Assembly (NCBI GenBank): GCA_016933955.1
Contig: JAFGTT010000007.1
Location: 1-61,895 of the forward strand
Direction of reading: 5' to 3'
Origin: Candidatus Zixiibacteriota bacterium
GTDB taxonomy: Bacteria > Zixibacteria > MSB-5A5 > GN15 > PGXB01
DNA length: 61,895 bases
Part shown: positions 1 to 61,895 of the stretch, piece by piece
How the letters are laid out: every line of letters starts with the position of its first letter
Numbering within the stretch: the stretch's first letter is position 1
The notes under the pieces: generated by a model
Databases searched by the model: none
Told to the model about the DNA's origin: nothing
Seen by the model: only the letters and a program-made list of their open reading frames with translations
Position numbers and translations under genes: made by a program

Positions 1-27
1 GGCCCGGCACCCATCTGCCAGCCCTAA
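1..27 (+). CDS. C-terminal end of a dockerin-tailed secreted protein (partial)
   Basis: Frame 1 reads Gly-Pro-Ala-Pro-Ile-Cys-Gln-Pro and then TAA at 25-27. This matches the last residues of the dockerin tails of the neighbouring secreted proteins, for example GPAPICEG at the end of the gene at 4538-6787. The rest of the gene lies upstream of the window. A strong hairpin follows directly, as expected at the end of a gene. Only eight codons are visible, so nothing can be said about the body of the protein. Confidence 0.7.
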   Translation, partial: GPAPICQP

Positions 28-48
28 ATCTGCTTAACTCCGTTTATC

Positions 49-82
49 CGGGGGATTGGCCAACTCGCCAATCCCCCGTTTT
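49..82 (+). terminator. Rho-independent terminator after the partial dockerin gene
   Basis: A perfect 12-bp stem (49-60 with 67-78, GC-rich) encloses a 6-nt loop and is followed by TTTT. It lies 21 nt after the stop codon at 27. Confidence 0.8.
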
Positions 83-192
83 CATTGGTCCTTTGATCCT
101 TCATATTTATAAAAGCCACACTGAAACATTGACAACCGGATATCGTATCTGCCATATATAATAAGCCGCTATTCTATTTGTATGGAGAGACT

Positions 193-2478
193 ATGGGAAA
201 ACATATCCGCCGTTATCCTCATAACCCGATTATATTAACGATTATAATCTGGGCAATGCTGACCATCACGGTTTCTGCAACTGGTGATTATCACCCGGTT
301 TATAATCCTTCCATGCATGTCCAGCGTTTTTCCGGAAAGATCGTCATTGATGGCAATCTCGATGACAGCGGCTGGCGAGGGGTCACGGTGGCGGATAATT
401 TCGCCGAACATAATCCTGGTGATCAAACCCGTCCCCCGGTGGATACCAAAGCCATGATGACTTATGACAATGGGAAATTATATGTGGCTTTCATTTGCTA
501 TGACGATCCCACAACGATTCGCGCCAGTTATTCCCAGCATGATAATATGGGTAATGACGATAATATTTGCCTGATCATTGATACTTATGGCGATGCCGCC
601 TGGGCCTATGAATTAAATGTTAATCCGCTGGGCATCCAGGGTGATTATCTCTGGTCAAGGTACGGCGGTGAAGACGAAAGCATGGATCTGATCTGGGAAG
701 CGATGGGACGAATCACCGATTCAGGATACCAGATTGAGATGGCGGTTCCCTTCAGCAGTCTTCGTTTTCCCGACACCGAGGAACAAGTCTGGAAGGTGGA
801 TTTCTGGCGCAATCATCCCCGCGACTCACGAAGGCAGTACTCCTGGGCGGCTTACGACCGCAATAACCCCTGCTGGGCCTGCCAGTGGGGGACGATTACC
901 GGGATTAACAATGTCAAACCCGGGAAAGGAATTGAATTTCTTCCGGGAGTCATCGGATTTCAGAGCGGCGGTTTGATTGATGATGACGATCCGCAGTCGA
1001 AATGGAAAAACAAGGATATTGATGGTGAGGTATCACTTGGTATAAAATATTCGATTTCATCGGATATGACCGCCGAGGCTACCTATAATCCCGATTTCAG
1101 CCAGATAGAATCGGATGAAGAACAGGTCGATGTTAATACCACTTTCGCCTTATTTTTTTCAGAACGGCGGCCATTCTTTCAGGAAGGCAGTGAGTTATTT
1201 AATACGTGGCTTAACGCGGTCTATACACGGACTATTAATGATCCGCTGGGAGCCGTCAAGGTTGTCGGCCGAAGCGGTCGATTCAGTGTCGCTTACTTGC
1301 TGGCTTATGATGAAAATTCACCGATCATGATTCCCATGAGGGAGCAGACCGCTTTCGGGATGGCCGGCAAAAGCACTTCGAACATTCTCCGGGTAAGGCA
1401 AACCTTCGGTGAGGAATCGCATTTTGGCGCTCTTTTCACTGATCGCCGGTTCGATGTTGGCGGTTCGGGAACGGTTTTCGGATATGATATGGCTTTGAGA
1501 TTTCTTGAAAATTATAATTTTGAATTGCAGTTGCTGGGAAGTTATACCGAAGAACTCAATGATCCCGAATTGATCGATACCACTGCCGAAGATGGCTATG
1601 GAGTGGTCTATTTCGACCGAGATCATCATACCCTGGCGCTTGATGGCGAAAAATTCTCCGGGCATGATTTGTATGCCAGCATCGGACGAATCGGCCGGCA
1701 TTTCTGGTTTGATCTTGATTATAATGAAGAATCGCCGACCTTTCGGGCCGATAATGGTTTTGTTTTCATGAACGGGACCCGATCCATGGAAATTTCCGGC
1801 GGTTATGAATTCAATTTCGATAATGGTTTCTTCGATAATATCGAGCCCCGATTCGGATATGGCCATGTCTGGGTCCACGAAACCGGACATTTCAAGGATG
1901 AATGGTTGTGGTATGAAGTCGGAAGCATGGTGAAAAGTCAGACTTATATCGAACTGGGAGGACTTATCAGCCGGGAGCATTTCCACGATATGCAATTTAA
2001 CGGAATCTGGAGCGCCTATTTCGAACTCAGCAGTAATTTCAGCCGTTTTATATCGGCCGGGATGGCCGGATCATATGGAGATCGTATTGCCAGAACCGAG
2101 GATCCGCCGGTTATGGGAAAAGAAACCGATCTGGATATTTCAATAGCTTTAAAGCCGACCTGCCGTTTGAAAATTCAACAGGGATATGAGTATTTCAAGA
2201 ATGTTGAGGAAGCCACCAATCAGCCTTTAAATGAGGGTTTTATTTATTACGCCAGGTTAACCTATCAATTCGATAAGAGGTTTTATATCAGGCTATTTGC
2301 CCAATATGATGATTTCGATGAAACCTGGCAGGTGGAGCCTTTATTGACCTATCGACTTAATCCTTTTTCAGTGTTTTACCTCGGGGCCACAGAGAATCTG
2401 CACAATTATGGTTTAAACGGGTGGGAAAAAACCGAACGCCAGTTTTTCTTCAAACTGCAGTATCTTTTCCAGGTCTGA
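193..2478 (+). CDS. CBM9-like / DUF5916 outer-membrane protein
   Basis: A 761-residue exported protein. After a hydrophobic N-terminal signal (residues about 10-30) comes a family 9 carbohydrate-binding-like beta domain (about 45-235, with KIVIDGNLDDSGW and later WRNHPRDSRRQYSWA). The remainder resembles DUF5916: FSQIESDEEQVDVNTTFALF, ERRPFFQEGSELF, then alternating aromatic beta strands ending in FFKLQYLFQV, as in an outer-membrane barrel. Such proteins are widespread in Bacteroidota/FCB genomes; the substrate is unknown. An upstream TTG at 178 is in frame, but ATG 193 has GGAG five nucleotides before it and was chosen. The gene appears to stand alone after a terminator. Family assignment is fairly sure; molecular function is not known. 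Confidence 0.8.
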   Translation: MGKHIRRYPHNPIILTIIIWAMLTITVSATGDYHPVYNPSMHVQRFSGKIVIDGNLDDSGWRGVTVADNFAEHNPGDQTRPPVDTKAMMTYDNGKLYVAFICYDDPTTIRASYSQHDNMGNDDNICLIIDTYGDAAWAYELNVNPLGIQGDYLWSRYGGEDESMDLIWEAMGRITDSGYQIEMAVPFSSLRFPDTEEQVWKVDFWRNHPRDSRRQYSWAAYDRNNPCWACQWGTITGINNVKPGKGIEFLPGVIGFQSGGLIDDDDPQSKWKNKDIDGEVSLGIKYSISSDMTAEATYNPDFSQIESDEEQVDVNTTFALFFSERRPFFQEGSELFNTWLNAVYTRTINDPLGAVKVVGRSGRFSVAYLLAYDENSPIMIPMREQTAFGMAGKSTSNILRVRQTFGEESHFGALFTDRRFDVGGSGTVFGYDMALRFLENYNFELQLLGSYTEELNDPELIDTTAEDGYGVVYFDRDHHTLALDGEKFSGHDLYASIGRIGRHFWFDLDYNEESPTFRADNGFVFMNGTRSMEISGGYEFNFDNGFFDNIEPRFGYGHVWVHETGHFKDEWLWYEVGSMVKSQTYIELGGLISREHFHDMQFNGIWSAYFELSSNFSRFISAGMAGSYGDRIARTEDPPVMGKETDLDISIALKPTCRLKIQQGYEYFKNVEEATNQPLNEGFIYYARLTYQFDKRFYIRLFAQYDDFDETWQVEPLLTYRLNPFSVFYLGATENLHNYGLNGWEKTERQFFFKLQYLFQV

Positions 2479-2588
2479 AAAGCCGATTTTATTCACATTG
2501 TGATGGCAATTATGACAATAATTGCCTATTCTGACTGAAAACAGACGGAATCGGAATTCATACACCCGAATTTTTTTAAAAGGGCTTT

Positions 2589-3953
2589 ATGGACTGGTTA
2601 ATATTTCTGATTGGATTTGTCGGCGGGGCGGTCATTTCGGGATTGGTGATCTGGCTTATTAATCGATCGACGAATTCGGCCCTTGTTACGCGGTTGAATC
2701 AGGCCGAACAACAGACTGTTAAAATCGATGAGGAGCTGGTCAGGTTTCAAAGGGAAAGCGTTGAATTAAAGACCAAATTGGCCCGTCTGGAGACCACCCT
2801 GGAACAGGAAAAAAAAGCCGCCGGGGAAAAGATCGCTCTTCTGGAGCAGGCTGAAAAAAAGCTTACCGATGCGTTTAAATCACTGTCATCCGATGCCCTG
2901 AAAAGCAATAACCAGAGTTTTCTGGAACTGGCCAAGGCGACTCTGGAAAAATACCAGACCGAGGCCCGGGGTGATCTGGATCAGCGGAAACAATCCATAG
3001 AAAATATGGTACAGCCAATCCGGGAATCTTTGGAAAAGGTCAACCGTCAGGTTACGGAAATGGAAAAGGCCCGGGAGGGCGCCTATCAGGGTCTCAGTGA
3101 ACAGGTCAAATCCCTGATTACGACCCAGGAAAAGCTGAAGCATGAAACGGTCAATCTGGTCACCGCCCTGAGAAACCCGATGGTGCGAGGCCGTTGGGGC
3201 GAAATTCAATTAAAACGGGTGGTCGAAATGGCCGGGATGTTGCCGTACTGCGATTTCACCGAGCAATCCTCAATCAATGCCGCGGATGGCCGTCTTCGAC
3301 CGGATATGATAGTTCGTTTACCGGGCGAAAAGACGGTGGTGGTCGATGCCAAAACGCCGCTTCAGGCTTATCTCGATGCCCTTGAACTGGAAGACCCGGA
3401 CGCCCGTAAACGCAAAATGAAGGAGCATGCCGGGCAGGTAAGACAGCATATTGTCCGATTGAGTAGTAAAGCCTACTGGAGCGAGCTGGATTCTTCGCCG
3501 GAATTCGTGGTTATGTTTCTTCCGGGCGAGAGTTTTTTCAGCGCCGCGCTGGAGCACGATCCCATGTTGATCGAGGATGGAGTTAAATCCGGCGTCATTC
3601 CTGCCAGTCCGACCACCCTGATCGCCCTTTTGAGGGCCGTGGCCTTTGGCTGGAGGCAGGAGAAATTGGCGGAAAATGCCCAGGCTATCAGCAACCTGGG
3701 GCGTGACTTATATGATCGGATCAGGGTTCTGGCCGAGCACTTCGGGGCAGTGGGCAAAGGACTGGATAAATCGGTCGAGGCTTACAATCGAGCGGTCGGC
3801 TCTCTGGAAACCAGGGTTTTAATTGCCGCCCGCCGATTCAACGAATTGGAAGTGGACACCGGCAAGGAAATTCCCGGGCCGGAGCCGGTTGAAAAATCTA
3901 CCCGCTGGTTGCAGGCGCCGGAATTGACCGGTAATCAAGACAGCGAAAAATAA
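2589..3953 (+). CDS. rmuC: DNA recombination protein RmuC
   Basis: A 454-residue protein with the RmuC layout: one N-terminal membrane helix (residues 3-22, WLIFLIGFVGGAVISGLVIW), a long coiled coil (about 30-190) and the conserved RmuC domain (about 190-400, RGRWGEIQLKRVVEMAGM, DMIVRLPGEKTVVVDAKTPL, EFVVMFLPGESFFSAAL, LIALLRAVAFGWRQEKLAENA). RmuC proteins limit DNA inversions or rearrangements and belong to the PD-(D/E)XK nuclease-like fold; the VVVDAKTP segment fits that core. Start ATG 2589 follows AGGG at 2581-2584. It is a housekeeping gene with no obvious link to its neighbours. Confidence 0.93.
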   Translation: MDWLIFLIGFVGGAVISGLVIWLINRSTNSALVTRLNQAEQQTVKIDEELVRFQRESVELKTKLARLETTLEQEKKAAGEKIALLEQAEKKLTDAFKSLSSDALKSNNQSFLELAKATLEKYQTEARGDLDQRKQSIENMVQPIRESLEKVNRQVTEMEKAREGAYQGLSEQVKSLITTQEKLKHETVNLVTALRNPMVRGRWGEIQLKRVVEMAGMLPYCDFTEQSSINAADGRLRPDMIVRLPGEKTVVVDAKTPLQAYLDALELEDPDARKRKMKEHAGQVRQHIVRLSSKAYWSELDSSPEFVVMFLPGESFFSAALEHDPMLIEDGVKSGVIPASPTTLIALLRAVAFGWRQEKLAENAQAISNLGRDLYDRIRVLAEHFGAVGKGLDKSVEAYNRAVGSLETRVLIAARRFNELEVDTGKEIPGPEPVEKSTRWLQAPELTGNQDSEK

Positions 3954-4537
3954 TCCTGGCGGATTCCAGGAAAACATTTCAAGGTGGCTGTCGGGATCTT
4001 TAAAAATGAAACATTAAAATTCAAAACAACGTATTAAATCATTAGAATATAGCATTTTAGACTTGACGAAATGACTGGTTTTATATTTATTATACTTAAT
4101 TAGGTTGGTGTTACCGGATCGGGTAAGAACCACTTAACAAGATACCTGCCATACTATTGTCAATCAGGATACGCCGTCGGGCGGGCGTGGACTAAGAGGG
4201 GTTTAAGTTGGGAAGCGGCTTTTATGGGTATGATGTTCAAAAAGATTCCAATTCCGCTTAAAACGGTTAACATTGCCGGTTTTTATGGCTCATATTATCC
4301 TCTTAAGCTAAATAAAACCATGGAATTTTACGATTTATAGGTAAGAATCCGCTGAATAAGTAATTACGGAGGAATGGAGGGCAAAAAAAATTCTGATTTA
4401 TCTCACCGCCAAGAATTGATATATACCGCTGTAATATTTATAAAAGGGTAACAAACGCCTGATATTTTACATTATGTAGTAACAACGAGAATAATGAGTA
4501 TAATAAACTCTAATCACAGGAAAAGAAAGGGAGACAG
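3954..4537. other. 584-bp intergenic stretch with no assigned feature
   Basis: AT-rich at both ends. A TTGACG at 4063-4068 is a possible -35 element, but no -10 element lies at good spacing. A 38-codon open stretch starts near 4224 without a convincing ribosome-binding site. No riboswitch, tRNA or hairpin with a T-run was recognised. The 3' end carries the ribosome-binding site GGGAG for the gene at 4538. Confidence 0.4.
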
Positions 4538-6787
4538 ATGTTAAGAAGCTCACTGATTTTGGGAGTTCTCCTGATTTGTTTGCTGGCTTTTGCCGTTACG
4601 GTCAGCGCCGACAGGTTATCGATACCGGCGGCCAAAGCCACCAAGCTAACCGAGTCACCTCGGGTTTTAAAAATTCAGGGCGAACGTTTTACCGGAGATA
4701 CTCCGGCATCGTTAAGGGCCGATATCAAACAGGGCGGTGATGATCTGGACAATGCCACGGTCATTACTTCCCTACCGGCCACTCTCACCGGGACAACCGT
4801 TGGTTACACCAACGACTATGATGAAAAATGTCCCAATTCATCGGCTTCACCCGATGTAGTTTATTCTTATACTCCGGTGGGAGGACAGCGTATTCATATT
4901 ATTTCCTGTAATTCAGCCTACTGGACCAAGCTGTATGTCTATGATGCCGATACAACGGCAGTAGCCTGCAATCAGTATTCCGACAGTTGCCTGCCGGATT
5001 ATCGGGCCGCCATTTATGATCTGGCCATAACGGGCGGAGAAACCTATTATATCGTGGTTGACGGTTACGGGGGGCAGTCGGGCGAATATGAAGTCTATAT
5101 TGAGGCCCGTCCGCCAATTGACACTTTGAATGTTCATCCCGCCCTTGGCGATAATGGTCAGGGATTACTATTCTTTGCGGATGAGTACAATGAATATGAC
5201 ACCACCATTTACTGGCAGACTTCTCTGGATACGGGAAACACCTGGTCGGATGCCGTTTACTGGACATTTTCGGGCGGCGCGGCCATTTATCCCTCGATTG
5301 AATATCTCGGATTTGACACCTCCTTCTATGGTACCTGCGTTCCACCGTATGAGTTTTACAGCGGAGCTCCAAACTATCTTGTGGTATTGACCGATGCTAC
5401 CGACGTCAGTACCGCCGCGGGTCAGTACTGGAACTGGAGTTCTTATGGCTGGCATGATATGAGAATGGTGGACATCGCCAGCGCTGTCCATGGCGAAAAC
5501 TGGCAATGGGGCATTCAGAGTATGATTCACAGTACGACATACACCGACCCGGCCATGGTAGATGCACCCCATGTTTTCTACCCGACGGATTCTGAAGGTT
5601 ATGCGAGTATAAGCTGGTACAACGATCTTGATGGCTGTAATTCCACCACCAATGATCTGGATCGGGCGACCTTTATGGCTTACGCGGTTTACGACCACTA
5701 TAACGACTCTCTGGGCCTCTGGGAATTGTTTGCCCGTCAGGATGATGCCGCCTATTTCACCAGCGAGGATGAAGATCCCAACGCCGGCGGATGGACTTTC
5801 ATAATGGAAGATACAACCAACTTCCAATACCCGGTTGTTTGTTCCTATGATGGCGCCTTGATTATTGTGGGAGAAAACTACGACGGCGCTGATCCGGATG
5901 ACAAAGACCTTATTTGTTTCTATACTCTTGACGGCGAGATCGGCAACCTTGTTACCAATACCGTGGTTGCCACAACAGCCGCGGAACGTTTCCCGAGAAT
6001 CCAGCATATTGCCAATCAGACCTTTGTGGTCACCTATGTTCAAGACAATGAGCTTTATGCTGTTCTGACGGAAGACGGCGGCATGACCTGGGGAACCCCG
6101 GAAGTCATCAGCGTCACCGGTGACATGGTTGTTCCCGAATACCGCTCGGTCGATATCGGCGAATCCGACGGTTATGTGGTTCATATTGCCTACGAGTATT
6201 TTGTCCATATGAAGGGTGACAGTTCGGTTACCATCAGGCTTATGCCGTATCAGGTTTATGGCTACCCGGATGATGACCTGGATGGAATCCCCAACATGAG
6301 CGACAACTGCCCGTTGCATTACAATCCGGACCAGGAAGACGGCGATCTTGATGGTATCGGTGATTCCTGCGACAATTGCATAGCCGTCGCTAACAACGAT
6401 CAAACCAACTCGGATACCGATTCCCATGGCGATGCCTGCGATAATTGCCCGACCGTTGATAACGAGGATCAACTCAATTCCGACGGTGACACTCATGGTG
6501 ATGCCTGCGATAACTGCCCGACCGTTGACAATGAGGATCAGGCGGACAGCAACGGCAATGGTGTTGGTGATGCCTGCGATTATCTCTGCGGCGATGCCAA
6601 CGGCAATGGCCAGATCAACATCCTCGATTGCACCTACCTGATTTACTACCTCTACAAATCCGGGCCGGCTCCCGATCCGGCGGTATCGGCTGATTGTGAC
6701 GGCAACGGAGCCATCAATATTCTCGATGCCACCTATCTTCTGAGATATCTATATACCAGTGGACCGGCGCCGATTTGCGAAGGATAA
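4538..6787 (+). CDS. Secreted protein with PPC-like, sialidase-like, TSP3 and dockerin modules
   Basis: 749 residues. A signal peptide (residues 1-24) is followed by a bacterial prepeptidase C-terminal-like beta domain (about 65-190, [20 protein letters not shown] to [13 protein letters not shown]). Then comes a long beta region with sialidase/BNR-like pieces ([20 protein letters not shown], about 505-525). Four thrombospondin type 3 Ca-binding repeats follow (about 580-680, DxDxDGxxDxCDNC pattern). The dockerin pair ends the protein (about 683-746, two copies of INILDxTYL..YLY.SGPAP). No catalytic site was recognised. Start ATG 4538 has GGGAGA just upstream. The coding DNA of the TSP3 part is itself a 69-bp tandem repeat. 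It is likely displayed at the cell surface or secreted. Confidence 0.8.
6431..6568 (+). repeat. 69-bp tandem repeat encoding TSP3 units
   Basis: The phrase GATGCCTGCGATAA recurs at 6431 and 6500, and GATGCCTGCGATTA at 6569, a period of exactly 69 bp or 23 residues ([14 protein letters not shown]...). A more diverged unit precedes it. This points to recent unit duplication within the coding sequence. Confidence 0.75.
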
Positions 6788-6807
6788 TTGATTAATTTCC
6801 GGTTTAT

Positions 6808-6836
6808 AAGGGACGGTTGAACGCCGTCCCTTTTTT
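6808..6836 (+). terminator. Terminator after the TSP3/dockerin gene
   Basis: A perfect 9-bp stem AAGGGACGG (6808-6816) pairs with 6824-6832 around a 7-nt loop, and the right arm runs into six T residues (6831-6836). It lies between two convergent genes. Confidence 0.85.
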
Positions 6837-6851
6837 ATTGTATCTTGGAGA

Positions 6852-8138
6852 CTATTTGAGTTGACTGAATTTGGTTAGAATATCTCCCAGGGCATCTTTA
6901 TGAACCATAAAGGTAAGCATTTTTAATTTGATATAATCGTCACGATAGAAAAAATATCCTTCGAACTTACCCCGGCGGCCGCTTCGGGCCGAATCCTTGA
7001 TTAAAAACCAGTCTCGTCCTTTGATATTCCTAAATCCGATTACATGGATTCCATGATCGTCACCGGTCGATTCATTATCGGTACGGAATTCGCGCGAATC
7101 CTGGTTTATATATTTCCCGGGAATGTCGAAATCGGGGACCACGGCGATATCCTCAAAGCCATAATAGCCCGGTTCGGAGATATCGCCGCCCAGCGCGACC
7201 GTATAACCCTCGCCAATCGCTTTTTTCATCAGGCCGTACCATTCATCGAGCGGGAGATTGTAATAGGAACTGTCATGCCACCAGTTATCCCAGACTTTGA
7301 ATTCGCCGATGCTGTAAAACGGCACCCGGAGAGTCGACATGGCATCAATATAATCCTCCGGCTTTACCTGCAGGATTTTCTTAAAGAATTCCCGCGGAGT
7401 GAAAGTGGCACCTTCGAATTCAAAATACTCCGGCGGCCGGCCCATATATTTATCAAGAATCAGTGTCACCGATTGTACCGCAAGGTCCTCATCCCAGTAG
7501 CCGCCATTTTTTATGAAGGCAAGGTAATCCCGGATTTCCTGTGACATTCTCTCATGGTCGTACCTCTCCCCCGTGATGAGCCCGGAATAGGCATCGATGG
7601 GAACTGCCCCGTACTTTTCCATGACACGAAAGACGGCATTACTCATGGAACCGTCATAAACCGCGAAATCGCCTCTTTCACGGATAAAATGCCTGACCTT
7701 ATCGAGAAATTCATAATACACGATATACATCTCGGACAGCTTGATTTTTTCCCCGGTCACCCGATAAATTTCGGATTCAACGAATGATATCCCGGAAAAA
7801 CACCAGCAGGTTCCGGTTCGATACTGGGCCACCGGCGGAAAATGAAAAAGGGATTTGAATTCATCGGGCGAATTCGGGCGCGGAATTTGAGACATATCAA
7901 ACCGGAGAGACATAGCCAGCGCCTTGTCGGCCTTATTTCTTTCCGCCTGTTTTTCGCGGATATCGGCTGTCAGGCTGTCGCGCGCGGCCTGTTCTTTATC
8001 CGCCTGCTCGCCGATTTCCTTTAAAACCGGGTCCTCATACTTGGGGACATACTTGACATGATCATTCTGGCCCGCCGCCGGGTGAATGACCAGGATAAGG
8101 GCCGCAAGCAGAATAATGAAGGCAGCAGGTGATTTCAT
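6852..8138 (-). CDS. Secreted C1-family (papain/bleomycin hydrolase-like) cysteine peptidase
   Basis: 428 residues with a signal peptide (1-23). The catalytic Cys lies in TGTCWCFSG (about residue 111), preceded by the Gln-bearing PPVAQYR, and the His in DDHGIHVIGF. This is the C1B/aminopeptidase C-like branch, although its members are usually cytosolic and this one is exported. The third catalytic position, normally Asn in an NSW motif, reads KDSARSG here, with Asp in place of Asn; related exported FCB proteins may share this, from memory. Start ATG (complement of 8136-8138) has a strong GGGAGGA site. The gene converges on the previous terminator and carries no dockerin tail. Confidence 0.85.
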   Translation of the reverse strand: MKSPAAFIILLAALILVIHPAAGQNDHVKYVPKYEDPVLKEIGEQADKEQAARDSLTADIREKQAERNKADKALAMSLRFDMSQIPRPNSPDEFKSLFHFPPVAQYRTGTCWCFSGISFVESEIYRVTGEKIKLSEMYIVYYEFLDKVRHFIRERGDFAVYDGSMSNAVFRVMEKYGAVPIDAYSGLITGERYDHERMSQEIRDYLAFIKNGGYWDEDLAVQSVTLILDKYMGRPPEYFEFEGATFTPREFFKKILQVKPEDYIDAMSTLRVPFYSIGEFKVWDNWWHDSSYYNLPLDEWYGLMKKAIGEGYTVALGGDISEPGYYGFEDIAVVPDFDIPGKYINQDSREFRTDNESTGDDHGIHVIGFRNIKGRDWFLIKDSARSGRRGKFEGYFFYRDDYIKLKMLTFMVHKDALGDILTKFSQLK

Positions 8139-8358
8139 CAGATCCTCCCGATTAATAATAATCCAAGATATATTTTAAACCATCATTACCGATGAAAACC
8201 AAAAATACAATTTAACCGATATTGATAAAAGATATCAATCTAATAAATTAAATATGATATTGGCGTTTGCAAACATTCGAAATTTTACCTTGCGATTTGC
8301 ATAAAGTTATGTATATTAATGTATTACATACTCGCCACAAACCACATTGGGAGGACCG

Positions 8359-10533
8359 GTGTCATATTTCAAGATATTGTCAGTTGCATTGGTTTTAGTT
8401 GCCATTTCCGTCTGCCTGATGGCGGCTTCGGGGGAAATTTATGTTGAAGCCAGGATTATTTTAAAATCCAAATCAGATTTCATTAAATTGTCGGAATTGC
8501 CGCTGGATATTGTCGGACGAGGCGATAATTTTATTAAAATCATAACTACTGATTCGGAATTAAAAAGGCTTGAATCACTGGGCCTGACGACAGAGATAAT
8601 TCACCCTGATCTTAAAGCCTTTTATAAATCACGCCTTACCCCTGACAAAGATATGGGGGGATATAAGACCCTGGAAGGAATAAACGCTTATCTGGATACC
8701 CTTATCGCCGATCATCCCGCAATTTTTTCCCAGAAAATCAGTATCGGCCAGACAATCGAGGGGCGCGATATGTGGGCGGTTAAAATATCGGATAACCCCG
8801 AACTGGATGAGGATGAACCCGAGGTACTTTACACCGCGGCGATTCACTGCCGTGAGGTGATTACTCCGGAAGTCCTTTTTTATTTCATGGATTATCTGGC
8901 GGATAACTACGGTACCGATCCTGATGTCACCGATCTGGTCGATAATCGGGAATTGTGGTTTATCCCGCTGGTTAATCCCGATGGTTACTATTATAATCAG
9001 ACCTATGATCCCGATGGCGGCGGGATGTGGCGTAAAAACCGCCGCGATAACGGTGATGGGACTCATGGGGTCGATCTGAACCGGAATTTCGGTTATGAGT
9101 GGGGGTATGATAATTCCGGGTCATCACCCTATCCCAGCGATCCGACCTATCGCGGAACCGGACCTTTTTCCGAACCGGAGACCCAGAATCTGAGAGATTT
9201 CCATAACGCTCACGATTTTATTATTACCCTGTACTACCACTCGTATTCCAATTTCGTTTTATATCCCTGGGGATACGAGACCATATTGACTTCCGATCAT
9301 GACATCTTCGCGGCCATGGCCGATACCATTAGTGATATGAACGGATATGATCCCGGAACGGCCTGGATGCTTCTTTACCCGGTCAACGGCGGCTCCGATG
9401 ACTGGAGTTACGGCGAACAAACAACCAAGAACGTGAGTTTCGGAATTACCATTGAAGTTGGAGGCGATGCCGACGGTTTCTGGCCCTCACCAAGCCGGAT
9501 TCCGGCCCTGGTTTCCGAGAACCTGGCGCCGAACCTGTTTTTGGCTCGACTGGCGGGAAATATTTATCAATTGCGGGCTCCCGAGCAACCGATTCTCACC
9601 CTGGCCGATACCGTCAATGCGGCCGATTATACGGTTTCATGGAGTCATGACGACACTCTCAATCCGGCGTTAGCCTTTGAGCTTGTTGAACTCCAGAATT
9701 ATCAGCAGGGCCTGACCGATTCGGCGGTGAATTTCGAAAACTGGATAAACGACGAGTATTCTGTTTCCACAACGCGCTATTATTCGGCACCATCGAGTTT
9801 TTATTCCGGTGAGGATAACAACTTATATTGTCACTTTCAAACCCGTAATCAAGTCAAGGTCTCGATGAATGACAGCCTGAAATTCTGGACGTACTATGAT
9901 ATCGAAACGGATTGGGATTATGCCTATGTCGAGGTTTCGCTGGATGGAATCGTTTTCACACCCATTGAGGGCAATATCACCACCGAATACGATCCCTATG
10001 GTAATAACCGGGGACATGGAATCACCGGATCATCGGGCGGATGGATTGAAGCTGTATTTGATCTTTCGGTGTATGCCGACCGCAAAATATATATCCGTTT
10101 CACCTATGAAACCGATTCCTATACTACCGAAGAGGGATTTTATGTCGATGATATTTCCCCAATCGATAGATATGGCGCCGAGACGCTGATCTCATCGGAT
10201 ATTGCCGATTCAAACTACACTTTCACCGACAAACCGGAGGGCACTTACTATTATAAGGTCAGGGCTGTCGATGCGGAAAATCAATGGGGCGAGTACTCGG
10301 TTATCAGGAAGACCGAGGCGGTAACCATGTTCCTCTGCGGCGATGCCGATAACAACGGGGGTATAAATATTCTCGATGTCACCTTTTTGATTGCCTATCT
10401 GTATAAAGAAGGGCCGGCCCCCAATCCGACTCAGGCCGCCGATGTCAATAATTCCGGGGAGATTAATATTCTCGATGTTACCTATTTCATCAAATACCTT
10501 TATACGGAAGGACCGGAACCGAATTGTCCCTGA
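8359..10533 (+). CDS. Secreted M14 zinc carboxypeptidase with MAM-like and dockerin modules
   Basis: 724 residues. The signal peptide is followed by an N-terminal region and the M14 catalytic domain (about 95-400). Zinc ligands are His and Glu of AIHCREV and His of LYYHSYS; substrate-binding residues appear in KNRRDN and DLNRNF; the catalytic Glu is in ITIEVGGDADGFWP. A jelly-roll domain like those of immune-inhibitor/MAM proteins follows (about 455-600, ending GFYVDDISPI), then a dockerin pair (about 660-720, GINILDVTFLIAYLY and EINILDVTYFIKYLY). GTG 8359 was chosen because GGGAGGA lies immediately upstream and an in-frame TTG at 8347 overlaps that site. It probably releases C-terminal residues from extracellular peptides. 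Confidence 0.87.
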   Translation: MSYFKILSVALVLVAISVCLMAASGEIYVEARIILKSKSDFIKLSELPLDIVGRGDNFIKIITTDSELKRLESLGLTTEIIHPDLKAFYKSRLTPDKDMGGYKTLEGINAYLDTLIADHPAIFSQKISIGQTIEGRDMWAVKISDNPELDEDEPEVLYTAAIHCREVITPEVLFYFMDYLADNYGTDPDVTDLVDNRELWFIPLVNPDGYYYNQTYDPDGGGMWRKNRRDNGDGTHGVDLNRNFGYEWGYDNSGSSPYPSDPTYRGTGPFSEPETQNLRDFHNAHDFIITLYYHSYSNFVLYPWGYETILTSDHDIFAAMADTISDMNGYDPGTAWMLLYPVNGGSDDWSYGEQTTKNVSFGITIEVGGDADGFWPSPSRIPALVSENLAPNLFLARLAGNIYQLRAPEQPILTLADTVNAADYTVSWSHDDTLNPALAFELVELQNYQQGLTDSAVNFENWINDEYSVSTTRYYSAPSSFYSGEDNNLYCHFQTRNQVKVSMNDSLKFWTYYDIETDWDYAYVEVSLDGIVFTPIEGNITTEYDPYGNNRGHGITGSSGGWIEAVFDLSVYADRKIYIRFTYETDSYTTEEGFYVDDISPIDRYGAETLISSDIADSNYTFTDKPEGTYYYKVRAVDAENQWGEYSVIRKTEAVTMFLCGDADNNGGINILDVTFLIAYLYKEGPAPNPTQAADVNNSGEINILDVTYFIKYLYTEGPEPNCP

Positions 10534-10602
10534 TAATTATGGATACCGGAGACTATAATTGAATCGGTCGGCACAATTACATAATATTGATTGAGGAAGA
10601 AT

Positions 10603-12738
10603 ATGCTGGTAAGATATCTTTATGGAATAATGGTTGTCCTGTCAATACTATTTACCGGTGAGATTGTTGCCGATGATTCTATTCAGGAAGAATATTTGCC
10701 GATCGGCCTGACGCCTGAAGAAATGCTTCGCCTTGATGAGATCGGCCTTTATCATATTCGCACCAGCCCTCCTCCCGGCCCAATCAGGAATTGCGCCGAA
10801 TGGGAACCCTCTGAGGGTGTCATTATTCGCTGGCCGCTGGGCATCTCCATTGACATTGTGGCGGAATTATCGGAGGACCTGATGGTCACAACGCTGGTTT
10901 CGAGTACCTATTATATGAATCAGGCCATCAGTTCTTACACGGCCGGAGGCGTTAATATGGACAATACCCAGTTTGTCATTGCCTCGACCAATTCCATCTG
11001 GACTCGTGATTACGGGCCCTGGTTTATTTTTGACGGCAACGACAGCCTGGCCATTGTGGATCATATATATAATCGCCCCCGCCCTCTTGATGACCAGATT
11101 CCCTGGATTCTCGGCGACGAATGGGATCTTGAAGTTTACGGCATGGACCTGATTCACACCGGCGGCAATCATATGTCCGATGGATTGGGTAGGTCGATGT
11201 CAACGCGGCTGGTCTATAACGAGAATACGGATAAGACTATGGCCGAGGTCGATTCTATTATGCTGGCTTTTCTGGGCAATGATTACACGGTTCTCGATTA
11301 TATTGAATCCAGCGGGATTCACCACATTGACTGCTGGGCCAAATTTCTGAATCCGACTACCATTCTGGTCAAGGATGTTCCTCCGAGCAGTTCCAGCCAT
11401 GCCCTGCTCAATGCCCGGGCCGATTACCTTGCCCAGCAAATCAGCGCCTGGGAACAACCTTACACAATTGTCAGGGTTTACTGCCCTTCCGGAACCGCTT
11501 ATACCAATTCTATCATTCTCAACGACAAGGTCCTGGTCCCCATTTTCGGCGACACGTATGATGATAGCGCCCTGGCCACTTATGAGGCGGCTATGCCGGG
11601 ATATGAAATAATCGGATTTACCGGTTCATGGCTTGATGATGACGCCATCCATTGCCGGACCATGGGGGTTCCCGATCGGGGCATGCTTTTTCTCAAACAC
11701 ACTCCCCTGGCCAACACCTCCGATGTGGTAAATGATTATGAGGTTGGAGTTAAAATCGTGGCCCATTCCGGGGCCGGATTAATTCCCGACTCGCTTAAGC
11801 TTTTTTACAAAACGAAAAGCCAGATTTTTTCCTGGACTTACCTGACTCCGACGGCATATCCGGATTCTTTTATCGGCTATATTCCGGCCCAGTCGGCCGG
11901 GGTCACGATTTCTTATTACCTGCAGGCGGCTGATTCCTCGGGACGGGTGGAAACCCATCCTTATATAGGCGCTTTTTGGGCTCACCAATTCACAATCGAA
12001 TCGGCCAATCTGCCGCCGCAGATAATCTCCCCGGCCTTTGATACCTGCGCGCCATCACCGGAGATATTCCGGTATATCGCCACCGCGGTTGATCCCAACG
12101 GGGGCATTCCCGAAATCAGCATAATCGATTTTCCATCATGGTGTGAGATAATCGGCGACACTCTGGAAGGTCATGTCGGTTGTGATGATTATGATACTTC
12201 TTTTACAATTATTGCTTCCGATGGCGAGTTGGCCGATACGCTTGAAGTTACGCTGGTGGTGGATCATTCCAATATCGGTCCGGAAATAATATCGCCGGGT
12301 GACACCATTATGACTCCCTGCCTTTCCCCGTTTACATATTATCCTGATATTAACGATCCCGACGATTCGCAGCACAGTATTATATACGAAATATATCCCT
12401 CCTGGTGCCAAGTGGTCAACGATTCCCTGGTCGGCACAACTCCTTCCGAAGAAACGGCGGAATCGGTAACCGTTATTGTCGGCGATTTCTGCCGGGCGGA
12501 CACATTATCATTCATAGTGGCCGCATATAATGTCTTTATCTGCGGCGATGCCGACGGAAGCGGCGCGATTAATATTCTCGATGTCACTTTTTTAATTAAT
12601 TATCTTTATAAAGATGGGCCGAGTCCTTCGCCGGTGGAGGCCGCCGATGTCAACAAAAGCGGGGCGGTCAATATACTTGATGTCACATATTTGATAAATT
12701 ACCTTTATAAAGACGGGCCGGAACCGGATTGCCAATAA
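10603..12738 (+). CDS. Secreted peptidyl-arginine/agmatine deiminase-like protein with dockerin tail
   Basis: 711 residues with a signal peptide. The PAD_porph domain (about 50-370) shows guanidino-deiminase landmarks: IWTRDYGPW (Asp), TGGNHM, HHIDCWAKF (His and Asp), SGTAYTNSII (Asn) and DDDAIHCRTMG (nucleophilic Cys). These enzymes hydrolyse agmatine or peptidyl-arginine to a citrulline-type product plus ammonia. Two Ig-like repeats follow (about 460-650, PPQIISPAFDTCAPSP and GPEIISPGDTIMTPCLSP), then the dockerin pair. ATG 10603 is preceded by GAGGA with 5-nt spacing; the in-frame TTG at 10591 lacks a site. Export favours protein or extracellular agmatine as substrate, as in P. gingivalis PPAD, but this is inference. 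Confidence 0.85.
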   Translation: MLVRYLYGIMVVLSILFTGEIVADDSIQEEYLPIGLTPEEMLRLDEIGLYHIRTSPPPGPIRNCAEWEPSEGVIIRWPLGISIDIVAELSEDLMVTTLVSSTYYMNQAISSYTAGGVNMDNTQFVIASTNSIWTRDYGPWFIFDGNDSLAIVDHIYNRPRPLDDQIPWILGDEWDLEVYGMDLIHTGGNHMSDGLGRSMSTRLVYNENTDKTMAEVDSIMLAFLGNDYTVLDYIESSGIHHIDCWAKFLNPTTILVKDVPPSSSSHALLNARADYLAQQISAWEQPYTIVRVYCPSGTAYTNSIILNDKVLVPIFGDTYDDSALATYEAAMPGYEIIGFTGSWLDDDAIHCRTMGVPDRGMLFLKHTPLANTSDVVNDYEVGVKIVAHSGAGLIPDSLKLFYKTKSQIFSWTYLTPTAYPDSFIGYIPAQSAGVTISYYLQAADSSGRVETHPYIGAFWAHQFTIESANLPPQIISPAFDTCAPSPEIFRYIATAVDPNGGIPEISIIDFPSWCEIIGDTLEGHVGCDDYDTSFTIIASDGELADTLEVTLVVDHSNIGPEIISPGDTIMTPCLSPFTYYPDINDPDDSQHSIIYEIYPSWCQVVNDSLVGTTPSEETAESVTVIVGDFCRADTLSFIVAAYNVFICGDADGSGAINILDVTFLINYLYKDGPSPSPVEAADVNKSGAVNILDVTYLINYLYKDGPEPDCQ

Positions 12739-12752
12739 ATTGATTTTTTTTC

Positions 12753-12781
12753 TTGACAAATGGGTGATGTTAATATATACT
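12753..12781 (+). promoter_or_regulatory. Sigma-70-like promoter
   Basis: TTGACA at 12753-12758, a 17-nt spacer and TATACT at 12776-12781, five of six matches to the -10 consensus. It is among the best promoters in the window. The next annotated gene starts 521 nt downstream. Confidence 0.7.
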
Positions 12782-12916
12782 TTAATAGTGATATTAATCG
12801 CTGAGGCTATCCCGACAATTGCTTCACATACTGCTGAGGTAGAAATAGTCATACCGCTAAAGTTTTAAATTAACCTTTAACTTTTAAGTTTCGGAGGAAT
12901 TGGAATTTACTCCGGG

Positions 12917-13072
12917 ATGATGGCGGCGGTAATGGTTATTTCGGTTTTCTTAGGTTTGTTTTTTTCTATCAATCGATTATCCGTCGTAAATTATCTGATC
13001 CGAAATACTTTCCCGCTGGCGTCGGGGATTTTCGGGTTTTTATCCCGGAGACGATATCCAGCCAAATATTAA
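12917..13072 (+). CDS. Possible 51-residue membrane peptide
   Basis: Open frame starting with two ATG codons (12917 and 12920) and ending TAA 13070-13072. The product begins MMAAVMVISVFLGLFFSI, a plausible single membrane helix, and ends in a basic segment (SRRRYPAKY). A GGAGGA lies about 18 nt upstream, too far for an ideal site. It follows the strong promoter at 12753, which makes translation possible, but there is no homology argument and it may be chance. Confidence 0.22.
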   Translation: MMAAVMVISVFLGLFFSINRLSVVNYLIRNTFPLASGIFGFLSRRRYPAKY

Positions 13073-13301
13073 TAGGATTTTCTGTTTAATCGGCGGGAGG
13101 GACAGAGCCTGCTTTCCCCCAATAAAATACTAACTTGCTTTATCTGGATAATTCCGTATATTATTGGGGTCTGCAGGTTCTGCAAATGCTTCTGCGGGCG
13201 GGTCGGGCCGCCCGCGGAAGCCGATCAGAGGACAACTTTTATTGAGAATAGTGCCCGATAATTTCCACCTTGAGAGTACCTTTTAAAAAGGAGTGAGAGG
13301 G

Positions 13302-16300
13302 ATGTTAACCAAGTTTACCAGCAGGCGGCCGCATATAATCATTGCGGCATTGATTCTCATCGCCATGGGTACAGCCATATCCGGTGTCCGGGCCGATGAA
13401 ATCATACCATATCGTATCGAAATTGAGTCACCTCCTTTGGCCAATATGGGTACCGCCGTTTTGGTTCCGGTCCTGAAAACGGCCGGATCCGAGCCGATGC
13501 ACGGCTTTGATTTTCTGATCGGCTATGATTCCGGGCCGCTGACTCTGATGAACGCTCACGGCGGAACAATATTCAATGACAGCGGCGGTTACCAGTGGGA
13601 GTATTTCACCTATAGGCAGACCGATAACAGCGGTTGCGGAACCGCCTGTCCCTCGGCCCTGGTTCGATTTGTCGCCGTGGCTGATCTGAATAATGGACCC
13701 CATCACCCTATTCAGTTGTCGATTCCCGATGAAACCGTTCTATTTTATTTCACTGTTTATATTAATTCCAATCCGGATTATGCCTGTCAAGTAGTGCCCA
13801 TGCGTTTTTACTGGATGGATTGCACCGACAATGCCATTGCCTTTGGCAATGATCCGGGCGAAATATTCCTGGGAGTATCGGATAATGTATATGACTTCGA
13901 CGGCAGTGAAATATCCGACTCCTCGGCTTTTCTGCCCACTTATTCCGGGGTTCCGGACTTTTGTATCGACAGCCTGAATTCCAATTCTCCCCAGCGGGTG
14001 GTCGACTTTGTCAGTGGTTATATTGAAATTGCCTGTGATATCGGTCCCGAATATATCGGTGATATCAATTTGAACGGCATTCAATATGAGATTGCCGATG
14101 CGGTGGTGTTTTCAAACTATTTCCTCTATGGATTGGAGGCTTTCACCATCAATGTTGAAAGCCAGATAGCGGCAACCGATGTTAATCTTGATGGAATAGT
14201 ACTATCGGTCGCAGATTATGTTTATCTTCTGAGAATTATTGATGGTTCCCTCTTAAAAGGCCCGCTTCAGACCAAAATAACCTCGTCCGGTATATTGTAT
14301 CTGAATTATACCGGCAGTTCGATTATAGTGCAGTCCGACTTCGAGGAAGATGCCGGAGGGATTCATCTGGTGTTTTACGCCCCGGAACTGGCTGTCACCG
14401 GTGATTTTACCATAACAGGCGCGTCGACCATTCAATATATGGACCTCAGTTACGGATTCGATCATGATTCCCTTAAGATCCTGGTGGTACCGCCGATTCC
14501 TTATAACGATTCAGCCTATATACCGGCGGGTCCGGCCGATATTCTTGAAATCGTTTACAATGGCGAGACGCCCGATTTCATATCGGCCCAGGCTTCCAAC
14601 CGTCAGGGTGAATTGGTTACCCTTACCGTTGAAGAAATTTACGCGCAGGAACCGACCCCTTTTGGTATCGAAACCGGCTCGCTGAATAATGTCCCGGTCG
14701 GTTCCCTGGTTTCAATCCCGGTGACCAAAACGACCGGCGATGAACCGATGGGCGGTTTTGATTTTCTTATTAATATCAATTCAGAAGCTCTTGACTCGGT
14801 CAGCGTGACGCCAGGCGAGGTATTCGATATTCCCGGCAACTATGAATGGGAGTATTTCAGTTACCGCTTTGAGTCCGAGGTCTCCCCCGGTGGAACATTC
14901 CCTCCCGGTCTGCTTCGGGTTATCGCTGTGGCAGATATGGCCAATGGCGAGCATACGGCGCTCGAGAAAATAATCCCGGATGGAACCGTTCTTTTCTATC
15001 TGAACCTGGATTTAAATGAAAGCTATTTGACCGGATGTGAAATCCTGCCCCTGAGATTTTTATGGAAGGACTGCGGGGACAATGCCGTTGCTTATTACGA
15101 CGGTTCGGATGTCATTCTGGCCGTATCCGATCAGGTATATGATTATGGGGATATCAATATCACCGATCCCGATGATGATTTTCCGACGTGTTACGGAACG
15201 CCGGAAGAATGCATCAATCCATCTGTTCCCTCTCCACCGGTCCGGCTGATCGATTTCAAAAACGGTGCTATTTTCACGGCCTGTGACAGTATTCTTGATA
15301 TCGGTGATTTGAATCTGAATGGAATCGGATACGAAATCGCCGACCTTGTCACATTCACCAATTACCTTTTCTACGGCTTATCGGCCTTTACCATAAACCA
15401 GGAGGGTCAGATAGCCACTTCCGATGTCAAGAGCGACGGCATTCCGCTGACCATGGAAGATTTTATTTACCTGCAACAGGTAATTCTGGGTTATGCGACT
15501 CCATATCCCTATTATCCGCCGATGACTTTCACGAGTTTTAACGGCTTATTGTGTGTCGAAAACGAATCCGATTCATCGCTGACGATTAAAACGGCCTTTG
15601 AGAAAGCCGGCGGCGGATTATACTTGCGCTTTTTTACGCCGGAACTTGATTCGGCACAGAATATCTGGATTGACAATGTGCCCGAAAACCTGTCCGCCGG
15701 ATTTGACCTGATCAATGACACGCTGATTATACTCGTGGCGGCTAATTGGGGAGAGGCTCCATTTGCTGATCCACCTCAAATCGATCCCGGTTTGATAAAC
15801 CTGATGCAGATATACTATACGGGATCGACACCAACCCTGATTTCGGCCGAAGCCGCCGGATTTTATGGCGAACATGTCGATTTATATATAAGCGTACTGC
15901 CCAATAATCCCCCGGTTTTCGATAATTACCCGACCCAGCTGATAAATGACTGTCAGGGCGGGTTCGAGTATACTTTCACGGCTCAGGATCCGGATGATCC
16001 ACCCGATCCGCTCACCTTTTCAATCGTATCCGGTCCCGGAGAAATCGATGCTGAGACCGGGCATTGGGTTTTTTATCCGGTCTGTCTGGATACCGGCACG
16101 ACCATGATTCTGGAGGTATGTGTCGGCGATATTGCCAATCCGTGTCCCCAGGAAGATCCAAACTGGCATGCCGTGGTGGAACTGATAATCAACGCCACGC
16201 CGCCTTTGGTCGGCGATATCGATGCCAGCGGCGCGATCAATATTCTTGATGCCACCCGGCTGATTAATTACCTTTATCAGGGAGGGGCGGCGCCGGCACC

Positions 16301-16409
16301 GATACCTGAGGTCGGCGATGTTGACGGAAGCGGGTTGGTTAACCTGCTGGATGTCACATATGTAATAAATTATCTGTATAAAAGCGGCCCCAAGCCGTAT
16401 TGCCCATAA
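13302..16409 (+). CDS. Secreted protein with two cohesin-like modules, Ig-like domain and dockerin tail
   Basis: 1035 residues with a signal peptide (1-30). Two homologous halves (about 35-450 and 455-870) each start with a module resembling cohesin beta-sandwiches (GFDFLIGYDSGPL, GFDFLININSEAL; EPMHG/EPMGG before each; WEYFTYR/WEYFSYR later). Each then has a dockerin-like insert (GDINLNGIQYEIADAV, GDLNLNGIGYEIADLV). A putative Ig/cadherin-like domain follows (about 875-965), then the terminal dockerin pair. ATG 13302 has AAGGAG at 8-nt spacing; GTG 13293 overlaps that site. The same module recurs in the partial gene at 59028-61895. It could be a scaffold or partner for dockerin-tailed enzymes; this is inference from fold-like patterns only. 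Confidence 0.7.
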   Translation: MLTKFTSRRPHIIIAALILIAMGTAISGVRADEIIPYRIEIESPPLANMGTAVLVPVLKTAGSEPMHGFDFLIGYDSGPLTLMNAHGGTIFNDSGGYQWEYFTYRQTDNSGCGTACPSALVRFVAVADLNNGPHHPIQLSIPDETVLFYFTVYINSNPDYACQVVPMRFYWMDCTDNAIAFGNDPGEIFLGVSDNVYDFDGSEISDSSAFLPTYSGVPDFCIDSLNSNSPQRVVDFVSGYIEIACDIGPEYIGDINLNGIQYEIADAVVFSNYFLYGLEAFTINVESQIAATDVNLDGIVLSVADYVYLLRIIDGSLLKGPLQTKITSSGILYLNYTGSSIIVQSDFEEDAGGIHLVFYAPELAVTGDFTITGASTIQYMDLSYGFDHDSLKILVVPPIPYNDSAYIPAGPADILEIVYNGETPDFISAQASNRQGELVTLTVEEIYAQEPTPFGIETGSLNNVPVGSLVSIPVTKTTGDEPMGGFDFLININSEALDSVSVTPGEVFDIPGNYEWEYFSYRFESEVSPGGTFPPGLLRVIAVADMANGEHTALEKIIPDGTVLFYLNLDLNESYLTGCEILPLRFLWKDCGDNAVAYYDGSDVILAVSDQVYDYGDINITDPDDDFPTCYGTPEECINPSVPSPPVRLIDFKNGAIFTACDSILDIGDLNLNGIGYEIADLVTFTNYLFYGLSAFTINQEGQIATSDVKSDGIPLTMEDFIYLQQVILGYATPYPYYPPMTFTSFNGLLCVENESDSSLTIKTAFEKAGGGLYLRFFTPELDSAQNIWIDNVPENLSAGFDLINDTLIILVAANWGEAPFADPPQIDPGLINLMQIYYTGSTPTLISAEAAGFYGEHVDLYISVLPNNPPVFDNYPTQLINDCQGGFEYTFTAQDPDDPPDPLTFSIVSGPGEIDAETGHWVFYPVCLDTGTTMILEVCVGDIANPCPQEDPNWHAVVELIINATPPLVGDIDASGAINILDATRLINYLYQGGAAPAPIPEVGDVDGSGLVNLLDVTYVINYLYKSGPKPYCP

Positions 16410-16434
16410 GAGAGAGACTCATCTCTCGATGCGA

Positions 16435-16464
16435 ATGGGGGTGGCTGTTTTAAGCCATCCCCAT
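16435..16464 (+). terminator. Probable terminator hairpin
   Basis: A 12-bp stem (16435-16446 with 16453-16464, one G-T pair) and a 6-nt loop, 25 nt after the stop codon. The tail is only weakly T-rich (TATAATTTTCC), so efficiency is uncertain. Confidence 0.6.
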
Positions 16465-16632
16465 TATAATTTTCCTTAATTTTTTAATATTTATTTAAAC
16501 GTATCCATATTAAATCCGTTTCTCTGTTATTGTATATTATTGACTAATTCTGAATAAGTTAAGTATATTTATTTAACGGGATTTTCAGGATTTTCTCATT
16601 AAAAGCACTTTTCCATTAAACCAGGAGGGTTT

Positions 16633-18609
16633 ATGTTTAAAGGAATCTTAAACAATTTGTCGGTCATTTTATGCCTAACTCTGGGTTTTATTATGGCCGG
16701 GCAAATGGCGACCGGGTCGGCCTGTGCCGCCGATGAGGATCTCAGTTTCGAAGTCATCAAACTTTATCCCGATATGGTATTCGCATTTGATGTTGTTGAT
16801 CTGGATAACGACGGCTACATAGATATCGTATATGTCGGTTTTATGATGGATATGTATATTCATATCATGTTCGGTTCAGGTGATGGGACATTTGAAGAAC
16901 CGGTGGTTTTCAATGGAGCATCACAGTATGCATCCTCCGTGATAACAGAGTTTATCAATGCCGATTCACTTATCGATATCGTGACCAGCAGCGGGGACCG
17001 TACCTGGATATATCTTAATAATGGTGATCGGACTTTCACAGTCAGATCATTGCTTCATGGTAATACCAGCCTGGCAGGACTGGCAACCGGATATTTCAAT
17101 AATGATGCTTATCCTGATCTAATCAGCGCCTATTATAATCTCTATCTTGGTGATGGAACGGGTGATTTCCCCTCTATGGTCAGTCTGCCGTTTTACGGAC
17201 AGACAGTTTACACCAATGATTTCAGCAACGATGGCATCGATGACATTCTGGCGCTTGATCCCAGCGGCGAAGGGGGAATCTATCTAAATGATGGATTTTG
17301 TAATTTCACCCAGGCCTCCAGCTTTGATCTGGGAGCCTTGACTCTGGCGGCTTCCATCAATGAACCTTTTGCAGATTTTAATCTCGATGGTAATGCTGAT
17401 TTCGCCTTTGTTACTCCTATTGACGAATATTATGGCGTAAAAAGCTTTATAACAGTTGGTCTGGGTGACGGCAACGGCGGAATTACGAGCCTTGACACGC
17501 TGTATACTTCCGGAACAGCCTACAGCCTGGCTATCGCCGATATCGACCAGGATAATAATCTCGATCTGGTGGCCTCGGATGCCACCAATGGCATTCTGGT
17601 GATGTTCCGGGGGTTCGGTGATGGCACTTTTGCCGATTCATTACAAATCGACATGTCCTCCGATTCGGCCACCCATGCCATGGCCACCGGAGATCTGGAT
17701 CGGGACGGCAATCCCGATTTTATATGCGGCCCGCTTAAGAGCGACAGCATTGCGGCGGCGATAAATATGTACCCCGACAAGGCTATTCTCTCCAATGTTA
17801 TGACGACCACCGGATATTCCAATGTTTCTGTCGGGGTTGAAAATCCGCTGGGGATGAAAATCTCCAAAAACTATCGGACGGTCGCGGGAGCCGCTTACGA
17901 ACGATATGATGTCGATAATGATAATTCTGTCGATGAACAGGCAGTCGATTATAATCTTCAGAATGGACGGTACAAAATTGTCATAACACCGAGGCCAAAC
18001 GCCTCCACCGGAGAGACCTTCTCCACCGACATTAGAATCGGAAATAAAAAGGCAACCTTATTCCGCGACTACGAGTTACCCGCCGGCCGTGAAGAACTGG
18101 TGTTTTATTATACCGTTGAGCCGGTATCGTCAATTCAGCCGGAAAACGGGCAAACGGGCTTGACAAGACCCAATTTCAACTGGAGCGGCCTGATCGCCAA
18201 TCCCGATGGTTTAAGCTACCAGTTCCAGCTGGACAGGTATTATGATTTCCGATCTCCGATTATAGATATTGATGGATTGAGCCGGCCGGAATATAAGCAG
18301 GACTCGGACATCAGCCCCAACTCGTTATATTACTGGCGGTTCAGGACTTTCGACGGGGTTTCATGGTCCGACTATTCGGATATATTTGCGGTTTATATTG
18401 TCGATTTCATCTGCGGGGACGCGGATGGCGGCGGAAGCGTTAATCTTCTCGATGCGGTTTATCTGATCCACTACCTCTATCGCAACGGTCCGCCTCCGGA
18501 CCCGGAGTCAGCCGGAAACGTCAACCAGGATAATAGAATTAATCTTCTGGATGTTGGCTATATTATCAACTACCTCCACCGGAACGGTCCCGAACCTGTC
18601 TGTCAATAA
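16633..18609 (+). CDS. Secreted FG-GAP/VCBS-repeat protein with dockerin tail
   Basis: 658 residues. The signal peptide (1-34) is followed by integrin-like FG-GAP/VCBS repeats (about 45-395) with Ca-binding loops of the type DLDNDGYIDIV, DFNLDGNADFAF, DIDQDNNLDLV and DLDRDGNPDFI. A fibronectin/Ig-like region follows (about 490-590), then a dockerin pair (about 595-655; here INLLD and VNLLD replace INILD). The repeats are expected to form a beta-propeller used for adhesion or ligand binding; no enzyme motif was seen. Start ATG 16633 has AGGAGGG six nucleotides upstream. It is the last gene of the secretome block and is followed by a strong terminator. Confidence 0.82.
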   Translation: MFKGILNNLSVILCLTLGFIMAGQMATGSACAADEDLSFEVIKLYPDMVFAFDVVDLDNDGYIDIVYVGFMMDMYIHIMFGSGDGTFEEPVVFNGASQYASSVITEFINADSLIDIVTSSGDRTWIYLNNGDRTFTVRSLLHGNTSLAGLATGYFNNDAYPDLISAYYNLYLGDGTGDFPSMVSLPFYGQTVYTNDFSNDGIDDILALDPSGEGGIYLNDGFCNFTQASSFDLGALTLAASINEPFADFNLDGNADFAFVTPIDEYYGVKSFITVGLGDGNGGITSLDTLYTSGTAYSLAIADIDQDNNLDLVASDATNGILVMFRGFGDGTFADSLQIDMSSDSATHAMATGDLDRDGNPDFICGPLKSDSIAAAINMYPDKAILSNVMTTTGYSNVSVGVENPLGMKISKNYRTVAGAAYERYDVDNDNSVDEQAVDYNLQNGRYKIVITPRPNASTGETFSTDIRIGNKKATLFRDYELPAGREELVFYYTVEPVSSIQPENGQTGLTRPNFNWSGLIANPDGLSYQFQLDRYYDFRSPIIDIDGLSRPEYKQDSDISPNSLYYWRFRTFDGVSWSDYSDIFAVYIVDFICGDADGGGSVNLLDAVYLIHYLYRNGPPPDPESAGNVNQDNRINLLDVGYIINYLHRNGPEPVCQ

Positions 18610-18631
18610 GATGGCGTTGATCAATTTACGG

Positions 18632-18661
18632 GGATGGCTTGGTTAAAGCCATCCTTTTTTA
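18632..18661 (+). terminator. Terminator closing the secretome block
   Basis: A perfect 9-bp stem GGATGGCTT (18632-18640) pairs with 18646-18654 around a 5-nt loop, followed by a run of T residues from 18655. Confidence 0.88.
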
Positions 18662-18916
18662 ATATTCATGGTATCCTGCTTACTTTTCCCTTCCGGAATG
18701 CCATTCTTCCGCCGAATACTGGTCCGGCTTTGTGAATATAATCACTTGACAAAACAGCAATATTATTATTAGTTTAGTTCTCTATAAGAACGTGGGTTTG
18801 GAAAAAGTTAAATACACATAGCCATCCTTGTGAAATATTTAACAAACAAAGCATGGCGACAGAATTAAAAGTCATTCGCCCTCATGTAGTTGGGGCATGA
18901 CCTGGAGGAGTGCAAC
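18662..18916. promoter_or_regulatory. Leader and candidate promoter of qmoAB
   Basis: TTGACA occurs at 18746-18751; the best -10 candidates are TATTAG (18767-18772, 15-nt spacer) or TTAGTT (17-nt spacer), so the promoter is only moderately supported. The strong site GGAGGAG lies at 18903-18909 before ATG 18917. Nothing else was recognised. Confidence 0.45.
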
Positions 18917-20194
18917 ATGGCAGAATTTGAACCGGTTGATGGCCAGATAAAAGCCGACACCCTGGTAGTCGGTGGTGGTATTACCGGTATGACCACCGCC
19001 ATCGAAACTGCCGAAATCGACAAAAAGGTGATTCTTCTCGAACGACAACCGTCAATTGGCGGTCGCGTGGCGGCGATGAACCAGTATTTCCCGAAACTCT
19101 GTCCACCGACCTGTGGAATCGAAATCAACCTGAAAAGAATCCGGCTCAATCCCAGCATCAGGGTTCTGACCCTGGCCGAGATCGAAAGTGTCTCCGGAGA
19201 ACCGGGTAACTACGAAGTCCGGATAAAACTCAACCCTCGCTTTGTCAACGAAAAATGCACCTGTTGCGGTGACTGCGCCAGTGTCTGTGAGATCGAGCGC
19301 GATAATGATTTCAATTATGGCCTGGATAAAACCAGGGCTATTTATATTCCCCATTTCATGGCTTATCCCCAGCGATATGTGATCGATCCGGCCTTTGTCA
19401 GTGACGAGCGTATGAAAAAATGTGCCGAGGTCTGCCAGTACGGAGCAATTGAACTGGATATGCAGCCCCGGACTATTACCGCCAAGGTGGGAGCCATTGT
19501 CTGGGCCACCGGCTGGAAACCATATGATGCCACTAAAATCGACAATCTTGGTTTTGGCCGATATAAGAATGTCATTACCAATGTTATCATGGAGCGTCTG
19601 GCTTCCAAAAGCGGCCCGACCGAGGGGAAAATCGTTAGACCGTCTGATCAGCAGGAAATAAAAAGTATCGGTTTTGTCCAGTGCGCCGGTTCCCGGGATG
19701 AAAATCATCTGCCCTACTGCTCGGCCATCTGCTGTCTGGCTTCCATGAAACATGCCACCTATGTGCGGACGCAGTATCCCGAGGCGGAGGTTTATATATT
19801 TTATATCGATGTCAGGTCTCCCGGCCGTCTCGAGGATTTTTACGTGAAAATGCAGAGTGATGAGAAACTCCATTTCCACCGCGGCAAAGTGGCCAAGATC
19901 GAGGAGAATCCCGCCAACGGGAATCTTATTCTCCATGCCGAAAATACGCTAACCGGGAAAATCGTGAAAACGGAAGTCGATATGGCGGTCCTGGCGACCG
20001 GGATGGTGCCGAATACGGCCGATGATCCGCCGCCACTGGAGACGCCGCTGGATGACAACGGTTTTATTATCCCCGATTCGAACACCGGCGTTATCGGGGC
20101 CGGAACGGTTATGCGGCCGCTGGATGTTTCCGCATCCATTCAGGATGCCACCGGAGCCGCGTTGAAAGCAGTCATCACCGGGGCGAGGAGGTAG
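18917..20194 (+). CDS. qmoA: QmoA, HdrA-like flavoprotein of the Qmo complex
   Basis: 425 residues. The FAD-binding Rossmann start is VVGGGITGMTTAIETAE (about 16-32), followed by the HdrA/QmoA signature with cysteines (NQYFPKLCPPTCGIEINLKR), a cysteine group CTCCGDCASVC (about 113-123) and QCAGSRDENHLPYCSAICC (about 255-273). QmoABC passes electrons between menaquinone and APS reductase. ATG 18917 was chosen: GGAGGAG lies 7 nt upstream, whereas an in-frame TTG at 18890 would put that site inside the gene. qmoB follows after 4 nt. Unusually, qmoC is not next but about 25 kb away on the opposite strand. The protein is about as long as known QmoA (roughly 410). Confidence 0.93.
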   Translation: MAEFEPVDGQIKADTLVVGGGITGMTTAIETAEIDKKVILLERQPSIGGRVAAMNQYFPKLCPPTCGIEINLKRIRLNPSIRVLTLAEIESVSGEPGNYEVRIKLNPRFVNEKCTCCGDCASVCEIERDNDFNYGLDKTRAIYIPHFMAYPQRYVIDPAFVSDERMKKCAEVCQYGAIELDMQPRTITAKVGAIVWATGWKPYDATKIDNLGFGRYKNVITNVIMERLASKSGPTEGKIVRPSDQQEIKSIGFVQCAGSRDENHLPYCSAICCLASMKHATYVRTQYPEAEVYIFYIDVRSPGRLEDFYVKMQSDEKLHFHRGKVAKIEENPANGNLILHAENTLTGKIVKTEVDMAVLATGMVPNTADDPPPLETPLDDNGFIIPDSNTGVIGAGTVMRPLDVSASIQDATGAALKAVITGARR

Positions 20195-20198
20195 GGTC

Positions 20199-22454
20199 AT
20201 GGATCTGAAAATTGGAGTTTATATATGCCAGGGCTGCGAAATCGGGAAAAGCCTTGATATAGATCAGTTGATAAAGGAAAGCGAAGCCGGCAAATGTGCC
20301 GTATGCAAGAACAAAGAAATTCTCTGCAGTAAAGAGGCCATTGAGGAAATTCACCGCGATATTGCCGAGCAGCAGTTAAATCGGGTTGTTATCTGTGCCT
20401 GTTCCGGCCGGACATTTCCCGAGCTGTTTGATTTCGGTCCGGAGATTTTAACCGACCGGGTCAGTCTGCGGGAATATGTCGCCTGGACCCATCCGGCCAA
20501 TGACGAGGACACCCAGATGCTGGCCGAGGATTATGTCAGAATGGGTATTGCCAAGGTTTCTCACGGGGAACCGCCGGTTCCTTTTATCGAAGAAACCAGC
20601 AAAGATATTCTTGTCATCGGAGGCGGAATGACCGGCATGACAGCGGCTCGGGCGGCCGCCGAAGCCGGGTACAAAGTTGTCCTGGTGGAAAAGGAAAATC
20701 AGCTGGGGGGCTGGGCGGCCAAATTCAAAAAGGTCTTTCCCAAACATCCACCTTATGACGAACTGGAGAATCCCGGTTTTGAGGAACTGGTCGATGTTGT
20801 CAGCAAGCATAAAAACATCGCTCTACATAAATCCACCAAAGTTAAAAAGATTTCAGGTGAACCGGGTAAATTCGAGGTTGTCCTGGAAAGTAATGGTCAG
20901 ACCACGGAGCTGAAAACCGGGGCTATAATTCAGGCCAGCGGCTGGAGACCATATGATGCCAATAAACTCGGCCATCTGGGCTATGGTCTGTCGCCCGATG
21001 TTGTCACCAATATTCAAATCGAAGAGATGGTCAATAATGGCGGGATAAAACGCCCCTCGAATGGCGGCCCGGTTGAAAGCGTGGCGTTTATTCAGTGTGC
21101 CGGATCCCGCGATCAGGACCATCTTCCCTACTGCTCGGCGGTATGTTGCCGGGTTTCGCTGAAGCAGGCCCGGTATATCCGTGAGCAGTATCCCGAAGCT
21201 AAAGTTTATATCATCTATAAAGACCTCCGTTCACCGGCTCAATTCGAATTGTTTTATGCCAATGTTCAGAAAGACGATGGCATTTTCATGACCAAAGGTG
21301 AAATAGCCGGGGTAGCCAAGGATGATGACGGCAGGTTGATTATTGATGTAGAAGAGACTCTTCTGGACGAAGATATCAGGCTTAAAACCGATATGGTGGT
21401 GCTGGCCACGGGAATGGTGCCGACCTCAAAGGTGGCTGATAAGATCCTGGAAGAGACCGAGAAAACCACTGAAGAAACCGCGAAATCCGAGGACATCAAA
21501 GAGGGTGAAACATCCGATGGTAAAAAAGCGGCCGAGGCCGCCGAACCGGGAGCCAAAATCCTGAATCTGACATATCGGCAGGGAACTGATCTGCCAACCC
21601 TGAAGTACGGCTATCCTGATTCGCATTTTATCTGTTTTCCGTACGAAACCAGACGAACGGCCATTTATGCGGCCGGAGCGGTTCGCAATCCGATGGATTT
21701 CGCCAGCAGTATTAACGATGCCTACGGAGCCGGAATGAAAGCCATCCAGGCGGTGGAAGCCGTGGCCAAGGGCCAGGCGGTTCACCCCCGCTCCGGTGAT
21801 CTTTCCATCCCGGAATTCTTCCTCCAGCGTTGCACCCAGTGCAAGCGCTGTACCGAAGAGTGTCCTTTCGGGACTTTGGACGAGGACGCCAAGGGGACGC
21901 CGCAACCGCACCCGTTCCGTTGCCGCCGTTGCGGTATCTGTATGGGGGCCTGCCCGGAGCGGATCATCACCTTTAAGAATTACAATATCAACCAGATGTC
22001 CAAGATGATCAAATCCATCCATGTGCCCGATGAGTTTGAGGAAAAACCGCGTATCCTGGCATTTATCTGTGAAAACGATGCTCTTCCGGCAGTCGATATG
22101 GCGGCCTTCAGAAGAATGCAGTATAATGCCATGATCAGAATCATTCCTCTCAGGTGCCTTGGTTCTATGAATACCATCTGGGTCGGTGATGCCCTTTCAA
22201 GCGGCTTCGACGGGGTTATTCTGATCGGGTGTAAAAAGGGTGATGATTACCAGTGCCATTTCATTCGCGGGAGTGAATTGGCCAACACCAGAATGGATAA
22301 TGTCCGGGACAAGTTGAAGCAGCTGGTTCTCGAGGAGGATCGGGTCGAGTTGCATGAGTTGGCTATTTCGGATTTTGACAAGATTCCGAAAATTTTCGAT
22401 GATTTTCTGGAGACCATCGAATCGGTCGGACCCAATCCTTATAAAGGTATGTAA
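20199..22454 (+). CDS. qmoB: QmoB, HdrA/MvhD-like flavoprotein of the Qmo complex
   Basis: 751 residues. A short N-terminal cysteine region (CQGCEIGKSL, CAVCKNKEILC) precedes the FAD domain (VIGGGMTGMTAARAAAEAGY, about 134-153) with the HdrA-like QCAGSRDQDHLPYCSAVCCR. Two [4Fe-4S] ferredoxin motifs follow (CTQCKRCTEECPFG and CRRCGICMGACPE, about 547-590), then a C-terminal MvhD/HdrD-type domain (about 620-720, with CLGSMN and GCKKGDDYQCHF). An acidic Glu/Lys/Thr-rich linker (about 412-448) interrupts the flavin domain and looks like a lineage insertion. The start overlaps an AGGAGG site at the end of qmoA, so the pair should be co-translated. Confidence 0.93.
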   Translation: MDLKIGVYICQGCEIGKSLDIDQLIKESEAGKCAVCKNKEILCSKEAIEEIHRDIAEQQLNRVVICACSGRTFPELFDFGPEILTDRVSLREYVAWTHPANDEDTQMLAEDYVRMGIAKVSHGEPPVPFIEETSKDILVIGGGMTGMTAARAAAEAGYKVVLVEKENQLGGWAAKFKKVFPKHPPYDELENPGFEELVDVVSKHKNIALHKSTKVKKISGEPGKFEVVLESNGQTTELKTGAIIQASGWRPYDANKLGHLGYGLSPDVVTNIQIEEMVNNGGIKRPSNGGPVESVAFIQCAGSRDQDHLPYCSAVCCRVSLKQARYIREQYPEAKVYIIYKDLRSPAQFELFYANVQKDDGIFMTKGEIAGVAKDDDGRLIIDVEETLLDEDIRLKTDMVVLATGMVPTSKVADKILEETEKTTEETAKSEDIKEGETSDGKKAAEAAEPGAKILNLTYRQGTDLPTLKYGYPDSHFICFPYETRRTAIYAAGAVRNPMDFASSINDAYGAGMKAIQAVEAVAKGQAVHPRSGDLSIPEFFLQRCTQCKRCTEECPFGTLDEDAKGTPQPHPFRCRRCGICMGACPERIITFKNYNINQMSKMIKSIHVPDEFEEKPRILAFICENDALPAVDMAAFRRMQYNAMIRIIPLRCLGSMNTIWVGDALSSGFDGVILIGCKKGDDYQCHFIRGSELANTRMDNVRDKLKQLVLEEDRVELHELAISDFDKIPKIFDDFLETIESVGPNPYKGM

Positions 22455-22476
22455 ATAAAGAATCTTGATCTCAGGA

Positions 22477-22508
22477 AAAGACCCCTGTTCTTATTCGGGG
22501 GTCTTTTT
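22477..22508 (+). terminator. Terminator after qmoAB
   Basis: A perfect 9-bp stem AAAGACCCC (22477-22485) pairs with 22498-22506, followed by T residues to 22508. It shows qmoAB is a separate transcription unit from dsrAB. Confidence 0.88.
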
Positions 22509-22919
22509 ATTTGACCAAAATTCTTCCGGATGAGAATTTTAAAATAGACCAGATTTAGGGATATTAAGGCAAACAGCAAATTTGGTTTTTATGGCAATCA
22601 CGGAGGTTTTTTTCTCCGCCAACCCATAACCTGTTAATATTTAAAATGTTAGGGCATTCGAACTTTCAAAACAACAAACTCACCCATTAAAAAACAGGAA
22701 AAAGATAATGAAATTTTTCACAAAATATCCTTGACTAATATTAGCAAATTAATTAGAATTAATCTTTAGTGGGAAAAGGATTTGGCGTGAATCTTTATTT
22801 TACTCAGTTTATAACTGAGATTATGTGAATAGTTTTAATGCAAATTCTAAGAATAGCTTACCATCGCCATTGGATTAGGAAAACTTAAAAAAACTTACCG
22901 AATAAATTAAGGAGACAAA
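22509..22919. other. 411-bp region between qmoAB and dsrA
   Basis: AT-rich. It contains the dsr promoter at 22731-22759 and about 155 nt of leader with the AAGGAG site just before ATG 22920. No gene or RNA element was recognised in 22509-22730. Confidence 0.5.
22731..22759 (+). promoter_or_regulatory. Promoter of the dsr operon
   Basis: TTGACT (22731-22736), a 17-nt spacer and TAGAAT (22754-22759), five of six matches in each hexamer. It lies 160 bp before dsrA and after the qmoB terminator, so it is the likely main promoter of dsrABDNLC. Confidence 0.72.
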
Positions 22920-24134
22920 ATGGCGGACAATATCCCAAAAACCCCAAAACTTGATGAGCTTGAGAAAGGTAAATGGCCCAGTTTTGTCAGAGAGATAAAA
23001 ATGGCGGCCAAGACCAACCCGATGGCCGGGGACCTTCTCGGGCAGCTGGAACAATCCTATAATGAGAAAATCGGCCACTGGAAACATGGCGGCATTGTCG
23101 GCGTCATGGGTTACGGCGGCGGCGTTATCGGCCGTTATTCCGACCTTCCGGACAAATGGCCGAACATTTCACATTTTCATACGATGCGTATCAATCATCC
23201 GTCCGGCTGGTTCTATACCACCGACGCTCTGCGCAAGATATGTGATATCTGGGAAAAACGCGGTTCGGGCCTGACCAACCTGCATGGCTCGACGGGTGAC
23301 TTAATTCTCCTGGGCACCACCACCGATCAACTGGAGCCGACCTTCTCCGATCTGCAGAAGATTGATTTCGATATCGGCGGTTCCGGTTCCGACCTGCGGA
23401 CTCCGAGTTGCTGTTGCGGGATGGCGCGTTGCGAATGGGCCTGCTATGACACCATGGCTCTCACCTATGACCTGACCATGCATTATCAGGATGAACTGCA
23501 TCGGCCGGCTTTTCCCTACAAGTTCAAATTCAAAATGTCGGGTTGTCCCAACGACTGCGTCGCCGCGATAGCCCGGGCTGATCTGTCCGTTATCGGCACC
23601 TGGCGCGACAGCATCCAGATTAACCAAGATGCCGTTCGTGAGTATGCCGACCGCGGCATGGACATCAAGGCCGATGTGGTCGATAATTGCCCCTCCAAGT
23701 GCATGGACTGGGATGGCAGGGAACTTAATATTGCCAACGAATACTGCGTCCGTTGTATGCATTGTATCAATGTCATGCCCAAGGCTCTGCGGCCGGGCAA
23801 AGACCGCGGCGCCACCCTTCTTCTTGGTGCCAAGGCTCCGATCATCGAGGGGGCTCTATTGTCCTCGGTCATCGTCCCGTTTGTCAAAATTAAGCCGCCT
23901 TACAGCGAGATCAAGAATCTCGTTGATAAGATTTGGGATGTCTGGGGTGATGAAGGCAAAAACCGTGAACGCGTCGGAGAATTCATCCAGCGCGTCGGGA
24001 TGGGCAATTTCCTTGATGCCATCGGAGTCGATCCAATACCCGAAATGGTGGCTCATCCGCGTGAGAATCCGTATGTCTTCTATGAGGAGTATTACGAAGA
24101 GGACGACGGCGAAGAAGAGGAAGAAGAATCATAA
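22920..24134 (+). CDS. dsrA: Dissimilatory sulfite reductase alpha subunit
   Basis: 404 residues. DsrAB reduces sulfite, with DsrC as co-substrate, using siroheme coupled to [4Fe-4S]. The siroheme/cluster cysteines appear in [16 protein letters not shown] (about 162-177) and [10 protein letters not shown] (about 206-215). The inserted ferredoxin domain carries [12 protein letters not shown] and [15 protein letters not shown] (about 255-295). AAGGAG precedes ATG 22920. The last 15-20 residues are almost wholly acidic ([16 protein letters not shown]), which I do not recall from other DsrA proteins. dsrB follows after 36 nt. The adjacent dsrD favours the reductive bacterial type, but a tree is needed. 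Confidence 0.97.
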
Positions 24135-24170
24135 TAAACCGGAAATTTTAGATTTTTTGAGGTATAAAAT

Positions 24171-25253
24171 ATGGCAGAAGCAATGCAGGAAAGAAGGACC
24201 GATTTCGGGCCTCCCCATTACGAGCGATTTTTGCCGCCGATTATTAAAGAAAACTACGGCAAGTGGCAATATCATGAGATTCTCAAGCCCGGTGTCATGG
24301 TGCATGTATCCGAATCCGGGGCCAAGCTCTATACGGTTAGAGCCGCCTCCGGGCGTTTGATCAGCATTCAGAAGATTCGCATCTACTGTGATCTGGCCGA
24401 CAAGTATTGTGACGGTTATCTGCGTTTCACCAGCCGTCACAATATTGAATTCCTTCTAACCAAGGAAGAAAATATCGATCCATTGATTGCCGATCTCAAG
24501 GAACTCGGTCATCCCGTGGGCGGTATCGGCAATGCCATCACGGCTATTGTTCACACCCAGGGCTGGGTTCACTGCCACTCGGCGGCCACTGATGCATCGG
24601 GGGTTGTCAAGTGCGTCATGGACGATCTCATCGAATATTTCGAAGAGAGGAAATTGCCCGGTAAACTGAGAATCGCGCTGGCCTGCTGTTTGAATATGTG
24701 CGGTGCCGTCCACTGTTCGGATATCGCAATTCTCGGTATCCATCGTCGCCCGCCAAAAGTCGACCATTCCAAGGTCAACAAGCTGTGCGAGATTCCCAAC
24801 GTATCGGCTTCCTGTCCGACAGCGGCCATCCGGCCGGCCACGGTTGACGGCAACCCGTCGGTCGAGGTTATTGAAGAACGCTGTATGTTCTGCGCCAACT
24901 GTTATACCGTCTGTCCGGCCATGCCTTTGAACGACCCGCTCAATGACGGTGTTTCGATCTGGGTCGGCGGCAAGGTTTCCAATGCCCGCCATGAACCCAT
25001 GTTTTCCAAACTTGCCATTCCCTTCATACCGAACAACCCGCCACGCTGGCCGGAAGTGACCGAGGCCATTCGGAATCTGGTCGAACTATGGGCCAAGCAT
25101 GCCAAGAAGTATGAGAGAATGGGCGAATGGATTGAAAGAATCGGCTGGCCGAAGTTTTTCAGGCTTTCCGGAATTGAATTCCAGAAGGAACACATTGATG
25201 ACTTCAAGTATGCCGGTTTGACTTTCAAGCGTTCGACACATTTAACCTTCTAA
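24171..25253 (+). CDS. dsrB: Dissimilatory sulfite reductase beta subunit
   Basis: 360 residues. It forms the alpha2beta2 core with DsrA and carries the catalytically active siroheme in characterised enzymes. Visible landmarks are [13 protein letters not shown], the siroheme/cluster region [17 protein letters not shown] (about 168-184), [16 protein letters not shown], and the ferredoxin motif [16 protein letters not shown] (about 238-253). The C-terminal arm ends [13 protein letters not shown]. Start ATG 24171 has GAGG upstream. It lies in the dsrABDN order common in sulfate reducers, with dsrD 18 nt downstream. Confidence 0.97.
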
Positions 25254-25271
25254 GGAAGGGGTTGATTGAAA

Positions 25272-25517
25272 ATGGCAAAGACTGTTGATGAAATCGCCGA
25301 GGCCATGTATAACATGGTCAAAGACGCCATGGGCGTCAAGAAACTCAAACCGATGGATCTCACCAAGGCCATGGTACAGTTGTATGGAGCCGAAGGTGTC
25401 GACAAACAGGTCTGCAAGCAGGCAATCAAGCAGCTTGTTGATTCCGGAAAATGTGTTTACACATATTTCGGCGGCAGCTTCCTTGAGATTCCGCATAAAG
25501 AGGGCGCCGCTAACTGA
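25272..25517 (+). CDS. dsrD: DsrD, winged-helix activator of DsrAB
   Basis: 81 residues, near the family's usual 78. DsrD is a small winged-helix protein found with reductive DsrAB and reported to stimulate sulfite reduction. The fold is visible as helix-rich DEIAEAMYNMVKDAMG, a second helix VCKQAIKQLVDSGKCV and a C-terminal beta wing YTYFGGSFLEI. ATG 25272 was chosen over the in-frame TTG at 25266; AGGAAGGGG lies about 10 nt upstream. Its presence argues for sulfate/sulfite reduction rather than sulfur oxidation. Confidence 0.93.
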   Translation: MAKTVDEIAEAMYNMVKDAMGVKKLKPMDLTKAMVQLYGAEGVDKQVCKQAIKQLVDSGKCVYTYFGGSFLEIPHKEGAAN

Positions 25518-25549
25518 AATATACCCGGCGCCCCGGGTTTTGGATTTCT

Positions 25550-26971
25550 ATGGCAGTTATGACACCCAGGCTTGTAATTGCCGGTCTGGCCGGTGATTCA
25601 GGCAAAACGATTGTCAGTTTAAGTATCCTTGCGGCTCTTTCGCGCAAAGGGCTGTCGATCGCGGCTTTTAAAAAGGGTCCGGACTATATCGACGCCGCCT
25701 GGCTCGGTTATATGGCCGGGACGCCTTGCCGTAATCTGGATACTTTCATGGTCGATCCGGATGAGGTTTTGGGTTCTTTCGCGGCTCATGCCGCCGGAAC
25801 CGACCTGGCCCTGATCGAGGGCAATCGGGGTGTTTTTGATGGCCGTGATGTTGACGGGACACACAGCACTGCGGGGCTTGCCGAATTACTGCAAGCCCCG
25901 GTTATTCTGGTGGTCACTCCCGTCAAGGTTACTCGTACGATGGCGGCCATGATTAAGGGATGTATCGACTTCGCCCCAAAAATTCGATTTGCCGGGGTTA
26001 TAATCAATCGGGCGGCAGGAATCCGCCATCGGAACATCGTGGCCGATACCATCGAAAGATATTGTCATCTTCCTGTCCTTGGCTCTATTCCCCGGTTGGA
26101 TAGTGAGGAGGTGTTCATTCCCGGACGGCATCTGGGTCTGACCACTCCGTCCGAATTCGGATTCGGGCCGGAATTAACCGGGAGACTTACTGATATCGCC
26201 AGCAATTATCTTGATCTGGATCGTATCCTTGAAATCGCCCGGCAGGCCGAACCGCTGGAATCGCCCCGATCGGTCACCACTGATAGTGTTCGGTCGGTGG
26301 TTCGCATCGGGTACTTTAAAGATTCTGTTTTCACCTTTTATTATCCGGAAAATCTGGAGGCTCTCAGGGCGGCCGGGGCCGAACTGGTGGCGATATCGTC
26401 GCTTGATGATAAATATCTTCCCGACCTGGACGGGCTTTATATCGGGGGTGGTTTCCCCGAGACCCAGGCCGAGCGGTTGGCTGCAAATACAACCATGCTG
26501 GCGTCGGTTAAAAATGCCGCCGAAAACGGTTTGCCGATTTATGCCGAATGCGGCGGTTTGATTTATCTTTCGCGGTCAATTACCTGGAATGATAATAGGT
26601 ACCCCATGGCCGGGGTTTTTCCAATAGATTTGATAATGAACCGGCAACCGGTCGGTCACGGTTATTCCATTATTACCATTGATCAACCCAACCCGTTTTT
26701 CGAAACCGGTCAAGTAATTCGAGGTCACGAGTTCCACTATTCCGAACCGGCTCCGGACCAGAAAATTTCGGAAAGCTGTATGCTGGTCGAAACCGGTTGC
26801 GGATTGGGTCAGGGGCGGGATGGTTTAGTCAGCGGCAATACTCTTGCCTGTTATTTGCATATCCATGCCGATGGTGTGAAAAGCTGGGCGCCGGCGCTGG
26901 TAAAGAAGGCCATTAAGTACAGACAGGGTCGCGGAAAGGGAATTGCCGGTGGTTTCAGAATCGCAATCTGA
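25550..26971 (+). CDS. dsrN: DsrN, CbiA-type cobyrinate/siroheme amidase
   Basis: 473 residues, CobB/CbiA family. The N-terminal dethiobiotin-synthase-like ATP domain has a P-loop GLAGDSGKT (about 13-21) and KKGPDYID; the C-terminal type 1 glutamine amidotransferase domain has YIGGGFPETQA, the nucleophile in AECGGLIYLSRS (about 329-340) and RGHEFHYSE. In dsr operons this enzyme is thought to amidate siroheme for DsrAB; elsewhere the family makes cobyrinic acid a,c-diamide. Position between dsrD and dsrL supports the DsrN reading. No clear ribosome-binding site precedes ATG 25550, so it may be translationally coupled to dsrD, 32 nt upstream; ATG 25559 is an alternative. Confidence 0.88.
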   Translation: MAVMTPRLVIAGLAGDSGKTIVSLSILAALSRKGLSIAAFKKGPDYIDAAWLGYMAGTPCRNLDTFMVDPDEVLGSFAAHAAGTDLALIEGNRGVFDGRDVDGTHSTAGLAELLQAPVILVVTPVKVTRTMAAMIKGCIDFAPKIRFAGVIINRAAGIRHRNIVADTIERYCHLPVLGSIPRLDSEEVFIPGRHLGLTTPSEFGFGPELTGRLTDIASNYLDLDRILEIARQAEPLESPRSVTTDSVRSVVRIGYFKDSVFTFYYPENLEALRAAGAELVAISSLDDKYLPDLDGLYIGGGFPETQAERLAANTTMLASVKNAAENGLPIYAECGGLIYLSRSITWNDNRYPMAGVFPIDLIMNRQPVGHGYSIITIDQPNPFFETGQVIRGHEFHYSEPAPDQKISESCMLVETGCGLGQGRDGLVSGNTLACYLHIHADGVKSWAPALVKKAIKYRQGRGKGIAGGFRIAI

Positions 26972-27095
26972 ACCGGTGTGTATAAATAATGATTATGGAA
27001 TCGGGAAGTTAATTCAAAATGACCTGCCGGAATACTGGAGAGGCCAACCGAAAATTGTTCCGACAGTGATATAACTATTTTGAGAGAGTAATATC

Positions 27096-28784
27096 ATGGC
27101 AAAAATAGTCAAGAAAAAGAAAAAAGGTCTTGGCGGTATCAGCCGGTCGGCCGGCGGATCAAGTGTTGAGACCTCTCCGCTACGACCGCAATTTGTCGAA
27201 AAGAGGCCGCCCTGCGGTGACAACTGCCCGAATTATAATCCAATCAGAAAAATGTTGATGACCATCCAGAAGGCCGAGAGTCTCGGGAAAACACCCGAGC
27301 AAGCTTTTAAGGAAGCTTTTTATATTTTTCTGGAAAAAACGCCTTTCCCATCCGTTTGCGGTCGGGTATGTCCTCACCCCTGCGAATCGGAGTGCAATCG
27401 GAAAGAAAAAGAGGGTGCTGTCAGTATCAATAAAGTGGAACGCTATATCGGCGATTTCGGTCTGAATAAGAAGTTGAAACCGAAAATGCTGGTTGAGGAA
27501 AGCCGCCCGGAAAAGATCGCGGTGGTCGGTTCCGGCCCGGCCGGGATGTCGTGTGCCTACCAGCTGGCTCGGCGCGGTTATAAAGTTACTGTCTTTGAAG
27601 CTTTTCCGAAAACGGGCGGAATGCTCCGTTACGGTATTCCCGATTATCGTCTACCGCAGGATATCCTGGACGCCGAAATCAATCGGATTCTGGATATGGG
27701 AGTGGAACTCAAGTTGAATACTTCGGTCGGCAATGATATCAGCATTGATGATCTCCGCCGCGATTACAAAGCCACTTTCGTAGCTATTGGCGCGCATCAG
27801 GGTCTCAAACTCCGGGTCAAGGGCGAGGAAGCCGAGAATGTCTGGACGGGGACTGATTTCCTGCATAAGGTCAACGCCGGTGAGAAGGTTGAAGTGGGAG
27901 ATAATGTGGTTGTTATCGGTGGGGGCGATACCGCCATCGATGCCGCCCGGGTGGCCCGCCGCCTGGGAGCCGAAGCAACCATACTCTACCGCCGGACCAG
28001 GGCGGAAATGCCGGCCATTGATGAAGAAATTACCGGCGCCGAGGAAGAAGGTGTCAGGATTGATCTTCTGGCCGCCCCGATAGAAATTTACCAGGAAAAC
28101 GGCCGGGCAATCGGGATGAAATGCCAGCGGATGGAACTTGGTGAACCCGATGATTCCGGACGCCGGCGGCCGGTACCGATCGAGGGCGACACCTATGATC
28201 TGAAATTCACCACCCTGATTGCGGCTATCAGCCAGGCCCCTGATTTCAAAGGATTCGATGATTTGATCGAGGGCCGCGACTGGATTAAAGTTGATGAGAA
28301 GTACAAATCGATCAAATCCGATAAAATATACTCGGGCGGTGATAATATTAACCTAGGTCTGGTCATTGACGGCATTTATCACGGCCGAAGGGCCGCTCTG
28401 GCTATCGACGAACTTCTCGCCGGTAAAGCGTTGCCGGTGGAACCGCATCCCATGGGCGTTATCCGTTTCGATAAGATGAAACTCGATTACTATGAAAAGA
28501 TGGATCGAACCCCTATCACGGAAATACCGGTTGAAGAACGGCTCGGTAAACTTGATGCCGAAATCGTCAAAACTTATACCGATGAAGAAGCCATCAAGGA
28601 AGCCAAGCGGTGTATGAGTTGCGGAATGTGTTTCGATTGCGGATCATGCTGGAGTTATTGCCAGGATAATGCGGTTATTAAACCGCTTGTAAAGGGTGCG
28701 GAATACAAATTCAAGCTCGAATTCTGTAACGGTTGCAAGAAATGCGCCGAGAACTGCCCTTGCGGTTATATAGAGATGCATTAA
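27096..28784 (+). CDS. dsrL: DsrL-like NAD(P)H:acceptor iron-sulfur flavoprotein
   Basis: 562 residues, GltD/DsrL superfamily. An unusually basic start (KIVKKKKKG) is followed by an N-terminal cluster domain (PPCGDNCPNYNPI, CGRVCPHPCESECNRK, about 45-105). Next come an FAD-binding motif VVGSGPAGMSCAYQLA (about 143-158), an NAD(P)-binding motif VVIGGGDTAIDAARVARR (about 271-288) and a C-terminal dicluster ferredoxin (CMSCGMCFDCGSCWSYC, CNGCKKCAENCPCG, about 507-558). DsrL proteins connect NAD(P)H to DsrAB and occur in sulfur oxidisers and some reducers. It is shorter than classical DsrL (about 650). A GltD-like paralogue recruited to the operon is the alternative. Confidence 0.78.
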   Translation: MAKIVKKKKKGLGGISRSAGGSSVETSPLRPQFVEKRPPCGDNCPNYNPIRKMLMTIQKAESLGKTPEQAFKEAFYIFLEKTPFPSVCGRVCPHPCESECNRKEKEGAVSINKVERYIGDFGLNKKLKPKMLVEESRPEKIAVVGSGPAGMSCAYQLARRGYKVTVFEAFPKTGGMLRYGIPDYRLPQDILDAEINRILDMGVELKLNTSVGNDISIDDLRRDYKATFVAIGAHQGLKLRVKGEEAENVWTGTDFLHKVNAGEKVEVGDNVVVIGGGDTAIDAARVARRLGAEATILYRRTRAEMPAIDEEITGAEEEGVRIDLLAAPIEIYQENGRAIGMKCQRMELGEPDDSGRRRPVPIEGDTYDLKFTTLIAAISQAPDFKGFDDLIEGRDWIKVDEKYKSIKSDKIYSGGDNINLGLVIDGIYHGRRAALAIDELLAGKALPVEPHPMGVIRFDKMKLDYYEKMDRTPITEIPVEERLGKLDAEIVKTYTDEEAIKEAKRCMSCGMCFDCGSCWSYCQDNAVIKPLVKGAEYKFKLEFCNGCKKCAENCPCGYIEMH

Positions 28785-28836
28785 AAATATGAGAGTACTT
28801 TATTTAGACTAATAACAACTGTAAGGAGGAGTATCA

Positions 28837-29154
28837 ATGCCTATATTTGAACAAGGCGATATCAAAATTGAGGTCGATGAAGACGGTTTCATGCAGGAAC
28901 CGGATCAGTGGAACGAAGCAGTTGCCAAAGCTCTCGCGACGACCGAGGGTGTCAATGAAATGACTGAGGAGCACTGGAAACTGGCCAACTATCTTCGTGA
29001 TTATTACCTGAAATTCGGAATCGCCCCGATGATTCGGAAGCTCTGCAAAGAGACCGGATTCTCATTGAAAAAGGTATATGAACTGTATCCATCGGGACCG
29101 GCCAAGGGCGCCTGCAAAGTGGCGGGTCTTCCCAAACCAACCGGCTGTGTGTAA
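28837..29154 (+). CDS. dsrC: DsrC sulfur carrier
   Basis: 105 residues with the full DsrC signature: a C-terminal arm with two redox cysteines 11 positions apart, Cys93 in GACKVAGLPKP and the penultimate Cys104 in PTGCV. DsrC carries the sulfite sulfur as a trisulfide between DsrAB and DsrMKJOP. The presence of both cysteines identifies true DsrC rather than TusE/RspA paralogues. A strong AAGGAGGAG site precedes ATG 28837. A terminator-like hairpin lies just downstream, probably boosting dsrC over later genes. Confidence 0.96.
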   Translation: MPIFEQGDIKIEVDEDGFMQEPDQWNEAVAKALATTEGVNEMTEEHWKLANYLRDYYLKFGIAPMIRKLCKETGFSLKKVYELYPSGPAKGACKVAGLPKPTGCV

Positions 29155-29170
29155 CTTATTCGTTTGAATT

Positions 29171-29222
29171 TGCGGGGCCTTTCGGGGGTATTTATATTTC
29201 CGAAAAACCCCGCATTATTTTT
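29171..29222 (+). terminator. Terminator/attenuator after dsrC
   Basis: TGCGGGG (29171-29177) pairs with CCCCGCA (29208-29214), with an inner stem TTTCGG (29180-29185)/CCGAAA (29200-29205), followed by TTATTTTT. The next start codon is at 29252, leaving no room for an independent promoter. Confidence 0.78.
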
Positions 29223-29251
29223 GTTAACGGGACTACTGCGGCTTTGGGCCA

Positions 29252-29779
29252 ATGAATTTAATTGAAGTGCTGAACGAACATCGCCGGGATATCGAAAACG
29301 GCTGGATCCGTTCGATCCTGGAAACATATCCACCCGATTCGGTGAAGTTTTTTGCCCGGCAAAAAGACCGGTTCCAAAACCCGGTGGGGCAGGCAATTTC
29401 CAATGGTGTCGCCATACTGCTGGATGAATTACTGGCTGATTTTAATACCGCCCAAATCGAATCGGCAGTCGATGATATCGTCCGGATCAGGTCGATCCAG
29501 GATTTTACCCCCTCGCAGGCGGTGGAATTCATTTTTATCCTCAAAAAAATAATCAGAGATACTATAGGTAATTCGATCATCACCCATAATCTGGTTGATG
29601 AACTTGTCGATTTCGAAAATCGTATCGATCGGATGGCCCTGATAATCTTTGATACCTATTCGAAATGCCGTGAACAGGTCTATGAGATTCGTATCCGCCA
29701 GGCCCGTGCGGGCGGTATGAAACTGATCGAACGTCTTAATAAAAAATACGGGATTCCCGATCCGGACTCGGGATTATGA
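29252..29779 (+). CDS. RsbRD_N-domain protein (DsrT-like position)
   Basis: 175 residues, predicted all-helical and cytosolic. The N-terminal part (LNEHRRDIENGWIRSILETY, then AISNGVAILLDELLADF) matches the RsbRD N-terminal sensor-like domain as I remember it; the C-terminal half is a helical segment ending in a basic tail (RLNKKYGIPDPDSGL). Proteins of this kind often precede dsrM in sulfate reducers and are sometimes named DsrT; the role is unknown, possibly regulatory or an assembly factor. It follows the dsrC hairpin by 30 nt and precedes dsrM by 45 nt. Symbol withheld because naming is uncertain. Confidence 0.75.
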   Translation: MNLIEVLNEHRRDIENGWIRSILETYPPDSVKFFARQKDRFQNPVGQAISNGVAILLDELLADFNTAQIESAVDDIVRIRSIQDFTPSQAVEFIFILKKIIRDTIGNSIITHNLVDELVDFENRIDRMALIIFDTYSKCREQVYEIRIRQARAGGMKLIERLNKKYGIPDPDSGL

Positions 29780-29824
29780 TATGAAAACAAGTGATATTTT
29801 TACCATAAAAGGAGATTAAGGTAA

Positions 29825-30820
29825 ATGAGAGGATTGTATTCTTTGTTTATCTTACTCGCCCTTATTTGCCTGGCCCTGCTGGGGGTATCGTTGCTTCAGT
29901 GGCATTACCTCTTCGGCGTAATTATTCCCTACCTCGCGGTGGCGTTGTTCATCGTGGGAATAATCTACCGGGTCGTCAAATGGGCGCGTTCGCCGGTACC
30001 TTTTCGAATTCCCACAACCGCCGGGCAACAAAAATCATTACCGTGGATTAAAGCCAATAATCTTGAAAGCCCCTCCAATATCTGGGGTGTTCTGGGCCGG
30101 ATGCTTCTTGAGATTCTGTTTTTCAGATCACTCTTCAGAAATACCAAAGCCGATATCAGGGATGGCCGGATTATATACGGCGGCAACAAATGGCTCTGGC
30201 TGGGCGGTCTCGCCTTTCATTACACTTTTCTCGTTATTGTCATCAGGCATTTCCGGTTTTTCATGGAACCGGTCCCCCGGATTATTGAACTCATTCAAAA
30301 TCTCGATGGTTTAATGCAGGTGGGTGTCCCCGTTATATATATGACCGATTTCATCTTTTTGGGGGCAGTCGGGTATCTTTTCTTAAGACGGGTCGTTATC
30401 CCTCAGGTCAGGTATATTTCGCTGGAATCCGATTATTTTCCGCTGTTTTTACTTCTGGCCATCGGAACCACCGGGGTCATGATGAGATATTTTACGGGTT
30501 TGCGGGTGGATATCATAGCGGTCAAAGAGATGGTAATCGGGTTGATCAATTTCAATCCCGCAGTCGTCTCCGGAATCGGGGCCATGTTTTATCTGCACCT
30601 GTTCCTGGTCAGTTTGCTTCTGGTCTATTTCCCGATTAGTAAATTGATGCATATGGGCGGGGTTTTCCTAAGTCCCACTCGGAACCTGGCCAACAACAGC
30701 CGCGTGCGCCGGCATATAAACCCCTGGGATTACCCGGTTAAGGGTCATTCATACGAGGAATGGGAAGATGAGTTCCGGGAATTGATTAAGGGTGCGGGAA
30801 TGCCCCTGGATAAGGAATAG
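29825..30820 (+). CDS. dsrM: DsrM, membrane cytochrome b subunit
   Basis: 331 residues, NarI-like. It has about six membrane helices (about 3-22, 25-45, 118-138, 170-190, 205-225, 255-277) with histidines suited to bind heme b (FHYTFLVIVIRHFRFF, FYLHLFLVSLLLVYFPISKLMH). It takes electrons from menaquinol and hands them to DsrK. AAGGAG lies upstream of ATG 29825. dsrK starts 2 nt after the stop, so translation is coupled. Family assignment rests on the order dsrMKJOP and the helix/His pattern. Confidence 0.93.
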   Translation: MRGLYSLFILLALICLALLGVSLLQWHYLFGVIIPYLAVALFIVGIIYRVVKWARSPVPFRIPTTAGQQKSLPWIKANNLESPSNIWGVLGRMLLEILFFRSLFRNTKADIRDGRIIYGGNKWLWLGGLAFHYTFLVIVIRHFRFFMEPVPRIIELIQNLDGLMQVGVPVIYMTDFIFLGAVGYLFLRRVVIPQVRYISLESDYFPLFLLLAIGTTGVMMRYFTGLRVDIIAVKEMVIGLINFNPAVVSGIGAMFYLHLFLVSLLLVYFPISKLMHMGGVFLSPTRNLANNSRVRRHINPWDYPVKGHSYEEWEDEFRELIKGAGMPLDKE

Positions 30821-30822
30821 AT

Positions 30823-32472
30823 ATGTCGGAAAAATATAAACCTGAACAACTGGCAAAAGTAGATTACACGCCCCCCAAAACCGGGTGGATGCAAACTCCG
30901 ACCGTCTTTAAAAAAGGCTCCTTCAATTACAGTGCTATACCCAAGAGCGTCGAATATCTCGGCCTGCCCAATCCAAGGAAATGGCAGCCATCCGATGATG
31001 ACTGGCAGTTACCGGACAATTGGAAAGAAATCATTCTCGAGGGGATGAAAGTCAGGCTGGAGCGCTACCGTTCGCTGAAATTGTTCATGGATATCTGCGT
31101 CAGGTGCGGAGCCTGTGCCGATAAGTGCCATTATTTTATCGGGTCGGGAGATCCCAAGAACATGCCGGTTCTGAGAGCCGAGCTGTTCCGTGCCGTATAT
31201 CGCAACAACTTCACCCTGGCGGGAAAAATCATGGGCAGCCTGGTCGGCGCCCGGGAACTGACCATTGATGCTTTGAAAGAATGGTTTTACTATTTCTTCC
31301 AATGTACCGAATGCCGGCGCTGTTCCCTATTTTGTCCTTACGGGATCGATACCGCCGAAATCACCATGATGGCCCGCGAATTACTGAGTCTGGTCGGCTG
31401 TGATATCGACTGGATTGTAACCCCGGCGGCCAATTGCCTCCGGACCGGCAACCATCTTGGAATTCAACCACACGGTTTTAAGGACAGTGTCGATTTCGCG
31501 GTCGATGATCTTCATGATATTACCGGGATAAAAGTCGAGGCTTCGGTCAACCGTAAGGGCGCCGAGGTTTTGTTTGTGGTACCGTCGGCTGATTATTTCG
31601 GTGACCCCCACTATTTCGGATTCCTGGGTTATATGGCCCTATTCCACGAAATCGGACTTGACTATACTTTCAGCGCTTATGCTTCCGAGGGCGGCAATTT
31701 TGGTTTATTCCATTCTTACGAGACCATGAAACGACTGAATCAGAAAATTTACGCCGAGGCTAAACATCTCGGGGTTAAATGGATAATCGGTGGTGAGTGC
31801 GGGCACATGTGGCGGGTTCTTCATCAATACATGGATACTCTGAACGGTCCCGCGGATTTTCTTGAAGTGCCGGTTTCGCCGATAACCGGGACCCGGTTCG
31901 ATAATGCCAAGTCGACCAAAATGGTACATATTGCGGAATTTACGGCGGATCTGATCCGCCAAAACAAAATCAAACTCGACAAATCCCGTAACGATCAATG
32001 GCGGGTCACCTTCCATGATTCCTGTAACCCGGCCCGCGGGATGGGCCTTCTTGAGGAGCCACGCTATGTTCTCAATAATGTCTGCAATTATTTCCATGAA
32101 ATGCCCGAGGGCACGATCCGGGAGCAAACTTTCTGTTGTGGAAGCGGTGCCGGTCTGGGAACCGATGAAAACCTGGAGATGAGACTGCGCGGCGGCTTCC
32201 CCCGGGGGAATGCCGTCAGATATGTTCAGGATAAGCACGGGGTCAACATGTTGTGTTGTATCTGTGCCATTGATAAAGCCACCCTGCCGGCCGTTTGCGA
32301 TTTCTGGGCTCCAGGGGTAAGTGTCGGGGCGCTTCATGAACTGGTCGGCAATGCCCTGGTGATGAAGGGCGAAAAACCGGATCGAACCGATTTACGCGGC
32401 GAACCGTTCCTCAGTTCGAAGGCGTCCGAAACAGAAGCGGAAGTAGTAAAGGAGGGTAACCACGATGTATGA
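30823..32472 (+). CDS. dsrK: DsrK, HdrD-like catalytic iron-sulfur subunit
   Basis: 549 residues. Two ferredoxin motifs (CVRCGACADKCHYFIG, about 91-106, and CTECRRCSLFCPYG, about 164-177) precede a CCG-domain region related to heterodisulfide reductase HdrD (HDSCNPARGMG, TFCCGSGAGLGTDENLEMR about 436-454, LCCICAIDKATLP). DsrK is the site where the DsrC trisulfide is reduced, using the unusual [4Fe-4S] centre held by CCG cysteines. The gene overlaps dsrJ by 8 nt. The N-terminal 70 residues are a DsrK-specific extension. Confidence 0.95.
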   Translation: MSEKYKPEQLAKVDYTPPKTGWMQTPTVFKKGSFNYSAIPKSVEYLGLPNPRKWQPSDDDWQLPDNWKEIILEGMKVRLERYRSLKLFMDICVRCGACADKCHYFIGSGDPKNMPVLRAELFRAVYRNNFTLAGKIMGSLVGARELTIDALKEWFYYFFQCTECRRCSLFCPYGIDTAEITMMARELLSLVGCDIDWIVTPAANCLRTGNHLGIQPHGFKDSVDFAVDDLHDITGIKVEASVNRKGAEVLFVVPSADYFGDPHYFGFLGYMALFHEIGLDYTFSAYASEGGNFGLFHSYETMKRLNQKIYAEAKHLGVKWIIGGECGHMWRVLHQYMDTLNGPADFLEVPVSPITGTRFDNAKSTKMVHIAEFTADLIRQNKIKLDKSRNDQWRVTFHDSCNPARGMGLLEEPRYVLNNVCNYFHEMPEGTIREQTFCCGSGAGLGTDENLEMRLRGGFPRGNAVRYVQDKHGVNMLCCICAIDKATLPAVCDFWAPGVSVGALHELVGNALVMKGEKPDRTDLRGEPFLSSKASETEAEVVKEGNHDV

Positions 32473-32851
32473 TGCGGGAAAGATTATCGTCGGGTTGATT
32501 ATCTTCCTCGTGTTGATAACCAGCCCTGTTTGGTACAACATGGCCAGCGGAAAATCCGAGGTGGTTCCCCAGCCGAAGATAATCACCGCCGAAAAAGAAT
32601 GCGTCATGGGCACCGAATATATGCGGGAGAAGCATATGGATCTGCTCAATGAATGGCGCGATAAAGCGGTCCGGGAGGGGGAGAGAATTCACGCGGCACC
32701 GAACGGAAGAAAATTCAACATGAGCCTGACCGGTACATGTCTGAATTGTCACTCGAACAAAACCGAATTCTGCGACGCCTGCCATAACTACAGCGCTGTC
32801 GGGCAACCGTACTGCTGGGATTGTCACAACATTCCGGAGGAAATCAAGTAA
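32465..32851 (+). CDS. dsrJ: DsrJ, periplasmic triheme cytochrome c
   Basis: 128 residues. An uncleaved N-terminal membrane anchor (about 4-24) is followed by three heme c motifs in the C-terminal half: CLNCH, CDACH and CWDCH (about 97-123). DsrJ is the periplasmic electron-transfer subunit of DsrMKJOP. The AAGGAGGG site sits within the end of dsrK, and its stop overlaps the dsrO start by one base. Confidence 0.95.
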   Translation: MYDAGKIIVGLIIFLVLITSPVWYNMASGKSEVVPQPKIITAEKECVMGTEYMREKHMDLLNEWRDKAVREGERIHAAPNGRKFNMSLTGTCLNCHSNKTEFCDACHNYSAVGQPYCWDCHNIPEEIK

Positions 32852-33627
32852 TGGGAATAGATAGAAGGAAATTCCTGACCATTGCCGGCCTGACGGCCGC
32901 CTCGGTTATCGGCCGGAAAGCCCTTGGTGATTCGCTTTCAGTAGCCCCGGAATCGAATCTGCTTCCCGAGGAAAACAGACTGATCGGTCATCGCTGGGCC
33001 ATGGTGGTCGATTTGCGGAAGTGCAAGGAACAGCATAACTGCACCAAATGTATCGATGCCTGTAACGCGGTCCATAATATCCCTCAATTCGATAATCCCA
33101 AGGACGAAGTCAAATGGATCTGGAAGGAGCATTTTAAAGAGGCTTTTCCCAATCAGGAAAAAGAATACATTCTCGAAGGACTTCTGGAGACACCCATAAC
33201 GGTCATGTGTAATCATTGTGACAATCCCCCCTGCGTCCGGGTGTGCCCCACCCAGGCGACATGGAAAAGGGAAGACGGTATTGTCATGATGGATATGCAC
33301 CGTTGTATCGGGTGCCGTTATTGCGTGGCCGCCTGTCCGTACGGTTCGCGGAGCTTCAACTGGCGCGACCCGCGCCCATTTATAAAGGAAATCAACAAGG
33401 ATTATCCAACCCGGACGCGAGGTGTGGTTGAAAAATGTAATTTCTGCGCTGAGCGGCTGGCCCGGGGACAGATGCCGGCCTGTGTCGAAGCCTGCGAGGA
33501 AAAGGCCCTCATTTTCGGCGATCTCGAAGATCCCGATTCGGAAGTTCGCGCTCTCCTTCGCGAGAATTTCGCCATCAGGCGCAAACCAAATCTCGGCACG
33601 AACCCTGAAGTCTATTATATAGTGTGA
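32851..33627 (+). CDS. dsrO: DsrO, periplasmic ferredoxin-like subunit
   Basis: 258 residues. A Tat-type signal (DRRKFLTIAGLTAASVIG) sends the folded iron-sulfur protein to the periplasm. Cysteine motifs for several [4Fe-4S] centres: CTKCIDAC, CNHCDNPPCVRVCPTQAT, CIGCRYCVAACPYG and CNFCAERLARGQMPACVEAC. ATG 32851 overlaps the dsrJ stop by one base, with GGAGG about 10 nt upstream; starting at the in-frame GTG-like codons inside dsrJ would add residues before the twin arginine and is less likely. Confidence 0.95.
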   Translation: MGIDRRKFLTIAGLTAASVIGRKALGDSLSVAPESNLLPEENRLIGHRWAMVVDLRKCKEQHNCTKCIDACNAVHNIPQFDNPKDEVKWIWKEHFKEAFPNQEKEYILEGLLETPITVMCNHCDNPPCVRVCPTQATWKREDGIVMMDMHRCIGCRYCVAACPYGSRSFNWRDPRPFIKEINKDYPTRTRGVVEKCNFCAERLARGQMPACVEACEEKALIFGDLEDPDSEVRALLRENFAIRRKPNLGTNPEVYYIV

Positions 33628-33634
33628 GGTGCCC

Positions 33635-34834
33635 ATGTTAGAAAAAGCACTTGTTGGAGATAAAAAGTACTGGACCTGGGTGGGCTTCCTCCTGGTTGTT
33701 ATCGGAATCGGCTTCATCGCCTACCTCCGGCAGTTGGCGAATGGTCTGACCGTAACCGGGCTCAGCCGCGATGTCACCTGGGGTTTCTATATCGCCCAGT
33801 TTACTTTTCTGGTCGGCGTGGCCGCCTCGGCGGTCATGGTTGTTTTGCCGTACTATCTGCACAATTATAAGGCCTTCGGCAAACTGACTATCCTTGGCGA
33901 ATTCGTGGCCATATCGTCGGTCATTATGTGTATGCTGTTTATTTTTGTCGATATGGGCCAACCCTTCCGCATCATGAATGTCATTCTGCACCCCACTCCC
34001 AACTCGCTGATGTTCTGGGATATGTTCGTTCTGAGTGGGTACCTGGTGCTTAATGTCCTGATCAGCCGTATTACTCTGGATTCGGAACGTAAAGGGATTG
34101 CTCCGCCCGGATGGATCAAGCCGATCATCCTGCTTTCGATCCCGTGGGCGATCAGCATCCATACCGTCACGGCTTTCCTCTACTCCGGTTTGGCCGCGCG
34201 GGCGTTCTGGATGACCGCCGTTCTGGCGCCGCGATTTTTGGCCTCGGCTTTCGCCTCTGGTCCGGCCCTGCTGATCTTGATCGTTTTCGTAATCCGTAAA
34301 TATACCAGGTTTGATCCGGGCAAGGAACCGGTGCAGAAACTGGCTGAAATCGTAACCTACGCCATGGCCTTCAATATCTTCCTGATTCTGATGGAGGTCT
34401 TTACGGTGCTTTACAGCAGTATCCCGGAGCATATTGAGCATTTCCAGTTTCTTTTCCTTGGTCTGCATGGCAATAATACCCTGGTGCCCTGGATGTGGAC
34501 TTCGGTCATTCTGGCTATTTTAGCCCTGATATTGCTGATTAATCCCAAAACACGGCGGAACGAAAGCGTCCTGGGTGTCGCCTGTGTGGCGGTATTCGCC
34601 TCGATCTGGATCGATAAGGGTTTGGGGATGGTGGTCACCGGTTTCACGCCTTCGCCTCTGGGAGCGGTCACCAAATACTGGCCGACCTGGAATGAGCTTT
34701 TAATTGCTATTGGTGTTTATGCCATCGGATTTTTAATGGTCACGGTTTTTTATAAAATTACCCTTTCCCTGAGAGGTGAAATTTCCGCCCCGGCCAAAAT
34801 CGAGGAGAAAGCCAGGGTCGGTTCGACAGTCTGA
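33635..34834 (+). CDS. dsrP: DsrP, NrfD-type membrane subunit
   Basis: 399 residues with about ten membrane helices, NrfD/PsrC family (for example TWGFYIAQFTFLVGVAASAV and PTPNSLMFWDMFVLSGYLVL). It is the second quinone-interacting membrane subunit of DsrMKJOP. ATG 33635 was chosen: GAGG lies 5 nt upstream, and the in-frame GTG at 33629 overlaps that site. It is the last gene before a perfect 13-bp hairpin. Confidence 0.94.
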   Translation: MLEKALVGDKKYWTWVGFLLVVIGIGFIAYLRQLANGLTVTGLSRDVTWGFYIAQFTFLVGVAASAVMVVLPYYLHNYKAFGKLTILGEFVAISSVIMCMLFIFVDMGQPFRIMNVILHPTPNSLMFWDMFVLSGYLVLNVLISRITLDSERKGIAPPGWIKPIILLSIPWAISIHTVTAFLYSGLAARAFWMTAVLAPRFLASAFASGPALLILIVFVIRKYTRFDPGKEPVQKLAEIVTYAMAFNIFLILMEVFTVLYSSIPEHIEHFQFLFLGLHGNNTLVPWMWTSVILAILALILLINPKTRRNESVLGVACVAVFASIWIDKGLGMVVTGFTPSPLGAVTKYWPTWNELLIAIGVYAIGFLMVTVFYKITLSLRGEISAPAKIEEKARVGSTV

Positions 34835-34882
34835 AAATGGAGATTCGGTATAGACAAATAGAGACCTGAAATATATATTATC

Positions 34883-34919
34883 AAACCGGGGTTGCTTAAT
34901 TTCAGGCAACCCCGGTTTT
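34883..34919 (+). terminator. Hairpin after dsrP, 17 nt before the next start codon
   Basis: A perfect 13-bp stem AAACCGGGGTTGC (34883-34895) pairs with 34906-34918 around a 10-nt loop. Only TTTT follows. The next ATG at 34936 is too close for its own promoter, so this is either a leaky terminator or an RNA processing/stability element. Confidence 0.75.
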
Positions 34920-34935
34920 GCGCTATGTAGGTGTT

Positions 34936-36624
34936 ATGAATAAATCTGATGTTATTATAATTGGCGGTGTGGCGGCCGGACCTAAAACGGCGGCCACCGT
35001 GGCTCGGCGTCGCCCTCATTTGAAAATAACGCTCTTTGAAAAGGGGCGGCACATTTCTTTCGGGACCTGCGGACTGCCATATTTTGCCTCGGGCGATATC
35101 AGCAGTTTCGAGGAATTGACGGTGACTTCCTATGGTATTCCGCGTGATATTGACTTTTTCAGAAAGACCAAGAGGGTTGAAGTGGTTACCGGGGCGGAAG
35201 TGATCGAAATCGACCGGGAAAACAAAAGAGTCAGAGTGCAAATGACACAATCCGGCCAAATAATCGAACATGGTTACAGCCATCTGGTTATCGCCACCGG
35301 CGCCTCACCGGCGAAGGCACCTTTTCCCGTGCCTGAAAGTAACCGGATAAGTCATTTCACCCGGCCGGAGGATGCCATCAATTTCAGGCAATTGGCGCAA
35401 ACCGGACAGATCGGCAAGGCCGTTATTATCGGGGGTGGATTTATTGGTTGTGAGCTGGCCGAGGCGGCCGGAAGTATGTGGGGTATTGAAACGATTTTAA
35501 TAGAAAAAGAAGCGCAACTTCTCCCATACATTCTTGATCCGGAGATGGCCGAAATCGCCCGACGTGAATTGAAACGCAACGATATTGAGGTCATGACCGG
35601 AAGGACGGTCGAAAATATCAGCTTGGATGAGAGTGGCAATCCGGTCGTTAAAATACACGATGGTGATAGTATTTCGGCCGATTATGTATTTCTTTGCCTG
35701 GGAGTCAGACCGAATGTGGAACTGGCCATGAAATGCGGGCTGAATACCGGAGAAACCGGGGCGATTATTGTCAACGACCGGATGCAAACTTCTGATCCAT
35801 TTATATATGCCGGCGGCGATTGTGTCGAATCTGTAAATCTGGTCACTGGCGGCAAAATGTATATCCCCATGGGATCCCTGGCCAATCGGCACGGCCGGGT
35901 GATTGCGGAAAATATTGCCGGCGGGGATTGTGTTTTCTCCGGCGCGACCGGGGCTTTTCTGGTCAAAATGTTCGAGACCAATGTCGGTGCGGTCGGGGTC
36001 ACCATGACCGCCGCCCGGAAGGCGGGATTAAAAGCCAGGGAACTCTGGGGTTCGTTTGTCGATCACCCGGATTATTACCCGGAAACCAAAAGTATTACTT
36101 TGAAACTTGTATATAACGAGGAAAATCAACGTTTGCTCGGTCTTCAGGCGGTCGGGAAAGGTGACATCTTCCGCCGGATCGATGTCTTTTCCTCATTTTT
36201 ATCGAGGCAAGCGCGGATCGACGATTTGTTCGATTTCGAACCGGGTTATGCCCCGCCTTATGCGGAAGCTCTTGATCCTCTTCATCATCTGGCGGCCATG
36301 GCTAAGGCCCAACAAAGAGGCGTAAATTTCGTAAATCCTTGTAATGAAATTGAAAATAAAGATGCCATCTGGCTGGACATTCGTGAACCGGAGGAAATCG
36401 CCGATGCTCCCTGGCCGGTGATAGCGGGCGACGAAGACAATAAATATATCTGCGTTCCTCTTAATGATCTCAGGGATAATCTTGACAGGCTTAATCGTGA
36501 TAAAGAGATTATGATTGTTTGCCGGCGGGGACCGAGATCATACCAGGCGGCATTGATATTGAAAAACGAGGGCTTTAAAAATGTATATATTATCAGCGGC
36601 GGGACCCAGGCGGCATTATCGTAG
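34936..36624 (+). CDS. CoA-disulfide reductase-like flavoprotein fused to rhodanese
   Basis: 562 residues. FAD motif GGVAAGPKTAATVARRRP (10-27), the single redox Cys45 in SFGTCGLPYF, the NAD(P)H motif VIIGGGFIGCELAEAAG (about 161-177), then the dimerisation domain. A C-terminal rhodanese domain (about 465-562) has an intact active loop VCRRGPRS (Cys about 529). This architecture matches CoADR-rhodanese/NADH-dependent persulfide or polysulfide reductases, which reduce CoA persulfides and sulfur. ATG 34936 preferred over TTG 34918, which lies in the hairpin. It leads the siroheme operon, suggesting handling of sulfane sulfur beside sulfite reduction. Confidence 0.88.
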   Translation: MNKSDVIIIGGVAAGPKTAATVARRRPHLKITLFEKGRHISFGTCGLPYFASGDISSFEELTVTSYGIPRDIDFFRKTKRVEVVTGAEVIEIDRENKRVRVQMTQSGQIIEHGYSHLVIATGASPAKAPFPVPESNRISHFTRPEDAINFRQLAQTGQIGKAVIIGGGFIGCELAEAAGSMWGIETILIEKEAQLLPYILDPEMAEIARRELKRNDIEVMTGRTVENISLDESGNPVVKIHDGDSISADYVFLCLGVRPNVELAMKCGLNTGETGAIIVNDRMQTSDPFIYAGGDCVESVNLVTGGKMYIPMGSLANRHGRVIAENIAGGDCVFSGATGAFLVKMFETNVGAVGVTMTAARKAGLKARELWGSFVDHPDYYPETKSITLKLVYNEENQRLLGLQAVGKGDIFRRIDVFSSFLSRQARIDDLFDFEPGYAPPYAEALDPLHHLAAMAKAQQRGVNFVNPCNEIENKDAIWLDIREPEEIADAPWPVIAGDEDNKYICVPLNDLRDNLDRLNRDKEIMIVCRRGPRSYQAALILKNEGFKNVYIISGGTQAALS

Positions 36625-36648
36625 GCAGGAAAGAAGAGCAGGACGGTC

Positions 36649-37875
36649 ATGTCAATGAGTCACTGGCATCTGGTTGTCTGCGGCATAAGCCATAAGACCT
36701 CCTCGATCGCCGAACGCGAACCTCTTCAACTGGGGCATGATGAAATCGCCAAAGGGCATGCTACCTTCAGCGATATGCCTGAAGTAATTGAATCGACCAT
36801 TATTTCAACCTGTAACCGGGTTGAGTTTTATTTTGTTTCACGGCGTAATCATGATCCCTTTGAAATCGTCCGCACCTTTTATGATGATTTCAGGCAGTAT
36901 GATATTTCCGACTTAAAGGACAGATTCTACATCAAGAAAAATAAACACGCCGCCGGTCACCTTTTCCGGGTGGCGGCCGGTATCGATTCCATGGTTCTCG
37001 GCGAAAATCAGATAGTCGGTCAGATAAAAGATGCCTACAGTTCGGCCTGTGCCGTGAAGGCCGCCGGCAAGGTTCTTCATCGTCTTTTCCACCAGGCCTT
37101 TCGCGTGGGCAAACAGGTGCGGACCGATACCGAGATGGGTAAAGGCGCCTGCTCGGTCAGTTCGGCCGCCATAGAACTGCTTAAAAACCGACTCGAGAAA
37201 ATATCCGAGCCGCGAATTCTGTTTGTCGGTATCAACCAGATGATTTCGATGGCCGCGACCGGTTTAAACCAGTTATATTATGAGCAGTTTATCTTTGCCA
37301 ACCGGACCGAGGAAAAGGCCGTAGCCATGGCCCAAAAATACAACTCCCGGGGCTATTCGCTGGAAAGACTTCCCGAACTTCTCCATCGAGCCGATATCGT
37401 TATCAGTTGTACCGGAGCCCCCGATGCCATAATCAGGGCGAAAATGATTGATGACTTGCTGGATAAAAACCCCGATAAGAAATTGACCATGCTGGACATG
37501 GCTATTCCCCGTGATATCGAAGTCGATAAAAATTCTTACGAAAATATCGAAATCCTCGATCTGGAAGATATTCAGAATTTCGTCAGGGAGCAACAGGTCA
37601 AACGCGAACTGGCCATACCACAGGCGGAATTAATCATTGATCAAAAGTTGAGCGAGTTTACTTACTGGTACGATCATGTTCGGCATGAGCCGATGTACAA
37701 CGGCATCCATGAAGCTTATGAAAACGCCCGCCAAAGCGAATTGGCCGATGTAATCGAGAATTTGCCCGATGAACTCCGGGAGCAGATTGACCGGGCCACC
37801 CGGCGACTGGTCAGCCGGTTGTCGCATCTGCAGGCCCGGCTGAATGAGGAACCCGGCAAGGCGGAGAAACACTGA
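36649..37875 (+). CDS. hemA: Glutamyl-tRNA reductase
   Basis: 408 residues. It reduces glutamyl-tRNA to glutamate-1-semialdehyde, the first step of C5 tetrapyrrole synthesis. The catalytic Cys is in ISTCNRVEFYF (about 52), with the conserved GENQIVGQIKDAY (about 117-129) and a C-terminal helical dimerisation domain. The NADPH-binding turn reads FVGINQMISMAATGL where most HemA proteins have GAGE; the second glycine is absent. The start is ATG 36649 (or ATG 36655). It lies 24 nt after the flavoprotein gene, and the next gene begins one base after its stop. Confidence 0.93.
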   Translation: MSMSHWHLVVCGISHKTSSIAEREPLQLGHDEIAKGHATFSDMPEVIESTIISTCNRVEFYFVSRRNHDPFEIVRTFYDDFRQYDISDLKDRFYIKKNKHAAGHLFRVAAGIDSMVLGENQIVGQIKDAYSSACAVKAAGKVLHRLFHQAFRVGKQVRTDTEMGKGACSVSSAAIELLKNRLEKISEPRILFVGINQMISMAATGLNQLYYEQFIFANRTEEKAVAMAQKYNSRGYSLERLPELLHRADIVISCTGAPDAIIRAKMIDDLLDKNPDKKLTMLDMAIPRDIEVDKNSYENIEILDLEDIQNFVREQQVKRELAIPQAELIIDQKLSEFTYWYDHVRHEPMYNGIHEAYENARQSELADVIENLPDELREQIDRATRRLVSRLSHLQARLNEEPGKAEKH

Positions 37876-37876
37876 T

Positions 37877-38521
37877 ATGTCGGCAACCTACATGCCTATT
37901 TCCATTTCCTTGAAGAATCGTCATTGCCTGGTGGTCGGGGGAGGCAAGGTGGCTTTGAGAAAAATCGAAAATCTCCTGGACTATGAGTCAGAGATAACCG
38001 TCATCGCCCCGGAAGTGCATGATAAAATTGAATATTTCGCAGGCAAAGGACGCCTTAAAATCGTGCATCGGGTTTACCAATCACCGGAAGCGGAAAATTA
38101 TGGATTGGTGATATCCGCCTGTGACGATGACGCTGTCAACCGGCAGGTGTATGAAGATTGCCGGGCCAAAGGCATCCCGGTCAACGTGGTTGATAATCCT
38201 CCTCTCTGCGATTTTATTTTTCCGGCCGTTGTCCGGCGCGATGCCCTGACAATCTCGATTTCGACCGATGGCAAAGCGCCCTTCCTGTCGGGGCACCTGC
38301 GGTTGATACTGGAGAATATGTTCCAGGAAGAACGCTGGACGAAAATTATCAAACTGGCCGCATCCTTCCGAAAGAAAATCCAGAGCCGGTGGCCCGATGA
38401 TCACGAAAAGCGGACTACCGCCATTTCCCGATTTCTTGCCGTCGACTGGCAACAGATCCTCAAAGAAAAAAAATCAACCGAGGAGCTTGAAAGCTATCTC
38501 GAAGAGTTGATGGAAAACTGA
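37877..38521 (+). CDS. Precorrin-2 dehydrogenase / sirohydrochlorin ferrochelatase
   Basis: 214 residues, similar to the N-terminal part of CysG and to Met8. It oxidises precorrin-2 to sirohydrochlorin with NAD and may insert iron to give siroheme. The NAD-binding motif is HCLVVGGGKVALRKIENLL (about 16-34). The conserved segment NVVDNPPLCDFIFPAVVRRD is followed by ISISTDGKAPFLSGHLR. ATG 37877 starts one base after hemA ends. With CobA-HemD and HemC it completes the route to siroheme for DsrAB. Confidence 0.92.
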   Translation: MSATYMPISISLKNRHCLVVGGGKVALRKIENLLDYESEITVIAPEVHDKIEYFAGKGRLKIVHRVYQSPEAENYGLVISACDDDAVNRQVYEDCRAKGIPVNVVDNPPLCDFIFPAVVRRDALTISISTDGKAPFLSGHLRLILENMFQEERWTKIIKLAASFRKKIQSRWPDDHEKRTTAISRFLAVDWQQILKEKKSTEELESYLEELMEN

Positions 38522-38542
38522 TTATTTTCCGGAATTAGGTAA

Positions 38543-39490
38543 ATGCCGAAAAAAAAATTCAAAGTCGGAACCCGGGGAAGCCGTCTGGCGGTTGCTCAAA
38601 CCGGCTGGGTGCTGGACCTTTTGAAAAAAAACAATCCCGAAGCCGAATTCCAGTTAGTAACGATCACCACCGCCGGCGATACCGACCGGATATCATCATT
38701 GGAGCATATCGGCGGGAGCGGAGTTTTCACCAAAAAAATAGAATCCGAATTACTTGACGGATCGATCGATATTGCCGTTCACAGTGCCAAAGACCTGCCC
38801 TCGGTTATGACCGAAGGGCTTATGATCGGAGCTATCCCCCCCCGCGAATCATGTGAAGATGTCTGGGTATCACGTCTGGCGGCTTCCATTGCCAATACCG
38901 CGCGGAACAGTATTGTCGGAACGGGCTCGCCCCGCCGCCGCGCCCAGCTTCTATATCTTCGGCCCGATATTCGGGTAAAGGACATCCGCGGTAATATCGA
39001 AACCCGTCTGAAAAAACTGGCCAGGGGTGAATACGACGCCATTATCATGGCCCGGGCGGGATTAAAACGAGGCGGCCTTGATTATAATATTCATGAAGTT
39101 CTTCCCCCCGCCGAATTCGTACCGGCTCCCGGGCAGGGCGCCCTGCTGGTTCAAATTCGAACCGGCGATAAGGACGCCGCCGGGGTAACGGCACCATTGA
39201 ATGATAGTATTTCACGGCGTTGCCTGATGATCGAACGCAAATTGCTGGAGATTCTTAAGGCCGGGTGCGCCGCGGCCGTGGGCGGGTGGGCGCGCCTGGA
39301 AACCGATGAGATTACTCTGACCACCGAACTTCGGCTGACCGCTGTGGTTCTTGACAAAGACGGCAAAACGCGGTTATATGTCGATGGCAGTATTGCTCCG
39401 GATCAACCGGATGAGATTCTCATTAACCGGGTTGCCGACCGCCTGATTGCCGAAGGCGCCAGGGAGATTATCGCGAATTACGATGAGTAA
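38543..39490 (+). CDS. hemC: Hydroxymethylbilane synthase (porphobilinogen deaminase)
   Basis: 315 residues. It polymerises four porphobilinogens into hydroxymethylbilane. The N-terminal GTRGSRLAVAQTGWV, the SAKDLPSV loop and GTGSPRRRAQLLYLRPD are typical. The cysteine that carries the dipyrromethane cofactor is in KAGCAAAVGGW (about 241). Its last 8 bases overlap the next gene, so translation is coupled. Confidence 0.95.
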   Translation: MPKKKFKVGTRGSRLAVAQTGWVLDLLKKNNPEAEFQLVTITTAGDTDRISSLEHIGGSGVFTKKIESELLDGSIDIAVHSAKDLPSVMTEGLMIGAIPPRESCEDVWVSRLAASIANTARNSIVGTGSPRRRAQLLYLRPDIRVKDIRGNIETRLKKLARGEYDAIIMARAGLKRGGLDYNIHEVLPPAEFVPAPGQGALLVQIRTGDKDAAGVTAPLNDSISRRCLMIERKLLEILKAGCAAAVGGWARLETDEITLTTELRLTAVVLDKDGKTRLYVDGSIAPDQPDEILINRVADRLIAEGAREIIANYDE

Positions 39491-41006
39491 CGGCAAAGTA
39501 TATTTGATCGGGGCCGGGCCGGGTGACCCGGGTCTTATAACTGTCAGAGGACTGGAGCTTCTGCATGATTGCGATGTGGTTGTCTATGACCATCTTATCC
39601 CCGATGAATTGATTATAACTCTACCCGGTAAAACCGAAAAAATATATGTCGGAAAAAGAGCCTCCGATCATACTCTCCCGCAGGATGAAATTAATTCCCT
39701 TCTTGTCAAACTGGCGCGGCAGGGCAAAACGGTGGCCCGGTTGAAGGGATCCGATCCGCTGATATTCGGCCGCGGCGGCGAAGAAGCGCGCGTGTTGCGC
39801 GAAAATAACATCTCTTTTGAAATTGTTCCCGGCGTCACCGCCGGAATCGCCACTACTGCCTACAGCGGAATTCCCTGCACCGATCGGGACCTGGCTTCGG
39901 CCGTTGTTTTTGTCACCGGGCACAAAGCCCGCGAAAAAGACTCCTCAAGCGTTGCCTGGGATTGTATTGCCAGGGCCAGAAATATAACCATCATTATTTA
40001 TATGGGTGTTGCGGAAATAGATAACATTGTCAGCAATTTGATCGCGGGAGGGATGTCGGCCCGGATACCATCGGCCGTGATCGAACGCGGGACCTTTCCC
40101 ACTCAGCGAACCTATACCGCTCCTCTCGAAGAAATGCCTGAAGTAGTCCGGGCGAAAAATATTCGTCCCCCGGCCATATTCGTGGTCGGCGAGGTTGTCA
40201 ATCTCCAGAAATATCTTAGCTGGTACGAGGATCGGCCCCTGTTCGGCAAAAGGATTATGGTTACCCGTCCATCCGATCAGGCCCGCGAGATGTACAAATC
40301 CCTGCGCGACCTTGGCGCCGAAGTCCTTCCCTATCCGACCATCACCACGGAATCCTCGGAAAGCGAGGAAGGCTGGCAGGATTTCAATAAAATCGTCGGC
40401 TATAGAAAATGGATTATCTTTACCAGCGAAAATGGGGTTAGATATTTTTATCGCCAGATGGTGTCCCGGTTGGGCGATATTCGCATTCTGGGTGGCTTCA
40501 AAATCGCGGCGGTCGGATTCGGCACAGCGCGGGCATTGGGTGAAATCAGCCTGAAACCGGATTTTATTCCTTCCCGGGCAACGACTGAATCTCTGGCCGA
40601 GGAAATTATCGATAAGTATGATTTTCAGAATATTCCGGTGGCCCGGGTTCGCGGCAATCTGGGTGATGACCGGGTGGAACGTATCCTGACCGAGGCCGGT
40701 GCGGAAGTCCTGCCGTTACAAACCTATCGAACCTTCTATCCCGGATGGCCCGAAGGTTTTAAGGAAAAATTGATCGAATATCCGCCGGATATCATTACCT
40801 TTACCAGCGGTTCGACGGTTGAAGGATTATGCCGCCTGCTTGATCCCGATGAACTGGATGAACTGCTCAAGGGTAAAGTGGTGGTTTCGATCGGGCCCTC
40901 GACCTCGGATGTTATCCGATCCCACGGTATCGAGGTGACGCTCGAGGCAGTCGAACACAGCGTTCCCGGGATAATCAGGGAAATACTGCAATATTATAAT
41001 AAATAG
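39483..41006 (+). CDS. cobA-hemD: Uroporphyrinogen-III methyltransferase / synthase fusion
   Basis: 507 residues with two enzymes in one chain. The N-terminal SUMT half (about 1-245) has [38 protein letters not shown] and [19 protein letters not shown]; it methylates uroporphyrinogen III to precorrin-2. The C-terminal HemD half (about 255-507; [47 protein letters not shown]) cyclises hydroxymethylbilane. Such fusions are common in anaerobes that need siroheme or cobalamin. ATG 39483 overlaps hemC by 8 bases; upstream in-frame codons lie inside hemC and are unlikely starts. Confidence 0.94.
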
Positions 41007-41014
41007 AGGCTGAT

Positions 41015-41989
41015 ATGTCATTCCCGGAATCAAGACCGCGAAGGCTCCGCAGGAGTGCCGCGATACGCCGCCTGGTGCGAGAAACCAGGCTGAATAAATC
41101 GGACTTCATCTATCCCCTGTTTGTCAGCGAACTGATCAATCGACCGCAACCGATCAAGACCATGCCCGGTATCAGTAATCTGCCGGTTGCCGAGGCGGCG
41201 CGTGAAGCCAACCGGGTATTCAAACTGGGGATTCCCGGTGTTATCCTTTTCGGGACACCCGCGGCCAAAGACGCCACCGGATCATCGTCATTGAAAGCCG
41301 ACGGTATCATTCAGAGAACAATCAGAGAAATAAAAGATATCAATCCGGATATCCTGGTGATCACCGATGTCTGCCTGTGCGAATATACCGACCACGGCCA
41401 TTGCGGACTTATAAAAGATAATGATGTCGACAATGACACCACTCTGGAGATTCTGGCTCGTCAGGCGGTCAGCCATGCCGCCGCCGGAGCCGATATGGTC
41501 GCCCCGTCGGACATGATGGACGGCCGGATCGGGGCCATCCGCAATGCTCTTGATGCCGGCGGCTTCTCCGAGACGGCCATTATGGCTTATTCGGCCAAAT
41601 ACTGCTCGGCTTTTTATGGTCCATTCCGCGAGGCGGTCGATTCCGCTCCTAAATTCGGCGATCGGCAGACTTACCAGATGGATCCCGGAAATTCAGTTGA
41701 GGCGATCAAGGAAATTGCGGCCGATATCGAACAGGGCGCCGACATTGTCATGGTCAAACCGGCTCTGGCCTATCTCGATATTATTGCCAAAGCCAAAGAG
41801 ATGTTCGAGGTACCGATTGCAGCTTATAATGTCAGCGGTGAATACTCTATGGCCAAACTGGCGGGGCAATCGGGACTGGCCGACGAAAAACGACTCATCC
41901 TGGAAATCCTGACTTCGATCAAACGGGCCGGGGCGGACATTATTATCTCTTACCATGCCCCCGAAGCAGTCGGTTGGTTGAACGATTAA
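41015..41989 (+). CDS. hemB: Porphobilinogen synthase (5-aminolevulinate dehydratase)
   Basis: 324 residues. It condenses two aminolevulinates into porphobilinogen. The zinc-type cysteine cluster is visible in [14 protein letters not shown] (about 117-130). The active-site lysines are in [16 protein letters not shown] (about 192) and [13 protein letters not shown] (about 247). It lies 8 nt after cobA-hemD and ends the operon, overlapping the convergent small gene by 4 bases. hemL (the aminomutase) is not in this window. Confidence 0.96.
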
Positions 41990-42276
41990 TTTTCTTTTTC
42001 AATCGATGTATCGATATTCCCCACGGCCGCCGCGCGGAGCTCGGCAACATCGACTATTATAGCCGGCATTCCCTCCACTTCAGTATAGAACAGCGGCGAG
42101 GCATCGATATCATGGGCTTGATTATGACGGATGACCTTACCCATGAATCCCGGCGGTGAATATCCCGACGCAAAGAAGACCGTAAAAAGAATTATCAGAA
42201 CCAGACCGATTAAAAATCTCAGCCACCTTCGTCGGCGGCTGAGATTCTCATTTACTCTTGAATTTATATCCATCAT
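41986..42276 (-). CDS. Small single-span membrane protein downstream of the sulfate-exporter gene
   Basis: 96 residues. A basic N-terminus ([10 protein letters not shown]) is followed by one membrane helix ([18 protein letters not shown], about 22-39) and a short extracytoplasmic domain containing GFMGKVIRH and [12 protein letters not shown] do not recognise a family. It begins 10 nt after the stop of the YeiH-type transporter gene on the same strand, so the two are very likely co-transcribed; it may be an accessory subunit. Its end overlaps the hemB stop codon region by 4 bases. Confidence 0.6.
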
Positions 42277-42286
42277 TTACCTGCTT

Positions 42287-43834
42287 TTAAATCGAATTAG
42301 GAAACAGAACCATGAAAGCCAGATAAGCTACCAGAAGAGTAAGAATCAGGTTAAAAGACTGCCCGACTACATAGAGAATCATCGGCTTGCCGCCCTCCAT
42401 CCGGCTGACTAAATCCCGGAAATTGGATTCCAACCCGATGGCTACGAAGGCCAGACAGAAAAACCAGCCCCTAAAAACCTTGGTTATGGGATTTATATAT
42501 TTCTTCAGGACTTTCTCGACTCTGGGCCGTTTTCTCTCTTTGATCTGCCGTTCCGGTTTGACAGTCTGAGTCTTATCTGATTCAACCACGGTCGGCGCTA
42601 CGGCGGTTTGGTCGGCTATGGAATCCAGCTTATCGATTGCGGCCGGTATTTCGGAAGACTCAGGAACCATTCCGGCCTCCGCGTTTTTTTCCGGCTGATT
42701 GGCAACAATTTCCCGGCTGACCGATTGGGCCGGCGGCTGGCCATCAGTTTTCATGGCCGGAACAACGATGAATGAAAATATCAGCGAGGCACCCACAAAG
42801 CCAATCACGAATTTCGGAAAACGGTACCAGATTTCCATGGCGTTGGGGGCGCAATTGGGATCACGTTCCACCCGGGTGACCCAGAAAAGGGCAATAAAGA
42901 AGGCCACCACACCGATTAAGACATTCTGAATCATCTTAACCACCGCGGCAACCTTTCCGGCTGTTTCGCCCAGCATCGATCCAGCCGCAACCACCGCTCC
43001 GGTCGAGTCGATAGTACCCCCCATCCAGGCCGCACCCAGAATGGCATTCATGCCCACCATGCCGATAAAAATCGGCATCAGAACCATCATCAGGACTGTG
43101 AAAATAAGAGTCATTCCGACTGCCAGGGTCAGGTCTTCTTTTTTGGCACAACAGGCGGCCGCGGCGGCAATGGCGGCGGAGACTCCGCAGACCGAGGTGG
43201 CCGAAGCAATAATTATGGCCAGCGACTTATTTTTCATCTTGAGAACGCGAACGGCGAAAATATACATGAAAATAATGACAATCGGTGTAACGATCCAGGC
43301 TACCATCAGGCCGGGAATACCCAACGAGAGAATCTGCCCGAACAATATCTCGGCCCCGAGCAGAACCAGCCCGATTTTGATAAACAGCTCCGTCTTGGCG
43401 GCCGCCCGGACCCACCGAGGTGTCCCGATGGTATTAGAAATAAGAAGCCCGATTATCAGGGCCCACATGGCATAGCTCAAACCCCAGTAATTAATATTGA
43501 TCTGATGGGCAATCCAGTAAGAAATACAGGCCAGGATAAAAACGGCCACAAAGCCGGCCAGGTATCTCCAGAATTTTTCGGTCTTCATGACAACCACGGC
43601 AATAGCTGTCAGTAATCCCAGGCCGATCATTAGAATCAACAACGGGAGAAAAATATAACCCGTAACGGTGCCGTTCTCAACAATGCTGAAAGCTGTCAGG
43701 GGATTATCGGTCCATTTTCCTATTCCGGGGACTTTGGGAATCACTTCCAGTAAAGCGATCCCAAGCAAGGCGAATCCCAGCCAGACAGCCCACCAGTCTT
43801 CATCCTTCCAGAGAGCTTGAACACCTTTGATCAT
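42287..43834 (-). CDS. YeiH/UPF0324-type putative sulfate exporter family transporter
   Basis: 515 residues with about ten to twelve membrane helices. Conserved family blocks include IGTPRWVRAAAKTELFIKIG, ASATSVCGVSAAIAAAAACC and AAWMGGTIDSTGAVVAAG. Family members are annotated as putative sulfate exporters; transport has rarely been shown, and import or another anion is possible. A charged, low-complexity insertion of about 80 residues (about 360-438, coded at about 42520-42755) splits the last helices and is unusual for the family. The start has AAGGAAGGA upstream. Its place in the sulfate-respiration region supports a role with sulfate or a sulfur anion. Confidence 0.82.
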   Translation of the reverse strand: MIKGVQALWKDEDWWAVWLGFALLGIALLEVIPKVPGIGKWTDNPLTAFSIVENGTVTGYIFLPLLILMIGLGLLTAIAVVVMKTEKFWRYLAGFVAVFILACISYWIAHQININYWGLSYAMWALIIGLLISNTIGTPRWVRAAAKTELFIKIGLVLLGAEILFGQILSLGIPGLMVAWIVTPIVIIFMYIFAVRVLKMKNKSLAIIIASATSVCGVSAAIAAAAACCAKKEDLTLAVGMTLIFTVLMMVLMPIFIGMVGMNAILGAAWMGGTIDSTGAVVAAGSMLGETAGKVAAVVKMIQNVLIGVVAFFIALFWVTRVERDPNCAPNAMEIWYRFPKFVIGFVGASLIFSFIVVPAMKTDGQPPAQSVSREIVANQPEKNAEAGMVPESSEIPAAIDKLDSIADQTAVAPTVVESDKTQTVKPERQIKERKRPRVEKVLKKYINPITKVFRGWFFCLAFVAIGLESNFRDLVSRMEGGKPMILYVVGQSFNLILTLLVAYLAFMVLFPNSI

Positions 43835-44038
43835 ATAGTCCTTCCTTTTCCCGGTATATTATGAATTGACACCCACCTCTAAATCCCGATTAAAAGCATA
43901 ATAATGAGTATAAAAAAAACCATCAAGCAAAAAACAGGCAAAAGGATATCATTGGAAATAACATAAAATTCCTGCGGATACAATTATATTATATGGAAGA
44001 TTGGGATCTCGAGTATGTCCGGTACCGCTATTCGGAAA

Positions 44039-44857
44039 TTAATTCGATTCGGTGATTTCCAGCGATGAGATAAATTCGACCCCGGCCAGAGCATCCTTGA
44101 TGTCTTTTTGCCAATCACCAGCCGCCGGACTGGGAGCCTTCCGGCGAACCACCACATGCCCATTGGATGAATCGGAATCGACCCAGAAATCCATGCTCCT
44201 GGTTTTCGGCGAACGCACCAGGTAGGCCTGGACCACGGCCGTCATATGAGCATCGCGCATGAATTTCATGGTTCGGGCATCAAGCCGGAATTCAGGCCGC
44301 CGGGTCAAACTGACCACCACTTCGACCATGGCATCAAGGTTTATTTTGGACATGTTGAGGATCATGTCATATTGGGTTGGATCATCGAAATTCTCGCCAT
44401 ATATAAACTTGGCCCAGCTTACCCGTTGCTCATCGATCTTGGTAATCTCATCACGGGCCTCGGATTCGGATAAATTGCTTTCTTCGGTCAGGGCCTTAAC
44501 CCGGTAATCCATCGGGGCAACCACTTTCAGTCTAAGAACCCGGGGGGCACTGGCCAGCAGAAAATGAGTCTGCAGACCGTGGTAGATAACATCGCCCTTA
44601 ACCACAAAATCCATCAGAGCCGCCTTGAACATAGTCAGGTAATGATGAATCTGCTCAGCATGGGGGTCCCATGAATGGGGCGGTTTTGATTCCATGATTT
44701 TGCGCGCGGCCATCATGAATTCTTCGATACCATATTTCTTGCCGTGTTCAATAATCATTTCCCTTGAAATGGCCCGGCAATTCAAAACACTGGCCAGCTT
44801 ATCCGTCAGTTTCTGCGATGCTCTTAACGAACCTCTGGTTATTGTGATAACAGGCAT
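44039..44857 (-). CDS. Cytidylate kinase-like family protein with degenerate P-loop
   Basis: 272 residues. The first about 190 residues follow the cytidylate-kinase-like pattern (MPVITITRGSLRASQKLTDKLA, then VIYHGLQTHFLL, LRLKVVAPMDYRV, LSESEARDEITKID and DMILNMSKI). The usual GxxGxGK P-loop is replaced by RGSLRASQK, so nucleotide binding is doubtful. The C-terminal 80 residues may form a separate small alpha/beta domain (YLVRSPKTRSMDFWVDSD). Genes of this family recur near sulfate-respiration genes as I remember, with unknown function. It lies between qmoC and the transporter gene on the same strand, with gaps of about 220 and 200 nt. Confidence 0.7.
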   Translation of the reverse strand: MPVITITRGSLRASQKLTDKLASVLNCRAISREMIIEHGKKYGIEEFMMAARKIMESKPPHSWDPHAEQIHHYLTMFKAALMDFVVKGDVIYHGLQTHFLLASAPRVLRLKVVAPMDYRVKALTEESNLSESEARDEITKIDEQRVSWAKFIYGENFDDPTQYDMILNMSKINLDAMVEVVVSLTRRPEFRLDARTMKFMRDAHMTAVVQAYLVRSPKTRSMDFWVDSDSSNGHVVVRRKAPSPAAGDWQKDIKDALAGVEFISSLEITESN

Positions 44858-45080
44858 GGTTACCTCCCCGGTAATACACGGCTATATTAGGCATGATTAT
44901 ATATTCTTAATATACCTCTGTCTCCCGACCCGGAGAGAGTTTTGTCTCAACCCGGAATTATAATGTCGGTTAACAGATAACCTTGATAATAATAGCAAAT
45001 TATTAATGGAATAGCCAGCGACAAATGGATATTCTTAAGGTCGTCAAAAAAGAAATCTTAAAATCGGCCTGATGTTCGAT

Positions 45081-46256
45081 TCAATTCCTGGCGGTTCGCC
45101 CGATACTGTGAACATATATCAGCGCCAGGGTTCGATAAATCATATGGGCGAATTTGGAATACGGCATATACCACAGGAGGAAGAAAACAAAGACCATATG
45201 GATAAAATAATTGGCATAGGCCACCAGCGGCATTCCCATATAACTGCGGGTCAGCCATGATAACATCCCGGTCAGACCGACAAAAAATAGAATGTATAAA
45301 AAGAGATAATCGGTATAGCCATTGGCCCCAACCTCGTCTTTTTTCTGCCATCGGCGAATAATCAGCATGGCGCCACCGATAACCAGGGCCAGGCCGCTCA
45401 ACGCACCGAGAATTTTAATCGGGTTAGGCAACTCAATCGGGGGCCAGGGAAGCAGGTGGATTTCGAATAGTTTCCAGTCATGGGCATAGTGCGGGATAAA
45501 AATAAGCAGAAAAACCGCTCCGGTAACAATCATCGATCCGACAAAACCGCCCAGAAGCAACATATGCCACAGCCTTCGAGGACGATTGGTCTCGCAACGA
45601 CCGAAATTGGAATGACTAATGATCTCTTTCATAACTACCAGAGACGAAGAGATGAAAGATTTTTCCGGTTTCGGACCGGATGATTTTAACGTTTTCCAGA
45701 AACGGATAAAACCGGTAGCCGCAAAGATAAAAATCAGAATCATACCGAATACGAACAGGGCATCGACCGTTTTATGCGGCAGGAAATAATCAAAGTCAAT
45801 CCGGGCACTGGATAAAAATAAGTATTTGCCGTTTTCGATTGGGGCGGAAAAGATTACGCAAGCCAGCAGGATTAAAATCGGGACCAAAAAAAGGACCGGA
45901 AGAGCCTTGGGACTGGCCAGGGCGCGACCCATAAATGAAGGAAAAGAAAAATTGCGATATATATATGAGCGTATCGCGGCCAAAACATCACCCGGACGGG
46001 CTCCCCGGGGACAATGGATTGTGCAATCATTACATTGATAACACATCCAGATATCGGGATCGGCTATCAGGCGATCCGTCCGACCCCACTGGGCAAGAAG
46101 CATCTCTTTGCGCGGAAAAGGATTATCTTCGGGAGAAAGGTTGCACACGACCGAACAAGTGGCGCACTGATAACACTGCTTGAGATTATTTCCCCCGGCT
46201 GTCTTAATCTCACGGATTAAGCGTAAATCAGGCTCCACCAAATGCCCATTGGCCAT
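45081..46256 (-). CDS. qmoC: QmoC, membrane/iron-sulfur subunit of the Qmo complex
   Basis: 391 residues. An N-terminal HdrC-like ferredoxin domain with two cysteine groups (CYQCATCSVVCNLSP and CYQCNDCTIHCPRG, about 27-86) is followed by an HdrE/NarI-type membrane domain with about six helices (about 115-385; His residues in WHMLLLGG and FIHMVFVFFLLWYMPYSKFAHM). It anchors QmoAB to the membrane and exchanges electrons with menaquinone. The start at 46256 follows AAGGAG; the longer in-frame extension has no site. qmoC is normally next to qmoAB; here it is separate and diverges from sat. Confidence 0.92.
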   Translation of the reverse strand: MANGHLVEPDLRLIREIKTAGGNNLKQCYQCATCSVVCNLSPEDNPFPRKEMLLAQWGRTDRLIADPDIWMCYQCNDCTIHCPRGARPGDVLAAIRSYIYRNFSFPSFMGRALASPKALPVLFLVPILILLACVIFSAPIENGKYLFLSSARIDFDYFLPHKTVDALFVFGMILIFIFAATGFIRFWKTLKSSGPKPEKSFISSSLVVMKEIISHSNFGRCETNRPRRLWHMLLLGGFVGSMIVTGAVFLLIFIPHYAHDWKLFEIHLLPWPPIELPNPIKILGALSGLALVIGGAMLIIRRWQKKDEVGANGYTDYLFLYILFFVGLTGMLSWLTRSYMGMPLVAYANYFIHMVFVFFLLWYMPYSKFAHMIYRTLALIYVHSIGRTARN

Positions 46257-46323
46257 CACGATCTCCTTTATTTGACACCCACGGTCTGATAAAAACCTTA
46301 AATTACTCTCAAAATGCTTTTTC

Positions 46324-46352
46324 AAAATAGGCCGGACTCAGATCGCTGTCAA
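46324..46352 (-). promoter_or_regulatory. qmoC: Promoter of qmoC
   Basis: On the minus strand TTGACA (complement of 46347-46352), a 17-nt spacer and TATTTT (complement of 46324-46329). It lies 68 nt before the qmoC start codon. Confidence 0.62.
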
Positions 46353-46785
46353 GAATTTTTTGTTACTTTTTTCACAATGTCTGAACCATGTCGGGACCTC
46401 AATCGCCTATCAAAATAGTCCATTTTCAAGGCCGAATGGCCCCATTTTTCTCCATCTGATTTCCAAAGAAGACCCAAAAAGGCGTCTGATCGAATTCGCC
46501 GAGCACCCTGAAAATACCATATATTTTGTTTTCGTCGCGGAAAAGACGTTTCCAAAATGTTATAATTATCAAACATTTATGCCAAAAGGCTTCCTCAGGG
46601 CCACATGTCGCAGGTCCCCATAAACAGGAAGATGGCACGAATAGTTGATCCAATGGAATCTCCCGGATGCCTGTCATAATCAGGGAGTAATCTCGCCGAC
46701 AGACATAAATTATTAGGATTGAAAAACTTTTGTAAAATAATTTAATCTGAGCCACATGAAATATTAAAAAAAAACGTTTCCCCTC

Positions 46786-46814
46786 TTGACAAAGCTTGTG
46801 AAAAAAGTTACATT
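46786..46814 (+). promoter_or_regulatory. Promoter of sat-aprBA
   Basis: TTGACA (46786-46791), a 17-nt spacer and TACATT (46809-46814). It lies about 110 bp before sat. Confidence 0.65.
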
Positions 46815-46923
46815 CTTAGCGTAATTATATGGCAGTGGGATTTGTGAATTAATTCACAATTTTTATTATAAAGACGAGAAATATCTAATTATAACATTTA
46901 CTCTAACGAAACGGGTATGTAAC

Positions 46924-48144
46924 ATGTCAAAACTAATTTCTCCACACGGAAGTGATAAGTTGAAGATCTTGCTTCTTGAAGGCAAAGAGCGCGATCAAGA
47001 ACTCAAGAAAGCTGAATCGCTTCCCAAGGTTGTCATGACTTCTCGCGAAACCGGCGATTTAATCATGATGGGGATCGGCGGTTTTACGCCGCTGGAAGGT
47101 TTCATGGGACAGGCTGACTGGAAAAGCGTGTGCGCCGACATGAAACTGACTAATGGCGTTTTCTGGCCGATTCCGGTTACTCTTTCTCATGACCAGAAGG
47201 TTGCTCCGGGTACGGAGATATGTTTGATCTCCGGTGAAACCAATGAAATCATGGGCACCATGAAGGTGACCGAGTCCTACCAGATCGACAAGGAATTCGA
47301 GTGCAAACATGTTTACACGACCACGGATATGGAACATCCCGGTGTGCAGATGGTCATGAAACAGAAAGCCTGGAATCTGGCCGGACCGGTCAAGGTTCTT
47401 TCCGAAAGCTACTTTCCCAAGGAATTCGCGGGTATCTACCAGCGCCCGGCCGAAAGCCGCAAGATTTTCGAAGAGAAGGGCTGGACCACGATTGCCGCCC
47501 TGCAGCTGCGGAATCCGATGCATCGCTCTCATGAATACCTGGCCAAGATTGCGGTGGAAGTCAGCGACGGCATTTATATCCACCAGCTCGTCGGGAAACT
47601 GAAACCCGGTGATATTCCTGCTGAAGTCCGGGTCAAGTGCATCAACACCCTGGTGGAAAATTACTTCGATAAAAATCGTGTAGTTACCGGTGGTTATCCT
47701 CTGGATATGCGTTATGCCGGGCCACGGGAAGGTCTCCTGCATGCCGTTTTCCGTCAGAATTTCGGTTGCACCCATATGATTATCGGGCGCGATCATGCCG
47801 GTGTCGGTGATTACTATGGTCCTTTCGATGCCCAGCAGATATTTTTCAAACTCTGGGATGGTGCTCTGAAATGCAAGATGCTGCCGATTGACTGGACTTT
47901 CTGGTGCTACAAATGCGGCGGGATGGCCTCAATGAAGACCTGTCCTCACGGCAAAGAAGACCGTCTTTTCCTCTCCGGCACGGCGCTACGCAAGGCTCTC
48001 TCCGAGGGCGGCGAGGTTCCGTCCGAATTCAGTCGTCCCGAAGTCCTGGCCATTTTACGCGAGTATTATGCCAGCCTTAAGGATGAAGATAAGGTCGAAG
48101 TCAAGATGCACGGTCATGCTACCGGCGATGCCAAAAAGAAATAG
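46924..48144 (+). CDS. sat: Sulfate adenylyltransferase (ATP sulfurylase)
   Basis: 406 residues. It activates sulfate with ATP to adenosine-5'-phosphosulfate. Active-site motifs: [14 protein letters not shown] (about 195-208) with the HxxH-type pair, and [17 protein letters not shown] (about 285-301). The zinc-site type [17 protein letters not shown] is seen in sulfate-reducer enzymes and is followed by [12 protein letters not shown]. It is the homo-oligomeric dissimilatory type, without an APS kinase domain. aprB follows after 57 nt in the common sat-aprBA order. Confidence 0.96.
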
Positions 48145-48201
48145 GAAAAAATCAAACGTTTAATTGGCTTTTTTGGATAAACGTAAGTTTAGGAGGTATT
48201 A

Positions 48202-48642
48202 ATGCCAAGTTTTGTGAACCCGGAAAAGTGCGATGGGTGCAAGGCACTGGATAAAACTGCCTGTCAGCACATTTGTCCGAACGACCTGATGGTCCTCGAC
48301 AAAGCAAAGATGAAGGCCTACAATCAGGAGCCGGAGATGTGCTGGGAATGTTACAGTTGCGTCAAGATTTGCCCGACCCAGGCCATCGAAATCCGCGGCT
48401 ACGCCGACTTTGTCCCTATGAATGCTTCGGTAACGCCGATGCGTTCGACCGACAGCATCATGTGGACGGTCAAATTCCGCAACGGAATGCTGAAACGGTT
48501 TAAATTCCCGATTCGTACCACCGAAGAGGGTAAGGCTCAGCCGTCCGGTGGTTTTGCCACCGCTCACGCTGATCTGAACAGCCCGATTCTGGCTCAGGAG
48601 CCGGAGGCCCTGAAACTGTCGGAAGTTTATACCATCAAGTAA
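48202..48642 (+). CDS. aprB: APS reductase beta subunit
   Basis: 146 residues. An N-terminal two-cluster ferredoxin (CDGCKALDKTACQHICPND and CWECYSCVKICPTQAIE, about 9-70) is followed by the AprB tail that wraps around AprA. It passes electrons to the AprA flavin. A perfect AGGAGGT site lies before ATG 48202. Length is typical for the family (about 150). Confidence 0.96.
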   Translation: MPSFVNPEKCDGCKALDKTACQHICPNDLMVLDKAKMKAYNQEPEMCWECYSCVKICPTQAIEIRGYADFVPMNASVTPMRSTDSIMWTVKFRNGMLKRFKFPIRTTEEGKAQPSGGFATAHADLNSPILAQEPEALKLSEVYTIK

Positions 48643-48663
48643 AAATCAGGAGGTTAGTAAGTA

Positions 48664-50586
48664 ATGGCAAAATTCGAAACTGTAGAAGTCACCACTGACC
48701 TGCTGATTCTTGGCGGTGGTATGGCTGCATGCGGTGCGGCCGTCGAGGCTTCTTACTGGGCTAAGAAAAACAATTTGAAGGTTACTCTGGTCGATAAGGC
48801 CGCCATGGATCGCTCCGGCGCTGTGGCGATGGGTCTCTCGGCCATCAACCAGTATGTTGACCTGACCAGCGGTAAGAATACCGTTAAGGATTACGTCGAT
48901 TATGTGCGCATGGATCTGATGGGTATCACCCGCGAGGATCTGGTTGCCAATATCGCCCGCCATGTCGATTCGACCGTGCATCTCTTCGAAAAATGGGGTC
49001 TCCCGATCTGGAAAGATGCCGAGGGCAATTATGTTCATGAAGGTCGCTGGCAGTTGATGATCAACGGTGAATCCTATAAAGTCATCGTGGCCGAAGCCGC
49101 GAAAAACGCTCTAGCGGAAGCCGGCGGCGAGTACTATGAACGAATATTCATCGTTGAGCCGTTGATGGATGGCGATCGCGTCGCCGGTGCCGTTGGTTTC
49201 AGCGTTCGCGAAAACAAATTTTATGTCTTCAAGGCCAAGGCCGTTATCGTTTCGATGGGTGGGGCGGTCCATGTTTTCAAGCCGCGGAGCACCGGTGAAG
49301 GTCTCGGCCGCGCCTGGTATCCGCCGTGGAACTCCGGTTCCTCAGCCTATTTCACCATCCGGGCCGGCGCTGAAATGACCAGCCAGGAAGTCCGTTTTAT
49401 CCCGGTCCGTTTCAAAGATGCTTATGGTCCGGTCGGAGCCTGGTTCCTGCTGTTCAAATCCCGCGCCACCAATGCCATGGACGGAAACTACATGGTCGAG
49501 CGCGTAGGCGAACTCGAAAACTGGAAACCGTACGGGCTGGTGAAACCGATTCCGGCCAACCTCCGTAACTGGCTGGGTATGCTCGATATAATGGAAGGTA
49601 AGGGCCCCATCTATATGAGGACCGAAGAAGCCATCCAGAAGATCGCTTCCGAAGCCGGCGATGAAAAAGCGGCCAAGAAGAAGCTTAAAGAGCTTGAAGC
49701 TGAAGCCTGGGAAGACTTCCTCGATATGACCATTTCGCAGGCCATTCTCTGGGCCGCCACCAATGTCGAGCCCGAGAAGAAATCCTCCGAAATCGCCGCC
49801 GCCGAACCATACTTCATCGGTTCCCACTCCGGTGCCTCCGGCGCCTGGGTCAGCGGTCCGGAAGATCTACAGACCGGTGAAACCAAGAGTGAATATTTCT
49901 GGGGTTATGCCCATATGGCCACCGTTAAGGGAATGTTCTGTGCCGGGGATGCCTCCGGGGCCTCCTCGCACAAATTCTCGTCCGGTTCCCATGCCGAAGG
50001 TCGTATTGTCGGTAAAGCGGCCATTAAATTCATCGTCGATAACAACAATCATGCCAAAGTCGATCAGGCTGAAGTGGATGCTCTCAGAGAGAGGCTTCTC
50101 AAGCCGATCGACAATTTCGAAGCCCACAAGAACGCTTCCACCGATCCGACTGTCAATCCTAATTACATTCTGCCGAAGATGTTCATGTTTCGTCTGCAGA
50201 AGATTATGGATGAGTATGTCGGTGGTGTTTCGGCCCAGTTCTCGACCAACAAAGCTCAGCTCAGCCGCGCCCTGGAATTGCTCGGCTTCCTTCAGGAAGA
50301 CTCCGAGAAGCTGGCGGCCCGGGATCTGCATGAACTGATGCGTTGCTGGGAGAATGTCCAGCGCATGTGGCAGGCCGAGGCTCATGCCCGCACCATCCTG
50401 TTCCGTGAAGAAACCCGCTGGCCCGGTTACTACTTCCGTGCCGACTATCCGAAACTGGATGACAAGAAGTGGCATGTCTTCGCCAACTGTCGCTGGGACC
50501 GCGACAAACACGAGTGGGAAATGATCAAACGCCCGATGCTCCATGTTTATCCCCAGGCTAAGGAGCATGAATTGCTTGGCGGTTGA
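48664..50586 (+). CDS. aprA: APS reductase alpha subunit
   Basis: 640 residues. A flavoprotein of the fumarate-reductase type that reduces APS to sulfite and AMP. The FAD-binding start is LILGGGMAACGAAVEASYWA (about 15-34). GAVAMGLSAINQYVD and the substrate-site regions MTSQEVRFIPVRFKDAYGPV, FCAGDASGASSHKFSSGSHA and the C-terminal ETRWPGYYFRADYPK are characteristic. AGGAGG precedes the start. A strong terminator follows the gene. Confidence 0.97.
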   Translation: MAKFETVEVTTDLLILGGGMAACGAAVEASYWAKKNNLKVTLVDKAAMDRSGAVAMGLSAINQYVDLTSGKNTVKDYVDYVRMDLMGITREDLVANIARHVDSTVHLFEKWGLPIWKDAEGNYVHEGRWQLMINGESYKVIVAEAAKNALAEAGGEYYERIFIVEPLMDGDRVAGAVGFSVRENKFYVFKAKAVIVSMGGAVHVFKPRSTGEGLGRAWYPPWNSGSSAYFTIRAGAEMTSQEVRFIPVRFKDAYGPVGAWFLLFKSRATNAMDGNYMVERVGELENWKPYGLVKPIPANLRNWLGMLDIMEGKGPIYMRTEEAIQKIASEAGDEKAAKKKLKELEAEAWEDFLDMTISQAILWAATNVEPEKKSSEIAAAEPYFIGSHSGASGAWVSGPEDLQTGETKSEYFWGYAHMATVKGMFCAGDASGASSHKFSSGSHAEGRIVGKAAIKFIVDNNNHAKVDQAEVDALRERLLKPIDNFEAHKNASTDPTVNPNYILPKMFMFRLQKIMDEYVGGVSAQFSTNKAQLSRALELLGFLQEDSEKLAARDLHELMRCWENVQRMWQAEAHARTILFREETRWPGYYFRADYPKLDDKKWHVFANCRWDRDKHEWEMIKRPMLHVYPQAKEHELLGG

Positions 50587-50641
50587 TTACCACCTGCGCT
50601 TTTCGAGTGATTACTCCGATGATATTATCGGAGTCTGATAT

Positions 50642-50681
50642 AAATCTCCAGGCGTTCGGCAAACGGCGCCTGGAGATTTTT
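50642..50681 (+). terminator. Terminator after aprA
   Basis: A perfect 13-bp stem (50642-50654 with 50667-50679) and T residues to 50681. The next start codon is 47 nt further on, so the following two genes may depend on read-through. Confidence 0.82.
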
Positions 50682-50727
50682 CGTAGATTTTTTGATTTTT
50701 ACGATATGACCGTAGAGGATTGATTAA

Positions 50728-51015
50728 ATGAGCCGCGAAATTTATACCTGCCCCTATTGCGGGCAGGAGCTGAAACCCTGGGCTACACCGGAAATGGCCT
50801 GCTGGAGCACCAGGGTACAGTATGTCTGCTTTAATGACAACTGCCCCTATTTTCTCAAGGGATGGGACTGGATGAGATCGCAGTTCCAGGTGAATGCTTC
50901 CTATCGCCACCGTTTCGATCCTGTCACCGGTGAAACCGGCCCGTTGCCGGTATGGTCGAAAGATGCCATGAAAAACGGTATTATTGAAAACCAGGAGAAC
51001 CAATGCGAGAATTAG
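50728..51015 (+). CDS. Small zinc-ribbon protein next to aprBA
   Basis: 95 residues with a four-cysteine zinc-ribbon pattern: CPYCGQELKPW near the N-terminus and CFNDNCPYF about 25 residues later. The C-terminal half holds aromatic residues (GWDWMRSQFQVNASYRHRFD) and a PVTGETGPLPVW segment. I recognise no named family; similar small proteins are associated with sulfate-respiration genes as I recall. It overlaps the next gene by 13 bases, so the two are translationally coupled. Function unknown, perhaps a metal-binding accessory factor. Confidence 0.65.
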   Translation: MSREIYTCPYCGQELKPWATPEMACWSTRVQYVCFNDNCPYFLKGWDWMRSQFQVNASYRHRFDPVTGETGPLPVWSKDAMKNGIIENQENQCEN

Positions 51016-51836
51016 AAAATCTCAAGGAACATATTCTTAAGGATTATCCCCGTCTCGATCGAAGCAGTCAATTCACTTTTGCCTGTCACAAAAATGTTCC
51101 ATGTTTCAATGAATGTTGCGGTGATGTCAATATTTTCCTGACCCCCTATGATATTATCCGATTGAAAAAGAATCTCCGTATAAGCTCGACCGAGTTTTTA
51201 AAAAAATACACTCTCTCCCCTTTTGATAAGAACCTGAAATACCCGGTGATTCTGCTTATGATGGGCGATGATGCTAAGAAAAAATGTCCCTTTGTCGGTG
51301 AGCAGGGTTGCCGCGTGTACCCCGACCGGCCCTGGGCCTGCCGGATGTATCCATTGGGAATGGCCTCACCGGGCGATGAATCTCCCGATCTTGACCGTGA
51401 GTTTTATTTCCTGCTCCGGGAGAGTATTTGTAAAGGTTTTAACGAGGATCGTCAACTGACGGTCGAGCAATGGCTGGACGATCAGGGAATCAACGAATAT
51501 GACCAGTATGGCGAATATTTTAAGAAACTAACCACTCATCGTTTTTTTCTTGAAGGGGGTAAACTTACGCCACAGAAAATCGAAATGTTTTTTCTGGCCT
51601 GTTATGATATCGATCGTTTCCGCAATTTCGTATTCGAAAGCAGTTTTCTGGAAAAATTCGAGGTTGACGATGTCATGCGTGAAAAGATACGCCGGGATGA
51701 TCTTGAAATGCTGAAGTTCGGCTATAACTGGCTTCGTTTTTCCATGTTCGGCGATTCAACCATGACGGTCAGGCAATCGGTTTACGATTCCCGTAAGGCC
51801 GAACTTGATGCAAAAATGAAAAAGGAGAAGGATTAA
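51003..51836 (+). CDS. YkgJ-family (CxxCxxCC-type) metal-binding protein
   Basis: 277 residues. The N-terminal cysteine cluster ACHKNVPCFNECCGDVNIF (about 27-45) and the later CPFVGEQGCRVYPDRPWACR (about 95-115) fit the YkgJ/CxxCxxCC zinc- or iron-binding domain family. The C-terminal half is helical and charged, ending in AKMKKEKD. Function is unknown; proposed roles for relatives include metal or Fe-S handling. CAGGAG precedes ATG 51003. The coupling with the zinc-ribbon gene and closeness to aprBA suggest service to APS reductase or related iron-sulfur enzymes. Confidence 0.8.
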   Translation: MRELENLKEHILKDYPRLDRSSQFTFACHKNVPCFNECCGDVNIFLTPYDIIRLKKNLRISSTEFLKKYTLSPFDKNLKYPVILLMMGDDAKKKCPFVGEQGCRVYPDRPWACRMYPLGMASPGDESPDLDREFYFLLRESICKGFNEDRQLTVEQWLDDQGINEYDQYGEYFKKLTTHRFFLEGGKLTPQKIEMFFLACYDIDRFRNFVFESSFLEKFEVDDVMREKIRRDDLEMLKFGYNWLRFSMFGDSTMTVRQSVYDSRKAELDAKMKKEKD

Positions 51837-51892
51837 GAATCCGGCCAATAGTGACTACTCAACGATTCCCCAAAAATACCAATTTTGGATTT

Positions 51893-51922
51893 ATCCCCGA
51901 TTGTCATAATCGGGGATTTTTT
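51893..51922 (+). terminator. Terminator after the YkgJ-family gene
   Basis: A perfect 10-bp stem ATCCCCGATT (51893-51902) pairs with 51908-51917 around GTCAT, ending in six T residues. It lies between convergent genes. Confidence 0.88.
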
Positions 51923-52592
51923 ATAAGCGGCCGCGGACCAATTCGCCGACCGTTTTTTTCTCGAGATCACCGTTCACGAAATTATAAATCATAACTGCGG
52001 CGGGATCATCCATCAGGCTTCCAATAGCGCCGGAAAAGGTCAAATCACCCAATGACTTGAGAGCCAGAATCGAGGCCGCTCTCATTTCCGGATGGTCATC
52101 GTTCAGGGTTTCGGCGATCTGTCCGGCCACATGGACAAATGGTTTCTTTTTCAACCTTGCCGCCCTGGCAATAGCCAGCCTGGTTCCTCGTTCAAATGGC
52201 TCTTCGATCACGAATGACGACAATACGAGTCCGTATTCATCTATCAGAGAGGGAACGTTGACAAGTATTTCGCCGATGGCTTCGGGGGCGTGCCAGCACA
52301 AATTTCCCGATTCCTCGTTCATCATCCAGAAAAGACGGGTCAGAGTCTGCCGGACACCCTCGGGATTCGTTTGAACCAGTTGTCGGGCTACAAGTCCGAT
52401 TGCCTCGATAGCCCGCCATCGAATCAATTCCTTGGGCGAGAACAGGGTTGAAATCAATATTCGATTTATTCCCGTATCGTTTTGTCCCCAGGATTGAATT
52501 ATATCCATATCGCGGGCATGCAATATTTTTTCCACGTTTGATTTTTGAATTCGAAAGCCGGATTTTCCCATATTCCCTGCCGATTTGGTCAT
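51921..52592 (-). CDS. HEAT-repeat protein (DVU0298-like)
   Basis: 223 residues, nearly all helical, with HEAT/PBS-lyase-like repeats (IRWRAIEAIGLVARQLV, HPEMRAASILALKSLGDL). The conserved segment LFWMMNEESGNLCWHAPEAI resembles the DVU0298-type family known from sulfate reducers, as I remember it. Such proteins act as protein-binding scaffolds; the partner is unknown. It converges on the zinc-ribbon/YkgJ unit and may be an assembly or regulatory factor. A weak GAGATGGA site precedes the start. Confidence 0.72.
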   Translation of the reverse strand: MTKSAGNMGKSGFRIQKSNVEKILHARDMDIIQSWGQNDTGINRILISTLFSPKELIRWRAIEAIGLVARQLVQTNPEGVRQTLTRLFWMMNEESGNLCWHAPEAIGEILVNVPSLIDEYGLVLSSFVIEEPFERGTRLAIARAARLKKKPFVHVAGQIAETLNDDHPEMRAASILALKSLGDLTFSGAIGSLMDDPAAVMIYNFVNGDLEKKTVGELVRGRL

Positions 52593-52769
52593 TATTCCAT
52601 CTCGCGGTTAATTTATTAGACTTATACTTTAACAGTCTATTATACTCATTCCGCCAGTCTCGAGGCAACCTTTTTAAGCGCGGCGCCAAACTGATCTATC
52701 AAATTAATTGAAACGATCACATTGTTCGACAATCGATCCGTCATCTGCATTGCCCGGAATAGATTTACC

Positions 52770-52798
52770 TTGACAAGAAGCCGGCAAAGCCGTTTATT
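52770..52798 (+). promoter_or_regulatory. Candidate promoter of the peptide operon
   Basis: TTGACA (52770-52775), a 17-nt spacer and TTTATT (52793-52798, four of six). It would give a leader of about 280 nt before the precursor start at 53085. Confidence 0.45.
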
Positions 52799-52998
52799 TT
52801 AAATAAGCTATGTACTAAAAAATGGGTTAAAAGCGCTGGTTGCTGATTCCAGATACTAACGGCGTCTTCTCTGATAACGTCTCTAAAAGCGCTTTTTGAA
52901 TAGGAATAATATGGTATGGGTAAAGAAATATGCATATACCATTAATCCACCCCGGCAAGATAATATATTGCATCAACGGTCAATTTAAGGAATAGTTC

Positions 52999-53025
52999 AC
53001 GTATCATTATATCTTAATGATACGT
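52999..53025 (+). promoter_or_regulatory. Perfect inverted repeat upstream of the precursor gene
   Basis: ACGTATCATTA (52999-53009), a 5-nt spacer and TAATGATACGT (53015-53025). It lies 60 nt before ATG 53085, with no T-run after it, so an operator or an mRNA 5' hairpin is more likely than a terminator. Confidence 0.6.
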
Positions 53026-53084
53026 TGTGTATTAACCCTTTAACCATTTACCACCGTTATTCAAGTACCTAAGGAGGTGAGAGA

Positions 53085-53210
53085 ATGATTTATCTGGTGG
53101 ATCCGGAAACTGCTGTTAAGCAGAAATGCATTCCGTTTGTCTGCACAGCGTTCTGCAAGCCGGGCAATGTCTATTACCCAATGTATGGCATTGACCCGCT
53201 GGAAGCTTAA
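53085..53210 (+). CDS. Precursor peptide of a radical SAM-modified RiPP (41 residues)
   Basis: ATG 53085 is preceded by the consensus site AAGGAGGTGA with 4-nt spacing, strong evidence of high translation. The product starts MIYLVDPETAVKQK, then Cys15, Cys20 and Cys24 (C-IPFV-C-TAF-C), and ends in a Tyr- and Pro-rich tail (NVYYPMYGIDPLEA). There is no double-glycine leader, no hydrophobic signal and no TPP or lanthionine-type Ser/Thr-rich core. Three modification enzymes and an exporter follow in one operon. A short, Cys-bearing peptide before SPASM radical SAM enzymes suggests thioether (ranthipeptide/sactipeptide-like) or other carbon-centred crosslinks. I recognise no named precursor family; a peptide-derived cofactor is the alternative. 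Confidence 0.72.
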   Translation: MIYLVDPETAVKQKCIPFVCTAFCKPGNVYYPMYGIDPLEA

Positions 53211-53229
53211 GTAAGAACGAAATCAGAAT

Positions 53230-53252
53230 GGGAGGGGTTTTTAACCCCTCCC
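53230..53252 (+). promoter_or_regulatory. Hairpin between the precursor and first maturase gene
   Basis: GGGAGGGGTT (53230-53239) pairs perfectly with AACCCCTCCC (53243-53252) around a TTT loop. It starts 19 nt after the precursor stop. No T-run follows, so it may act as a partial attenuator or as a 3' stabiliser of the precursor mRNA. Confidence 0.7.
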
Positions 53253-53287
53253 GTATAATGGCAACAAATAACCGGCAGTGTGATTTT

Positions 53288-54640
53288 ATGGCTAAGTTTT
53301 CAAGATATAATCATTTTCAACCCTGGAAGGACGGTAATTATATCGCCTACAACGCCCGAACCGGGGCCATTGCACTGATGACCGAGGAAAATTATCGGGT
53401 CTATCGAAATATGTATGAGAAACTATCTCGGAATCCTGTCACCGATCCGGATCCGGAAGAAAAGGAATTGGCGGAGCAATTGAAATATGGCGGATTTCTT
53501 CTAAATAATGATGGCGATGAATTGGACCAGCTTGAATTCCGGCACTTATTAAACCGCTATGACCGCACTTCGCTGGGGCTGATTGTCGCCCCGACCATGG
53601 CCTGTAATATGGCCTGCAAGTATTGCTTCGAATCCGATAAAAGGGGCCGCATGTCTACCGAAACGATTGAGGCTCTGCTTCAGTTTATCGAAAAACAGGC
53701 TCGAAATCTTGATTTTGTAGATATTGCCTGGTATGGCGGCGAGCCGCTTTTGGCTTTGAATATAATCGAGGATATAACCGAGTCGGTACTGGATCTGGCC
53801 CGAGAATATAAAGTCCGTTATGCCTCATCGATGATTACCAATGGCTATCTCCTGACCCCGGAAAATGTTGATAAACTGGTAAAACTTCGCGTTTCCAGTT
53901 TGCAGATCACACTTGACGGTCCGCGCCGGGTGCATGATGAAAACCGGCCCCTCAAAAATGGCCGAGGATCTTACGACACCATTCTGCAAAATATTAAATA
54001 CGCCTCAACCAAGCTGGCGGTCGGGCTGAGAGTGAATATTGACAAGAATTTCAACGGGCAGGTTTTGTCGGAATTGCTTGAAGAATTGAATGATAACGGT
54101 CTTCGGGATAAAATCGGCCTTTACTTCGGGATGCTGGAACCGTGGTCCAATGTCTGCGTCAATATCGCCGAAGGCTGTTATAGCAGTCTTGAATTTTCGA
54201 AGGCAGAAATCGAATATTACCGTTTGCTTCATGAGGAAGGTTTCAGTATTGAAAAACTTCCCATGCCGATCTCAGTTGCCTGCCTGACTCAGAATGTCAA
54301 TTGCTTTATTGTCGATGCCGACGGTGATTTATATAAATGTTTCTGTCAGGTCGGAGACAAAAAACTGAGTTTCGGCAATATCCGTAATGAAATCGATTAT
54401 GATCACCCCAATTTCAGGCGCATTTTCGGACTCAATCCTTTCAAGGATGAAATGTGCCAATCATGCGATATTCTGCCTATCTGTATGGGTGGTTGCCCGG
54501 CTCGCCGGGTTGATCGAAATCTGAGCGGTGAACAATTGTGCGAATCCTGGCGGCATAATCTCCCCCAGATGCTGGAGATAATAGCCCTATCCAAACAACA
54601 GCAGAAAAAACAAAAAACAGCTGAGATAAAGGAGTCATAA
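53288..54640 (+). CDS. SPASM radical SAM peptide maturase 1
   Basis: 450 residues. The N-terminal about 95 residues (SRYNHFQPWKDGNYIAYNAR, then LKYGGFLLNNDGDELD) look like the winged-helix RRE-type domain that grips leader peptides. The radical SAM cluster Cys106, Cys110, Cys113 lie in TMACNMACKYCFE, with WYGGEPLL for SAM. The C-terminal SPASM domain binds auxiliary clusters: CLTQNVNCFIVDADGDLYKC, CFCQVGDK, FGNIRNE, CQSCDILPICMGGCPARR. It probably forms thioether or other crosslinks on the precursor. ATG 53288 is preferred; ATG 53258 is possible; ATG 53228 would place the hairpin inside the gene. It ends 3 nt before the next maturase. Confidence 0.85.
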   Translation: MAKFSRYNHFQPWKDGNYIAYNARTGAIALMTEENYRVYRNMYEKLSRNPVTDPDPEEKELAEQLKYGGFLLNNDGDELDQLEFRHLLNRYDRTSLGLIVAPTMACNMACKYCFESDKRGRMSTETIEALLQFIEKQARNLDFVDIAWYGGEPLLALNIIEDITESVLDLAREYKVRYASSMITNGYLLTPENVDKLVKLRVSSLQITLDGPRRVHDENRPLKNGRGSYDTILQNIKYASTKLAVGLRVNIDKNFNGQVLSELLEELNDNGLRDKIGLYFGMLEPWSNVCVNIAEGCYSSLEFSKAEIEYYRLLHEEGFSIEKLPMPISVACLTQNVNCFIVDADGDLYKCFCQVGDKKLSFGNIRNEIDYDHPNFRRIFGLNPFKDEMCQSCDILPICMGGCPARRVDRNLSGEQLCESWRHNLPQMLEIIALSKQQQKKQKTAEIKES

Positions 54641-54643
54641 ACC

Positions 54644-55750
54644 ATGAGCGATTTCGAATTTATTCCCCGGGCCGTGGTCTGGGAAATTACCTTCGCCTGT
54701 AATATGAACTGCATCCATTGCGGTACCGCGGCGGGAAAGAAACGAGAGAATGAGTTGACCACCGAAGAAGCGATGCATCTTATCGACGAACTGGCTGATC
54801 TGGGAGCGACCCAGATTACCCTGTCCGGTGGGGAACCGATGTTAAGAAAAGATTGGCGGGAGCTGGCGCGAAAAGTCAAATCCCGCGGCGTCCAGTGCCT
54901 GTTGATAACCAATGGCTATATTGTCACCCAGGAAATAGTCAATGATTTCGCGGCTTTGAAAATTGATCGGGTCGGGGTCAGTCTCGATGGCATGCAGGAA
55001 ACGCATGACAAAATCCGACGCCGCAAAAACAGCTGGGAGAGGGCGATCAATGCCCTTAAAATGATCTGCGATAACGGGACCATCGCGCATACTGCCGTCA
55101 GCAGTATTTCAACTCTGAATTTCCATGAACTCGATCAAATTCGTGATAAACTCCTTGAAATCGGCTGTAAACGATGGCGGATACAGATGGTGACCGGGAC
55201 AGGTCGGATGCAGGAGAGCAAAAATGAGGTCATGACCGTCGAAATGCTGCCCCGCTTTATCGACAAGTTGATCGAATACAAAAAGGACAATCGAATTCAT
55301 ATCAGTGTCGGCGAGAATATCGGCTATTTTGGCTGTCGCGGCACTGAATTGTGGGATGATATGCCCTATTTCGGATGTTTCGCCGGAACCCGGATTGCCG
55401 GGGTCGAATCCGATGGCACGGTCAAGGGTTGTCTCTCGATGCCGGAAGACTTCGTGGAAGGCAATATCCGCGATTCCTCATTTAAAGATATCTGGAATAA
55501 TCCCGAGGGCTTCGCTTACAATCGCCAATTTACCCGGGAAACAGCCGATGGGGAATGCCATGATTGCCGGTACCTGCCGCTTTGTCGGGGTGGGTGTACT
55601 ACGACTTCCTTTGCGGCCACCGGAAGCCGGGCCAATAATCCGTACTGCATTTACCGGATCGAGAAAAAACAGGGCATTAAACCGCGGGAGACCCAATTGA
55701 TTCGGGATATTCTTGCTGATTTTGAACCGGTCGAAGCGGCCGCGGATTAG
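54644..55750 (+). CDS. SPASM radical SAM peptide maturase 2
   Basis: 368 residues. Cys19, Cys23 and Cys26 in TFACNMNCIHCG coordinate the SAM cluster at the very N-terminus, with no leader-binding domain before them. TLSGGEPMLRKDW follows. The SPASM region carries GCFAGTRIAGVESDGTVKGC, EGNIRDSSFKDIW, CHDCRYLPLCRGGCTTT and the last Cys in NNPYCIYR. It likely acts on the same peptide after or together with maturase 1, perhaps depending on that enzyme's RRE. AAGGAG precedes ATG 54644. Two distinct SPASM enzymes in one operon imply at least two kinds of modification. Confidence 0.85.
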   Translation: MSDFEFIPRAVVWEITFACNMNCIHCGTAAGKKRENELTTEEAMHLIDELADLGATQITLSGGEPMLRKDWRELARKVKSRGVQCLLITNGYIVTQEIVNDFAALKIDRVGVSLDGMQETHDKIRRRKNSWERAINALKMICDNGTIAHTAVSSISTLNFHELDQIRDKLLEIGCKRWRIQMVTGTGRMQESKNEVMTVEMLPRFIDKLIEYKKDNRIHISVGENIGYFGCRGTELWDDMPYFGCFAGTRIAGVESDGTVKGCLSMPEDFVEGNIRDSSFKDIWNNPEGFAYNRQFTRETADGECHDCRYLPLCRGGCTTTSFAATGSRANNPYCIYRIEKKQGIKPRETQLIRDILADFEPVEAAAD

Positions 55751-55769
55751 ACAGCGAAGGAAAATATCG

Positions 55770-57224
55770 GTGATAGCCGGAAAAAAACCATCCATCCTGA
55801 TGGTCTATCCGTCCTGCTTTTATTATCCCAATTATATGAGCAGGTTGGAGTTGAAGACCTCACAGTTGCTTCTGGCCTCGTATTTGGCCCGATATTTCCC
55901 GGTTGAGTATGCTGATTTTGAAATTAGTATCGGTCGAGCCAATTCCGAGCTTCAGGTTAAAAGGTACACCCGTCAGGTAAGGAAATTTTTGGAGGAACGG
56001 GAATTTGACATCCTGGCCATATCCTGCTGGACCAGTTTATCTTATCAGGCCACCCTGGTTACCGCCCGAATCTGCCGGGAGTTATATCCGGATCGACTGA
56101 TTGTCGTCGGGGGTTATCATCCCTCGGCCCGGCCGCAGGACTTTATCACCGATGATAAAGTCGTGGACTATGTATTACTGGGCGAGGGCGAGTTAACACT
56201 GAAGGATATTGCGGACGATTTTGGCCATTCCGGCCGCCCCGCCGGGACCGTTATTGCTCCCTGCAAAACCTTGCCCGGGGAGCAATTCGTTGATTACGAT
56301 TGGACCCTGCTGGATGGATTTGTCAGCACTCACTTCCCCGATGGTATTCCGAGTCTGTACCTTTATTTATCCCGTGGCTGCCCCTTCGGATGTACTTTCT
56401 GCATGGAACCCCTTAAAGAACGCAAATGGCGGGCCTATCCTCCCGAAACGGCAATAAATATTCTCCAGACCGCGGCTAATCGGTTTAAAGCCTATTCCAT
56501 TGCCATTTCCGATGCCTGTTTCGGCATGAGAACCTCATGGCGAAAAGAATTTCTGAAACTACTGGAGAAACTCAAGCCCGAATACTGGTTGATTTTTGAA
56601 ACCCGGCCGGAGTATCTTGATGCCGAAGATATCAAGATGTTATGCGGTCTTAAGGTCGAAGTGCAATTCGGAATCGAAAGCGGCAGTGCCGATATGTTGT
56701 CATTGATGAAAAAAACCAGACAACCGCGCCGGTTTCTTGACAGGTTCAGCGATATCAGCCGGATGCTCTCCGAGCATGATATCCTCCATCGCGCCAACCT
56801 GATATTCAACCATCCCGGAGAAACCAGGCAAACACTTCGGGAAACGTTCGATTTTATAGATCATGAACTGGAACGCCGGGATAGTACCCTTATCTGGGCC
56901 CCGCATGGCTATATGCATTTCCCGGGATGCGAACTTGATCGCAACATGGAATTCTATTGCGATAAATTCGGCAGTCGTTTTATCAGCACCGACTGGTGGA
57001 AAGGAACGACCGACCAGTATGAAAACAGCCTGAAATTCATCCCATCCACGGACCTGGAGGGTAATGACACGGATATGTGGCGTCGGATGATTGCCGAGCG
57101 CGAAGAGAAATTCAAAACCACGCTCTCTCCCCGGGCTTTCCGGTTTGCCGCCAACAAATATCGCCAGGATTGGAAAAATGACGCTCGATACGAAGAAAGT
57201 AAAAAGGCTCTGGGACTATCTTAG
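55770..57224 (+). CDS. B12-binding-domain radical SAM enzyme
   Basis: 484 residues from GTG 55770 (AAGGAAAA upstream). The N-terminal Rossmann-like domain (about 10-160; FDILAISCWTSLSYQATLVT, LIVVGGYHPSARPQDFI, VLLGEGELTLKDI) is the cobalamin-binding type found in class B radical SAM methylases, though no DxHxxG motif is seen. The radical SAM Cys204, Cys208, Cys211 are in SRGCPFGCTFCMEPL. Later blocks EVQFGIESGSADML and FNHPGETRQTLRETFDFID are typical. Expected chemistry is C-methylation of the peptide or another radical rearrangement. Its end overlaps the transporter gene by 47 bases. Confidence 0.82.
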   Translation: MIAGKKPSILMVYPSCFYYPNYMSRLELKTSQLLLASYLARYFPVEYADFEISIGRANSELQVKRYTRQVRKFLEEREFDILAISCWTSLSYQATLVTARICRELYPDRLIVVGGYHPSARPQDFITDDKVVDYVLLGEGELTLKDIADDFGHSGRPAGTVIAPCKTLPGEQFVDYDWTLLDGFVSTHFPDGIPSLYLYLSRGCPFGCTFCMEPLKERKWRAYPPETAINILQTAANRFKAYSIAISDACFGMRTSWRKEFLKLLEKLKPEYWLIFETRPEYLDAEDIKMLCGLKVEVQFGIESGSADMLSLMKKTRQPRRFLDRFSDISRMLSEHDILHRANLIFNHPGETRQTLRETFDFIDHELERRDSTLIWAPHGYMHFPGCELDRNMEFYCDKFGSRFISTDWWKGTTDQYENSLKFIPSTDLEGNDTDMWRRMIAEREEKFKTTLSPRAFRFAANKYRQDWKNDARYEESKKALGLS

Positions 57225-58935
57225 ACCGTACTGGCATTTAGAGCTTCTGACCTTTCTGGTCATGGCAGTCCTGGCCACCCTGGCCCTGGCCTTGCCGGTG
57301 GCTGTTAAATACCTCATCGATGATTTAATACCGGGTCTGATCGCCGGCGCCGACAATGGTATCAGGATCAAACCGGTAGTATATTTCGGATTAGTCCTGG
57401 GCGGGATTTATTTCGCCCAGATTATTTTTTCCTGGGCCCGGGATTATCTGGCCGGATATATCGGAGCCAATATTATCGCCGACCTGCGGTCGCAGTTATT
57501 CGGCCACCTGGAGCGTCTTTCTCTCAAATTTCACCAGTCCCATCAGGTCGGGGAAATCATGTCCCGAACCATTTCCGATGTGAATCGCATCCAGAGTCTG
57601 TTAACCTCGACTTTACTCATTTTTCTGACCAACATTTTCATGCTGACGGCCATTATGGTCTATCTGTTAAGCACCAATTGGATTCTCACTTTGGTTGCCA
57701 TAATTCCCCTTCCGCTTACAATTCTGCTGGCCAACAAATTCGGAATCCGATTGCATCGGATCAGCAAAAAACTCCAGGAAACCATTGCGTCATTTTCCGC
57801 CCGTCTCCAGGAATCACTGGTTTCGATCAAGACCATTAAAGCCTTTGGACAGGAATCAGCCGAACAGAAGAAAATGGATAAAATCCTATCGGGGCTGACG
57901 GCGCTTTATGTTAAAAACAGCGTCACCATTTCACTGTCGGCCAATCTTGTGAATTTCGTCAACATGATCGGGCCGATAGTTGTCCTCTCATGGGGCACCT
58001 ATCTTATTGCCGGGGGAACAATGAAACTGGGAACCCTGATGGCTTTCTATATGCTTCTCTCCTACTTGTACACTCCGGTTCAAAGCCTGGCCTCTTTGCA
58101 CATAGAAATAAAATCAGCCATGGCCTCGGTTGATCGGTTATTCGAATATCTCGATATTCCTCCGGCTGTAATTGAACATAACAATCCGATTATACTGCAA
58201 AAGTCCCGGGGAGCCATTGGCATTGATAGTATAAGGTTCCATTACCAGGACAATGGTTTTGGTCTGGAACATTTTTCTCTTAAAATTGCCGCGAGAGAAA
58301 AAATCGCCGTGGTCGGCCCCTCCGGTTCCGGGAAAACAACCCTTGTTAATCTGATTGCTCGTTTCTATGATCCTGATGCGGGAACAATATCTCTGGATGG
58401 GATTGATATGCGCCGCATATCTCTGGAATCGCTTCGCCGCAATATAACCCTGGTGGATCAGGAACCGTTGTTGTTTAAGACAACGATATTCAATAATATC
58501 GCTTATTCCAATCCCGATCGAAATCCCGATGAAGTGAAAAAGGCGGCCATAGTGGCCAATATTCATGACTTTATTATGAGCCTTCCTGACGGCTATGAAA
58601 CCGAGGTGGGCGAACGAGGGGTGACTATTTCGGGCGGAGAAAAACAACGTATCTGCCTGGCCAGGGCTATTCTGCCCGATCCGGCTATTCTGATTCTCGA
58701 TGAAGCCACTTCCGCTCTCGACTCGCGTTCCGAGGAGTTAATTCAGGAGGCTCTCCAGAATATTCTCAAGGATAAAACCGCCATAATTATAGCGCATCGC
58801 CTCTCGACTATCCAGCACGCCGACCGGATAATAGTCATTGACCGGGGACGTATTATCGACCAGGGAAGTCACGAGGAATTACTGGAAAAATCCCCCCTGT
58901 ATCGTGAACTGGCCAAAAGACAGCTTAAAATATGA
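57178..58935 (+). CDS. ABC exporter (membrane-ATPase fusion) of the peptide operon
   Basis: 585 residues. Six membrane helices (about 20-300) are followed by an ATPase domain with Walker A VVGPSGSGKTTLVNLI (about 377-392), signature TISGGEKQRICLARA and Walker B AILILDEATSALDSR. It is an MsbA/LmrA-like type 1 half-transporter. There is no N-terminal C39 peptidase domain, which fits the lack of a double-glycine site in the precursor, so leader removal would need another protease or not occur. ATG 57178 lies inside the preceding gene; the overlap implies translational coupling. Likely role: export of the modified peptide; self-protection is possible. Confidence 0.88.
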   Translation: MTLDTKKVKRLWDYLRPYWHLELLTFLVMAVLATLALALPVAVKYLIDDLIPGLIAGADNGIRIKPVVYFGLVLGGIYFAQIIFSWARDYLAGYIGANIIADLRSQLFGHLERLSLKFHQSHQVGEIMSRTISDVNRIQSLLTSTLLIFLTNIFMLTAIMVYLLSTNWILTLVAIIPLPLTILLANKFGIRLHRISKKLQETIASFSARLQESLVSIKTIKAFGQESAEQKKMDKILSGLTALYVKNSVTISLSANLVNFVNMIGPIVVLSWGTYLIAGGTMKLGTLMAFYMLLSYLYTPVQSLASLHIEIKSAMASVDRLFEYLDIPPAVIEHNNPIILQKSRGAIGIDSIRFHYQDNGFGLEHFSLKIAAREKIAVVGPSGSGKTTLVNLIARFYDPDAGTISLDGIDMRRISLESLRRNITLVDQEPLLFKTTIFNNIAYSNPDRNPDEVKKAAIVANIHDFIMSLPDGYETEVGERGVTISGGEKQRICLARAILPDPAILILDEATSALDSRSEELIQEALQNILKDKTAIIIAHRLSTIQHADRIIVIDRGRIIDQGSHEELLEKSPLYRELAKRQLKI

Positions 58936-58975
58936 TTTAACGTAATTAGGAAGACGGCGGAGAATTGCCTCAAAT

Positions 58976-59010
58976 AAAAAGGCCCTGAGATTTCAGGGCC
59001 TTCTCTTTTT
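58976..59010. terminator. Bidirectional terminator
   Basis: AAGGCCCTGA (58979-58988) pairs with TCAGGGCCTT (58993-59002). TTCTCTTTTT follows on the plus strand and TTTTT on the minus strand, serving both convergent genes. Confidence 0.88.
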
Positions 59011-59027
59011 ACCGGATATTACACCGG

Positions 59028-61895
59028 TTATTTTATCAAAGCCATTTTGCGGGTCATCCGGTAGTTTCCGGCTTCGGCTTTGTACAGGTAAATTCCCGAT
59101 GCGAAATCAGAGGCATCCCATTCAACCCGAACCTTGCCCGCCTCGGATGAACCTTCGAAGTTCGCCACCCTCTGTCCGGTGACATTGTAAACTTCGATTT
59201 TCCATTCTGAACTGGACGGGAGATTCAATTCAATCATGGTGATCGGATTGAACGGGTTGGGATAGCATGTCAGAGCAAAATTGTTGGGAATTATCTTGAC
59301 GGCATACTGGTTGCCATGGTAATCGGCGGCCTCCGCCGAAACAATCCCTGCCTCGGTTTGCAGGATTTCTCCACTGCACGTGAATCCCTTTTCGAAGCTG
59401 TATATCAGGACATTGGTATTGATACCGTCATAGGACGAGATTATATCCATATGAGCCGCATCATGTCCCGGTTGAATTTCGGCCCGGCCTTCCAGAACCA
59501 GATGAACGGCGCCCAAATCCCTGTTGACGGTAATGACACTACCGCTACTGACAAACTCGGCGTTGATGTCAGGCGCTATTTTGGGAACCGGGCTGTTATC
59601 GCCGACTATGGTACGTATCAGATAAACCAGATCAGCAACCGTCAGCATGGCCCCGTCATAGTTAACATCAGTTGCCGCACTCTGACCATCGACATTGATC
59701 GTGAAAGCCGACAAACTGAAGATAAAGTAGTTGGTAAAGACAATGGCATCCCCGATTTCATTGGGAATACCGTTAAGATTGACATCACCCGGAGCATCAA
59801 TGCTATCCCGGCAGATAATATCGATACCTCCATAGACGAATTCTATACACCTGATGGCGCTCGGTTTTTCCGGATCGGGATTGAGACAATTATCCGGAGC
59901 GCCGACAAACGGTATCCGTGATGACTCGGGATAATTAGTTTCGTCCTCTTCATCCCAGATCAAACCACCTTCAAAGTTGTAGATTCGATTGTCAATATAG
60001 AGGTAATCACCCTCCTGCGAGGAGAATGTATTGTCGCCGCAATTATCCCAGAAGAAGTAGATGGGAACATACTGGCAATTCATATTCAAGTCATTGGTTA
60101 CCAGGAATTGTATCCGGGCCAGTTCATAAACATCGGCGTCGGGCGGTCCATAACAATCCGGGTGGTTGCCACCATCATTCGACTCGGCCATGGCTATTAT
60201 CCGCAAAAGGCCCGATGGGCAGGCATCGCCGCAATTACCATTAGATCCGAATCGATAGGTGAAATATTCCCAATCGCAATCCTCGAGCCACTGACCGGCA
60301 TAAGCTCCCGCGGCTGTCAGAGCCGAGTTATCATAAGCAATCAGGAAATCAAAACCGCCTATTGGGTAGGACGAATTCTCCACCGTAATTGAGACATTCT
60401 CATACTGCCCCTGGTGAGTATTGTGGGTTTTCTCGATTTTAACAATCGGGCATACTGTCAGGCGTTTGACAAAGACATCCGTGACACAATAGGCTTCGGC
60501 CCCGCAATCATCGGTGGCCGTCAGAGTTATGGCATAAATGCCTTCATCCGATGCTGTGAAACAAACCTCATTGCCAGACAGGACACCGCCCTCGACCTCA
60601 TAACCGGCCAGATTTCCATCGGGATCACTGAAAGCAAACCCTGAAACACATACCTCGGCCGGGAATTCAGTCAGCTTCACGGTGGTTAAACCGGGACATG
60701 TCACTTCCGGCGGATTATTGAGGGTTACGTTAATCGTGACTGACGAAGTATCAGCCGCTCCGCAGGAATCAGTCGCTATAAGCCGGATGGTATTATTGCC
60801 CGCTGTGGGGACAAAACAAACGGTGTTGCCATTTAGAGTCCCCTTGTTGACACTGCAGGTCGCCAGATTATCATCGACATCACTGCAACTGAATCCAGAG
60901 ATACAGATCTCCTCAAGGCTGCAAACTGATATCTCCTGATCATCCGGGCAACCGGCCACCGGCGGAGTGTTAACGGTTACCGTGATATTGGTCACGCAGG
61001 AATCAGCCAGACCGCAGTCATCGGTAGCTATCAGAGTCAACTGATTGACACCCGGCACCGGAGTGAAACAGATCATGCCGGCATTCAGCGTTCCGCCGAT
61101 GGCTTCGCAGGAGGCCAGATTATCATCGGGATCACTGCAGGAAAATCCCGGCAGGCATATTTCATCGAGTTCACACACGAATATTTCGGCATCACCGGGA
61201 CAGGTGGCTATCGGCGGATTATTTTCAGCGAAGGTTATATGCTGAATACACTGCGAGTTATTGCCGCAGGCATCGGTCGCCGTCCAGGTCCGGGTAATAA
61301 TATCGCCGACGACCGCATCGGAATAGGTCACAGTCGGAGCTGTATCGCAATTATCGGCCGCAGTGGCATAACCTGTGATCGAGGGATCTGAGGAACCGTA
61401 ACATTCAATAATATAATCGTCCGGACAGGAAATCGTCGGCGAAGTATTATCGCTCACAGTAATAATCTGCTGGCATTGTGAGCTGTTGTTGTTTTCATCG
61501 GTCGCCGTCCAGGTCCGGGTAATTGTCTTCTCCTGAGGACAACTTCCGGCTGTTTCACTATCAGCGTAGGTAATCACCGGCGAGCTGTCGCAGTTATCGG
61601 TCGCAGTCGCTGACCCGGTATTGGCCGGATCAGTTGATTCGTCACACTCAATCGTAATATTGCCCGGACAACTGATTACAGGAGTAGTGGTGTCGTCGAT
61701 AGTGATCACCTGCTGGCAGGTGGCGCTGTTGCCGCAGGCATCGGTCGCCGTCCAGGTTCGCGTGATGACCCCTCCACTGCGGCTGTCAGAATAAGTTATT
61801 ATTGGGGTAGAGTCGCAATTATCCGTCGCGGTGGCCGTGCCGGTATTCGATGGGTCAGTCGACTCATCACACTCAATCGTGAGATTCGCCGGACA
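59028..61895 (-). CDS. Large secreted HYR/Ig-repeat protein with cohesin-like module and C-terminal sorting domain (5' end missing)
   Basis: At least 955 residues; the frame is open to the window edge, so the start lies outside. N-terminal repeats of HYR type (CPGNITIECDESTDP..NTGSATATDNCD, TRTWTATD..NNSSQC) occur at least three times, then PKD/Ig-like repeats (FSCSDPDDNLASCEA; FSCSDVDDNLATCS). Next is a cohesin-like module (GGFDFLIAYDNSALTAAGAY, DWEYFTYRFGS, CGDACPSGLLRI) with a dockerin-like insert (GDVNLNGIPNEIGDAI), as in the gene at 13302-16409. The end is a YPNPFNPITMIEL/FlgD-like sorting domain finishing in RMTRKMALIK, as in type IX secretion substrates. Likely a cell-surface or adhesive protein. 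Confidence 0.8.
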   Translation of the reverse strand, partial: CPANLTIECDESTDPSNTGTATATDNCDSTPIITYSDSRSGGVITRTWTATDACGNSATCQQVITIDDTTTPVISCPGNITIECDESTDPANTGSATATDNCDSSPVITYADSETAGSCPQEKTITRTWTATDENNNSSQCQQIITVSDNTSPTISCPDDYIIECYGSSDPSITGYATAADNCDTAPTVTYSDAVVGDIITRTWTATDACGNNSQCIQHITFAENNPPIATCPGDAEIFVCELDEICLPGFSCSDPDDNLASCEAIGGTLNAGMICFTPVPGVNQLTLIATDDCGLADSCVTNITVTVNTPPVAGCPDDQEISVCSLEEICISGFSCSDVDDNLATCSVNKGTLNGNTVCFVPTAGNNTIRLIATDSCGAADTSSVTINVTLNNPPEVTCPGLTTVKLTEFPAEVCVSGFAFSDPDGNLAGYEVEGGVLSGNEVCFTASDEGIYAITLTATDDCGAEAYCVTDVFVKRLTVCPIVKIEKTHNTHQGQYENVSITVENSSYPIGGFDFLIAYDNSALTAAGAYAGQWLEDCDWEYFTYRFGSNGNCGDACPSGLLRIIAMAESNDGGNHPDCYGPPDADVYELARIQFLVTNDLNMNCQYVPIYFFWDNCGDNTFSSQEGDYLYIDNRIYNFEGGLIWDEEDETNYPESSRIPFVGAPDNCLNPDPEKPSAIRCIEFVYGGIDIICRDSIDAPGDVNLNGIPNEIGDAIVFTNYFIFSLSAFTINVDGQSAATDVNYDGAMLTVADLVYLIRTIVGDNSPVPKIAPDINAEFVSSGSVITVNRDLGAVHLVLEGRAEIQPGHDAAHMDIISSYDGINTNVLIYSFEKGFTCSGEILQTEAGIVSAEAADYHGNQYAVKIIPNNFALTCYPNPFNPITMIELNLPSSSEWKIEVYNVTGQRVANFEGSSEAGKVRVEWDASDFASGIYLYKAEAGNYRMTRKMALIK

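Follow-up and report, generated by a model that had tools for sequence, protein, structure and literature searches.

Spliceotides are represented by PlpA2 and PlpA3 and the splicease PlpXY of Pleurocapsa (PMC10533398, PMC11002830). PlpX, a radical SAM enzyme with a SPASM region, cuts tyramine out at Xaa-Tyr-Gly (PMC11002830); its natural sites are MYG and LYG, and tags such as GGPIRPLYGLPI have been tried in other proteins (PMC10533398). The products contain a rare electrophilic backbone group that has been used for protein labelling (PMC10533398) and are considered useful for inhibiting proteases (PMC11002830). Related chemistry occurs in the CteB/PapB ranthipeptide/sactipeptide, Clo7bot (TIGR04334) and TIGR04463 maturases, which combine an RRE with radical SAM and SPASM domains and have a Cys substrate beside the gene, and in the PQQ and mycofactocin pathways, where radical SAM/SPASM enzymes act on Tyr. 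The literature that was searched contained nothing on Zixibacteria RiPPs or DUF1843 precursors.

The window, i.e., the whole 61,895-nucleotide stretch analysed here, carries a gene for a 41-residue peptide followed by two radical SAM/SPASM maturases, maturase 1 (M1) and maturase 2 (M2). As in spliceotides, the precursor core contains an XYG site, here PMYG; Leu or Met at X is common to both systems, the flanks are near-identical (RPLYGLPI against KPLYGVPP), and M2 and PlpX are radical SAM/SPASM enzymes, probably of the same wider clade. In contrast, spliceotide leaders are long Nif11 or nitrile-hydratase sequences, whereas the leader here comprises 7–14 residues on precursors of about 31–48 aa. 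PlpX uses PlpY, whereas no PlpY-like small gene is present in this operon. Unlike spliceotides, the system also has a second, RRE-bearing maturase, a Cys segment and, in some precursors, Cys at position X.

A conserved precursor gene in Zixibacteria

The precursor gene (53085–53210, plus strand) encodes MIYLVDPETAVKQKCIPFVCTAFCKPGNVYYPMYGIDPLEA followed by a stop codon. As the preliminary description had stated, the translation places 14 residues ahead of Cys15, the first of three Cys (Cys15, Cys20 and Cys24), and contains no GG or GA cleavage site. The reading frame is a real gene and not a chance ORF, since it has a strong ribosome-binding site, homologues, and codons under purifying selection. 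The ribosome-binding site, AAGGAGG, lies at 53071–53077 (plus strand), and GGAGG precedes 63 of 70 homologues. A profile built from 26 homologues (alignment A1) and searched in 132 genomes of the phylum Zixibacteria retrieved about 80 homologues in 39 genomes, mostly directly upstream of homologues of both maturases. Seventy peptides, 68 of them unique, were taken from beside maturase clusters, and the genomes hold additional copies at other positions. Between close relatives, pN/pS is 0.13 (0.044/0.349), and one close pair differs by eight synonymous and no non-synonymous changes; purifying selection on the codons is strong.

The preliminary description had called this peptide a precursor whose gene annotation would easily miss, and had held that a lack of codon-level conservation in related genomes would speak against it. 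The codons are conserved, homologues adjoin both maturases, and NCBIfam and Pfam models gave no match to the peptide; these databases miss the entire precursor family, whose genes have only about 40 codons.

Many clusters contain multiple precursors, for example six in locus L036. In the single-contig genome G004, a precursor is located at 2.50 Mb and the M2 genes at 0.67 and 1.43 Mb. Orphan precursors apart from maturase genes were also observed (L164, at 4844; L158–L160, L162, L163 and L165–L167), which suggests modification in trans. The apparent absence of a peptide at L121 and L143 concerns clusters whose upstream sequence is masked. Most of the named relatives carry the label Candidatus Zixiibacteriota. 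A genome scan aimed at finding PlpX matched instead Zixibacteria or related MAGs, one Calditrichaeota-labelled contig and, weakly, Nocardioides. The Calditrichaeota-labelled contig carries a peptide together with M2 (L145, 393–512), an occurrence that may reflect transfer or misbinning.

Leader, Cys segment and PxYG tail

The minimal leader, MIYLVDP (53085–53105, plus strand), has Met1, Leu4 and Pro7 invariant in the 26 sequences of A1, and the family consensus is MIYL[VI][DE]P; the leader is exceptionally short, one of the options raised in the preliminary description. RiPPs with Nif11 or NHLP leaders have long ones, whereas no such leader was found in this precursor, where only 14 residues precede the first Cys and no family matches.

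The Cys segment, CIPFVCTAFC (53127–53156, plus strand), varies across the family in the number and spacing of its Cys residues. All three Cys are invariant in A1, whose seeds were chosen partly for their Cys; the wider set of 68 unique peptides has one to six Cys before YG at variable spacing, with CX3CX3C the most frequent arrangement. The CX4CX3C spacing emphasised in the preliminary description is therefore not conserved, and we rejected it as a fixed family signature.

The predicted splicease site, PMYG, occupies 53178–53189 (plus strand). Pro32 and Tyr34 are invariant in A1 and Gly35 is found in 25 of 26 sequences; in the wider set PxYG is the most constant feature of the core (64/68 unique peptides). 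Position X is Leu in 43 cases, Cys in 12, Met in 10 and Ile in one, with PxYS also counted. The tail has the layout P-X-Y-G-[VIL] and continues to the end of the peptide, 3–10 residues past Gly. A Cys core, a short leader and a Tyr tail had earlier been offered as alternatives; several of them apply at once, and they are not mutually exclusive.

Maturase 1

M1 (53288–54640, plus strand) is a radical SAM/SPASM enzyme with an RRE-like domain at its N-terminus (about 53288–53557), so that, as in ranthipeptide/sactipeptide systems, an RRE-bearing radical SAM/SPASM maturase adjoins a Cys peptide. The predicted structure (pLDDT 79.8) begins with three strands and three helices (EEE-HHH), after which come the radical SAM barrel and the SPASM region, and points to an RRE-like fold of the N-terminus in the model. 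The best fold match is CteB (5WHY), and the Cys ligands are conserved. Nearest among the families are TIGR04334 (Clo7bot) and TIGR04463, although M1 falls below their cut-offs (338 bits against 600 for Clo7bot TIGR04334); the system here further differs from CteB/PapB and these families in its very short leader and in the added splicease-like enzyme. M1 is probably a CteB/Clo7bot-like enzyme that forms Cys thioethers.

Paralogues of M1 (about 30–38% identical) adjoin other Cys peptides with short leaders, and a true M2 is missing there. One of them lies in the same genome (L103, 162–1860 of G000 contig C20:1-8000), with two short-leader, Cys-rich peptides beginning MNWLVKPSDSRDICYKHC and MNWIVSPRNSAIYDNGYC just downstream; this locus has neither M2 nor YG and is another unannotated RiPP system. 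At L104–L113 and L119, short-leader precursors ending KPCPCYxxLFxILPPW, and relatives of these, lie near M1 paralogues, and the partners of this family are an M1 paralogue plus another radical SAM enzyme (M2''), whose identity to M2 is about 28%.

Maturase 2 and its link to the PxYG tail

M2 (54644–55750, plus strand) is a radical SAM/SPASM enzyme with nif11-class peptide maturase 3 and the GDL maturase as relatives. It has no RRE in its predicted structure and is too short for an added one; the RRE-like domain of the system sits on M1. Among the families, TIGR03913 and TIGR04103 match M2 best and clearly outscore PqqE and MftC, although its scores lie far below the NCBIfam cut-offs of these nif11-3/GDL relatives (243.6 against 725 and 256 against 591.75). 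Plasmid records of the annotated nif11-class-3/GDL class served for comparison, and its nearest plasmid relatives are GDL and nif11-class-3 maturases; PlpX, which we take to be annotated as nif11-class maturase 3, was compared by description only. In the tree, M2 groups with the nif11-class-3/GDL enzymes, apart from MftC and PqqE, with some deep forks weak (splicease-type group, 77/78). The motif G[EN]N[IV]GY[YF] is common to M2 and the Nostoc, Azospirillum, Aureibacter and Tropicibacter enzymes and is absent in MftC, PqqE, TIGR04133 and the paralogues. The nearest PDB folds are SkfB, PqqE and SuiB; searches of the PDB by sequence and by fold returned no entry named splicease.

Precursors beside M2 relatives have unrelated leaders and keep XYG-type sites: the Nostoc Nif11 precursor ends SIALYGLPPELF, the Azospirillum DUF1843 precursor contains SVRPYGPAM, and the Aureibacter precursors contain IIQPYGAGI, PMYAAS and VLYAAG. 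The GDL-motif (TIGR03913) maturases with DUF1843 peptides are the nearest named family of M2, and their precursors have Y-G or Y-A sites; in contrast to the system here, the site lies near the N-terminus, Cys is lacking and no M1 is adjacent. At the GDL-type Azospirillum locus, too, no PlpY-like partner is annotated beside the maturase. In an Agathobacter rectalis plasmid (NZ_CP143948.1; L151, 5791–5898), an orphan radical SAM gene belonging to this clade is directly preceded by an unannotated 35-aa peptide ending GPVMYGTGVRM, which may be a spliceotide from the human gut.

To count loci without the profile, we took every small ORF near M1 that encodes Cys and has GGAGG ahead of it. Of 35 loci with M2, 34 had a YG-ending peptide, against none of 15 M1-paralogue loci without M2 (Fisher p = 7e-12, the loci being phylogenetically non-independent). 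The sole exception with M2, L049, has PLYS in place of PLYG, plus an extra M1. The PxYG motif thus depends on the presence of M2. This dependence bears on the idea that the mature core is the Cys segment alone and that the enzymes use the tail as a follower or for recognition, a role that a conserved tail could fill and that would fit the paralogous M1 systems, whose Cys peptides have no PxYG tail. However, the tail follows M2 and not M1, and in the otherwise unrelated precursors of M2 relatives the XYG-type site alone is retained, whether C-terminal or near the N-terminus; we therefore disfavour a purely follower role and consider it very unlikely.

The preliminary description had also raised the Tyr-rich tail as the real core, by analogy with PQQ and mycofactocin. 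The tail is itself a probable target, but the parallel is not supported. A Tyr-derived redox cofactor would be in line with a conserved Tyr near the C-terminus and with radical SAM/SPASM enzymes at the locus, but the Tyr is internal, with Gly-[VIL] and a tail behind it, and the Cys are conserved too. M2 and the pair MftC/PqqE fall on opposite sides of the tree, and M2 scores below both family cut-offs; several different precursors per genome, with varying flanks, also misfit one invariant cofactor, where PQQ and mycofactocin are each a single cofactor. On tree and motif we rejected this reading as highly implausible.

Tyramine excision by M2 is what we predict from these relationships, in the manner of a PlpX-type splicease. 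M2 might instead act at PxYG by other chemistry, e.g., epimerisation, oxidation or a decarboxylation-type cyclisation, and yield no ketoamide. Its branch is a deep one next to the known-type clade, its scores miss the family cut-offs, an invariant Cys231 takes the place of the Pro found in the nif11-3/GDL enzymes, and its operon lacks the PlpY partner. On the other hand, LYG and MYG are precisely the sites spliced by the best-characterised class of relatives (PMC10533398, PMC11002830), X of PxYG is almost always Leu, Met or Cys, and the Gly after Tyr is conserved although it is not obviously needed for simple Tyr chemistry; we consider a non-splicing M2 unlikely. The system resembles a spliceotide crossed with a ranthipeptide/sactipeptide, and we do not assign it to the spliceotides, because PlpY is missing, M2 can be placed with the PlpX class only tentatively (32–37% identity to its nif11-3/GDL relatives, scores below their cut-offs and incomplete tree support), and the product chemistry is a prediction from sequence.

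Operon context

The precursor, M1, M2, B12 radical SAM and ABC exporter genes are all on the plus strand and tightly packed. Between the precursor gene and M1 lies a 12-bp G+C-rich hairpin (53228–53254, plus strand; RNA fold z = −3.2). Strong G+C-rich hairpins directly past the precursor stop recur, with z below −2 at 40 of 71 homologous sites (e.g., L034, L035 and L098), and the hairpin is probably an attenuator or a transcript stabiliser. Downstream of M2, an accessory B12-binding radical SAM protein (55770–57224, plus strand), present in a subset of related clusters, is possibly a methyltransferase. The next gene, whose start overlaps the B12 radical SAM gene, encodes an MsbA-type ABC exporter (57178–58935, plus strand) for which Pfam lists no peptidase domain.

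Just upstream of the cluster, sat- and aprBA-like sulphate metabolism genes occupy 46924–50586, a neighbourhood shared with L044. At 10 of 28 loci (L121, L124, L125, L132, L133, L036, L043, L050, L140 and L144), large PAS-domain sensor kinases are encoded close to the cluster; the window's own cluster has none nearby. Their proximity possibly reflects regulation, or just their abundance.

Proposed pathway and implications

We propose, with a probability of roughly 0.7, that the peptide is a hybrid RiPP precursor that undergoes both Cys cross-linking and tyramine excision at PMYG before export; both reactions, their order, the export and any bioactivity are what we infer from the genes. Splicing taken by itself is slightly more probable than the full scheme. 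In this pathway, the MIYLVDP leader would bind as a β-strand to the RRE at the M1 N-terminus, and M1 would link Cys to neighbouring residues in ranthipeptide/sactipeptide-like thioethers. M2 would excise a tyramine unit at PMYG and leave a reactive β-amino acid, a ketoamide. In part of the clusters the B12 radical SAM enzyme may add an optional modification, perhaps methylation, and the ABC protein would export the product, whose electrophilic ketoamide suggests a protease inhibitor.

More tentatively, at somewhat less than even odds, these peptides may represent a phylum-wide RiPP class: precursors of about 31–48 residues with a seven-residue leader, carrying both Cys cross-links and tyramine splicing, with a splicease that acts without PlpY, its substrate perhaps delivered by the M1 RRE, and with dispersed precursors modified in trans. 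If so, PCYG sites, with Cys at X, would give a Cys-derived keto-β-amino acid. A splice site built into so short a precursor, together with an enzyme that perhaps dispenses with PlpY, would offer a compact tool and, from an uncultured phylum, constrained ketoamide peptides of new origin.
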